Made by a program: the position numbers and the translations under genes. From Thelephora terrestris (Eukaryota > Basidiomycota > Agaricomycetes > Thelephorales > Thelephoraceae), in NCBI GenBank assembly GCA_015956445.1, contig WIUZ02000001.1, forward strand, positions 1,178,001 through 1,242,000: a DNA stretch of 64,000 nt, written 5' to 3'. The notes beneath the pieces were generated by a model. It was not told where the DNA came from, did not search any database, and saw nothing but the letters and a program-made list of their open reading frames with translations. Shown here one piece after another: positions 1 to 64,000 of the stretch. The first letter of the stretch is position 1. Each line of letters opens with the position of its first letter.

Positions 1-2253
1 GTGGCGGAAAAAAGGGAACAAGGTGGGCGATAAGGCTGACAAGGGCTCGCTGAGGCAAAAGTCAACGAATAATTGGTGCCGCAGGATGTAAGCGCGTACG
101 ATTCGGCTTGATTGCCGAGTATTGCAATGACTTCGTCGTATTTAACCAGCTTGCCTACGTGCGTTTGGGGTCAATAAAAAAGTGGCATCGTCATACAAAT
201 GTTCTCCTACCCAACAGCTCCATGACTGCGCCGACACTAGAACTCAGATCGTCGCGCATATCCCGGAGGCAGCTCCAAAGAACAGCCAATACTCGACTCA
301 GCTCTTCTGGTAGTTGGGTAACAAGATGGCCAGCAACCGGAAGCAGACAGGATGCGGCAACAGAACGAACATCGTCGTCTCCGTCACCGAGCCTACCAAT
401 GCGTTAGCGAGATTAATCATGACGAAGGAGGAAATGCGTATACCCCAGCACGGTTGCATCCACAACGTCTCTCAAAATCGCCTTGTTTCTCGGCTCGGAA
501 TCTTCTTTGGCGCTGTCCACATGGACAAGATCACTTCTGACGGCGACCTCGTACTTGATTCCAAGAAGACCAGCATGTCGGACCTCCCACACATGAGTCC
601 TCTCCCGCAGAACTCCATCACCCCTGATCGTGCTGGGGAGAAGCCTGGTTGCAGCGCTGAGAGAAAAATCCTGTCGAATCATTTGTAGGAGGATAGAATG
701 GACGTGCAAAACTGAACGTCGTGGCATGTGTAATAGCAAGGAAGCCAGTGTCTGCGATACTGTTTCGCGAACAGGTGCAACAACCTTCCTTCACTGTCAA
801 TACCGTGCCCATATGACGTCGGAGGTTTGCATTACCTGATCAGAGACGAAATCACCAAAACGATCAAGCACGGATACGCAGAGCAACTTCGCGGCCAGAT
901 TATTTACCCATCTTTCGTGCGCGAGATCATTCTCTTCGGCTGTCTGACCGTCTAGAAAAAGGTAAGGGACGATCGCACAATAGAGGGGAGGACGTGCCTT
1001 TCATGCCTCCAGTTTTGCCCTGGAGTTTGAAAAGTTCGCGTAAACACATGGCAGCCCCGTGCCTGACTTCCCAAGCTTGGCTGAACAAATCGACCTCGAG
1101 CACGTTTGCGATGCCATCCCAAATCCAGGTACCAGGTCGGACCTCGAGGGCCTTGGACTGTTTGTCGTTCTTCGGGTTTACAGCGCCCCCCTTAGAGGGA
1201 TCGACCACAACCTTATCCGAAGATGTGCCATTTGATGCGTCGTTCGTTAACGGATCTTCTGTCTTGATGGACGGACGATCCTCCTTGGCGATAAGTCGAG
1301 CTCTAGACGATCGGCCCGTTGAGTGATAGGTCAACACACCGGCAGCTAATACTCACTTGTTAGTTTGTCCGGTAGGCTGAGCAGTATATTTGGACCCCGA
1401 AGCTTGTTGGGGCGGGGCAGACACGAACGCAGCGTTCCCCGCCTTTCGTTTCCGTTTCAGACGATTCCTTTCCCTGGCGGAGAGACCACTCAGGTCTTCT
1501 TCGGAGAGTTCTTGGACGGGTAGAGAAGGGATGGGAGTTGATGAATTAGAACGATCTGTAGGCGAAACCGCAGGTGGGGAAATGAACGCCTCTTCCTCAG
1601 CCTTGACGCCGTTCTCGGCCTCAACCTCGGGTTCCATCTCTGGTGCGAGCTCCTTTTCCCAATCCATTTCGTCACCGCCCAAGCCATCAAGGAAATCGAG
1701 TCCCAGGCGACCCATCGCCTCCTTTCGGGCCTTCTTAACTTCAGAGGAGTTGGCAAGTATGGCGGTAGGTTTCACGAATTCCTTTCCAGATGAAGCGAGA
1801 AGACGAGTACCGCGTTCCATCAAATCCTTGACCGAAAAGTTTGGGAACTCTGGAATGACTGGGGGTTCGTCCGGAGATTTCATGAGGACGTCCGGGGATC
1901 CTGATGGTTCCCATACAGGAATTGAAGAAAAGATCTGGGAGAGAGCATTGGTCGCAGCAGACCGTGTGTCGTGAGATTTGGAGTGAAGATAGGGAAGTAT
2001 CTGAGTAGAGGTGGGTTAAACGGGAGAGGATCGATAGGAAACGGAGACGTACACGAGCAAGGACAGCCAAGAGTTCTGACCAGGCCTGATCGTCTTTGTA
2101 TGCGACGTTCTGTCTGACTGTCTTTATATCTTCTTCGACGAATGCGACATCAGTGATAACGCTCTTTACTGCGAGCTGGGCTAATTGTTTCGCGGCGGTG
2201 GACCGAACGGAAGTGGAAGAGCCGGTGTCTAAGAGGAGGAGGAGCCTATCCAA
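1..2253 (-). CDS. MOT1: Mot1/BTAF1 TBP-associated Swi2/Snf2 ATPase, N-terminal part (partial)
   Basis: Mot1 removes TATA-binding protein from DNA using ATP and acts in the nucleus as a global transcription regulator. The start at 2253 opens with MDRLLLLLDTGSSTSVRSTA, the conserved Mot1 N-terminus with a HEAT-type helix. Further exons carry an acidic/basic linker (about 1353-1883) and the block PGTWIWDGIANVLEVDLFSQ followed by WEVRHGAA near 1050-1150, a Mot1 signature. Another exon near 413-680 holds STIRGDGVLRERTHVWEVRH. Only the HEAT-repeat TBP-binding region is present; the C-terminal ATPase lies beyond the left edge. Short introns separate the exons. It is divergent from the JmjC gene, with 227 bp between start codons. 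The family call is firm; exact exon ends are not resolved. Confidence 0.9.
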
Positions 2254-2480
2254 TCTGCTCGCGCGAGGATGAGGATTTGTAACCGAGGCGAATTGATGCG
2301 CGGATTACCTTGAGGTCATCGGGGTAATCCGGCCCGAACCGACCAATGATTTTTTTTCACGGCGACAGAGAGGAGGGGAAAATTCTCACGGTGGCTGGTT
2401 GGGGTCCGACCTTTTATCTTTAATCGTCTCATTTGGCCGATCACGATCAACTGTCACACGGTCACTCAGTTTTTCTCGAA
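2254..2480. promoter_or_regulatory. Divergent intergenic region, MOT1 / JmjC gene
   Basis: This 227-bp gap separates the start codons of MOT1 (minus) and the JmjC gene (plus), so it should hold both promoters and both 5' leaders. It contains a T-run near 2350 and a pyrimidine-rich stretch before the JmjC start. I see no clear TATA box. Confidence 0.5.
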
Positions 2481-3867
2481 ATGCTTCATCAAATCTTGCT
2501 CTCTCTTCAATCTAACGATTCCGGTGGAAGTCTTTTCGCTTTGCTCCGTATTTTTTTCGATTTATTCATATCCTTGCAGCTCTCGCTGATTTTTACAACG
2601 CCGCCCTCACGCTCTCTCCAGAGCAAGCTGCCGATTTTGACGAATTTATCCGAGATTGTCACACCAGGCTCGCAGTTGCTGACGATGTCTATCACTTCCG
2701 CAGACTCTACACCGATGCGTGCATTCTCAAATCGGTCTATGACGTCTCAGCCCCAATTCTCAACCCTTCTGTCGCCGCACAGGCTATACGATCCCTTGAC
2801 AAGGCTATCATCATCGCCGGAGCAGCAGGCCCTGGTCGCCACGACTTGATCCTCGACTTGATCCAGTGCATTCAATCGGAGCACGCGTCCCTACTAAGAC
2901 CGCCACCCCTCGCTGACGTGTTATTTTCAACCACAGCGCCATCCATGCCTGCGCCTGTTGTTGCCGCTCGGCAGCCAATCCCACGGTTTGACGCACCGCC
3001 TTCCCTGGACTCCTTCCAGCGCTCAATCGCTTTGCGCCCATTCATTGTTCCTGGTCATGCATCTGACTGGCCTGCTCTGAACGAACATCCGTGGAATTCC
3101 ACACAGTATTTACGAACAGTGTCAGGCCCTGGACGCGTCGTTCCTGTTGAGGTTGGAAGTGACTATCGGACCGGCGATTGGTCGCAGAGAATCATGGGAT
3201 GGGATGATTTCGTGACGTCACTCGGTCAAACGTCTAATGAAGTGTTATATCTGGCACAACACAGCCTTTTCCTTCAGTTCCCAAACATGCGAGAAGATAT
3301 AGTTGTGCCCGACTACGTGTATTCATGTCCGAATTCCTCGGACTCTTTCCCCGGCTACAAACCCCCAACCAATGACGAGCAACTCGTCCTGAATGTTTGG
3401 CTGGGACCGAAAGGAACAATATCTCCAGCACATGTGGCAAGTGGTTTTCGTATGTATCACATTTTTGACTCACGTGAATAATACGTCGAAGGATCCATAC
3501 AATAACTGTTACGGTTTGTTTGCGTTCGACCACCCACACCTCATTCGCGGCTAACTGCGAGCATCAAGTTCAGGTCGTTGGTCGTAAGACCGTGTGGCTT
3601 GCGCCACCTTGGGTATCTCCCGCACTATATACCACCTCCCAACGCAACCCTTCGGTTAACAAGGAAATTCCCCAATCGTCCAATACATCTCAGGTGGACG
3701 TCTTCGCCACGGAAAAATCAGATGAATTTCCCCTGTTTTGGAAAGAGGTTGTACCAGAGGCCATGGCTGCAACACTTGAGCCCGGGGACTTACTTTTCTT
3801 TCCTCCCGGCTGGTGGCACGCATTTCGGAGCGAGGATGTGAGCTTTTCTGTCTCCATGTGGTGGTAA
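2481..3867 (+). CDS. JmjC-domain 2-oxoglutarate oxygenase (JMJD5/KDM8-like)
   Basis: Model: exons 2481-2547, 2580-3436, 3492-3513 and 3569-3867, giving 414 aa in one frame. The N-terminal half is helical. From about residue 165, RPFIVPGHASDWPALNEHPW starts the JmjC fold, followed by YLAQHSLF and an acidic NDEQLVLNVWLGPKGT strand. The iron-binding HxD reads SPAHV-DPYNNCY, with H and D on different exons; the distal His lies in PPGWWHAF near the C-terminus. The neighbouring VQVVGRKTVW block matches JMJD5 relatives. The family hydroxylates or trims protein substrates; the substrate here is unknown. Intron 2 starts with GCAAGT and so is a GC-AG intron; exon 3 is only 22 nt. Intron 1 is very short (32 nt). 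The stop is immediately followed by the ATG of the next open frame. Confidence 0.85.
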
Positions 3868-6598
3868 ATGATAGGAACATTGCACGTGCCGTTACTCGTC
3901 ACGCGTCATTCATCAACGTCCGAGTCCTCGTACATTTCGATACTCTTCTGTTCTTCCTGGCCTATCCAAGTTCTGTATGATAGACAAGTTCGTCCGGCCG
4001 TCGGCCGAGGAAATAAAGTTGGTTCATCCGTTGTTCGATTCCCACCGCGAGTGTCTGATCTTTCGTGGCCCAGTAATGTCCATACACGACTCTTTAAATC
4101 GACCTTGACATTGTCTAAATTGAAAGATGCAGCCATCGGTGGCAGACTACTCAAACCATCCGATGACCCTATCGGTGTCGTGGGCAGGAGTATGATATGG
4201 AAGGTGTGTCGGACTCCGCCACCTATCGCATCGTTCATTCACCCAGTTACAGCTTCTTCTGTGCGAAAATGAGCCCCTGAAACCTCCTGCACAAGATACC
4301 CCTACGCTTTCCCTCAAGTTCTGGCAAGAATCGCGGAAGACATATGTCGATGCACTGTTAGATAAGATGCAGGCGCCAGACGGAAGCTATCACGAAGGTC
4401 TCATCATCCCTGGCGTCGAATCCCCTCCGAAGTTCAACCAAACACCTGTGAAAAACTTGGAAAAAAATAATCCCCTGAGCCTCGACACCGAAGTACGTCA
4501 CTCGTAGCTCGGTTTCATGCAAACTGATTGTGGGTTCCGAAGAATCCGTGGACCGCTTGGTTTGCCTCTGTGGAGCTTCGAAAAACAATTTTACAAGATG
4601 TTGAACGCACGTACGTCTGTAACCCACCGCCGATTCCATCTCCTGAGCTATTTTAGGTTTCCGGAAGTTGGATATTTTCGAGATCCCGAAGTTCAATCCG
4701 ACCTTACAAACATCCTGTTCATCTACTCACTCCGGAACCCCACCCTTGGGTACCGTCAAGGAATGCACGAGTTGTTAGCGCTGCTGTACTACGCATGCGA
4801 TTTCGATTCGATCTCAGAAGAACAAGCAGCACATCTGGGGGATAACGAACTGGGAGACCTCCTGTCACGGACCTGGGTTACCGCAGACGCGTACACGCTC
4901 TTCCTCGCAGTTATGCGTGGAGTTGGCCGTTGGTATGAATGGAGGGAACCTCCGGCACCCTTGCATGAAGGGTCACCATCTCCCAATTCAGGATCCGTCG
5001 GAATCCAGCCTTATGTTGCTCCAATAGTGGAAGCCTGCAACCGCATACAGTCCACTTACTTGAAAATTGTTGATCCTGACCTGTGGAAACACCTCCAAGC
5101 ATCTGGCATAGAGGCCCAGATTTATGGGATGTGGGTGCATTCCCTCTCCCAGTCATCTCATAATTCACACCGCTTCTGTAGTCGCTGGTTACGCCTTCTC
5201 TTCACACGAGAGTTCGGAATCCCTGATGCGCTCCTTTTGTGGGATGGTATTTTTGCCTGTGATCCTACCTTGGAGCTTGCAAAATGGATTTGCGTTGCAA
5301 TGCTGATACGCATAAGAAATCAACGTCAGTCTCCCCTCACGCACAGTGTACAAACCTGACAGGTTCCCAAGTCATTCCTTCTGACTACAGCACTCAGCTC
5401 ACGTTCCTTCTACGTTATCCTCCTCCCCCCGTTCAAAATCTGGCCAGCTCGACCGCAAGCGAACAACCGTTCACTGCACACCACGTCACACTCCTCTTGC
5501 GACAAGCTTTGTCATTGCAAATTTCACCGACCGTGGCAACCGGCGCCTCTGTGGTTTACGAGAACCGCAACCTGTTGAACATTGCTCCAGAAGTCCCAGA
5601 GCCACCCCCGCCTCCCACAAAACGTCGGGCCGAGCAAGGGCGAACTTCCGCGATAAACGGTGGTCCTTTACGGATGCTACAGCGACCTATGCATGTTAGA
5701 TATGGGTCTTCTGGCTCATTGGGACTCCCAGATATCGCGAAGAACATCATGGATCGCAGTGAGAGTTTTGGAATCAACCGCACGGTTCTGAATGCAGTCT
5801 CAGAGATCAAGGTACCGATAAAATGTATAAATCGTCGAGTCAGTCTAATTTGCTAGTCACTTGCAGCGCAACTTGCCCGATCTATCAGCCTCGTTCAACG
5901 CATCGCAGGGTCAGCCAGCTTCATTCCAATTGCTTGATGGAAAATCTGCAGAACAGCGTCCACCTTGGGAGGCGCGCTCGAGATTTGAGGTTGAGAAGGA
6001 GATGGCTGAGCTGATAAAGCTACAACAAAAATTAGGGGATTCACTTGAGTGGATCCTTGAGACTTTCTCTCAGGAAGATGGCGATGAACCGGCAATCCTT
6101 AGAAAACAACAGGCCCTCAAGTCCTTGACATACGCCAAAGACGTCCTCAAAGGCACAGTCCCGATTGTTGATGACACAAAGCTGTTCGATGAAAAGGCAC
6201 TCAGAGCGCGGGAGAATACACAGGCGGGCACCCCTGCAACATCACAGGTATCTCATGGTTCTGGGCATTCCCCTTTGCTCAGCAGCTCGACCAGTACCTG
6301 GCTCGATGCGCAGAAAACCGCGACATCGCAGACCGACAATCTCCGACGTGCGCGTGGTTTGGGACACTCATCATCCAGCCCCTCTTTAAGCGGCACTTCC
6401 TTTCTACGGCCTCCCGTTTTACCGCGTACCCCGTGGACTCCGGTTTCTGACAAATCGGCGAGCACGGATACATTCGCCGAACCCAATCACCCCAAGCCAC
6501 AACAACGTTCTGCATCTTCGCCCTCTCGGCCGATCCGGACCGAGACATCGGCGGCGAAATCACCGATCCAGCATGATCCCCTGGGTGTGTTAACGTAG
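3868..6598 (+). CDS. TBC-domain Rab GTPase-activating protein (TBC1D5-like)
   Basis: TBC proteins speed GTP hydrolysis by Rab GTPases in membrane traffic; TBC1D5 relatives act in endosome-to-Golgi retrieval. The frame shows TLSKLKDAAIGGRLL, VVGRSMIWK, then after an intron at 4204-4252 NNPLSLDTE, NPWTAWFASVELRKTI, FPEVGYFRDPEVQSDLTNIL and LGYRQGMHELLALLYY, the TBC core with its YxQ-type finger. Then come IRWLRLLFTREFG (intron 5131-5181 removed), DALLLWDGIFA and a Ser/Pro-rich, probably disordered C-terminal tail of about 300 residues (exons 5372-5811 and 5867-6598). The 5' end is uncertain: the open frame has its only ATG at 3868, directly after the JmjC stop, and the first 60 residues look unconserved, so a short upstream exon may replace them. 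Confidence 0.82.
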
Positions 6599-6784
6599 TT
6601 TTTATGTGTCTGTCTGTAGCATATGCTCCTGTTGAGGGACGTCATTGGCATTTTTTATACATGTGATACTATTCGCTGGATGAACTCGGACCGGAAGCAC
6701 AACTTGATCGCTAATTACCGAGCCTCCTTCCGCTACTGCCAACTCCTCCCTGCTACATCCCCGCTCCAAACTGGGTGTCCAAGG

Positions 6785-9286
6785 ATGCTGAGAAAAACTC
6801 TTCCAGGTGCTTTGGGATCGATAAAAAGGAATTTTAGTAGTTCCGCCCCTTCTCGTCTATTCGTCGGAACTGGGTCTGCGAGGGCGCAAACGGTGAAGGT
6901 GCAGTTGGTTCCTTAACCCACGGTTCGCTGCGGAGGATGCCAGCTCAACACTAGCCATGTAGTCCTGGGAAAGTGGCAAGTACCCTTTGATTGAGCATGA
7001 GTATGATGCAATTGTCGTGTATGTTGCGTGGACTCTTGTATCTTCAAATATAGGAACTGACGCGCTTGACAGTGGTGCTGGAGGTGCTGGACTTCGTGCT
7101 GCCTTTGGTTTAGCCGAGGCTGGTTTCAACACGGCCTGTATCACAAAGTTGTTCCCCACACGTAGTCACACTGTGGCTGCCCAGGTGAGGTATAAGCATC
7201 CGGCCATGCGTATTGAGTGATCTAATGATGTATAGGGTGGAATCAACGCTGCACTCGGGGTGAGTATCTTGTGGGACGTAGAGTTTATATATCTAACGTG
7301 TTGCATCACGTCAGAACATGACTGAGGACGATTGGCGATGGCATATGTACGATACGGTGCGCGACAATTCACTGCACCTCTTCCACACACTCATCAAGTT
7401 CTCTTGAAATAGGTAAAAGGTTCCGACTGGCTTGGTGATCAAGACGCGATCCACTACATGTGCCGTGAGGCCCCTGCTACTGTTATCGAGGTCAGTCGTT
7501 GAAGTGGTCGCCTCTGTGCATCGCTTATTAGGGATATCCAGCTGGAGCACTTCGGTGTACCATTCTCTCGTACGGCTGACGGCAAGATCTACCAGCGGGC
7601 GTTTGGTGGACAATCTCTCAAATTCGGGAAGGGTGGTCAAGCGTACCGTTGTGCTGCCGCCGCAGACCGAACAGGACATGCTATCCTTCACACTCTCTAT
7701 GGACAATCACTCAGGCACAACACCAACTTCTTTATTGAATATTTTGCTCTCGACCTCATCATGCAGGACGGGGAGTGTGTTGGTGTCATCGCCCTAAATA
7801 TGGAGGACGGTACCCTTCATCGTTTCCGTGCTCACAAGACCGTCTTGGCTACCGGAGGTTATGGCCGCACTTATTTCAGTTGCACGAGCGCGCACACTTG
7901 CTCGGGAGATGGGAATGCCATGGTGGCTCGTGCAGGCCTGCCATTGCAGGATTTGGAGTTTGTCCAGTTCCACCCTACTGGCATCTATGGAGCTGGGTGC
8001 CTCATCACCGAAGGTCGGTTCCGCATGTCATACATGTAAACGCTTTCTCAATATCGATTCAGGTTCGAGGGGTGAAGGAGGATACCTCCTCAACTCAGAG
8101 GGAGAACGTTTCATGGAGCGCTACGCCCCCACAGCCAAGGATTTGGCTTCTCGTGACGTCGTTTCCCGCAGCATGACCCTCGAAATCCGCGAAGGTCGTG
8201 GTGTCGGTCCCGAGAAGGACCACCTCCTCTTGCAATTAAGCCATCTCCCTCCAGAGATCTTACACGAGCGCCTTCCTGGTATTTCCGAGACGGCCGCTAT
8301 ATTCGCTGGTGTTGATGTGACAAAGGAACCGATTCCCGTACTACCTACCGTCCACTACAACAGTGAGTTCTACCACTGCTGCCCAATCCCTTCGCTGAAC
8401 ATCTCCAGTGGGCGGTATTCCAACGAAGTATACGGGTGAGGTTTTGACCATCGATGAGAACGGGAAGGACAAGATTGTCCCTGGGCTCTACGCTGCGGGC
8501 GAAGCTGCTTGCGTGTCCGTTCACGGAGCCAATCGCCTTGGAGCTAACTCCCTCCTTGACATCGTTGTGTTTGGTCGTGCTTGCGCCAACCACATCAAAG
8601 AGAACTCAACACCGGGAAAACCCCACAAAAAGATTCCTGAAGAGGCCGGCGTTGAGAGCATCGAGTTCCTCGATAAGATCAGGAACTCTAACGGCCCACT
8701 CCACACCTCTGAAATTCGTTTGAAAATGCAAAAGGCCATGCAGGCAGATGCTGCTGTCTTCAGGTAGGCTCGACCGCCATCTTTCTGAGGTGCCCTTGGG
8801 CTAATGGAGTGATCGAACAGGACCCAAGAGTCATTAGACGAGGGAGTAAAGAAACTCGAGCAAATCTACAACACCTTCGAACAAGTTGGCATCAAGGATA
8901 GGAGTATGATCTGGAATTCGTATGTGGCCCCAGTTACCCGAGTGAACGGTCAATAATCAGTTTTCATTAGGGATCTCGTTGAAACATTCGAACTCCGTAA
9001 CCTCCTCCAATGCGCCGTCCAGACTATCACCTCTGCGGCTGCTCGCAAGGAGTCTCGTGGTGCTCATGCCCGTGAGGATTTCCCAGATGTAAGCCTTTAA
9101 ATTGTATCGGCATACGGCGCATTGACAGGCGTTCAGCGTGACGATAACAACTGGATGAAGCACACTCTGTCGTTCCAGAAGGATGTCAACTCGCCAGAGG
9201 TTGAGCTCAAGTACCGCGGCGTCATTGACAAGACTTTGGATGAGAATGAATGCAAATCTGTTCCTCCATTCAAGCGTGTGTACTAG
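6785..9286 (+). CDS. SDH1: Succinate dehydrogenase flavoprotein subunit, mitochondrial
   Basis: This is the catalytic FAD subunit of complex II, oxidising succinate to fumarate on the matrix face of the inner mitochondrial membrane. The N-terminus ([20 protein letters not shown]) is a basic amphipathic targeting peptide. The intron at 6893-6962 joins it to [20 protein letters not shown]; the intron at 7019-7072 splits the [10 protein letters not shown] dinucleotide fold. SHTVAAQ plus GGINAALG carries the histidine that binds FAD covalently. [30 protein letters not shown] and [20 protein letters not shown] (substrate and FAD sites) follow in order, ending FKRVY. At least nine short introns are present. 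All catalytic blocks look intact, so I regard it as functional. Confidence 0.96.
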
Positions 9287-9402
9287 GTGTCTGAGTGGAG
9301 TGGGTGGGTTCTACTTGGGTAACCTTTAGGATTATACAAATTCTTAAACGCATATATAATGGAACGCGAGCGGTGGTCTTGTGAAAATCACAAATTCGGT
9401 TT

Positions 9403-10530
9403 TCACCACAATGGTGAAGAGCCCTCGAGGAGACAGGCTGCGCTCGCAAGCTGCCTGCGAACATCTTGGTGATCCACATCATGGGCTGCCAAGAACATAA
9501 ACACTAGCTAGACAGACAGAAGACAGACTCACAATCTTCTACTTCTCCCCACCGTTGAATTTGGCTTGAGACTTCGACCGTGCTGGCTAACGCAGCTTCC
9601 TCTACCGTGATCCTCCCGAGGACTAGCGCGAGACCGATTAGGAAAGATTTGGAAGAGTAGGTCGCCCGCTCCAGCGCTTCGTGATACGTCAACAGCGTAC
9701 GAGAGAGAGCAGATGCGCAAACATACCGGACATTTGCCATGGATCGAGTTTGGACATGATGCGGTCCAGTTTCGCAGAGGTTTCCGCTGGTTGTGGAGCC
9801 GAGAGGACAGAATCAAAAGTGTGGATTTCGACTTCGAACGTGTCTCTAGCCCAGCTAAGGATTGGACCCCAGTGTTTCTTCTGTAGTTCTACCAGGGTGT
9901 CGGGGTAATCTTGGCGGAAACTGCAGGGAAAGAAACGTTTGTGCGAGTCACGCAGAAGGCAGATAAATGCATACCAGATGGTGTCTGTGTCCAAGTATTT
10001 TAACAAGGCTTCCCTGACTTGGGCTCGGGTTGATTCGTCGTGCATTGCGTCGATTGCTCTCGAGACTAGCGACGTCTAACTCGGAATGTTGTTGCAGGAC
10101 AGGGTATTGTCCGATATGTATGCACACTTACCATGGGCAGTGCGTGAATTTTCAGAATCGTGTCCTGGTTTTCCCACTCAGTAGCCACTAAAGCCGCTAG
10201 AATTCGCTTGTTCATGGGTACGTGAAGTTTGTTCCCTGAGGGCGTTTTGAGAGGTCGGGTGTCCAGAGTAACCGCGAAACTATTTTCGACCTTGACGGTG
10301 TCCACGGTCTTCCAGAACCGCTTTAGCGATGCTTCTGCCCCTGCAAGTCCGGCTTGGTCAGAGAGTCGATCAGGATCAGGGCGGGACAAACGGTTCGTTC
10401 CAGTAATCCCTGGATCATCTTGGGCAGAAGTTTGTAACCAGCGTGCCAAATGTGGCGTCCTTGGCATCCATCGTAGTGGTCGAGTTGGGCGGGCCGGAGC
10501 AAGGACGATGGAGAGGCGGCTGGTCAGCAT
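9403..10530 (-). CDS. ATP12: Atp12, F1-ATPase alpha-subunit assembly chaperone
   Basis: Atp12 binds free F1 alpha subunit in the mitochondrial matrix and hands it on for F1 assembly. The start at 10530 gives MLTSRLSIVLAPARPTRPLR, a targeting sequence. Family blocks follow: AEASLKRFWKTVDTVKVENS, VTLDTRPLKTPSGNKLHVP, ALVATEWENQD, MHDESTRAQVREALLKYLDTD, DPWQMSAMERATYSSKSF and GRITVEEAALASTVEVSSQI. The frame after GEVED stops at once if unspliced; removing an intron at about 9479-9531 adds HDVDHQDVRRQLASAACLLE, the normal family C-terminus, and moves the stop to 9403-9405. It lies tail-to-tail with SDH1 (117 bp between stops). Confidence 0.93.
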
Positions 10531-10766
10531 GAATTTAGGACCTTGAGGGTGTCACGGTGCCACGACGCGATCGCCGATCGGCCTGCCTCGGATTTGGACG
10601 GAATCCGTTCCGGTTAATAATCGGACTTGCCGCCATGGGCCATGGCCCATGGGGTCTCACTCAAAAGTGGTGTATGTATATGCAAAGCGTGTACACTATA
10701 CCAGGTCCACATTGCTAAAAACCCTGACCAGACGTCCAAATATCGGATGTGCCACGATGCGCCATA

Positions 10767-14416
<3,650 letters not shown>

Positions 14417-14578
14417 ACGCTAAGCTTATGTATGGACGGCCAAATACTCACTCAACTCATGTGACCTGCCGCTGTCAGTGACCGGCTTGCGAGGCCTTGC
14501 GGCGTGATCGCGCCTAGGTGGTGTACTTATAGACCGTCGTCCGCACGCCCTTGAGTGTATCTCGTCCAATTGACATCC

Positions 14579-16215
14579 ATGGCCGAACCGCTTTACTTTC
14601 GCCAGCCCTTCAGAGGATTGTACATCCTCCAGAGAGTGCTTGGTACTCTGGCGCTGATACCATACTGGACAATCAAGTACTGTCGTACTTCCTCTCGTCC
14701 GCGACCAACATGGACACTAGGCGAGACCGTGTGGGTCATGGTGTTGCGAAGGATGATGAGGATCAACGAAGCAACCGGAATCATGTTGGAATGCACCGAC
14801 AAGACAAAGGAGGTGGATAACGGATCGTTACGGGAGACGAGCTTCGTCTGGCTACCCCCCGTTGAAGATGATCTAGTTCAGGGAATCGCAAAGAGCAAAG
14901 ATGTCAGACCCGTTAAGATTCCAGGGTATGTATGGCCACAGGGAACCGACCTCGCCGATAGTCAGGGGTATGTTGGATATTGGGCAAGTTGTTTGCAACG
15001 ACCTCCTGCGGCATCAGAGAAATTGACGAATGAGATAGATCCACGGAGGTGCATACAGGCTAGTCGCAACGGAGCCCCGCCGTCATATCTGGGATGCTAA
15101 ACGATGGTTTAGGATGGGAAATGGAACAGAGAAGTTTGGCGCTTTCGGTGCGTGGTACACGATCCACCTTCTTCAGTCACTTCATATGAGAGGTGGACAG
15201 GAATTCCGAGGTTCATCAAACAGGTCTGTCGGATAGAACTTGACGCCTGGGCTGTGCTTGACTGTGGCCCCCTATTAGCACACTAGAATCAAGTGTGGGT
15301 TATGTGAGTTCCTGTGGAGCCCGGCAGCGGGGCTGAATTTGTTGATGAATGGAACCCCAGCGGTAGATTACAGGCTGAGCGGCGAAGCCTGTCATCCTGC
15401 TCAGCTGTTAGACGCGTTGGCCGGTTATAGGTACCTCGTGCAGGGCTGCAAGGTCTCGCCCGAACGCATCGTCATTATGGCGGACTGCGCAGGGAGTAGG
15501 TGGAGCACCTACTACGTGACCGACAACGAACTGGACGGCGTTTTGAATTTTAGCCCACCTTACGCTGATGCTATTGCGCTACCTGAAGGACGAGTCGATG
15601 TTGAAGGCGCCCGGCGGAATCATGCTTTTTTCGGTAGGTGTGATTTTTAGTCACCTAGAACATAAGCTGATACCCGAACTACTGGCGTTTAGCCCTGGGT
15701 CGATTTTGGTGGGTTGAGGGGCTTGTCTTACTTGGACTCTCCTGTTAACCTGGGACGAGCGCAGCTTACGAGGTCGTGAACGGAGATTCGGGCCATCCGA
15801 ACTCCTCGTGTGACGTGCTTTGTACGTCTGGATGGTATCCGCAACAGGTTCTTCCTCGTGGGGCGGATCAGTTGATGTTGTCTTGGCCGTACTTTTCTCC
15901 GAATCGAGCGGCTGGGAAGACGTTTGCTGGATATCCGAGAACTTTTATTTCGTTAGGGGGGGCGGAGACGTTTATCGAGGAGGTGCATGAGTTGGCTGAG
16001 AAGATGGAACGAAACGGGGTTGATGTGAAGGTGGATGTACAGGTGTGTGTGTGTGATGGAGGGAGGACGGTGATGTGTTTCTAATTTGATGTTTCTATTA
16101 GCCGGATGCCATCCACGACTTTTTAGCATTTCCGGGTGTATTTCCGAGTAATAGGGCGCGAGAGAAATTGAAGAGGGCGATCGTCGAATGGGTAAAATCT
16201 CTACCGGACGTGTAA
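14579..16215 (+). CDS. Alpha/beta-hydrolase fold-3 protein with altered active site
   Basis: The fold is that of fungal hormone-sensitive-lipase-like hydrolases. An N-terminal hydrophobic helix (GLYILQRVLGTLALIPYWTI) may anchor it to a membrane. Removing an intron at about 15496-15554 gives MADCAGTHLTLMLLRYLKDE followed by SMLKAPGGIMLFS, matching the family block whose consensus is GDSAGGHLAL; here the nucleophile Ser is Cys. The oxyanion-loop region reads LHMRGGQEFRGS instead of the usual HGGG. Downstream, PWVDFGG, FAGYPRTFISLGGAETFIEE and PDAIHDFLAFPG with the catalytic His are conserved, ending SLPDV. At least five introns are needed. It may be a pseudo-enzyme, a Cys-nucleophile hydrolase, or an early pseudogene. 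Confidence 0.72.
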
Positions 16216-16276
16216 CTTCTTTTACAAAAAGTCCGGGGAAGTCTTTTCATTTGCCGATCGGCATTTCGATCATAGT

Positions 16277-16284
16277 TATATAAG
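16277..16284 (+). promoter_or_regulatory. TATA-box candidate for the CYSTM gene
   Basis: The sequence TATATAAG lies 63 bp upstream of the ATG at 16348, a usual distance for a fungal core promoter. It fits a small, strongly regulated gene such as a stress-associated CYSTM protein. Confidence 0.5.
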
Positions 16285-16347
16285 CACAATCGAAAATCGC
16301 AAGTGGCTGTGGCCGCAGTTCTAGGGGTATCTTCCTTTCCTTTCACC

Positions 16348-16961
16348 ATGTCAAGTAACGACTACTACAACCAAGGTAAAGGTAATCACAACCAGCACCA
16401 TACATCCCAAGGTAATTTTATTTGCAACTCGCGGTGGGACAACGCTCAACTCGGAACAGGTCCCCCTCCGTACGGGCCCAGTGGCATGGTGGGTACCATC
16501 CCCAGCGACCCCCGCAGGCGTATTATCAGGGAGGCTACCCTCAACAAGGCGGCTATGCTCCCCAGCCGCAACCGCAGGTGGTCTACGTGTCTGTCCCTTC
16601 GCTCTTATATACCGGTATCGAAGGCATATTGATGACCCTTCTTCCATTGCGCAGTCAACAGGAGAAAGATGACAACGGCGGGTGTCTTGGATGCTTGGCA
16701 GCGTTGCTGTGCTGTTGTTGCCTCGGAGGTCGGCCTTGGATGTTTGTTTTTGGTATTTCCCTGTGCTCACGGTTTACGTTTCATAGGGGTGTGCTGTTAA
16801 CGTACCGGGTTCGCTTTTCGGACGTGGGCGGAAAGTTTCTAATTTATGCTACGACCTACCTGACCCTCGATGTCTTTGTCTACGTTGTTCACCAGCTCTA
16901 TATGTTGTGTCTGAATTTGCTAAGCGAGAGGATTGATCGTGGAGCCACACTGGCGGATTAA
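16348..16961 (+). CDS. Small Gln/Gly/Pro/Tyr-rich protein with cysteine-rich transmembrane (CYSTM) motif
   Basis: CYSTM proteins are short, tail-anchored at the membrane and usually linked to stress tolerance. The start at 16348 gives MSSNDYYNQGKGNHNQ. A low-complexity middle reads AYYQGGYPQQGGYAPQPQPQ then VVY; removing an intron at about 16592-16660 joins it to QQEKDDNGGCLGCLAALLCC and then CCLGG, the CYSTM signature (GCLGCLAALLCCCC). The frame that starts at the ATG (GPPPYGPSG) and the frame of the repeat region (QWHGGYHPQRPPQ) differ by one base near 16480-16500, and I see no splice that joins them cleanly. The true 3' end is also unclear: the unspliced frame runs to 16961, but family members usually end soon after the Cys cluster. 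Confidence 0.55.
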
Positions 16962-17077
16962 CTGCCTCCGAGGTTGACGTTGAGCCTCGTTGAGCGCCTG
17001 GCGGCAGATGCTTGCTGAGGTGCTTCTTCTCCGACATGACGGGCCAAGCTTCTAGGATCGTTTAGTCTTCTGGGGCG

Positions 17078-17090
17078 TATATATAAATAT
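17078..17090 (+). promoter_or_regulatory. TATA box plus pyrimidine tract for the LURP-one-like gene
   Basis: TATATATAAATAT lies about 56-68 bp upstream of the ATG at 17146 and is followed by a CT-rich run (about 17091-17140). TATA plus CT-block is a common fungal core promoter for regulated or strongly expressed genes. Confidence 0.6.
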
Positions 17091-17145
17091 CCCTCTCTCT
17101 CCAAGCCGCCCTTCATTTTCTCCCTCCCCCCCCTCCCTGAACACG

Positions 17146-17917
17146 ATGCCTATCGGTCTTCTCAAGAGGTTCAACACCACAAGTTCCCAGTCATCATCCG
17201 AATCAACCCTCGTTTGGTACTTCACAACCATCGCAATGAGGCCATATCTTAACATCTGCTCTCAGCCCAGGGTATCCAATAGAGCTCTTCCCAGGATACA
17301 CTAATCCTGAGGATTTCTCAGTAATCCTATCGGTTTTAGCCGACGACGACGCCGAGGTGCGCACCCAGCGTGGGGAACTCTACATGGCCATGAGAGGGAA
17401 ACGCCGAAAGACTCTATACGACTGTTACGGCTTCCCCATCGTCAACGTCCGGCGAAAGCGAAACTCTTTATTGGGGCAGTACGAGGTACGGCCCTCACTT
17501 CCGGATCACCACCCCCGAACTAACTCGCTTTCCCCAGGTGTTTGATGGTGAAGGCTCTTCGGAGCTTTTGTTGACCATCAGCAGTCAATGGTCATGGGGT
17601 GGCTCCAAGATGACCGTTTCGATGATTAATTGGAACAAGGAACATATTCAACTAACCGTCAAAGGAAATATCCTGGATCGCCACACTAAAGTATTCTTCG
17701 ACAATGTGGAAGTCGGGCGGATAGACACCCGCCTTCCGAAGAAAACCAACTCTATCTGCCGAGAATCATACACCCTCTCCAGCGCTGCATATGGTACGTG
17801 ATTTCTACTCACAAAATACATGTCCCACAGTCATCGTTAACGCGCCCCTCCACAGTTGACGTCGTGCTCATGGTCGTGATATCCTTGTGTTTGAACGATA
17901 GGTACCGCGAAGGCTAA
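17146..17917 (+). CDS. LURP-one-related / tubby-C-like (DUF567) protein
   Basis: LURP-one-related proteins have a tubby-like beta-barrel around a hydrophobic helix; their fungal role is unknown, possibly membrane or phosphoinositide linked. Exon 1 (17146-17216) gives MPIGLLKRFNTTSSQSSSES, joined through an intron to GYPIELFPGYTNPEDFSVIL. The barrel follows: RTQRGELYMAMRGKRRKTLY, DCYGFPIVNVRRKRNSLLGQ, the intron near 17486-17537, then FDGEGSSELLLTISSQ and HIQLTVKGNILDRHTKVFFD. A further intron leads to the C-terminal helix VDVVLMVVISLCLNDRYREG, a family hallmark. The stop is at 17915-17917. The protein is short, about 200 aa, as usual for the family. Confidence 0.82.
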
Positions 17918-18467
17918 GGCCCGAGGCTGTAAAATCTCATGCGATGCCTCCCTTATGACACTGTTTCCATGGACGCCCTTCTACTCTCAATCCTGTAGGC
18001 CACCCTATATATCCATATCGTACGATCATATGCTTGTTCTAGGCGAAGCGATAATCCAAAGCTGTAAAACTTAATTTCTCACTACATGTATAGACCGATG
18101 CCCCTCAGCGTACCGTACAATATCTTCACGTCTCCTTTTGCTTTGCGAAAGGCTACAACTGCTTTCATCAGCCAAAGTGTCCGAGTACCTTCGAGGCGCT
18201 CAACTTGCCTTAGCGCGACCGCAAAGTCAATGATCCAAATTGACAGAACTTCCGACCTTCCTTACGAATGCCAGAGGGGTGTCCGCCAAGACTGTGGCGC
18301 ACCGCTGTCTCATCTCCGCGAATTGGCACATTCCCTGCCGTCTCCTCCCCAAGTAGATTGCACACCCTCTTGACATGGCTCTGACCTCTCCTCACGCCTT
18401 CGTGAACCACATCCCTCGACGTACCCCCGAGGAATGTGGTTCCTGCTCGCAGGAACCGACAAACGAG
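17918..18467. other. Intergenic, no gene seen
   Basis: This 550-bp stretch lies between the stop codons of the LURP-one-like gene (plus) and eRF1 (minus) and should hold both 3' ends. Short open frames here resemble no family and show no splice-supported extension. Confidence 0.5.
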
Positions 18468-20080
18468 TCAGATATCGTCATCGTCGTCGTAGAACTCATC
18501 CTCATCATCATCGATGGTCTGCAGGGTTTGCAGGTCAACCTTGTACCTCAGTAGGCCTCCGATCCCACCGAAACCCTTGACGAATTGGGCACCCTCTTGG
18601 GACCGGTTCGTGACAAATTCGAGGTTGGCGCCAAAGTCCTTGTACTTCTCAGCAAACCATTCCAACAGTGAAGCCGGTTCTTCCGCCTGTTCCATTTCTT
18701 GCCCAGTGGACTTGTCCGTGAACTTTTCCCGATCCTTTGCCTGTTCCTTGTTTGCGTATACGATGATCTCCTCTGAAGACGAATGGCTTTCCGTCAGGGT
18801 CACAGTCGGTTGTCTGTACATCTCTCTCACCTCCGGCTGCATTCCGAAGAACATATCTGGTGATGTCCAGGTTCTCCCATACGATCAACGTCTCAACAGC
18901 GCCGAGCTCGAGAGCCTTGAGGGTGTCTTCCACACCAAAACAGTATCGTCCCGTGTCTTGGCTGATCTCGTCAAAGTATTTCTGGATCAACTTCTTTTCT
19001 TGGACGAACTTGACATTTGCGAGCGATTCTGCCGCAAGTTCGATTGCCTCGTTTCATCATAAGCGATCATTGTCTGGGAAGCTGAATAGAGACTCTCACC
19101 TGGTTGAAGCCGTTTTCGCCTCCATAGCTAACGTCCACCACTTTGATGACCTTGGCAGCCAAACGTTGGTCAAACATATCGCTCATGCTCAGCTCCGTCT
19201 TGAAATCTGCGCTCCCAGCAAGCACCAGCCCCGTCACGTTCACTTTATCCGTTGTGATGAAATGCTGTACGGCCAGCTCGGCGACCTTACGCACATAGTT
19301 GTGTCTCTTTTCGTCACGCAGACGGGCGAAACGCAAAGCTGACTGACCACCACGACCGTGTTTCTTTGGAAGGTCAACGGTGAACTTGTGAACAACCTCG
19401 CGAGTGTTGCCTGCGACAGTTCCAAAGAGGGTACCATTTCCGTCCATGACGATGAACCCAAATTTGGAGTCGGATTCAAGTAATTCCTGGAGTGCCTCCG
19501 TGTGGAATTTGTTGTCACATAGGTAGAGCGACCTACAAAGTACTGAGAATTAGACATGAAAAAACCACAGTCGGATAGCTTACGTGTTGATGGGCTTGTG
19601 CGGTTCAAAATCGAATGAAACCTTCTTTTCCTTGCCCTCATCGGTCAAGATTGTCCCAACGAATAATACGAGACCGTTTGGTGGAACGCGACTGTAAAGT
19701 TTGAGCCTCTGTTGAGTGCTGGTGATCGCGGCCAACACAGACAACCTGTTGACCCGGGACTTGATGTTTGATGCCGTTCCATATTCCTGCGTCAACATGG
19801 CGGAGACACGGGAGATCTGATCCTGGAAGTAACAGATGGGAGTATCAGCGGTCAACGATTGGCGAGCATCACGCATGTTCACTGTCGCGCACCTTTGGGG
19901 GAACGATGAGACTGATCATCGAGGTTCCGGCTCTGGAGAGACACTAGGATCAGAAAGTAGGACACAACGGGCCACTAGCGAGGATGGATGGTACCCTCTG
20001 GCAGCATCGAGGCTCTTGATCAATTTCTTGACCTTCCACATCTGAATGTTTTGTTCTGCGACATCTTGGGGCTGACTCAT
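18468..20080 (-). CDS. SUP45: Eukaryotic peptide chain release factor eRF1
   Basis: eRF1 reads all three stop codons in the ribosomal A site and triggers peptide release with eRF3. The start at 20080 gives [20 protein letters not shown]. After a 2nd exon ending [10 protein letters not shown], the decoding domain has TASNIKS (NIKS motif) and YLCDNKF (YxCxxxF motif), both needed for stop recognition. The middle domain has [15 protein letters not shown] with the catalytic GGQ. The C domain contains [20 protein letters not shown] and [20 protein letters not shown] followed by [17 protein letters not shown], ending in a run of Asp. Between RNAAG and [11 protein letters not shown] an intron of about 60 nt (about 18768-18829 on the plus coordinate) must be removed; the region is open in two frames and could mislead a gene finder. 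Confidence 0.96.
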
Positions 20081-20226
20081 GGTGACGATGGCTTAAAGTC
20101 GAATCTGGGTTTGTAGCGTAGATATCCCCGACCGCCTGATGATTGCGACGAAGAGGGAGAGAAGGGAGGAAAAAAAGTTTATATACCTCTTGCCGTTTTC
20201 GGCACTTCCGTCACCTTGACTCTTCC
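20081..20226. promoter_or_regulatory. Divergent promoter region, eRF1 / Pop7-like
   Basis: The 146 bp between the two start codons must serve both genes. A TATA-like TTTATATA at about 20178-20185 lies 42-49 bp before the plus-strand ATG at 20227. Confidence 0.5.
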
Positions 20227-20991
20227 ATGACGGAAACGGCTACGAAGCGCAAGAGCCCCGACGACCAGCCTCAAGGTGAACAAATTGCGAAGCGTGCAAA
20301 GCTTGACACGTACAACCTACCAGATCCAGGAGAAGTACAGGAAGTACAGGAACCGGAGGATACGGAACAAGTTGCAAAACCCGATTCACCACCAGTAAAA
20401 CCTGCGGTCAAGAGACCGAAAATCAAGAAACTTACCCCACCTCGACCGTTTCCAACCGTTCCAACCTCAGCCTCAGCTACTGGTCCACGTTCTGCTCATT
20501 CTGAGGGAAAGAATTGCATTTGCATTACGAGGAAGACGCCCCTGGGGGCGTACCTTCGTAGGTGCAAGGACGTAATCCTCGAAGACGGGTGGGTGGTGCC
20601 CTTCCTCACCGTCTTGTTTGTGGCTAACCTTTTGTCAAGGTATAAATCTCTGCATCTGAGTGCTATGGGCGCCGCAATTCCAATTTGTCTCACTCTGGCC
20701 GCGTCCCTCCCCGATATTCTACCGCACAGTCCGAGCCAGATCAAGACAGAGATCGTGACCGGTACTGTACAAGTCCGCGATGAAATCATTCCTGAAGGTG
20801 ACGATGAAGACATATCGTACTCCAACCGGAGCAAGTCCACCGTCAGCGTCACGCTTATCATTGGGGATGGGGTGAACGAGACGCGTCCGGCAAAAAGATA
20901 TCCCATCGATGGAAAGCGCCAGAGGAGGAAGAAAGATCAGAAACGCAAGGAAGAAATCGTAATGTCAGAGCCAGACCAGGAGGCTGTTTGA
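20227..20991 (+). CDS. POP7: Alba-domain RNase P/MRP subunit, Pop7/Rpp20-like
   Basis: Pop7/Rpp20 binds RNase P and MRP RNA in the nucleus. The start MTETATKRKSPDDQ is chosen over a further upstream in-frame Met because it follows the TATA-like element; a basic nuclear-type segment RPKIKKLTPPRPF comes next. The Alba core reads NCICITRKTPLGAYLRRCKD then VILEDG; removal of an intron at about 20587-20640 joins it to YKSLHLSAMGAAIPICLTLA. The strand TEIVTGTVQVRDEIIPEGDD matches the Rpp20 TSTVELVDE block. The tail is highly basic (KRYPIDGKRQRRKKDQKRKE), suited to RNA binding. The family is clear; assignment to Pop7 rather than another Alba paralog is an inference. Confidence 0.75.
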   Translation: MTETATKRKSPDDQPQGEQIAKRAKLDTYNLPDPGEVQEVQEPEDTEQVAKPDSPPVKPAVKRPKIKKLTPPRPFPTVPTSASATGPRSAHSEGKNCICITRKTPLGAYLRRCKDVILEDGWVVPFLTVLFVANLLSRYKSLHLSAMGAAIPICLTLAASLPDILPHSPSQIKTEIVTGTVQVRDEIIPEGDDEDISYSNRSKSTVSVTLIIGDGVNETRPAKRYPIDGKRQRRKKDQKRKEEIVMSEPDQEAV

Positions 20992-21217
20992 GGGTGAGCC
21001 TCCTTCTTTCCCTACTCCCAGACACATCCCGTTAACCCATTTACTTCCGGTCTCGTATGTTGCCTTCGATCACGAAGTTTAGTTTTAACATCACTCTTAA
21101 ACACGTGGATATCACGTGACTATTTACGCGTGACGTCTTGTGGTCCCTGATTACCCCAACCCCCTTTACCTATTCACCACCACCTCGACAGTACTCCTTG
21201 AATAGTTAAATCGATAA

Positions 21218-21878
21218 ATGGCTGGTGAATCCTCTCATTTTTATCAACCCATTCCGGGGCTGAATGAAGTTGACGCGATGCAGGAAGAAAGCGTGCTGCC
21301 CCTGAGGATGCCACTGCGCGTCCTACCAAAACTGCCAAGACGAGCGCTGGAAGAGCAAGAGGCAAAACTGGTCCCAAGGTAGCCCTTTCGTTTCGAGCAT
21401 TCTACCTGCCCCTGATTTACCCTTGTCAAGACCAATCTAAGCGCGAAGACGTTCAAGTCCCAAGCCCACCCGCTGCACATTAGCATCACCCACACTCCAC
21501 CCCCTGTAACCGAAGATGCAGGCGAAAAAGCCTCGCCGGATGCTGCGGACCCAGGATTCCTGGCTTCCTTTTCCCTCCAACCTAGCTCCTTCAGCACCGG
21601 CACATACGGATGGAAAGGGAGCAAGCGAGTTACGATCGAGGTCGATAATCCTGACACTGGGGAGAAGGAGAAACTACAAGTCCAACTAAGGTACATGTTC
21701 TCTTGCCCGCGCACGCCTGACACCGTCCTTATACCTCTCACCCAGTTTCAATGCGACAGTTCTCGGAAGCAAAGGAAAAGACGGAGAGGACGAAGAACCG
21801 AAAGAGGAGAAGAAGGAGGAAGATGATGAGGGAAAGGATGAAGCTGATAAGGGGGACAAAGACCAAACCCAAGAGTAG
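21218..21878 (+). CDS. Unrecognised protein with basic N-terminus and acidic tail
   Basis: Model: exons 21218-21224, 21284-21378, 21431-21690 and 21746-21878. The product starts MAGRKRAAPEDATARPTKTA with AT-hook-like basic stretches (SAGRARGKTGPK), then a compact core AKTFKSQAHPLHISITHTPP, FLASFSLQPSSFSTGTYGWK and GSKRVTIEVDNPDTGEKEKL, continuing with QVQLSFNATVLGSKGKDGED. It ends in an almost pure Glu/Lys/Asp tail. All four exons join in frame with canonical splice ends, so it is a real gene. I recognise no domain. The basic N-terminus and acidic C-terminus suggest a chromatin or RNP partner, but that is inference. It is convergent with PRP16 (83 bp between coding ends). Confidence 0.72.
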
Positions 21879-21961
21879 CTCTCGTGGCCCAGTACATCTA
21901 ATTGTGCATGCTCTATTATATTTCTCGTTGGATAGCTGGGTGCGAGATGCCGTGGAACGAT

Positions 21962-26799
<4,838 letters not shown>

Positions 26800-26893
26800 A
26801 GAGAGAGCAGGTCACGTTCGATCGCACGGATCGCCCCCTTGCCGAGCGCGCTTCATCAGTCCACTGGTTTTACACATCCACAGTAATTATTTG

Positions 26894-27836
26894 TTACATA
26901 TCCAACTCTGAACCTGAATCATCATCCTTCTTCGACTTTACTGTCCGACGTACAGCACCTCTTGACCCATATTTCGATTTCTTCAGCCCATCCTCTGACT
27001 CGTCCCCAGAGTCCTCTTCTCGTGCACTCTCGTCACCTCTTGGAATGGTTGTAGGTATAATCGCACCGCACAAGACTAACACTGCCTCTAGCTCTGTGAA
27101 AATGCGTAAGAAATGCAAGCTTATCTGGTGAATCACCACAGCCAGACTTACCCTCTAAACGCCGTTCACGATCGCCACCCCAAGCCACAATTTGGTTCTG
27201 CACTTCGCCGTCGCGATAGATAACCAGCATAGGTTGTCTGGACTCGGGGAGATCTGGTATGCATTTGTCGCCCACAATTGAGACAAACTTGGTTTTTGGA
27301 TGACGTTGTGCGAGGACCTTAACGTGCTCGAATGTCCGCTCGCTGCGCGGAAGCCTGGTTTGCCTCTCAGATCGAGAAACAAATCCAGATTGAAACGAAA
27401 CAAACCCGTCCTTGTAGAGAAGGCAGATGACTCCAGTGCCTTTCCCTGGGTCTCCAGGAACAGTCACCTTGCTTGCCTCCGTGACTTCCCTCGTGTAGTC
27501 ATCCCTGCCGATAGGGTAGACCCGCCCGAAACGGGAACTTGAGGCCTTCTTGATCTCCTCGAGGCGTTGCCGTCTGAATGTCTCGGCCAATCGTTCTAAT
27601 TCGTCGTCGTTTGTATCCTCCCCAATCTCTTTGAGTTCTACTGGAGTCATATCATCGAGTAGATCGCTAAGGGTCGGCGATGCAGGAGGAGAGGGTGAGG
27701 AGGGCTCGGTAACCTTGGGTGGTAAAATGCCATGCTTGCGCAAGGCATCATTACTGTCTGACCGTCAGCTTGTGGAATACACTGTGCTCATGGGAAATAC
27801 AAACAATTCTGTGTCCTCGTTTGGATTTACTGCCAT
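26894..27836 (-). CDS. PLP2: Phosducin-like protein (PLP2/PDCL3 type)
   Basis: PLP2-type proteins have a thioredoxin fold and work with the cytosolic chaperonin CCT in folding actin and tubulin. The start MAVNPNEDTEF is joined by an intron (about 27775-27822) to NDALRKHGILPPK, the family's N-terminal signature. A helical part (ELERLAETFRRQRLEEIKKA) leads to the thioredoxin-like domain: FGRVYPIGRDDYTREVTEAS, GTGVICLLYKDG, ERTFEHVKVLAQRHPKTKFV and PDLPESRQPMLVIYRDGEVQ. ELEAVLVLCGAIIPTTI follows, then an acidic and Ser-rich tail ending SELDM. Introns remove about 27362-27412 and 27093-27152. It is tandem with PRP16 downstream and divergent from the Dicer gene. Confidence 0.9.
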
Positions 27837-27954
27837 GTCCGTTGTCTAGATTGGCGCAGCGTGAGATCGATTGGGACCTGCACGCTTGTAGTATCTCGAT
27901 CGTTTCAACTCACTCGTCTCCCACCACACGCGAGCTCCCTTCAAGAGCTCGCTA
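27837..27954. promoter_or_regulatory. Divergent gap, PLP2 / Dicer
   Basis: There are 118 bp between the outward-facing start codons. No TATA box is apparent; both promoters probably overlap here. Confidence 0.45.
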
Positions 27955-30900
27955 ATGGCCGTACAACCACCTTCCTGCAGTGATGACGGCCTCATACCAC
28001 GTCGATATCAGGAGGAAATATTTGAGAGGGCCGTCCACGGAAACGTGATCGCCGCCCTGGACACAGGCAGTGGCAAAACCTTCATCAGCACCCTTCTCAT
28101 TAAGTGGGTATCCACCAAGGAAGTCGCGCGCGAAAAACTGGTTGTGTTCCTTGTTCCAAAGGTTGCTCTCGCCCAACAGCAATGCGCGTTCATTGCGAAA
28201 CATTCGCCCTTACGAGTGAAACAGGCGACTGGAGCCACCGCTCCTGATATGTCTGATCGTCTCGGATGGCAGGAGCTGTTGAGTGATGTCGATGTCATTG
28301 TACTCACAGGTAGGCTATCTTTTTCGCTTCAAGTTTTCAGCCACCGACCACTTGTCAAAAGCACAGTTGTTTCTCAATGTCATTACCCACTCTCATTGGA
28401 GCATTCACAAGGTTCGCGGTTTCAGCCCAGCATTAGCTACCAACGTGAATTCTTGTTCCAGGTGTCTTTATTGATATTCGACGAATGCCATCACACCCGT
28501 AAAAACCATGCATACAATGGAATAATGCGCGAATACTACCAATGCTCTGATGACCAACGTCCCAAAATATTCGGGATGACTGCTTCGCCGATATGGAATG
28601 CAAAGGACGCTGTTACCTCTTTGGCCGTACTTGAAAAAAATCTCAATGCCTCAGTCGTTGCTGTACGGGATCATGTTAAAGAGTTATCTGATCATTCCCC
28701 GCGCCCAAAAGAGGTGGCGATCTCTCATCTATAAACAAACTCTTCCCCTCTGATGAAGTGGTATGGACAGATCATACAACAGTACCCTCCGCCACCAACG
28801 GAGTACCCCTCCTATCCCGTACCCACTCTTTGGAATCGGTGTAGCACCATTCCCCACTCTCCAGACATCGCAATACCTTGGATGAAGATCCAAACCCGTT
28901 ACCGTTCCGCTTACGAGTCCTTAGGACCATGCGGCGCGGAAATTTTCCTTCACGCCGAGCTTAAACAACAGGTGCGGTGCTTGTTCGATACCGCAGTCCC
29001 GAATGGGGGACCTGTCTCGGAGCTAGGACTGCGCCCGTTCGGTGTAGACGATAGCAACGATGGATCCGATCTCATCCACAAACTTGATCAGATTTTGCAA
29101 TTGTTGGCTCAATACGATGAACACCTCGTTGGTGCTAACGGGAATACCTTGAATCCATCTTGGTGTGCCCCCAAAGTTATAGCTCTAGTCGACATCCTGC
29201 TCGCCAATTTCCACGACAACTTCCAAAGTATCGTCTTCGTGGAGCAGCGTCATGTAGCAACTTCTCTGGCAGAACTTATAAGTCGCCTTCCGAGCGCCAC
29301 TGGTCGTCTTAAATGCGCAGTGTTGTTGGGACATGGAGCCACGGACAATTCTACTGCTTCTATCAAGGGAATGCCCACCAAAGTTCAAGGGGATGTCGTT
29401 CAGATGTTCCGAAAACGGGAAGTCAACATACGTGAGTACACAAGAGAGATTGAAATCAGCGACATTCATAACAATGTCTCTGTAGTGTTGGCAACCTCCG
29501 TTGCGGAGGAAGGGTTGGATTTTCCCGTGAGAATCTGCTCACCTTGATCTTATATCGTTCTGACGACCTTAGGCCTGTGATCTCGTCATCCGCTTTGATC
29601 CAGTGCAACACATGGTTGGATACGTCCAATCTAGAGGCCGAGCACGACATCGCACCTCAACTTTCGTCGTATTGGTCGAAGAAGGGGATGCCCATCAACT
29701 AGCACGCTACCAAGCTCTCAAAGAAAGCGAACCTGAACTCAGGTCCATATACCAAACCCGGGATACCACAGCCGTCGACGACCCTTCCGAGGACGACGAT
29801 CCCAGTGATACTACCGTTGGAGAGAGATATGTTGTTCCGACGACTGGTGCAATCCTATCCTATACCTCAGCTGCAAGTCTATTACATCGCTTGTGTGCCC
29901 TCATCCCTCGTGATCCTTTTACGCCTCCACAAATTCCGAGATACGCAGGTGATTTCGTTTCCACCCTCACGCTCCCTGCGTCCCTCCCGCTACCCCAAGA
30001 ATTGTTGACCTTTACCGGGCCTGAAAAACCGACCAAACGGGAAGCCAAACGTGCGGTCGCATTCATGGCTGTCAAGCGGCTACATGAAATCGACGTATTT
30101 GACGAGTATATGCTTCCGTCGAAAGGATCCAAGGCCAGGGTATACGAAGATGCGGACGGAAGGCCGGTGGCGTCGATGAAGAACCTGCCAGATATGCTAG
30201 ATGTCCTGGTACGGGATCCCTGGGTTTCAAGCGACAAGCTTTTCCTTCACGTTATATACGTCGATGGCCTACCAACCGCGGGGCTACTCACGGGGTCGTC
30301 GTTACCGCAGGTGGAACTAGTCATGCAGGGTACGCTCTTCACGATGGAAGCTGGGACACCTTTCGAGGTCCTACAACCTCATCAGTGGGAAAGGCTCCGA
30401 ATGTTTCAGGACTACACACGAGCAGGATTATGGTGGTGTGTCACCCACAAAAACATCTCCGCCCCCCTTGCCGCGTGCATGGTCCCTCTGACCGAGAGGC
30501 TGCTTCTTGATTTCTCCGCCATACAGGGAACAGTAAACAACCCTTTTGGTTCTCACAATTGGAGCTCGATCGATCAAGGGCATTGCGACAATCTACTCGT
30601 CATGAATGGGAAAGTCCACGGCCGGCCGCTCTTATTACGCTCAGTTAGACGGGACCTCACACCGATTTCAGCACCGGAACCCGGCTCTCGAGAAGCATCC
30701 TTCCCAACATATCGAGAATATTGGATACAGAAATACACTCGGAAAGGGGTCGAGCCTACCGTACCTACTGACTGCCCCCTCATAGAAATCCAGCACTTTC
30801 CCCGGGAACAATCTTCATACTACCCGACGGAGTCCTTACGTGGCGTAGATTGCTCCCAACCTTCTGCCCCAGTGGGATCCAAGTCACTCCTGCCCATTTA

Positions 30901-32654
30901 TCTATGCCGGAACTTCCAAATGCCGAAGGCGATGTGGAAGACGTTCAGGATCTTGCCGATACTCATGCGCAGAGCCACAGACCTGTGGCGGGCACGCCAG
31001 GCAGTCATCGAACTTTCCCTCCCCTCGATCCAACCACACATACTCGCGGAAGCGCTGACTCTCCCTTGTGCCAATGCAAGCTTTGATAACCAGCGTCTGG
31101 AAACACTTGGAGACTCGGTGCTGAAGCTTTGCACAGTTGTGTATATTTTTCACAAGTTCCCCTTCAGGCACGAGGGTCAGCTAGACGCGATTCGGAGATG
31201 CTGTGTCTCGAACAGGACTTTGCTCGCGCGGGCTCAGGAAATCGGTTTGGAAAGGTTCATATCCTCTGAAATCCAAACTATGCGAGTGTGGCCCTATACA
31301 GACCCTGGGAATTGGGACCCTGCTCGGGCGAGAGGAGGCCGACTGGTGGAACGATCTTTCCCCCGTCGGAGCCTCCAAGAGTGTATGGAGTCAACGCTAG
31401 GGGCAGCATTCTTGTCAGGTGGTATACCTACCGCCATACGTACCGGAGCTGCTCTGGGACTGTCGTTTGGTGGACCGATACCTTGGTCGCTGCGGTACGG
31501 ATGGGGACTCAAGCACGTGAATGTCTCATCCCTCTTCACCTCCCTAATGGAACGGCTTGGATACGAGTTCAAGTGCGGAGACTTGCTCATCGAAGCGGTG
31601 TCTCATCCCTCGTTTCAATACACTTCTCTCCCATCGTACCAACGGCTTGAATTTCTTGGTGATGGTAAGAGGATTCGCTTCACGACAGCCTCCGGACTCA
31701 TTTTCCATTAGCTCTCATCGATCTGGCTATTATGCGGCACTTATTCTACCGCTTCCCGAAAGCGACCTCTGGGGATCTGACGACCGCAAAGGGGAGGTTG
31801 GTCCGTAATGCCGCCTTGGCGTCTGTCGCTGTCAAGAAACTAGAGCTGCACAATGTGATATTACTTAATAACGCCGGCCTGAGCGCCGCAATTTGGTCCT
31901 ACGCCAAACTTCTTCAAGAGACGTCTTATGCGGAGATCGTCATCAATGGGTGGAAATACGAGCCCCCCAAAGCACTCGGCGATGTTTTCGAGAGTATCAT
32001 GGGTGCCGTATTTGTGGACTCAGGTCACGATTTCGAGAAGTTTAGTGTGATAGTGGAGATGATCATGGAGGAACTCCTGAACGAGATAGAGATGGACTTG
32101 CCTTTGGATCCGGTCTCAATTCTGATGATTTGGATGAGCAAGAATGGTTGTAGGCGGGTAAATTTTCAGTACGTCCTCCGTCAGAAGCCGGAGTTTGAGG
32201 CTAAACAACCCATAGAAGAGGATCGAGCCATCCTCACATCAAGACGGCCGATACCGTTCAAGTTATGGTTCACGGAACAGCTGTGACCGAGCCGATTCGG
32301 GTCAGAACGAAGGCAGTAGCAAAGGCCCTCGCTGCCGAGTTGGCTTTGAAAGTCTTGGAAGACGAGTCTTCCGATTATCATCTTCCTCGACTGTGCGACT
32401 GTAATCCCAAAGGAAGTGAAGTAAGACCTGGGGTTGGTGTTGGAGAGGACGATGAGGAGGAGGAACGGGACTCTGAGAGAGGGGGTGTGGACCTGGCTGA
32501 GGACCCAGTTCACAAAGATGAAACAGAAGAAGGATTCGCTGTGCTGGCTCAGAGCTTGGTCGAGGCGAGAGAAAGGAGGTCACCAAGAGCCGTAATTGAT
32601 CGGGGAGAATCCAGTGATATGGATATTTCAGAGGACGAAGTGGGAATACGATAG
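27955..32654 (+). CDS. Dicer-like endoribonuclease
   Basis: Dicer cuts double-stranded RNA into small RNAs for RNA silencing. Modelled exons are 27955-28309, 28362-28411, 28462-28713, 28759-29431, 29486-29526, 29573-31664, 31712-32172 and 32244-32654 (1444 aa). Helicase: ALDTGSGKTFISTLLIKW (about residue 35), DECHHTRKNH (about 143), LLATSVAEEGLDFP and QSRGRARH (about 475). The Dicer dimerisation domain lies at about 550-640. No clear PAZ is visible, as is common in fungi. RNase IIIa: RLETLGDSVLKL (about 961) and SLQECMESTLGAAF (about 1057); RNase IIIb: YQRLEFLGDALIDLAI (about 1146) and PKALGDVFESIMGAVF (about 1241). A C-terminal dsRNA-binding region, TADTVQVMVHGTAV, lies in a different frame, reached by an intron with a weak donor at 32173. 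The tail is acidic. Confidence 0.93.
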
Positions 32655-32690
32655 CTATTGGTGATGTGGATGCTTATCCCCTGGACTATC

Positions 32691-33393
32691 CTACTGGTTT
32701 GTGCATCTGCCAACCCTGTTCTGTGCTGGCTCTAGGCACTCTTCGAGTACAGTGAGGAGCGCAGAGTTCTCGAGAGCAGCAGCTACACGCTCTTTATCGT
32801 TCAACTGTTTGTTTACTATATCCAACCTAAAGTAAGTCCGTGTTGGTCATTGAGCCGTTTCTGTGGACATACGCTCGTTTTCGCTCTGGTGTGAGCCAGG
32901 CTTAACGCGGATGTCAACCTTAAATCGGTCGGGCAGGGCCCTCAGCAGGCGGACACGCAGTGTAAGGCCTGCGATGGTTACTCATTCTCGTCCATTCGAA
33001 TGGGATCCAACGTACCTATCACCGTACTCATCCCACAATGCGGAACGGTCGGAGTGAATTCGATCTGCACCCTATTTGTCTCATTCGATACGCTACACTG
33101 GGGAGCAGAGACGACCATTAATTCCTCCAGTGTCATGTGTTTGTGCTCCGGGTCTGTGATAAATCTGACCAAATCTAAAAAAACGGCCTTAGCTGGCTTA
33201 TAGCGATAGGTTGCGGGGGCTGCTGACCAAATACCTCATTTTGGTCTATACTATCCGCCACAGAAGGATCATCGTAGAGTCCGAACCTGCCTGTCCGTTC
33301 TTCCCCTAGGTCCCAGAGATCTGACGGGGCTCTAGCACCTCGTTTCCCGGCAGTTTTGAGAATTTTAGGATTGGGGTTATAAATTTCGTTCAT
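32691..33393 (-). CDS. CIA2: Cia2/MIP18-family cytosolic Fe-S assembly factor
   Basis: Cia2 is part of the CIA targeting complex that inserts iron-sulfur clusters into nuclear and cytosolic proteins. The start at 33393 gives MNEIYNPNPKILKTAGKRGA. After an intron, FITDPEHKHMTLEELMVVSA, then APQCSVSNETNRVQIEFTPT and VPHCGMSTVIG, the family core with the reactive cysteine. Another intron leads to LTLRVRLLRALPDRFKVDIR and VKPGSHQSENE, then LNKQLNDKERVAAALENS, ending near GRCTNQ at 32691. The last junction uses the acceptor before TAAACAAACAG. The stop lies 36 bp from the modelled Dicer stop (tail-to-tail) and the start is 105 bp from the WD40 start. Confidence 0.9.
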
Positions 33394-33498
33394 GGCTTGG
33401 CGATTATGATCGTCGGTGACGGAGGATCGTTCGCCGCTCGATCACTCTCACTCCTGTTCCACGATCAGACTTGACACCTGACGCAAACACACTCACGT
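33394..33498. promoter_or_regulatory. Divergent gap, CIA2 / WD40 gene
   Basis: There are 105 bp between the start codons of CIA2 (minus) and the WD40 gene (plus). No TATA box is visible. Confidence 0.45.
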
Positions 33499-36184
33499 AT
33501 GGGGAGGCAAACGTCGAAAAACCCAGTGGTCATTGAACTCCTTGATTCCGACTCTGATATCGAGATCATTAATCCTACAATCGTGATTTTGGACGACGAG
33601 GCACCTCCAAAGCCCGGACCCTCGGGGCTAACGGCGCAGCGAGTAAGCCACCCTCAGGGATACTAGAATAGGATTCTGACAACTGTAAAGAGAGGGGGTC
33701 CTTCAAGGTCATCCTCATCGAACAACAAGGCGAAGGGCACTTCTCTTCCCGCTGTGAAGATGGAACCCCCAACCGATCCGCCAGAACCTAAACCTTCGAT
33801 CGCGCGAAGCGTCGTGTGTTCTGATGAATCGGACAGTGATGCAACCTCTGTGGATGACCCATATAGTCATGCGAAAGTGAGTTATCAGCTTTGATATTAC
33901 CCGAGACGTTATTGAGCGCCTTACAGGTATTGGATGAGATGCCTTGGTTAAGTGACAGTGACATCAAGGATATTCCCCCTGTAACCATTCCTGTATACTG
34001 ACCTGCAACGCAATACTCACGGTTCTGAATGTCAGACGCGAGGTCACCTTTACCACATGGCTATCCATCATAAAATTACAAAAGTATGCTTCCAATTTAC
34101 CAGTGATTCCAACTTCTCACATAATTAATCTGGTTGTAGGACATTCATCAATTAAGCATCAGTGAAAAACGGAGTACTCCACAGAAATCACTTCCACAAC
34201 TATGGTCCCGTCTTCCGGATCCACTCACAATGGTAATTTCCCACATTGTGAACAAAATCCCTGATATAACACTGGGCAGAAATTACAAGGCATCACAATT
34301 ACTGGCGCCAAGCATATAGCCTGTATTGGCACTCCAAACTGGAGGAGACCTCATTACCTTGAGAATTCAAGGAGGCTCCATGATTGGAGGGGACTTCAGT
34401 TAATTGAATCACAGAGGGTGGCACCTGGAAGTAGGTTGACATATCTAGCCTACCTCCAAGTAGCAGCTTCTCATGGCACATAGGTGTAAATCAGGTGGCT
34501 CAAAGTGGAGGAATCATTGCCATTGCATCCTCAACAGTCCAAGGAGGGGATGATAGTCCCCCAGCTGTGGATAACATGGGTCCATCTTTGATATTCTGGA
34601 AGGAGAAATCTGGTATGCACCTGATCCTTTACAGTCCCAAGAGTGTGGTCATGATTATATGTTCTATCAGGGTTTTACCCAACGTACACTCACACAAGAC
34701 CTTATGGTGTAGATATGATCCTCCCAGAGGAAATCAGAGGTGAGATAAAGCCATAGGTTTTACATTATATCCACTGCTCACTGTAATTTACTTAGGTGAA
34801 TTTATTGAGGGCCTCAAACATTTTGCAGTCAGTGATGTCAAGTTTAACCCACAGAAGTATGCATAGGCCATATGAGTTTTCCACCCTCTAATACAATCCA
34901 GTCCTCAGCATGCAGCCTCATGTGGCTATGATAAACGTGTCTTTTTCTGGACATTTGAAGCAAGTTATGATCAGTTCTGTCCTCAAATCTCTGGAAGCAG
35001 TATGTAACCCCACTTCTCCTCTAGATTTTCCTAATTGTTATTGTAGTTGAAATGGATAAAGCACCTACTGAGCTTCATTATAGAGGGGATGACCAGGGCA
35101 CTCTTGCAATTGTGGCTGATAGGTAGGGAATTAATTGTCCCTGAGATAAGTTGGACTCAAGAATCTATAGTTGCATACACATATGCAAACATAGTCAATC
35201 CCCACCCGTTATCACAGGCTCAGATCAACAGTTTGAACCAGCCAGAGGCTGTTGTGTTTCTGGCCTGGAATGGGGCCAAAATAGGACTTCAGACCTCCTC
35301 TTTGTTACTTGGCAACCCCATGGACAGAAGAGGTATTTCAACAAACACAACTTCCACCAATCATTGGGCATCCAAGATGGAAACCTGTGTTACAACTTTA
35401 GTACCTCAACTTACCCTGGCAGTGCTCTTGGTCTCAGTCCTGATGGTGTGTCCTACTTTCAATTCTAACTAACGGGGTTCATCTTGTCAATAGGAACCAG
35501 GATTGCACTTGCTACCCACACTGGCACATGTCATAAACTCTCAATCTTTGATGTGAGGGTAGAGGCATCAAAACTTACCACGGAATACACCATTTCAGGG
35601 ATCCCCCTTAGAAATGATATTGAACACCTCAAGTTTGATCCCAGCGGGGAATTCCTCGCAGTCGGGCGATCTGATAATATTGTGGAGATCTTTGATACGC
35701 GCATGGGGACTATCCTGCATACTCTCCATCACGGCGAATCAATCTCCATGAATGCCAACAGTGAGCGATATGGAATAACAGCCATGGAATGGATTACCGG
35801 TTGGAATGGTTGCGGGATGAGGTTACTCACTGGAGGTGAAGATGGTGTGTGATCTATAGTTAATTTGACTTCACCGCCGAACTGACTATTTGAAAGGATG
35901 TGTCAGAATGTGGGACATCACACGGCCAGCAGTTGACTACCGGGTGAATACCCCACTCCTAGATGAACGCCTAGATCCAGCGAATGGATGTGCAATTGCG
36001 AGAGAAAATGATTCCATCGGTCACTTCAACGTCGGAAACAAGGGGATTTACGACGGTCACGAGGTGGCACTTGTCGTGTAGGTGCCATTTGGTAGTGGAA
36101 TTGTAGCGTTACTCACCCCATCCCAGAGGGGACGAGTCCGGCTCTGTTTCGATCTACGACAGACGAGGGATCCTCCGTTGGTGA
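33499..36184 (+). CDS. WD40-repeat protein with N-terminal SUMO-interaction-like motifs
   Basis: The start gives MGRQTSKNPVVIELLDSDSD then IEIINPTIVILDDEAP: two hydrophobic cores next to acidic residues, the pattern of SUMO-interacting motifs. A basic/acidic linker with VVCSDESDSDATSVDDP and EMPWLSDSDIKDIPP follows. Splicing leads to GHLYHMAIHHKITKDIHQLS, WSRLPDPLTMKLQGITITGA, then beta-propeller blades: GGIIAIASSTVQGGDD, GPSLIFWKEKS, HAASCGYDKRVFFWTFEA, YPGSALGLSPDGTRIALATH, EFLAVGRSDNIVEIFDTRMG, LLTGGEDGCVRMWDITRP and SGSVSIYDRRG. About 12 introns. The part at about 34040-35580 almost lacks CpG while both flanks are CpG-rich. I do not recognise an ortholog with a known role; a nuclear, chromatin- or SUMO-linked function is inference. 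Confidence 0.78.
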
Positions 36185-36531
36185 ATTACTCAGCCCACGA
36201 AGTTTCCCCTTGCCTCTGAGTTGTAAGTAATCAGGGAGGTGCATCGTTCGAGCTTAGCGATGCGTCGGACACAGAACCTGATCGTATGGAAGAACTCTGA
36301 CAATATGTTAAAGGCCACCGAGGGCTGCGTACACAAACCGAGGGAAGGAGAACAAAAATAATTTTCTTTACCCGTAATTAAAGGTTTAATCGGTAGAAGT
36401 GTGAACAAAAAACGGAAGGCGAAAGAGATGTGTATCATCTTCATAGACCATAAAAGATGGAGGCAACAGAGTAAACGACGCAACGCTGATGGCCGATTGT
36501 ACCCTCTCTGCTGGAAGTGGAACATACGTTG
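36185..36531. other. Intergenic 3'-3' region
   Basis: This 347-bp gap lies between the stop codons of the WD40 gene and the PIN4-like gene (convergent). It is AT-richer than the coding flanks around 36340-36400, as expected of 3' untranslated sequence. No gene is seen. Confidence 0.5.
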
Positions 36532-38316
36532 TCAGATGTCCAACGGTTCGTGAGTTCTCGCGTCAACACCACGGATCGCTTGACTCTCGCTGGCAGTCAC
36601 CCTCTCCCTACGGGACTCGAACCCGCCGACCCCAGGGCCGCGGGGTTGACGCATGATTGTGGGACTTTCGGCAAGACCATTCTGAACAGACGAGGGGAGG
36701 CTCGGAACGGGAGGGATAGGCCCACTTCCGAATCCGGGGTTGCCAAAGAGGGATCCGAATCCACCTGGGGAACGTCTAGAAGGGGAGGCGATGGTAGCAT
36801 AACCCTCGCGTATGTTTCCATTGGAGGATCGAGTATTCAGCCGCGGAACAGGGTTCTGTAGCGATTTCATGTCAGGCATGGACTTCTTTCCCCGCAATAG
36901 GCTTGTAGCAGACGTGAGACCAGTTGGAGTGAGGTATGCTGAAGGGGTGCGGGAAAGCGTCTGACGAGGTTGCTGCCGCTACGATCGAAGAACTGTTCAG
37001 ATTGTGCGACTTCTGGAAGACACGAAGGGCCTTACCGCGGCTGGATCTATTCTAGTTACGACGGCGTAACGTTCATCGCCCTCACCGATGGAGTAGTGAT
37101 AGACGCCAAGCCTCTGTGCAATCAAATGGACAACCCGCCGCTGTTTGGGAGTTAACGTCCGGGAAAATGCTAGTTCGTCACGCATATGGTCATCTTTGAA
37201 CAGCAGAATGCGAGAGTAGATGTCCAGAGTGGATGGATCATTAAGGTCCAACTCGGTGTTGGGGGATTTCACCGCAGGACTTGCAGGGAGGGGTGAAATC
37301 ATGCTCTGGATTTGTTGGACGTTAGTGTTGATGAATGGTGGGGAAAGCCCGGGAACTGCTGCGAGTTGTGGAGGGGAATACTGTTGCTGTTGGGAGGCAT
37401 ACTGGGCGGAGAAGGATCGTTGCGGTGAGAAGGTTGGTTGTATGACTGGACCAAAGTCATCGTACGGAGGCATAGAAGAAACTGCCTGTTGTTGTTGTTG
37501 TTCCTTCTCGAGTTGCATGGACCGCATGCGTCGAATCGCTTTCTCCCTTTCGATGCGTTCCTTTTCCCCCGCCTGGAGTACCTTTTTGTATTCAACTCGC
37601 AACTTGCGTCCTTGAACATCGAACCCATTCAAAGCCGCCACCACTGCATCGGCGTCGCTCGCGGCCCTGAAGTTTGCGAAAGCGAGGCCACGGAACTGGC
37701 CGGACTGGTCAAGGTGATAGTTAAAAGCGTAAGGAGTTGGGATTGACAGCGACGCCTGTATTCGGAGTCAGGTGAACGTTGGATTGGAGGATGAAGATGA
37801 ACTAACGATTATGTCCAGGAGAGTTTCCCTCTTGACGTTGAAGGGAATGTTCTTGATTACTATAGCGGTGGGGATGACCTCGTCATCGTTTCCTTGCGCC
37901 GGAGTGGTCGGCGCATTGACCTGCGATGTTGGTGGGGAACCTCCGGCGGAAGAGAAGTCCGAGTTGTTGTTTGGAGAAAGCGACCTGATATCAGGAGGGG
38001 AGACTGGATTTTCCAGCCATTGCTTCGATGTCTGATTAGCCTAGTGTTTAACAGCGGCGAGAGAGGGAGAAAAACGCACCGAAGGCAACCCACCCCTCAT
38101 TGTCTTGTTCTTAAGAGGAGAGTGGTTTAAAGTGAGCGGGCTGTACTGGGATTGGGCGGGGATTGGAGGCGAAGTGGAATAGTGGTACTGAGATCGTGCA
38201 CCACCGTTGCCACCATTGCCCTCGTAATCGTAAGAATCGTGAATACGTTGTTGGGATGGTTTTGAAGAGAGTGAGAGAGAAGCGATATCCGGCGTTGATG
38301 AAGCGCTGCTGCTCAT
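36532..38316 (-). CDS. PIN4: RRM plus R3H RNA-binding protein, Pin4/Cip2-like
   Basis: Pin4 (budding yeast) and Cip2 (fission yeast) are RNA-binding proteins of the stress and checkpoint response that control mRNA stability. The start is MSSSASSTPDIASLSLSSKP. A disordered N-terminus with a first intron leads to the RRM: EVIPTAIVIKNIPFNVKRET, RGLAFANFRAASDADAVVAA and KLRVEYKKVL. A basic helix (EKERIEREKAIRRMRSMQLE) and a Gln run follow, then Pro/Ser/Gln-rich linker. An R3H-like domain begins DIYSRILLFKDDHMRDELAF and holds RRVVHLIAQRLGVYHYS. The Ser/Pro/Gly-rich C-terminus after an intron starts SRTPSAYLTPTGLTS and ends EPLDI at 36532, with several SP/TP sites for kinases. Confidence 0.88.
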
Positions 38317-38572
38317 GACGGATTGCGTCTCGTTTTGGCTGTTACTTGGATGAGGAATTGAACGAAATCAATAGCTTGGTCGTAAATCGTAAGAAAAGAA
38401 ATGAGAAGGGGAAAATCGCCGCCTCTGTCGCTGACACCGATGTTGGCAATGGGATGTGACAGCGGCTTCGACCAAAAAGTTGCACTGGCTCGATTCCCTA
38501 ATTCTCACACACCACGAGGTTGATCTCATCACCAGGGCTCGGTAGGCTTGGAATAAAATTCAATTCTCTTGT

Positions 38573-40481
38573 TTACTTGTACAATCGGTAAAGAGCCAGA
38601 TACGAAATTAGGAGCAGCAATCCGAACAGGTAGAACACTCGGCCTTCATACTCAACTTCGCCCCCAGACAAAAAGTTACGGAGCGGCAGGAACGAGAGTC
38701 CAACGATGAAGTTACAAACCCCTTTGTCACATTCAGTAATCATAACGGCAGTATTAGGGGAGATGCGCACGTACAGTTCATTGATAATGCGATTGAAGTC
38801 AACGCAGACACCGCCTATAAATCGCGTCGGTGACAATGGCAAAGAAGTGAACCGAACACGGTACTTACATGTGGCGGCGAAACCTCTGGAAGCATGATGA
38901 ACGGAACAGGCCCGAGTCCGGAAGCGAATGCCCTAATCATCTTGGGTGAAAATGATCCCCAATTTTGTGAACGAGGGACGCACATAATGAACACCAGGAT
39001 CGCAACGCTGCACATCACCACAAATCCATTGTCCAACCCAAAACCAATAAACCCATGCCCTGCCACCGCAGTCAGTACCGAGGCCGTAAGAAGTTTCTTC
39101 CTCCCAACGCGCTACAAGTCGTGGGGAAAGCATCAGCGAACCTGCAGAGAAAGAGGTGGATGGTCGGTATTAACCTCGATTAGAAAAATCGGGGGGAAAG
39201 TCATGACGACATTCACAACAGTGACGAGGATCGAGATGTAGGGGCCCAAGTCAGGAATCACATTGGAAAGGATATCGTTGCTGTAATACAAAACTGGTAA
39301 GAGTCAGTCACCCCCGTTATAAAGAACATCGGATGGTCCCACGCACCGGCATTTACGCCTAAACCGTACAGCCCCAAATTTAGTTGAATAATTTCGGACA
39401 GGGAACCGAAGTACTATACCTGAAACTTGTTGGGAAACCATAGCGAGAGATACGATTGTGAGAGGCAACCGTAGCTCACTCGACCTGAGAGCGTGTGGGA
39501 CGCTGACGGCGTCTTGCCGTTCGTCATCGTCGTCTCTGGCGAGCAATGGGTCCTCATCTGGCGCTATGGAATCACGGTAAACCCGACTCCTTCAGATAAC
39601 GCGTTGCGCTTACAGCGAAGGTCTGCGCCCTTCCAGAGTTTCTGGTGATACAGTTTTCCAGACTCGGGGTCACCGTTGCGAATCGCCCACACCGGAGACT
39701 CAATCATTGTGGGGCTGATGGAGAACTGCGCAACAGCGGTCAGACCTGACAAAATGAGGACATAACGCCAGGCAGTTGGAGTCGCAAGCTTGAATCCGAC
39801 GAGTTGTGTGATCATGATCCCAACCACGATGGAAAATTGGGTGAAAACTCCTGTGACACGAGATGAAGAGGGACTACAGACCACGGTTCGATGGGATACA
39901 CTGACCAACTTTGCCTCGGATTCTCGCAGGCGATACTTCTGCTATGAAGATTGGGGTCAGGCATATGCCAACGCCGGCAGCTACCCCGACCAACAATCTG
40001 GGGGGATCGGTTCGGTGGGACGATACCTTGGAGTGGGACAGCACATACCTTCCAATGAGGAGCGGAGTATATGCAGAAGCGATGGCCATCAAAAAAGCAC
40101 CGAGTGCAGTGAGAGCAGCACTGATACGAAGTGCGCCACGCCTTCCACGACTATCCATGACCACGTTAGCCCCAGCGCTGCCGATCAAGCCCCCGATGGA
40201 GAAGACAGAAGTGAGAGCGGAGAACTGGGCATCGGTCATAGGGATGCAATTTGGGAGTCCTAGGGGTGATTCATCGTTGCCAGTAACCTTGCAGGTTAAG
40301 ACAGCTTGGATCTGGTTGAGGGCGGAGATATGGTAGCCATACTGCGGGGAGAGTCAATGATCCGACAGGAGGCAGCGTGGGGTGGTTTACGGGAGCTACT
40401 GACCTGGAAAGAAGTCACTAGTATCCAGGCGCAAGCTGCAATACCGAAGGAGGAGAACGACTTTTGTTCTCTCGGAGCCAT
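38573..40481 (-). CDS. MFS sugar-transporter-family protein (Vps73-like)
   Basis: This is a twelve-helix major facilitator, probably importing a sugar or acting in the vacuole. The start MAPREQKSFSSFGIAACAWI leads into helix 1, interrupted by an intron and continuing QYGYHISALNQIQAVLTCKV. The inter-helix 2-3 motif reads VVMDSRGRRGALRISA; helix 4 and the PIFIAEVSPARIRGKVG motif mark the sugar-porter family. After further introns come VFTQFSIVVGIMITQLVGFK, SPTMIESPVWAIRNGDPESG, a charged loop DEDPLLARDDDDERQD and SLAMVSQQVSG. The C-terminal half needs two short exons: EVSPPH, then AVSALTSIALSMNW, then VCNFIVGLSFLPLRNFLSGG. These restore a normal family C-terminus ending ALYRLYK. The substrate cannot be told from sequence. 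Confidence 0.85.
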
Positions 40482-40656
40482 CTGCCACTTGGTTGCTACT
40501 TGAGAGTTTGGCGCGTTACGTTGGGTGGTACAACTCTTGATGTAAAGCTGATGTAAAGTCAAAACCCGCAGCTGCTCAGATTATTCCCGTCCCCCGTTCC
40601 CCGCTCATGAACCATTCCATCTCCGCCCACCATTTAACGGAAATGGGGCATGAATT

Positions 40657-42294
40657 GTGAGTCGTGGAGAGATTTCGTCTGAGGCATTGCGCTTTAACGG
40701 AGCCAAACATCAGAATGCTAACGAAGGTCGTTGTTCTCTCGCTCTTTGCAACCCACACTCGCCAACGCGAACCACACAGTATTTCTCCCAGTCAATCGCT
40801 GCTCTTTTGCTGTACGAGTATTTCCTGACCCTCCCGGATGAGGTTAGTTGATGATCTCCGCACCTCGATGATCGCGCTCTCACATTCACGCGAGATTCGG
40901 TATGTGTGGGGCGGAAGGAAAAGTTGGAGTATGCGTCTCTCCTCTATCTGCCTCAAAATATTGCATACTGAAAAGGATCGAGTCTTCTATCTCTTTCTCT
41001 ATGTGAGTACCAGTCATGACCAACATCCACCATACCTGACCGAAGCGCAGAACAGGTACATGCCCATAGTCTTCAAGACTTGTGGCATGCTTTGTAAGGA
41101 GTCTCGTACACTCTAGTGCGAAGGGAATCCAACAACCATCGCAGCGTTTTATGATCCCGGATACACCCAAGAGGTTCGTGTCGGTGCTTCATCGAATGCT
41201 CGTTGACATGAATGATCGTACTTTCTCAAAGAAGTGTGTCGTCAATGATCCAACCCTCTGAGCTCTGACTTACCCCAACGTCGCTTAATTAGATGCGATA
41301 AGTCCGCCTTTCTTGCCCTGATTTTCGTTGTCTCGTCTACTCTAGTTACCCAGGTCTTCCTGACCCTCAGGTCTGGTTCGCGTTACAACGCTCAAGTTTA
41401 CTGAGTCTCATGGGGACTCGTCAGGCTTTACGCGTTATCACAGAGATCTAGACTCGCCCTTGTTTCCTTCTCGACCTTGTCCCTTGTCCAATTAACCTTT
41501 GGCGTGGTTATGATTAGCTCACCATCGAGCTCGGGTGAGACAGTCGGAGTCCATTGCTAGCTCAAGTGCTTATTCCACCTCCTCCAAAGGAATGACATTT
41601 CCCAGCATACCTCTTGATGAGTTTCGCCTGTGCATTGTGAAGACAAAGGCATTCTACGAGATTGGCTATGTTGGCCTTTCAGTCTTTTTTGGTCAGTGAA
41701 TGCGATGCTCAGAATATTTCGCTCCTGACAGGCGTAGATCTGGCCACACTGGCCACTATTGTCTACTATGCTATACGCTCCAAGTCCCAATATGGAATGC
41801 CGCACATAATCAGGACGATCCTCGAAGACACCACCATGTATTCCTTCGTGATGGCGATGTGCAATTTAGTTTTGGTTCTGTTCGTGGTCTTTGCGAAGGT
41901 TTGAATCTCGTATTTCCCCACATGTGTACTCGACTAATCCTCCGGTAGACCCCTATCAAGCTCTTGCCCGCGACGTGAGTGTTTATTTCTATTTTCCCTT
42001 GTTGTAGCCTCAGGTGATCCCTTTGTTTATATATCAAAGTGGAAGCATAATGTGAGTCCTCCTTCGGTAGGTGTTCCTCCCGGTCCTTAATTCTTCCTCA
42101 GATTCATGCCTGTACTTACAACGCGCCTGGTGCTTTCGCTCAAGAAATCCGCTGACACAGGATCTGGTGCTGAATGGGGGGTTGACCACTTTACAACAAG
42201 AACTGAGCCACTGGCTACAATACACCTTCGTTCGGTTTCATCCGAGGCACCGCCCAGGGCAAGGCAATCTGTTAATGCCAGAGGACTAGATTAA
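40657..42294 (+). CDS. DUF6533-type seven-transmembrane fungal protein
   Basis: This family of integral membrane proteins is greatly expanded in mushroom-forming fungi; its function is unknown. Recognisable parts: TTQYFSQSIAALLLYEYFLT then LPDE, the family N-terminal helix; RVFYLFLY joined by an intron (about 41000-41055) to NRYMPIVFKT; CDKSAFLALIFVVSSTLVTQ; IPLDEFRLCIVKTKAFYEIG then YVGLSVFF; IRTILEDTTMYSFVMAMCNL then VLVLFVVFAK; and the C-terminal MPVLTTRLVLSLKKSAD with a polar tail. Several short introns are needed. The first coding exon with an ATG is not resolved; 40657 is simply where the open frame begins. Exon joins in 41100-41560 are unclear, so partial decay cannot be excluded. Confidence 0.6.
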
Positions 42295-42543
42295 TCAAAC
42301 AGCAGTAATTCGATTTCAGGTCGCTTCTTAACTAGTCATCAATGTTTCAGCCGATGGCAGTATTATACCCCTTTATTGCAAGCACGTTGCTCTAAGTTGT
42401 GCGGGGACTAGAGGGTTGCAGGTCCCCGTAGAGTGTGTGGTCGCATCCTTGTCATGCCGTGACGACGTTACCAGCGTGACGAGTCCGATCTAGTAAGACA
42501 CGGAAGTTACGCGTCCCTCAACCACACCCGAACCCTGATCGCA

Positions 42544-43168
42544 ATGGTGAGAGACAAATGAACACCCGCACAAGCACACTCTGATATTTCTATGGGCTGT
42601 AGGAGTCTTCTCTTCGTATAGTCCCTGCTCAGGGACCCAAGACGACCAAGTCCGAGACGACGAACAGCCTCGGGCTGCACGATACTTTACAATATGGACC
42701 CCGCAGCATGGTTAACGAGTTCAAGTCCCATAGCGCAATCAAGGATCGCCTTGAGAACGTGAGCGATTCCTTCTCGCCCGATTTTTCAAGCTGACCCTTC
42801 TAAGTGGGAAGAAACGCGGGATAACACGAAACTCACACTTATGCGTAATTTGTATGGCGTTTCCTTGCCGTTACAGATTATGATGGAGAGAAAAATAGTC
42901 GCAAAGGTACATCAATCGCCCTCGTGCTGTTCATTCAGCTGACCCGTCCATTTGCAGAGTGCCCACATGCCTGCTTTACCCCAGAGTAATATCCACTTGG
43001 ACATTCTAATGGGCAGGGACGAATCACTCGAAGTCTCCGATGTGTTTGGAGGTGAGTATTCCACGAATTCACTCGATCTTGCCTAATGTTCGCAACATCT
43101 TTGAAGGTGTGGAGAGCAAGCCATCGATGGACATTCACGGGGAAATGGAGATGAAATTGCGGATGTGA
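42544..43168 (+). CDS. UMP1: Ump1/POMP proteasome maturation factor
   Basis: Ump1 chaperones assembly of the 20S proteasome core and is degraded as its first substrate. No single long open frame exists; the gene emerges only on splicing: exons 42544-42546, 42603-42758, 42805-42906, 42958-43051 and 43107-43168, 138 aa. Exon 1 codes only for the initiator Met. The protein reads ESSLRIVPAQGPK, LGLHDTLQYGPRSMVNEFKS, LENWEETRDNTKLTLMRNLY, MMERKIVAKSAHMPALPQSN and IHLDILMGRDESLEVSDVFG, ending MEMKLRM. All introns have GT..AG ends and all joins keep frame. The LPQSNIHLDIL...D block is the family signature. Confidence 0.93.
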
Positions 43169-43362
43169 CGGTGTTCTCCTAATGATTGCGCCCGAGTCCA
43201 CTAGGCACATCAACGCCGGTTGTGGCAGAAGCTGTTTGCGAGAGGCAGTAGAAGATTGTGGTCATGTATGTTTGTATGATTTAAGAGCGGCCGTCGGTCA
43301 TTCGATGCGGATAAGTGTCTTCGAATCAAGCCACCTCATTTGATCGGGCGGACGGTCCACAA

Positions 43363-44364
43363 ATGGGCTCATCCAAGAGACGCAGAACACCAGTCACGGG
43401 AAGTAGTACTAAATCCCGACCGTCGTCGACAAAAACTAGATCTGTGATTCGCGAATTTCACACCCTGCTCAAGTCGAGGAAGAAGCTGGAAGGTCAACCA
43501 GGCAACGATCAAGCACTAAATGTGATAGACGAGCAGATAAGTGGCCTTGGTGGATTGGATACATACCAAAGAATGTCGCAGCAGGGTCAGAGTGCAGACC
43601 GGGGTGGGGGGGCAGAAGCCGTCCTCATTGACTGGCTGGAGGACATTCTGAAGAATGATCCGCTGGGAGAGGGCCAAAGATTGAGGTGGGTGTTGGCCGC
43701 AGGATTCTCACTCTCCCTTTCGCCCTTGCGGTAACGACGTGGCTCAGGTTGCTCGAGGTCGGGGCATTGAAGGCAGACAATTTTCAAAGGTGTCACTCCT
43801 GGATAGAGAACACGCCCATAGACCTCAATGCGCAAGCCCCTGGCATCAGGCAGCAAGATTTCTTGCAGATGTCGGAGGAGGTAGATGCCTGCAAATGGGA
43901 CGTCCTGAGTCTCAGCCTTGTTCTCAATTTCGTCCCTGACCCGAGAGAGAGAGGTAGGGAAACCTTCCTCGTATGGGTTTCGTTCACGCTTTATGATTCC
44001 AGGAAGGATGTTGCGACTGGCTCACTCGTTTCTGGACGCGACGTGTGCGCGTTCGGGCCTCTTGTTTGTGACGGTTAGCACCTTTCAACTTGCGGTCTCC
44101 ACAGGAAAATCAACGATTGATTTATTGGTGTAGTTGCCCCTCTCATGTGTGCAAAATTCGCGTTACTTCACCCTGGGCCATTTTGAGAGTCTCATGAAAT
44201 GTGTGGGATTTGAAAAGATAAAGGAGCGGTGGAGACCTGGTGGAAAGATGGCGTACTGGTTGTTCCGCAAGGTACATCTCACCGGTCTGGACGACTTGGC
44301 CCATCAGCGGAAGTCCGTCTTGCGGTCGGGCAGGACGAGGAACAACTTCGCCATCCTCCTCTGA
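43363..44364 (+). CDS. BMT2: Bmt2-like 25S rRNA adenine-N1 methyltransferase
   Basis: Bmt2 makes m1A in helix 65 of 25S rRNA, in the nucleolus; the family also includes metazoan SAMTOR. The start at 43363 gives MGSSKRRRTPVTGSSTKSRP, basic and nucleolar-like. Then SVIREFHTLLKSRKKLEG and GGLDTYQRMSQQGQSADRGG. An intron (about 43686-43748) leads to the SAM-binding strand LLEVGALKADN, then the second family motif WDVLSLSLVLNFVPDPRERG. Another intron leads to RMLRLAHSFLDATCARSGLL. After a third, LPLSCVQNSRYFTLGHFESL and YWLFRKV follow, ending NNFAILL. All family blocks are present. Confidence 0.9.
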
Positions 44365-44518
44365 TTATTGACTTGCTAGCTGTTCCAACTGACATATGAC
44401 TACGTTGTCGGCAGCCGAATGGCGATGTATGTAAAAATGATACCACATTCCTAATTTCCGGTCGTCAAACCCTGCTTCCAACAACGTCTATCCTTCTGTC
44501 GCCCATCTGGTCTGAACT

Positions 44519-46165
44519 TTGAACCTGTTTCCGCGCACCTTGAGGGCATTCATGGAGAGGTGTTGCGGGTCTTCAGGCACCACCACTTCCGTTTTGCCCA
44601 TATCAACCATCATCGCTGGTCTCGTCGGGATTGGTTCTGCAGCATACGCGTACGAGCTGGATCCTTGGGATGGGACGGCAGCTGTGTCTACTCAGAGTGT
44701 TCCCCTATCCAAGCAGATTGAAGTGCGGTGGGCCGGATGAAGTCCAGCAAGTGATAAAAGAGCTTCAGGCTGCGCTCCCCAATCAAGACCCTAACAGTTG
44801 AGGCCTATGGCTTCTCCCTCCATACATACCTCCCAAGTTCACCCCGCGCCGTATGTGCTGTCGCTAGCTCTACCAAAGATGTCGCCAACACTCGAAAGTA
44901 CAAGGTTTCCGATTATTCCCTTCGGGGTAGGGAACAGTCTGGAGTTTTGCCGGTCTAGTCAACCATCGAACTAGTTGAGGCCTGAGGACTAGGTCGGAAT
45001 CTTGCAAGTACCACCCACTGGATCCTTGAGGAGAAGGGGATCCCGCTTTTCTTCCCGGTGCGTAAAAAGTACATGGGTGGCCTCAGGATGGTGATTCTGA
45101 CTAAAACCCGCTGGTGAATGTAGTTAGATCTGGGGCCGGGTTCTGTGTGAACGTACAACTTTTTATGAACCTTCTTGAATGTTCACCTCTAGACAATTAG
45201 TGGAAGGATCGGCACCGGGTGCAGCGGTAGTAAGTCCGAAACCACAAACACCTTCTTCGGTACGGAACTGCCAGGGCTGGATGGTTCCTGAATGCCGTGA
45301 GTCTTGTTGTATCCCTACGCCATCGGTTTCTGGAGCATTGTCGTTTATAAGAGTGTGCTTCTGTCCGGAGAAGTAATCCAGACTCGCAGACGAGTCCGAA
45401 AACCACCCGCAGGTTTTGATACAACAAATTTACCCATCAGCGCAGAGGGGACACTCGGTATTGTCACGGAACGTGCGCGAGCCCATCGACATAGGGCAAG
45501 CTTTTGATGCTGTTCAGGAGATTTTGAGAACACCCTACGGCGCAAACTTCGTCCGTGCGCTGTAGGGTGTCGTGAAGAAGCACGTCGGTAGTCGGTTCGA
45601 ACTTGCCTTAACCAAGGAACAGGCGAAAGAAATGTGGGAGAACAGAAAGAGGGCGTTGTTCTCGTCGTTGCAACTCTAACCCGGGCTGCGATGCTGGACC
45701 ACAGATTTCTGGTTCGTTTCTGTGCTGTTATTGACACCTGAGCAGAGCTGACTGCGAGCAAGCGTTCCTGCATCCCGACTCCCACGACTGGTGCACCAAA
45801 CCAAGAAGGATCTCGCTTTTAAAGTCCACGATCGCCGGACACGTCGGGGATAGTTGAGTGACCCATTCGAGGTGGTATCCTTAGCGTTTCATGCACTGCT
45901 CCTATTCAAAAGTGACGGCGAATTGCAAAAGGTGAAAGGAGCAGTTCATCGGATGTTAGATCGAGCGATTGCGATGGATGGAACGTGTAAGTGTGACTTA
46001 TGCATTGTTGACAAAAGAGCGACACATCGCTTAAGCTTTCACCCGTATTAGGTACGGGCGAGCATGGAGTAAAAGGGGTTCCTCGTGCATGAGCTTGGGT
46101 TGTGTTGATAAGGGCGATAAAACAAGCCATAGACCCGGATGTCTTATTTAACCCTGGCAAGGTGA
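44519..46165 (+). pseudogene. Decayed FAD-linked D-lactate dehydrogenase (mitochondrial Dld type)
   Basis: Pieces of a D-lactate:cytochrome c oxidoreductase occur in the right order but in shifting frames. In order: a hydrophobic segment TIIAGLVGIGSAAYAYELDP, DEVQQVIKELQAALP, VEAYGFSLHTYLPSSPRAV, FPIIPFGVGNSLE (FAD domain; IIPYSGATSLEGH in active enzymes), EEKGIPLFFP, VRYGTARAGWFLNA, GEVIQTRRRVRKPPAGFDTT followed by NLPISAEGTLGIVTE, LQKVKGAVHRMLDRAIAMDG, the GTGEHGV-like site split by an intron, and AIDPDVLFNPGK. Several in-frame stops and frame changes fall between these blocks and cannot be removed by splicing, and the FAD-binding glycine motif is altered. Base composition resembles neighbours, so the decay looks like ordinary neutral drift. 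An intact copy may exist elsewhere. Confidence 0.8.
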
Positions 46166-46580
46166 GCTTATCGTCCTGAAAGTGCACGTTGATCTCTCCT
46201 TGACCCTGACCACTGAATCGCGGAGCTATACGCTGAAGTATACGACACAAAGGTGACTACATACGACTAACTTGAAGTCTCTGTTTCTGTAGTTTCTTAC
46301 AACCCGGTGTATTTTTCCAACTCTCCTTCCTTGCCAGTCACCGTGTGAATCGGGAAGATGTTGCCAAATGAGGCAGTAGGCGGTGGATTGCTTACGTGCT
46401 TCAATCCCGCCCTCATTTCTGGCCCACGACGCCGCCGCCGCCTCCCCGCCGTCAGAGACGACGACCGACGACAACTTGCCCTCGACGCGGCTGGACCACC
46501 CCATAATCGGACGATTACCACCTGAGCGCGAATAAACGTACAACTACGACCTTCCTCTTTCTCGCTACAATCCGCCTACA

Positions 46581-48667
46581 ATGCCCGCAAAATTCGACCC
46601 AGTTAGAGATGCTGTTTTAAACTCTCCCATAACCCAATCTCCTCCCCAATCCTTATCCCGCATTGAACTCCCTCACACCTCGTCAATCCATCAGAAGAGC
46701 ACCTCCACACCCGTATCTTTCGACCGGAGAACCGTCAGTCCTATCAACAGGAGAGCTACAGATCTGGCGACCCTTCTAAACGGTCCATCCCCTTCGGAAT
46801 CTCCTATCTTCACTCCCACCGCATCCCGTCCCCCTCGTTCGTTGTCAGATCTACTCCAACCCGCTGAAAAGTTGACTGACGTCCGACCAATTCACCGTCC
46901 GCATCCCCCTCGTTCGACGACCACACGCACCAGCGAAGATTCACCTCAATCGCAACAGACACCTTCGATATTCAACGGTCAATTCACCTTTAGCGTTCCA
47001 CAAGACTTCCCAACGCGTCCCCAGTTCTACAACCCACCCCCATTCACCGCATCACCCACTCACTCGCCAATATTCTCCGTCCCTTCTAGACCCTCCACGT
47101 CGTCATCAGCAACTCCTGCAACTCCCGTTCATCCAACCGCAAAACCGTCCCCGACAGTTTCCGTCAAGTGTCTTAGCATTGTGGAGGATCAAACCCTACC
47201 CATTCCCCCTGCTCCAGCAGCGACCATGCCACCCCCTCCTGTCCCCCAGAAACACTCAATAGTATCGTACAAACCTCGGCCATCCTCCCGACTTGCCCCT
47301 CTTACCCCGCAAGAGATTCACTTCTACAACGACCCGGAGCAGAGTAGGAGGGGTTGGTTTAGTTTGTCAAAGAAACGGAAACGCTCTCTCGCAGACGAAA
47401 GAGACAGCAAGAGATCCAAGGATGCCGAGAGCATCAGGCAGCATTGTGTGTGTTTTCCTCTGTTCCCCCGAAGTTCCTCAGCCTCATATTCACCCCCAGA
47501 CGATGCCCGCCCCGAGGTAGAAAGGGCCTTGCGCCGAGAGTCACCAATCATCGGCCTGAAAAACTTCAATAATTGGATCAAATCCGTCTTGTTCGCCAAC
47601 TTTTGTCACCCCGCATTAGAATTGAGCCCGGTCGTCCAACGTCCTCGTCTCGGCGCTAAAAAGGGTTCCACAACGAGAGGAAGGGTGCTAGACATGGGAT
47701 GTGGGAAAGGAGGCGATCTTAATAAGTGGGCAAAAGCACACATAAGTGAATATGTTGGACTAGGTGAGTCGCCCATTTATCGGCGTGGAGCCCTTACAGT
47801 ACAGTGCCAAACGTACTACCGAACAGATGTTGCTTCCGTATCTATCGAACAAGCTCGGCAACGTTACGAGAGCTTCAGAGGACCTCGCTTTGACGCAACT
47901 TTTGCTGCATGCGATTGTTACAGCGTCTCAATATCCACTGCTTTGGATCCTGGCAGACTCTCCACCCCCTTCGATGTCGTGTCTCTGCAGTTTTGTATGC
48001 ATTACGCGTTTGAGACGGAAGAAAGAGCGCGACGTATGCTGGACAACGTCAGCAGGTGGTTGAGATCTGGTGGTATTTTCGTGGGTACGATACCAAACTC
48101 GGGACAGCTCTTGTGCGATTATCTGGTAATTTAAGGCCAATCATGTTTCCTGACGAACATGGTTATTGGCACAGATCTAGGTTGCGGGGTTCCCCTAACC
48201 ATTCCTTCGGCAACAGTGTTTACAACATACGCACCGAAGCTCCAGTTCCCAGCGACAACGAGCTGCCAAAGTTTGGCTTTCGTTATGTGTTCTGGCTCAA
48301 GGATGCCGTTGAGAACGTGCCCGAGTTCCTCGTGCTTTGGGATGATTTCGTTCGGTAAGTTGCCACCCCTCCTTTTTAGTCCTGATTCGTCGGAATTTAT
48401 CACCTTCCCTAGGCTAGCGGAGGAGTACAAACTAGTGTTGAAGTATCGCAAGGAATTCCACGACATGTTCACAGAATTCAGCGAGCATCCAGATTTCGGA
48501 CCGCTAATGACCAGGATGCAAGTCGTCGATGCCCAGGGGGACAGTAAAATGGATGAAGAGCAGTGGGAGGCAGCAAGTGAGTTCAGCCTGGTCCCTACCA
48601 TATGTGTCCAGCTCAGTTGACACAGCGCTCAGACATCTACGTTGGCTTTATCTTCGAGAAACGATAG
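46581..48667 (+). CDS. ABD1: mRNA cap guanine-N7 methyltransferase Abd1
   Basis: Abd1 methylates the 5' cap guanine of nuclear pre-mRNA. The start MPAKFDPVRDAVLNSPITQS opens a Ser/Pro/Thr-rich, probably disordered stretch of about 280 residues, longer than in yeast. The catalytic part follows: RESPIIGLKNFNNWIKSVLF, the SAM motif RVLDMGCGKGGDLNKWAKAH, then YVGL joined by an intron to DVASVSIEQARQRYESF, FDVVSLQFCMHYAFETEERA and SRWLRSGGIFVGTIPNSGQL. The next intron must use a donor at about 48110, inside an apparently open stretch, to reach FGNSVYNIRTEAPVPS. Then FRYVFWLKDAVENVPEFLVL and a last intron to IYVGFIFEKR. The catalytic blocks are complete. Confidence 0.93.
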
Positions 48668-49051
48668 TCGTCAGTTTATCAGCCTTTGTGTTCAGCTCAT
48701 TTTGCTTTGCTCTTTTGTTCCTGCTGTCTTCTGCACTCTCTTTTGTATATTTTTATTGCCCTTCGCACTACCAGACCTTAGCCTTTCTCGTCAGGCAGGC
48801 ACGATCTGACACTCTGCATCCGTGTGTATGTAGGACTTAGACATTTCGTTCAGGTTGTATGGATAGCCGCCGCTAAGCAAACTGTGTCGCCCGAACACGT
48901 GGGACGACAGACAGCCATTCCATTACGGTGGATGTACAAGTAGGGAAAAATGGGCATATAGCGAGACTTACATAGATGAAGACAACGGAAGGGCGAGTGC
49001 ATGAAAAAAGAAAGCACCAAACAGAACGATGGACGTCGAATAACGCTGTGT
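48668..49051. other. Intergenic 3'-3' region, ABD1 / RSP5
   Basis: This gap of 384 bp lies between two convergent stop codons. A T-rich stretch near 48700-48770 fits a 3' untranslated region. No gene is seen. Confidence 0.5.
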
Positions 49052-52046
49052 TTACTCCTGGCCGAAACCGACAGTTTCCCTGTAGAACCAGTAAGCAAAC
49101 GTATCGAGATATTAAACGGCGATACACGCACTCTACTGCGAGAGTTAGCTTGTGTTCCAACGTGGCATAATCCCTATATGGCGGCAAGTCGATCCTATTG
49201 AAGCATGTGTGACTCTTTGGGAGTTGCGAGGGGTCGCCCGACTTCTCGATAGTGAATCGACGAGGGCCATCAGAGCCTTGCAGGTCTTTGAATCCGTTGA
49301 CAGGAATTCGGGAGGTTCCAGTAGCGAATTGGAGCAGACGGGATTTGCGTTCCGCGGGCCAACTTCGGACGCACTGCCAAAACCATTGAATAACCTCGTC
49401 GGTCATCTCATACCCTCGGTAGTCTGTGAACTTGCTCCAGTCGTCACTAACAGGTGTTAGTATTGGGTGCGAGCTTACAAAAAGAGGGGAAGGTTACTTA
49501 CACGTCTATTTCGGACATGCCGCCGATCAGAAGTTCGAGCTCTCGTTCGTCAAACACGTTAACGAGGTCCTGAGGGATGAGCTCGCTGAAGCCAGCCATG
49601 AATGCCTCGAACTGTTCATTGACGCGTTTGGAAATTCGATATTCCACGATACAGTCCACGTAATCCTTCTTGTTATCCTGAGTTACGGGTATATCGGCTC
49701 CTCCAGGCTTCAAATCGATGGTGACCATTTCACCGAAGCGCTCTTCGGTAGTGGTGAATGTCTCATCAATCACATCTGTAATGTCATTGTCCCTGTAGGG
49801 GGGTCAGGCCAAGAGCACAAGACACCACCGATGGGATTCACGTACAGCATCCACGTTAGGCCACGATGGAGTTCAGCATCTACACTCTCCAAGTCTGCGA
49901 TAACAACCTTCTTCTTCAAAATCATTTTGTAGAATGCGACGATGAAGTAGGCATCCAAGAACCGACGATGGAATATCCCAAGACCGAGACATCTTCCGAT
50001 GAACTTGAAGTAGTTCAAATGCTCTGGGTTGACACCAGAAGCAGGATTGATCTGAAGGGTATAGTTGTCGTGGGCGGAGTACTCGAATAAGCAGTAGAAG
50101 GGATTGAACATTTCGTGAGACAACAAAAAGAAGAATTCTCTGTGATCAGGATTAGTGCGCAATCCAGCAGGCACAGATAAGCGTGATCTACCTTGACAAC
50201 CCGCCGTAATCGAGACCGTCTTCTCCATCGAACTTAATCATCAGTCGTTTCTTGAGATCGTTAGGAGTTTGCCTCATGATTTCCGCGTAACTGTCTTCAA
50301 ATATGTGGTTCCGCCTGACTTTTATCTGACAGTTACCGGGCTGGGTGCGCATGGCAGGTTGGCTCCTGAAGTAGATGAGTTTCCTTCTGAAGTCACGCTT
50401 GTACTGCGGCACATTAGCATCAAGTGACGAGGGCAAACGGGGATCGTCCCATGTAGTCGTCTTGGTGTTATGATCGACGAAATAAACACGGGCAGTTGAG
50501 GTGAGACGCATCTCCCAACCAGATGGTAAGGGGCCGAGCTGTGCCATGGTTTGTGGCTGCAAGGATGTGTTCTGCCCGTTTGGCCCCATGACACGGATCA
50601 CTGTCTGGCGTCGAGGGTCCACCCAGGTCGTGGTCCTCGTATTGTGGTCAACATAGTAAGCTCGTCCCTCGGGGGTATATCGCTCTTCCCATCCGGCCGG
50701 CAGTGGACCAGCTCCGGCAGTAGTGGAGTTGGTGCTCGCCGCAAGAGCCCCGGCAGCAGTATTGACGGTCGCAGACGTGTTCCTAGCGACCTGGGGGGGA
50801 TTTGTGGATTCCAACATGTCATCAGCGAGGACACGACGGTTATGATTGTCGCGCGCAGCGTTTGTTTCACCGCTTTGTGTACTGTTGTTGACCGCTTGGC
50901 TTGTAGAGGGCCTATTCCATGTCGTACTCCTTGTGTTGTGGTCAACATAGTAAGTCCTGCCAAGAGGATCCATCCTACGTTCCCAACCGGAGAGTAGGGG
51001 CCCAAATTGGTCTTCGTGAGGATTAAAGTTTCGTTGGGGTCCCGCAGATTGCGAAGGATTAGTGGTTCCATGGTTTTGGTGGACCAGGTTCGTGGCTTGA
51101 CTGGAATTTGATCCTGATAATGGTCTCGGTTGTGGGTTTGGTTGGTGAGGCTGTGGCTGGAGTTGTACGTCGTGGTGCAATTCGGGGTTGGTCACATGGG
51201 GGACGCTTGGGGACGGCATTTGCATGGTTGGGGTTGTGACGTTGGAAGCATTCGCACTAGTTTGGCGAGACAAGGATGGGTTTCCGCCGCTGCCGCTAGG
51301 GCTGTTGACGGATACGGAGGAGTCGTTCACGTCCATACGCGAGATAGCCTCTGTGATGCCGGGGACTTGAGGAGGCCCAGGGTTGCTAATCGGTTGACTG
51401 ACGTTAGTGGAAAGGTAAACTATAAGCTTTCCATGAACGACGAGATTGTCGTTAGACTTCTTGAGATCCAGGGTAAGCATTTCTGTAATGTGACAGTTGG
51501 ATCATTAGTGTCGCGCATGGGTATGTTGCAAGATGTACCGTGGGTTCCCAGTTCCAAATCGATATATTCTGCAACTCTAATGTTCACAACGCCTAGAAAC
51601 CCTTGGTCACGTTTCTTGAATTTTCGCTGGTCGAAAATCTGAACGGCAATGATGGACGATTCGGTGACATTGCTGGCATATAAGGGGATGTGTGATGAGG
51701 ATGAACGAGTTTGAAGGGTAGTTGAAGGGGCTTACATATCAAAACTCTCGTTCCAATAGGGATTCAAGGTCTTCCTGATGACGCTGCTCGTGTGGGTTTG
51801 CTCTGCGTCCACCGTGATAACTGCAAAAGGGTCTGGAAGACGAAAGACTTCGCGTTTGGACAGGCCATCTGCAGCAACGACTACGGAGGGAGGTGTGAGG
51901 AGCACAGCCTTGGGGGGTAAAAGCGGATGATTGGGCACCTGTGATCCTGAGCGGTTTCCTACAGAGGGCGGAAGTTGAGTGAAAGAGAGGATAAGAAAGA
52001 GACAACGACGAGAAGAGACTTACAACGCATTCTGTGGGGAAGGCAT
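49052..52046 (-). CDS. RSP5: Rsp5/NEDD4-family HECT E3 ubiquitin ligase
   Basis: Rsp5 ubiquitinates membrane transporters, RNA polymerase II and other PY-motif proteins. The start at 52046 gives MPSPQNAL, joined by introns to [20 protein letters not shown] then [20 protein letters not shown], a C2 domain. Three WW domains follow: [40 protein letters not shown] and [20 protein letters not shown], each with the second Trp (TTTWxxP). A Gln/Asn/Ser-rich linker lies between C2 and WW. The HECT domain runs from [18 protein letters not shown] to the catalytic Cys in [13 protein letters not shown]. The last intron leads to ETVGFGQE, the conserved C-terminal end with its aromatic residue near the terminus. 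Architecture and length (about 850 aa) are standard. Confidence 0.96.
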
Positions 52047-52198
52047 CGGACGAGGATGAGGCTGGGGATGAGAAGGACTGTGAAAGGGACCAGCTAGACC
52101 TCACGGAAAACGCCGGCGGTGTCCACAAAAATATCCTATTATTTATTTTCTTTCACAAAAAATAGCACTCTAATATTATACTTCAAGCGTGGCGAGAA

Positions 52199-52888
52199 TT
52201 ATAGTCCGACAACCACAAACGAGCCATCCTTAGCTACAACTTCCCCAAGCATCCGCTTTCCACCACTGAGTCCCAGGAAGTTTTGAACGAGAATATCCGA
52301 TCGTCGACGCTTGAGACCATCGGCCAGATACAGAGGTCGCAGCTCTCCGACCGAAGACGAACCGAGAGTAGGAGATAGGAAGGATGGCGGTCGCGCAGCA
52401 TGGTGGTGGTCTACAAGGGTCACAGAGATGCTAGCCCGCGAGGGGCGCCTTCGCCATTTCAAAGTGTCCATTGGATCGTACTGCGGGGTCTTGTAACGAA
52501 TCAATCCGTCCTCCGCAGAAAAGTCTTGCACGACGATCTTGGGGATAAGTAGAGGACTAACAACCTCTTGTGGATTTGTAACTGGGGGACGTCCGCCAGA
52601 GAAACTGGAATGACGATGAGGGTTGAGAGGGGTATCAAAACCGACGAGGGGTGTTTCTGGAATGACTGGTAGCTTTTCTTTGACTACTGGAGAGGATGAG
52701 GGTCCAGTAGATTCCTTTCCGAGTGGGTCTCGCAGATCCGAAGTAGGCGCAGTCAGAGCCATAAGATTTCCTGAGCAAAGCGCCAGGCTTATGCACAAGT
52801 AGAATAGAGCGAGCGAGCAGGTAAAAAACCCTCGAGCAAGGAAGGCGAGAGGTTTCCGCCACGTATGCGCCAGATCCCAGACGGCCAT
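52199..52888 (-). CDS. Unrecognised 229-aa protein with N-terminal membrane segment
   Basis: This is a single uninterrupted exon. The N-terminus MAVWDLAHTWRKPLAFLARG followed by FFTCSLALFYLCISLALCSG is one strong hydrophobic helix behind a short basic stretch, so a signal anchor or signal peptide. The rest is Pro/Ser-rich: VVKEKLPVIPETPLVGFDTP, LLIPKIVVQDFSAEDGLIRY and a final more ordered part LRPLYLADGLKRRRSDILVQ, then NFLGLSGGKRMLGEVVAKDG. I recognise no family. Ser/Thr-Pro sites and a basic KRRRS suggest regulation by kinases, but that is inference. Its stop is 152 bp from the RSP5 start (tandem). Confidence 0.6.
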   Translation of the reverse strand: MAVWDLAHTWRKPLAFLARGFFTCSLALFYLCISLALCSGNLMALTAPTSDLRDPLGKESTGPSSSPVVKEKLPVIPETPLVGFDTPLNPHRHSSFSGGRPPVTNPQEVVSPLLIPKIVVQDFSAEDGLIRYKTPQYDPMDTLKWRRRPSRASISVTLVDHHHAARPPSFLSPTLGSSSVGELRPLYLADGLKRRRSDILVQNFLGLSGGKRMLGEVVAKDGSFVVVGL

Positions 52889-53771
52889 GGGGGTCGATTT
52901 CAGGGGCTTGGAAAAAAGAGTGTGGTGGAAGATGAACGTATGAACGTTGGGGGCATAGGAGGTGCATGCGGGCCCTTTAATCCTTCCGCAATTTTGATCA
53001 ATCGATTCGGATAGTGCGCAGAGAAGAGGGTGAGGATAGGGATGAGGGTTTTCTATACTGTTACTGGCATCGCAATCGAGGTCAAGAGTGCAGGAATACT
53101 ATAAGCATGTCGCACAAGGCAGTAGATCAAGACAGATAGAAATGTCCAAAAGAGAAACGAGGGATTCTGGACACATTGCACTCTATGCAACCGACCTTCC
53201 GGCACGTCCCTCAATAAAAACAGCGAAGTAAAAACAAAGGAAACGAGAATAGAGTGGACAGGAGAAGGCCGTTTCCGGAGAGAAGGATAACGAGGAAACG
53301 AGGAACGATGGGGAGATGGAGTGAGATGATACGCATATATGGAAACAGATGCAGGATGAAATTGGAGTACAACAGTCGTCTACGTCAAGTTAAGTCGAGG
53401 GGAATGAACGATTTGCCAGCAGCTGTTTAGCAAGCTGATCACCAGGACGAAGGGCTGCTCGCGGACGCTATATATATAAACACCCTTGGGGAAAGGACGT
53501 GGGAAAGAGTAAACACTGAGCGTTGTAAGGGAGCGTGGGACAGTCAGATGCAAGCGGGTGACGTGAGAGCCATGGCGGAAATTGCTCAACGAATTTCCAG
53601 GTCATCGGTCAGAGGGGTAATGGAACAACATTGGAGTTTTGGGAAACAATTATCGTGGTTGAAACTTCTGTCGTTAACGACAACACAGCAGTTGGAGAGA
53701 GGGTAGGTTTAGATGGTATCGTGTCCTCGGAGTGTCGCGGGAGACCTGAGCACACACCAGTGTGTTTTCAT
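52889..53771. other. Intergenic region without a clear gene; TATA-like run at 53469-53480
   Basis: This stretch of 883 bp lies between the 229-aa gene's start and the Cdc25 stop (both minus), so it holds a promoter and a 3' end. TATATATATAAA at 53469-53480 could be a TATA box on either strand. The only open frame near it (about 53548-53700, 50 codons) resembles nothing known. Purine-rich stretches at about 53130-53330 are of unknown meaning. Confidence 0.45.
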
Positions 53772-56110
53772 CTAACGATCCAGGTGCATGGGTCCGTATG
53801 TCTCGGCCCTGATCAACGGCATACGTCCAATTTTCTTGCCCTTGAACATCATACTAGACCCAGAGACTCGATTTGGGGGTGGGCAAGGGCTATCACCAAT
53901 GTCGGTCTCTTCATCTTCGCTATGGGCAGTGGTATTTCCATCTTCGTTCAGCGTCGCTAAACCGGGATTGCCGCCACGACGTGTGCGGGCCGCAGTCGCT
54001 GCGGCGAATAACGGGTGTTTAGTGGGTCCATTTGAAGGTGCGGTGTTGCGCTTTTGTTGCGCGGCCAATGTCATTTTCACGCAACCTGAAAGGTTGTCAC
54101 CGTAAGCGTAGCTCTTTGTGCGTCCAAACTTTGCCTTGCGGAATTGATCTAAATCCTCCCGTCTCGAGGTCGCGTGATTAGGATCATCCATCTGGACATA
54201 GCCATGAGGAGGATCACAGCGATGAGCGTTGTCCTTGAAATAACCGGAGTAGCCGCCTTCCAAGATGTAGACTTCGGGATAATGTACTTTGGGGTACACG
54301 TGGTTATTCATTGCCCTGTCTTTAGAGCGCAGGTGTTTGGCACTAGTTAAAAATTAGAACGGAATGATTTGACGCGTACGTGAAACATACAAGGTGGGGG
54401 CTCGCTTAGCGCTAAATTCGCAGTGGAAAACGAGAACGGTCTTTCCGCAAGCATCTCCGCTGGTAGATGGCTTAGGCTTGAGAGCGTTGGTACCCAGGAG
54501 AAACTCTTCAACTGCGGTGGTTGTATTGATGTTGAGGGCACCGGGGATGTGCCCACCATTGTACTCGTAATCAAACCGACAGTCAATGATGTGATACGAG
54601 GTGAGCTTGCTATCATACACTCCGTCCAGGAGGTTATTTAACTGATGACAAAATTCAGTGGTAGTACGGAACGGGAGAGTGGAGGTAAATCATACAGTTT
54701 CCTGGCTGATTCTCATGAGCCCATCCTCTTTGACTCGGTCGCAGGGTAAGATCTTTCCGTGGGCCTCATTGTCACCGAATCCTGGAGCAAGCCATCTAGA
54801 TCTAGGACTAGGCTCGCTGAGGTTGCGCGGGCTTTCTGACTGCCTAGAGGGCGTGCGACGGGGGACGGGACTGGGGCGAAGATTGTCGGAACCATCACAT
54901 CTTCTCAGTGTCTTGTTCTGTTGACGTTTCATATATGCCTGAGCTGGTGAAGCTTCGACGGAATCGAAACTTTCTTCATCAATAGGTGAAGAGGGAATAT
55001 CAACAACATTAGGTGGGAGCATTGCGGAAAAGGCGCGGCGAGGAGGGAGAAGAGAATCTGTCCCCTCTAGATTTGGGTATGCAGACTTGGTTTGGGAGAC
55101 AACGCTGACGGGCCCGATTGCGGAGAGGACGGGCCGTCTTGGACGCTTGCTGGAAGGATTACCCAGACTGTCGAGACCTGGCTTGATGTTTCTGTTTGTG
55201 ACGCCAGCGCTGACGATCCGTTCCAGCTTGAAGACGGTGGGTGAAGACGGAGGGGGTGAAGATAACCTTTCAATGCGAGAACGTGCAACGGATTCTGGGG
55301 AGTGAGAGCGCCGCTTTCCCGCAAATTCTGGGACGGGTGGAGAAGTGGTTGTGGCCGAACGAGGAGGAGATTGAGCGTTGTAGAACAGCGCGTTAAAATT
55401 GGTGATAGTGGGAGCAGCAGAAGTAGGGGGGGATGCGTCCCAATCCTTTACAGATATGCTGATCTCTTGGGGGTTGGTATTGTAGGATGAATCGACATCC
55501 ATGGGGTCACTGTGATCCTGCGCCTGGAACAAACGAGTCAAATCAGGACGGTTTGTACAAGGAAAAGACAAACCATCTGGGAGGACTCAACGGCGTCGAG
55601 AGGTCGCTCTGGACGGGAAGGGGCCATCCACTCGAAAGGGAGAGCAGCTCGCTGGAGTTTCTTTCCAGAGGTGGTACCTGATCCAGTTCCAGAATCGATG
55701 GAAGGTGGCTGAGGGTTCTCGTTACTGACATCGCGTCCAAAGAGGCGAGCTGAGCTCGTAAACGCGCGGGGTCTTGGTGTAAACTTTGAGGACGCGACAC
55801 GAGTTGACGGGGCGGGGGAGATATCCATCGGAACGGGTGATGCGACGTGATTGTCGCGGTCTTCGGTGGTGGTAGGATTTAAGGACATGTTGGAGGCGAA
55901 AGAGAGCCCAAGGTCATCAGAGATGTCATCAAAGCTGTCATTGGGGACGGGACTGGATGCCTTTCTCGAGGGAAGGCTTGGGACCTGGAGGAAACGGCTC
56001 GCGGTGTGGGATGGAAAGAGGGAGGGCATCGCACTGGGTGGAAGGTAGAATGGCTGGTCGCTCTTCTGTTGTCTGCTGGGTCGTTGTTGAACTGGAGGGA
56101 TGGGTCGCAT
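53772..56110 (-). CDS. CDC25: Cdc25-family mitotic inducer phosphatase
   Basis: Cdc25 dephosphorylates Cdk1 to start mitosis. The N-terminal regulatory half (MRPIPPVQQRPSRQQKSDQP, then many SP/TP sites such as SPVPMDISPAPSTR) is disordered. An intron at about 55525-55580 joins SSQM to AQDHSDPMDVDSS. The catalytic rhodanese-like domain starts after GLMRISQET: LLDGVYDSKLTSYHIIDCRF, DYEYNGGHIPGALNINTTTA and the active loop HCEFSAKRAPTLAKHLRSKD (HCx5R). Then YPEVYILEGGYSGYFKDNAH, CDPPHGYVQMDDPNH and a C-terminal tail. The HCEF(S/x)xxR signature confirms Cdc25. The start is taken at 56110; an in-frame Met also exists at 56218. Confidence 0.92.
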
Positions 56111-56904
56111 GTCGGTGCAAGGGAGGGAATGTACAAGGGAGAGGGAATGGAGGTTCAAGTTGAAGAATGAACCAGAGATCAACGTGACATCCGGTGGACG
56201 GCTAAGGAGTGAATACACGTACCGATAATTACAGTGTCGCCCTGGAAAATGGGAAAAACGTGATGGGTTCGCTCGCCCTGGGAGAGGTTGATCAATACCT
56301 GCCGGATCAGATTATAGCCCAGAGTGGAGAAACAATGGGAAAAGGGTGCATGGCCTCGCAGGTCACTTGACTTCTTCTCCAAATGGCGAGGGGAAATTGG
56401 CCTTATTCGGGCCAGGGAGAAAACCGACAGGCCGGCATCGCCGCCCATGCCGCCCATGCTTTGACTTTGTCCGAATTGAAATACTTACTGGTGGTGGCAG
56501 AAAGAATGTGGTTACGGAGGAGGCCGTTCCTGGAGGGGCCAAAGGGCAGTCACGGTCAGTGTGGGTTGAAAAGGCGGGGTTTGGCGAAAGAAGAAGTGGA
56601 CGATGTCGATGATGACACGGTGTTCGCGATTGGCAAGACGAAGGAGAGGAAGAAAAGGACAAACAGTCGGATGTGTTGGGGTGTGGGTCCACAGGAGCCA
56701 AGGAGATAAAACTCACAGAAAACAAGAATCGTTCTTTACTCGCTAGAATGAAGAGAAAAGGGTGGCGCAACGCGATGAAGACGAGGGAGGGAATTGCTTC
56801 CAGACGAGAAACTACAACTTTGTCGAATGGGTTGTGAGCAAGTTCAAGTTGAGACCGCCACCACCGCGATATTCAACACGTGCTTGGTTCGTTTTGCACG
56901 TGAT
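56111..56904. other. Long upstream region of Cdc25
   Basis: This 794-bp gap, between the Cdc25 start and the TRAPPC13 stop (both minus), is unusually long for this compact locus. It probably contains the Cdc25 promoter and a long 5' leader, fitting a tightly cell-cycle-controlled gene. Open frames here on both strands show no family similarity. Confidence 0.5.
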
Positions 56905-58918
56905 CTATTTGACCCACATCTCTCCGATAACATTCCACTCTTTCACAACAGACGCAACCGCTCCTTCCCCAACTATAAGCACCCGGAGCCCCCCCACGGT
57001 ACAGAACCCTTTTTTGAATGCAAAATATTCCAGCTTGAACTCCCGGGATACTGTCTCTCCTCCCTCATTCTCCATCTCCAATGGGAATGCACTGGCACCT
57101 GCCGGCGATGCTCCTCTCTTCTTCGCGACCTCCTCGGTTAACGCGAATGGTGACGGCAAAGCTATTGCTTCGTTCTCGCCTCCTCCCTCGTTCTCAGCTT
57201 CATCCTTGTACATCACCCGAGGTGATACGACCAGCAACCTCTGAGCAAGGCTTTCCGAAAACGAAAAGTGGCCCCGGGGAGGGGTCCCAGTCGGAGATGG
57301 TGTGCTCTGACCGGAGCCCAGAGCAATCGAATCTCGCCGCCGAGTTACATCCTGGTATTGGGGCGGCCCGACTACTGTCGTCCGTATTGGAAATAGGTGC
57401 TGGATGACGAATGATACGTTCCTTCCGACCTCCTCCTGAACTGGAGCTGATACCGTCAACCGACAAGTCAGCTGAAATAGTTTATCGACCGCGATGCTCC
57501 CGCGAGGGAAATCGACCACCACCAAATCCACCGATGCACTTGGTATCATCGGCAGCGCCATCGCAGGTGTCGGGGGCGACATCGGCATCGTGCCCGCGCG
57601 GGATACCCTTGGGGCAAATGGGGCAGGCGACTGGGTCCTGCCCGATACGGGCGGTGTCTGTGGCCTGTATGAGGGTTGCGGAGAGCGAGACCTTGGTGGC
57701 GTGTTGCTTCCCCCCACCGATCCGCTCTTCTGCATATGTAATGGCAGAGCCGGCGCCGGAGTGGTCGAAGCCATCAACGGTATTCGTCGAGATAGCATCT
57801 AGAATGGAATTAATTCACTTTCATCTCGACCGACCCTTCCACCTACCGAAGTCAGCAGTCTTCCCGGCTCCCCGAATGATGATCTCCAGGCAATATCCAA
57901 CCGACCGAGAGGGACCACACTTCCGGGAGCGTACATAGTAGGAAGATCAAGCAATACCTTTGGCGCAAGAATGTAGATGTACTGTCGCATATCTTGCGGC
58001 TGCATCAAAGCATCGTCGCCCACAAATAATCCATCATGTGAATCGCCTGTGCCCGTATTGATGTCCTCGACATCCCATCCATCGGCACACTCGAATCCGA
58101 TTCTTTGGAACCATAATGCATCCTGAGTCAGATTTTGGATATGAACCTCCAGAAAAACCTTCTCTCTTTCGCTTCTGGATAATAGTGCTGAAGGCGATCT
58201 CGGAAGGTGTACCTTTGTCTTGACTGACAGTGGATTTGTTACCTTACAACTAGCCCGTTAATATACCAAGATCATCATATCCACCAGTTGACTTACTGCA
58301 AATTTGTAAAACTTTCTGAATAGTTGCATCGACGGATCCTTCTCGTTTTCCTCCGTCCGAACTGGACGGCGTGCCCCAGGTGATAACTTGTACTGCACCG
58401 TACATGCCAGTACGTGTTGTCCCAGCTCTTTGATTTCGTGGTGTACGATTGATTCCAGTGTGTCTCCCCCTTTGAGAACTCCGTTGGAACCAGCGGTAAG
58501 TTCCGCAAGTAATACCTTGGTAGTTGCTGTCTGGATTTCCACCGTTAACCGAACGCCAGGAATATCTTCGTCTGCTTCATTGCTCACAGCCAGACAGCTC
58601 GAAAATGTCTCTCCGAGTTGGATGGCACCGAAGGAGGATGGAAGCGTCAACATATCCGAAGCATTTGTGAGATCCCTGAGGCTTTTGGGATGAACAGGGA
58701 GGGGATCTTTCCCTTGTAAGGAAACAACGGCTGCGGTAGAGCGTGCAGAAAATGACGGAGAACTGGAGTAGAACGGCTCCCAAGCACTGGCGAGAGTAGG
58801 TCGCTGTGTTACCAAGCGGCTGACCTGATCAACCGACTGAGACAAAAACCGGGAGTAATCTACTCACAGAGACCCGCATGACTTTCAGGGCGAGTAAGTG
58901 CTGTCCTGTTCCCTCCAT
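56905..58918 (-). CDS. TRAPPC13/Trs65-like TRAPP complex subunit (DUF974)
   Basis: TRAPPC13 is part of a TRAPP tethering complex acting on Rab GTPases at the Golgi. The start [17 protein letters not shown] leads by an intron to [20 protein letters not shown] and [20 protein letters not shown], then [20 protein letters not shown] and [20 protein letters not shown], the DUF974 signature. After another intron, [32 protein letters not shown] and [21 protein letters not shown] Pro/Ser-rich insert (about 57600-57780) precedes [20 protein letters not shown] and a C-terminal beta domain ending [14 protein letters not shown]. The order of blocks fits the family throughout. Confidence 0.9.
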
Positions 58919-58983
58919 GGTGGCTGGGTAGATCCAAAAAGGTCATCGGCTTATCTTCGATCATTCGCACCTTCTTTTCAGCC
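58919..58983. promoter_or_regulatory. 65-bp divergent gap, TRAPPC13 / PP2A-family phosphatase
   Basis: Only 65 bp lie between the outward-facing start codons. The gap is T/C-rich next to the plus-strand ATG. Shared or overlapping promoters are implied. Confidence 0.5.
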
Positions 58984-60242
58984 ATGGCTCGCTATGACCC
59001 TGACAAATGGATTCAACAACTCATGCAATGTCAACATCTCTCCGAACCTGATATTAAGTTGCTTTGCAACAAAGTTCGGAATATCCTGATGGAGGAATCG
59101 AACATTCAGCCCGTATCGAGTCCAGTCACCATCTGTGGCGACATTCACGGTCAATTCTGGGATCTACTCCAACTTCTGAGAGAGGGGGGAAACGTTCCGC
59201 ACACAAGCTATATTTTTATGGGAAGTGCGTGTCTCTTCGAATCCCAGCGGCAGTCCGGAAAGGATAATGTTTGCTCGCCACTCTAGGGTGATTTTGTTGA
59301 CAGGGGACATTACAGTCTAGAAACGGTATCGTTGCTGTTTTCCCTCAAGGCAAGGTTCGCGAAAAGTCAGTCAAAGTGCTCTTACGCTCACCAGGAAGCC
59401 AGATATCCAGACAGAGTGACCCTTCTAAGAGGAAACCACGAAAGTAGGCAAATCACCCAGGTGTATGGTTTCTATGGTTCGTTGTGATTTGTAGTACACA
59501 AATCGCATCATAACGCATTACTAGACGAATGTCAGCAGAAATATGGAAGCCCAGCCGTCTGGAAGGCCTGTTGCGGTGTATTCGATTACCTGAACCTGGC
59601 AGCGGTGGGTGGGACGAAGCACGCCAGCTACCATCCTTAAACCCTAATAAAATGTTCAAGATAATCGACGGGGAAACTCTCTGCGTGCACGGCGGGCTGT
59701 CTCCTGACATACGAACTCTGGACCAAATCCGCCTTCTTTCCCGGGCACAGGAGATCCCCCACGAGGGGGGTTTCTGTGGTAAGGATCGCTTTCGACGCGC
59801 CTGTGATCTGACGTTGACATTCTTACAGACCTCATGTGGTCAGACCCAGACGAGATTGAGAATTGGGCAGTAAGTCCGCGCGGGGCGGGTTGGCTCTTCG
59901 GCGGGCGCGTCACCCAAGAGTTCAATCACTTCAATTCCTTGAAGCTTATCGCTAGAGCGCATCAACTTGTGCAAGAAGGGTATAAATTCATGTTTGACAA
60001 GCAGCTCGTGACAGTCTGGTCCGCGCCGAACTACTGCTACCGGTGTGGAAACCTGGCTTCGATCCTGAAGATTTGTGAGGACGGTCGTCACGAGTTCAAG
60101 GTCTATGATGCCGCGCCTGAGAATGAGCGGGACAAGGGGATGCAACGAACGAAGCGGACGGTAAGCCAAATTGTAGCCTTCGAAGCCCACGCACTGAACC
60201 TACGGTCTTGTCGTCTAGGGAAACATGCCATACTTTGTGTAG
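58984..60242 (+). CDS. PP2A-family Ser/Thr protein phosphatase catalytic subunit (PP4/PP6-like)
   Basis: This is a metal-dependent phosphatase catalytic subunit of the PP2A/PP4/PP6 group. The start [20 protein letters not shown] leads to [20 protein letters not shown] (GDxHG), then [20 protein letters not shown] (GDxVDRG), [19 protein letters not shown] (RGNHE), [17 protein letters not shown] and [51 protein letters not shown] and [18 protein letters not shown] follow. The C-terminus is MPYFV, close to the PYFL/DYFL ends that bind regulatory subunits. Introns at 59474-59529, 59605-59659, 59780-59827 and one at 60161-60219 are canonical. The first intron should begin after Met at 59220, but the sequence there is GGAAGT, not GT. 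All metal ligands are present. Confidence 0.9.
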
Positions 60243-60357
60243 CTCATCATGCATCAAGCTTCAAGTTCCATTAATTTTCGGTACCTACTTGTACATGAGC
60301 GAAATTATTTAGCCTCACAAGCGACCAGTGTGTTGCGGTCACGTGTTGTCCATCTTC

Positions 60358-61653
60358 ATGGCTAATTCCCTGGTCGTTCACGGTGCCATCTTTGCCGTCG
60401 GTGCGCTAGTCGGTGGTGGTATAGCAACTGCAGTTGCTCAGAAACGCGAGAAAATCCCACCCCAGAGCGTTGTGCGTTCCCAGCAACCTGTCGCACCAAT
60501 CCTCCACGTCGGGACAGCCGGGAATGCCGTCGTCGCCCCCGATGCCGCTGTATTGTGTCCGCCCTTGAAGTATGGGAACCCAGGTATGCTGCCTCCGCCA
60601 CTGCGTGAAGGTTGTTTTCCTACGTTTATTACTAGGCCCAATTCCCGATCAACTCGTCCGCAAAGCCTATGTGGCTGGTTATGATCGACGGCTGAGGCAC
60701 CCTGCTTGGGTATGTAATGCCCCTGCCCCCCACGACCAAACACCTGTACTTCTCTGAATTTGGGAATAGACAGCAGAACACCTCACCCAATCAGCCCTTC
60801 GAAAAAAAACTGATTCCAAGGAGTCAGACGCTGGCGACAGGTCGAAGAGCACCTTCGTAGAGGATGAAAGTATACCAGCGATGTTCCGTGCCAAACTGCA
60901 AGATTACTTCAGGAGCGGGTATGATAGGGGGCACATGGTACCTGCTGCCGATGCAAAGTTCTCCCAGGAGGCCATGGATGAAACCTTCTTGTTAACCAAC
61001 ATTGCGCCTCAGGTAGGGGCTGGGTTCAACCGCCATTGTGAGCTGCCTGGCTGACTGTTTGCTTGTACTACTGACTGACGTCGCCTAGATTGGGCGTACG
61101 TGGAGGACTGGTGCCGGAGGTTGACTGGATCATTCTCCGACGTATATGTTTTCACGATCCCCCTTTACCTTCCGAAGCAGGATCCTGACAGTAAATGGCG
61201 TGTCGCAAGTATTTCCTTAACAGTATATGATGAAACTCCCTGACTGGACTTTTTAACAGACGCATGAGGTCATTGGTTCCCCTCCAAACGTGGCCGTCCC
61301 GACTCATTTCGCTAAAGTCGTGTTGACGACTAAGCCATCTTCCCCAAGTACACCTAACATCCCAGAAATCAGCACAGGGGCATTCGTTCTCCCCAACGCC
61401 CCTATCCCTGATGAGGCACCACTAAAGAGTTTCGTGGTACCAGGTGGGGATCTCGCCGCCATTCTTGATGTTGTGTATCCACTAAACTGATCTATTTAGT
61501 CGAATCTGTTGAACGTGCCTCTGGACTGATTCTCTTCTCCGATGCCATAAAAAGTGCATCGAAGCATATTTGCCAGACGACGGAATGTCAGGTCATCGTT
61601 CGTCATTTCGACGATGCACAGAAGAAAATAGCTGGGCCGAAGGGTCAACGATG
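60358..61653 (+). CDS. NUC1: EndoG/Nuc1 mitochondrial DNA/RNA non-specific endonuclease
   Basis: Nuc1/EndoG is a mitochondrial nuclease involved in mtDNA turnover and cell death. The start MANSLVVHGAIFAVGALVGG is a hydrophobic N-terminal anchor in the inner membrane or intermembrane space. After an intron, LVRKAYVAGYDRRLRHPAW and AEHLTQSALRKKTDSKESDA; then the active site YDRGHMVPAADAKFSQEAMD (DRGH) and ETFLLTNIAPQVGAGFNRHY (Asn metal ligand). The intron after NRH removes about 61036-61088. Later come YVEDWCRRLTGSFSDVYVFT and IPLYLP, then EVIGSPPNVAVPTHFAKVVL. The last exon starts SVERASGLILFSDAI and ends QKKIAGPKGQR. Fold and catalytic residues are complete. Confidence 0.93.
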
Positions 61654-61828
61654 ATTATATAGTTCCGTACGATAGGTCTAGTACGCTGTCGGCATCATTG
61701 TGATGATGCGGTAATCCGCAATGAACTTTACCTCGTGTGAACCGGCGAAATTTATCAAAAATCGAGAAGTGATACGGGCAACATGAACGATTATCAACAG
61801 GTGAACATGAGTCGTACACGCATCCCGG

Positions 61829-63546
61829 TTATGTACTGGTCCAAGGATGGCTGACAAGGCGCTGGACGGAGATAAGTGCATGATACCGCACATCGTTGTC
61901 ATTGTGGGACATCAGCTCCATAACTCGGGTCTTCGCCCCGAGGTCCGTCAAGATCCTGGATGAAATGTTAGTGGTAGAAGTGCTACGGGAAGAGTATGTA
62001 CTTTTTTCCTTGCGGGTAGTGCTTGACGTATTGTCCGATATCGTGAGACGCGACTCCCAGGGCAAGCGGATCCTGAGAATTCTTGAGCAGCTCAACCAAT
62101 ACCCTACACCGTTGATGAGTTGTCTGAGTGAGGTATGGGGCGACTAAACAGACGTACTTGAGCTGTTGAAAGTTGTTGTCGTTCAATTTGGTCGCGTTCT
62201 CTTTCCAGAACATGTCTGACTCGTGGACAGGTGTCCAGGAAAGATGCCCCGATTGGAGTTCCGAACTGTATTCGTCGTACGTGCTGCCGGGGAAGTGGTT
62301 GGACACCATGAAAGGTTTAAAAGAAACAGGACGTACGTCAGACTCTCAAAGCGTGCTGAAAGTTCGTCCCTCAGGAATTGAACGTCCTCTACGATATCCT
62401 CGTCACCCCACTTCCGTGCAGACAGATTCTTGACGAAAGGCAGGAGTTGTGCCACAAGCATTGCTGGCAAGTTTGCCGCGGGTGCCTTCGTCACTAGGCC
62501 ACGAAAAGTGGCAACGATGACCCGTATCACTTTCTCCTTGACAGCTTCCTTGGCCACATCTGTTAGAAGGGGGATTATATCGTACTTCCTATCATCACGG
62601 GCATAAGTTTGTATAGGTAGGTCGGTCTGCCGAATACGAACTTGTTGATCTCTTCAGCGATTTCCTGCTCAAAAGTTAAGAGCCAGAGACAAAACGCGAT
62701 TTGATAGCACATCTGAGGACCGGGTTTGTGCTTAATGATATCCACCAATCTGGAAAGGAGATTAATCAAAGATAGCGTAGCATTTCAAATTCTTACCCTT
62801 GTATGATCTGTGGGATCCCCCAGACTGCCTTGCGTACTTCACATCGAGGGAGCAGCGCTTCTAGACATTGAACGGCAAGGTCTCGCTTGTGAGGAAAGGA
62901 TGGAGTCAGGAACGAGGAAAGGGTGTTGAGGAACGGATGGAGTATGCTTGGCACAATTGGTGTGGTTTCAGAGGACAAGAAAACAGCAAGGATCTGAGCA
63001 GTCTTAAGCTGGACAATATCGTCTTGAACGTCCAAAGCGCTAGAGATCGTGTCAGGAAATGTGCACTACCGAGTAATGTGGAGGTTACCGCAGAAGGGCG
63101 CCGTATGGGAGTTCTGGATCGGTTTCAAAGGCTCGAGTGAAGAGAGGTATCCTTTCATCGTGGTCTGGGATATTGCTTGGGAAGAGAAGTGGTATCGATT
63201 TTCAAGGACTCACCTAGCAGGGCATCTGCGATGTACACCAAGATGCACTGCATGGTGTCGATCCGCTGGAGTTTGCTAAGGAGCCGGAGGTAGAGAAGCG
63301 CATAGCTTTGTCCATCTGAAAGCAAGATTGAATCAATCTTTGCCTTTGGCTGGCGATCTACTTTCTTGAGAAGAGTGAGCTCGTCTGTTGTGACCAGCCC
63401 TGCGCGTTGATAACCCTAATTCTGCGGGTTGGTTTTGGGACTGCAGTGAACAAACGGTATGTACCAACTTCCCAGGGCACAGGTTTCGACTGAATTTTGG
63501 CGGACTGTTCATCCAGATATGCATTTGAGACCAGTGAGAGGGACAT
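61829..63546 (-). CDS. VMA13: V-type H+-ATPase regulatory subunit H (Vma13)
   Basis: Subunit H sits between V1 and Vo and stops ATP hydrolysis when the pump disassembles. The start MSLSLVSNAYLDEQSAKIQS then KPVPWE joins through an intron to GYQRAGLVTTDELTLLKKVD. Then DSILLSDGQSYALLYLRLLS and KLQRIDTMQCILVYIADALL, LKTAQILAVFLSSETTPIVP, HKRDLAVQCLEALLPRCEVR, VDIIKHKPGPQMCYQIAFCL and WLLTFEQEIAEEINK. Later blocks are EAVKEKVIRVIVATFRGLVT, SGHLSWTPVHESDMFWKENA and PLALGVASHDIGQYVKHYPQ. The C-terminal armadillo part is GAKTRVMELMSHNDNDVRYH. The stop at 61829 gives HPWTST. Convergent with the EndoG gene (175 bp gap). Confidence 0.94.
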
Positions 63547-64000
63547 TAGGGTGAGTGTCGGAAGGAAAGCCTTCCCAAACGGGAAAGACGGACAACGTGG
63601 GGACCAGCGACTACTGAGTGTTCGGAGCTGCCCAAGCCATGGATGGTCTGTACACGTTATCGCCTCAGGAGGCAAAGCGAGTGAAGCAGGAGGCATGAGT
63701 GACAGGTGTGCATTTAGACCAATTTACATATGTATGTACACATTAGTAGGGTTAACTTGAGCCAAGGAGCAAAGGACATCGGGCGGCGTAAGCTCACGAA
63801 CTTGGAAATTATAAGATGACTTGAGGCCGTGCAAAGTCCATAAATTGTACCAAGTCGGCGAATTCAAGTGGGAAAAGGTGAGAGTCTGAGACCTTGAGGA
63901 CCCAGCCAAAGTTCCAGGCGACTTGAGTAACTTTAGCGGTCGCCCGATTGAATCGGAAAAGGATCACTGATGCTACCCCGACGACCCGCCCTCCAAGCTG
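63547..64000. other. Upstream of VMA13; possible end of another gene at the window edge
   Basis: On the minus strand an open frame runs from the right edge to a stop at about 63806-63808. It includes ATAKVTQVAWNFGWVLKVSD and HLFPLEFADLVQFMDFARPQ. It has no stop for about 64 codons and could be a 3'-terminal exon of a gene beyond the window, but a second minus frame is also open and I recognise no family. The rest should hold the VMA13 promoter. Confidence 0.3.

Follow-up and report, generated by a model that had tools for sequence, protein, structure and literature searches.

Depletion of CpG through deamination of 5-methylcytosine (5mC) is a familiar feature of vertebrate genomes and of methylated invertebrate genes. 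A 1.6-kb stretch within a WD40 gene of Thelephora terrestris resembles these cases in its loss of CpG, in the accompanying rise of TpG and CpA, and in the involvement of introns and exons alike. It departs from them in being a single such stretch: 10-kb loci sampled from the same genome mostly have a CpG observed/expected ratio (o/e) of 0.87-1.05.

Among basidiomycetes, RIP-like hypermutation that changes C to T at CpG is described in Ganoderma sinense, in which the change falls in repeats (PMC4457147), and in Rhizoctonia solani AG8, in which genes and repeats are affected to a similar degree (PMC4014442). The type of change at the present locus is the same, but here it affects an unduplicated, open gene, in a sharp-edged block whose neighbors are spared. 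Gene body methylation offers another parallel, as the scar, known here from sequence, lies inside a gene model, spares its 5′ end and leaves the frame intact. Two reports state that, with exceptions, fungi mostly lack such methylation (PMC7862722; PMC13297926). Open-access literature yielded no report of gene-restricted CpG deserts or of CpG-depleted DNMT1 genes in basidiomycetes.

The block and its host gene

The window is the whole 64-kb stretch of DNA that was analyzed, and its overall CpG o/e is 0.92. The gene that hosts the block and the features within it are as follows, in window coordinates.

33499..36081, plus strand: host gene, WD40 protein of 639 amino acids, 14 exons, open from ATG to stop (from reading frame and splice sites)
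33499..34039, plus strand: 5′ part of the gene, CpG near normal; acidic, serine-rich N-terminal region
34040..35644, no strand: CpG desert, 9 CpGs in 1605 bp, o/e 0.12
35645..36081, plus strand: 3′ part of the gene, CpG near normal; last WD40 repeats
Introns 1-7: 33643-33690, 33877-33926, 33981-34035, 34084-34139, 34233-34279, 34431-34483, 34613-34670
Introns 8-13: 34740-34795, 34857-34901, 35000-35046, 35123-35170, 35446-35493, 35845-35896
CpGs left in 34040-35644: 34170, 34209, 34216, 34306, 34683, 34936, 35207, 35473, 35581

Reading frames and splice sites are coherent throughout, as the preliminary description of this DNA had stated. Alternative frame-keeping choices exist for the introns at 35123-35170 and 35845-35896, and the remaining introns were placed by eye from reading frames and splice sites. 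All 13 are 45-58 bp long (45-58 bp within the block, 48-55 bp outside). The desert starts in exon 4, spans exons 5 to 12 and stops in exon 13, and thus both of its edges lie inside the gene, with 541 bp spared at the start of the gene model and 437 bp at its end.

Counting bears out most of what had been noticed by eye. About five or six CpGs had been claimed in 34270-35580, where there are 5 (o/e 0.08), with 8 in the longer interval 34040-35580 (o/e 0.11); the upstream part of the gene described as CpG-rich (33500-34000) contains 28 (o/e 0.90), and the downstream exons, described likewise, are near normal. In sliding windows of 1311 bp, the median CpG o/e is 0.94 and the lowest value free of overlap with the block is 0.74, so that the block, at 0.12, is indeed poorer in CpG than its neighbors. 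A segment scan assigns 34040-35644 a log-odds score of 68.4, whereas 60 simulated 64-kb sequences from a first-order Markov model scored 10.5 at most. The edges are sharp, as had been claimed, but their placement at 34270 and 35580 requires revision: a two-rate model positions the left edge at 34050 (95% interval 33930-34232) and the right edge at 35630 (35540-35654).

The encoded protein gives a Pfam WD40 match (E 1.2e-13), and specific propeller families remain below threshold, with THOC3 having the lowest E-value among them. Matches listed for it in Pfam, NCBIfam and PDB (best 60 of 297) are solely generic WD40 proteins, and neither Raf1 nor DIM-9 is among those listed in the three collections. 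In the genome searched (40.6 Mb, 60 contigs), a DNA search for a second copy, a check proposed in the preliminary description, returned one match, the block itself, and a protein search returned seven matches to the gene itself plus five weak WD40 hits at other places. Between 30 and 40 kb of the window, the settings used detected one 20-nt direct repeat pair and no inverted pair.

Character of the CpG loss

The loss is centered on CpG, and the remaining choices of C and G are mostly retained, with some extra AT enrichment. The clearest expression of this is in codons, for which the background consists of 24 stop-to-stop ORFs of at least 300 amino acids (L035 omitted), which are ORFs and not verified genes. 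Within the block, C is the final base of NNY codons 2 times in 55 when G follows and 82 times in 155 when another base follows; for the background ORFs, the counts are 946 in 1718 and 2345 in 3938, respectively. The complementary comparison concerns codons ending in G, which make up 3 of 42 NCR codons versus 34 of 83 other NNR codons in the block, and 612 of 1325 versus 1222 of 2214 in the background. Codon choice that is independent of CpG therefore stands at 0.53 in the block versus 0.60 in the background for NNY, and at 0.41 versus 0.55 for NNR.

Introns and exons are both depleted, in agreement with the preliminary description: the nine block introns (458 bp) have 1 CpG where 17.5 are expected from their C and G content, and the block exons have 8 where 57.4 are expected. 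Because the introns are affected as well, codon preference alone is insufficient to account for the loss. The reported excess of TpG and CpA is also present, with o/e values of 1.26 and 1.46 in the block versus 1.08 and 1.05 in window positions 1-33500. When symmetrized, TpG and CpA gain 17 per kb each, which balances only some 60% of the 56 CpGs lost per kb; on the plus strand, CpA frequency is raised 1.53-fold and TpG 1.01-fold in the block. The AT and TA dinucleotides are up 1.49-fold and 1.59-fold, respectively, and the loss is thus not purely one of CpG. The GC content of the block is 0.43.

Arginine codons, noted earlier as nearly all AGR, number 15 AGR and 3 CGN in the block, as compared with 193 AGR and 495 CGN in the 24 background ORFs. 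A single CpG deamination cannot convert CGN to AGR, and the desert therefore looks old. At the amino acid level, Arg is scarcer in the block than in the background ORFs, and His, Gln and Cys are more frequent. This shift fits decay under selection, although a comparison made with ORFs in place of orthologues is a weak one.

Methyltransferase genes and other sampled loci

The preliminary description had allowed for a process limited to one block, a restriction that the scan of further loci contradicts, as deserts were found elsewhere, including at two DNA methyltransferase loci:

C1 985271-988312: desert at a DNMT1-RFD locus, o/e 0.12, reaching the end of the stretch read
C15 290681-293671: desert at a DNMT1-RFD locus, o/e 0.15, reaching the end of the stretch read

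The stretches L015, L016 and L018-L021 cover both loci. Each desert is about 3 kb or more in length, with its 3′ edge within the sequence read and its 5′ end beyond it. The 3′ edges lie about 120 bp (C1) and 190 bp (C15) past the apparent stop codons, and outside the desert edges the CpG o/e in 250-bp windows is 0.62-1.60. Sequences shared among these two deserts and the WD40 block are limited to matches of 12-25 bp.

Pfam PF00145 (C5-methyltransferase) matches occur at four places in the genome, on C1, C15, C56 and C58. At 985-989 kb of C1 and 291-295 kb of C15, RFD, BAH and PF00145 matches follow one another in order on one strand, and each locus is a putative single gene. RFD matches, both partial, exceed the cut-off on C1 (24.1 bits) and C15 (24.5 bits), and BAH is above it on C1 and below it on C15 (26 vs 30.8 bits). 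Individual ORFs from portions of the two loci matched PF00145 but not BAH, and one C1 ORF searched against PDB gave no methyltransferase match. Catalytic motifs are evident on C1 (PPCQ, ENV, QAGRYGVPQNR, QIGNAV) and on C15 (FENV, QAGHYGTPQSR, QIGNAV), where a putative PCQ, judged from ORF ends, would be split by an intron. A DNMT1-RFD layout combining RFD, BAH and methyltransferase domains is described for CpG maintenance in Basidiomycota (PMC13297926; PMC7862722).

Solely from ORF reading and PF00145, the C58 and C56 loci are taken as DNMT5-like and DNMT2-like, respectively; a long ORF after the methyltransferase part of C58 has no Pfam match. Both loci are CpG-normal. If these labels hold, the set in this genome is that listed for several Agaricales, namely two DNMT1, one DNMT5 and one DNMT2 (PMC7862722). 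A RecA-like (RAD51/DMC1-type) gene with small exons is present at C58:382821-384189, about 12.6 kb from the methyltransferase match at C58:396761.

A sample chosen by place comprises 20 loci of 10 kb, 10 of them around the window and 10 on other contigs. CpG o/e is 0.87-1.05 in 19 of the 20 and 0.67 in L035. Scanning these loci (L001-L008, which repeat the WD40 locus, were omitted) revealed four deserts of 319-952 bp:

L035:1535-2486: desert with a CpG-poor DDE transposase relic inside
L031:7431-8375: desert overlapping a repeat common to L035
L035:7726-8084 and L040:2473-2791: deserts from the scan

In the repeat pair shared by L031 and L035, CpG-type transitions account for 38 of 154 counted differences, which is a moderate bias only.

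A desert is not a feature of most genes sampled. The five other WD40 loci are free of it (5/5), and all 14 gene fragments of 72-114 bp are CpG-normal, with 3-11 CpGs each and o/e of 0.77-1.75; the fragments represent two of three RecA-like places, both RAD21/REC8 places, one each of HORMA, SPO11-type and MND1-type, six of six MutS-type places and one BAH match outside the DNMT1 loci. Retroelements are likewise CpG-normal at 8 of 8 loci (o/e 0.93-1.17; the best-scoring 8 of 120 matches). Together with the two other methyltransferases, these make 29 comparison loci, and deserts occur at 2 of 2 DNMT1-RFD loci versus 0 of 29 others, a division that simple counting puts at 1 in 465 for hand-chosen families and short fragments.

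Explanations for the deserts

The block is probably the product of CpG methylation that persisted for long in a few gene bodies, with deamination proceeding under purifying selection. Of the causes that the preliminary description had put forward, cytosine methylation of long standing is the best fit to a loss that is CpG-centered, affects introns and exons, and keeps the frame, in a genome with C5-methyltransferase genes. CpG methylation would have been held for a very long time, in the nuclear lineage, over the middle of a functional WD40 gene; methylated CpG would have deaminated to TpG or CpA as selection at the protein level preserved the frame and shifted arginines to AGR. The methylated domain would have had stable borders, leaving both gene ends untouched, and the same process may have scarred the two DNMT1-RFD loci. 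Since these are scarred alike, the WD40 gene may belong to a small body-methylated set that includes part of the methylation machinery. We infer methylation as the cause, its persistence, and a single origin for all three genes; a shared cause is not certain, because the WD40 scar is partial and the DNMT1 scars reach the 3′ end of the gene.

Retroelements are the usual targets of methylation in fungi. That they are CpG-normal here counts against the methylation reading, and youth of the elements could explain it. The AT and TA rise, and TpG and CpA gains that fall short of the CpG loss, count against pure CpG deamination. In C. cinerea, genes are reported in which high 5mC accompanies weak expression (PMC8889193), and a negative correlation between gene-body methylation and expression is reported for two Pleurotus species (PMC5974365). 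DNMT genes are expressed in monokaryotic mycelium of the same two species, which speaks against lasting silencing of DNMT1 (PMC5974365).

Several other histories could produce a CpG-poor block. Introgression or gene conversion would have brought it in from a diverged, CpG-poor homologue, whether this came from a different species or was an ancient allele or a paralogue since lost, an idea raised in the preliminary description and consistent with edges that both fall within the gene and with a GC content lowered beyond the loss of CpG (in the AT and TA rise and in the NNR choice of G). We regard it as unlikely: NNY codon choice outside CpG contexts is close to the background, the introns inside the block resemble the outer ones, no second copy or strong paralogue emerged from the genome search, and the two DNMT1-RFD deserts would demand a separate cause. 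With NNY near background and NNR somewhat below it, a foreign donor is not required. Selection might alternatively have purged CpGs from genes that must escape silencing, the DNMT1-RFD and WD40 genes among them, and it is true that both DNMT1-RFD loci are CpG-poor and the other sampled gene loci are not. Such methylation-proofing is nonetheless improbable, as the WD40 introns and the sequence past the DNMT1 stop codons are stripped as well; the rise of His, Gln and Cys also suits decay over synonymous recoding, with the weakness already noted for that comparison.

A RIP- or MIP-type history, in which a former duplicate of the segment triggered methylation and mutation of the copies and later disappeared, has precedent in the accounts of RIP-like CpG change in repeats of Ganoderma and R. 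solani AG8 (PMC4457147; PMC4014442), and a CpG-poor DDE transposase relic exists in this genome. The preliminary description had offered a RIP-like process as a candidate, which finds no support in one DNA copy, weak WD40 protein relatives, an open frame and arginines moved to AGR. Neither the DNA nor the protein search found a trigger copy, the three deserts share only matches of 12-25 bp, the nonsense and frame loss usual for RIP-hit sequence are missing, AGR recoding represents slow change at many sites, and the one repeat pair is only moderately CpG-biased; this history is thus quite improbable. By analogy with animal germline genes, methylation could also silence sexual or meiotic genes, including the WD40 gene, in vegetative mycelium. 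That is highly improbable, as fragments of SPO11-type, MND1-type, HORMA, two RAD51/DMC1-type and two RAD21/REC8-type genes are CpG-normal in 7 of 7 cases. A class of silenced meiotic genes is refuted for the genes sampled (14/14 CpG-normal), a sample in which DMC1, REC8 and HOP1 are not separated from mitotic relatives.

Persistent methylation of gene bodies, the reading preferred here, leads to a more speculative extension. It is conceivable, if doubtful, that the DNMT1-RFD genes and the WD40 gene form a methylation-feedback set, body-methylated over the long term, in which the level of methylation would feed back on its writers and the deserts would be the fossil record. Arabidopsis ROS1, a plant demethylase gene, is described as a methylation rheostat (PMC4380477; PMC5730562). 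Under the feedback reading, both systems would have a methylation-machinery gene that is itself controlled by methylation, but in the fungus the genes are DNMT1-type and the case is made from sequence alone.

As regards the WD40 protein, a similar layout is that of S. pombe Raf1, which has a total length of about 638 amino acids. Raf1 is a WD40 DCAF of the CLRC H3K9 methylation complex, with WDxR motifs at 515-518 and 573-576 (PMC3271066). Both proteins have an N-terminal region followed by a propeller, with two (F/W)DxR motifs near the C terminus. Two canonical WDxR motifs are absent from the protein studied here, which has FDVR at 480 and FDTR at 528 of 639 amino acids and therefore Phe in place of Trp in both; the likeness is one of layout rather than of compared sequence or fold. 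As a lead only, then, the WD40 protein could be a DCAF-type heterochromatin factor of the Raf1 kind. The feedback reading is rated low because homology to Raf1 is unsupported and because the DNMT5-like and Dicer genes carry no scar.

If methylation is the cause, methylation-type scars would provide a sequence-based way to find persistently methylated fungal genes, and they raise the question of whether fungal maintenance methyltransferases methylate their own genes. Were the WD40 protein Raf1-like, the desert set would consist of silent-chromatin writers with methylated genes, a feedback loop.

Three neighbors of the WD40 gene can be recognized in the window. A Dicer-type gene at 27892-32654 (plus strand), with a DEAD/ResIII helicase, a Dicer dimerization domain and two RNase III domains, ends about 850 bp upstream of it and is CpG-normal. 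ORFs at 32978-33441 (minus strand) have a match to the FeS-assembly P family that is below the cut-off (E 0.016), and a divergent promoter may serve both them and the WD40 gene. On the other side, an ORF with R3H and RRM domains at 36997-37767 (minus strand) is convergent on the WD40 gene.
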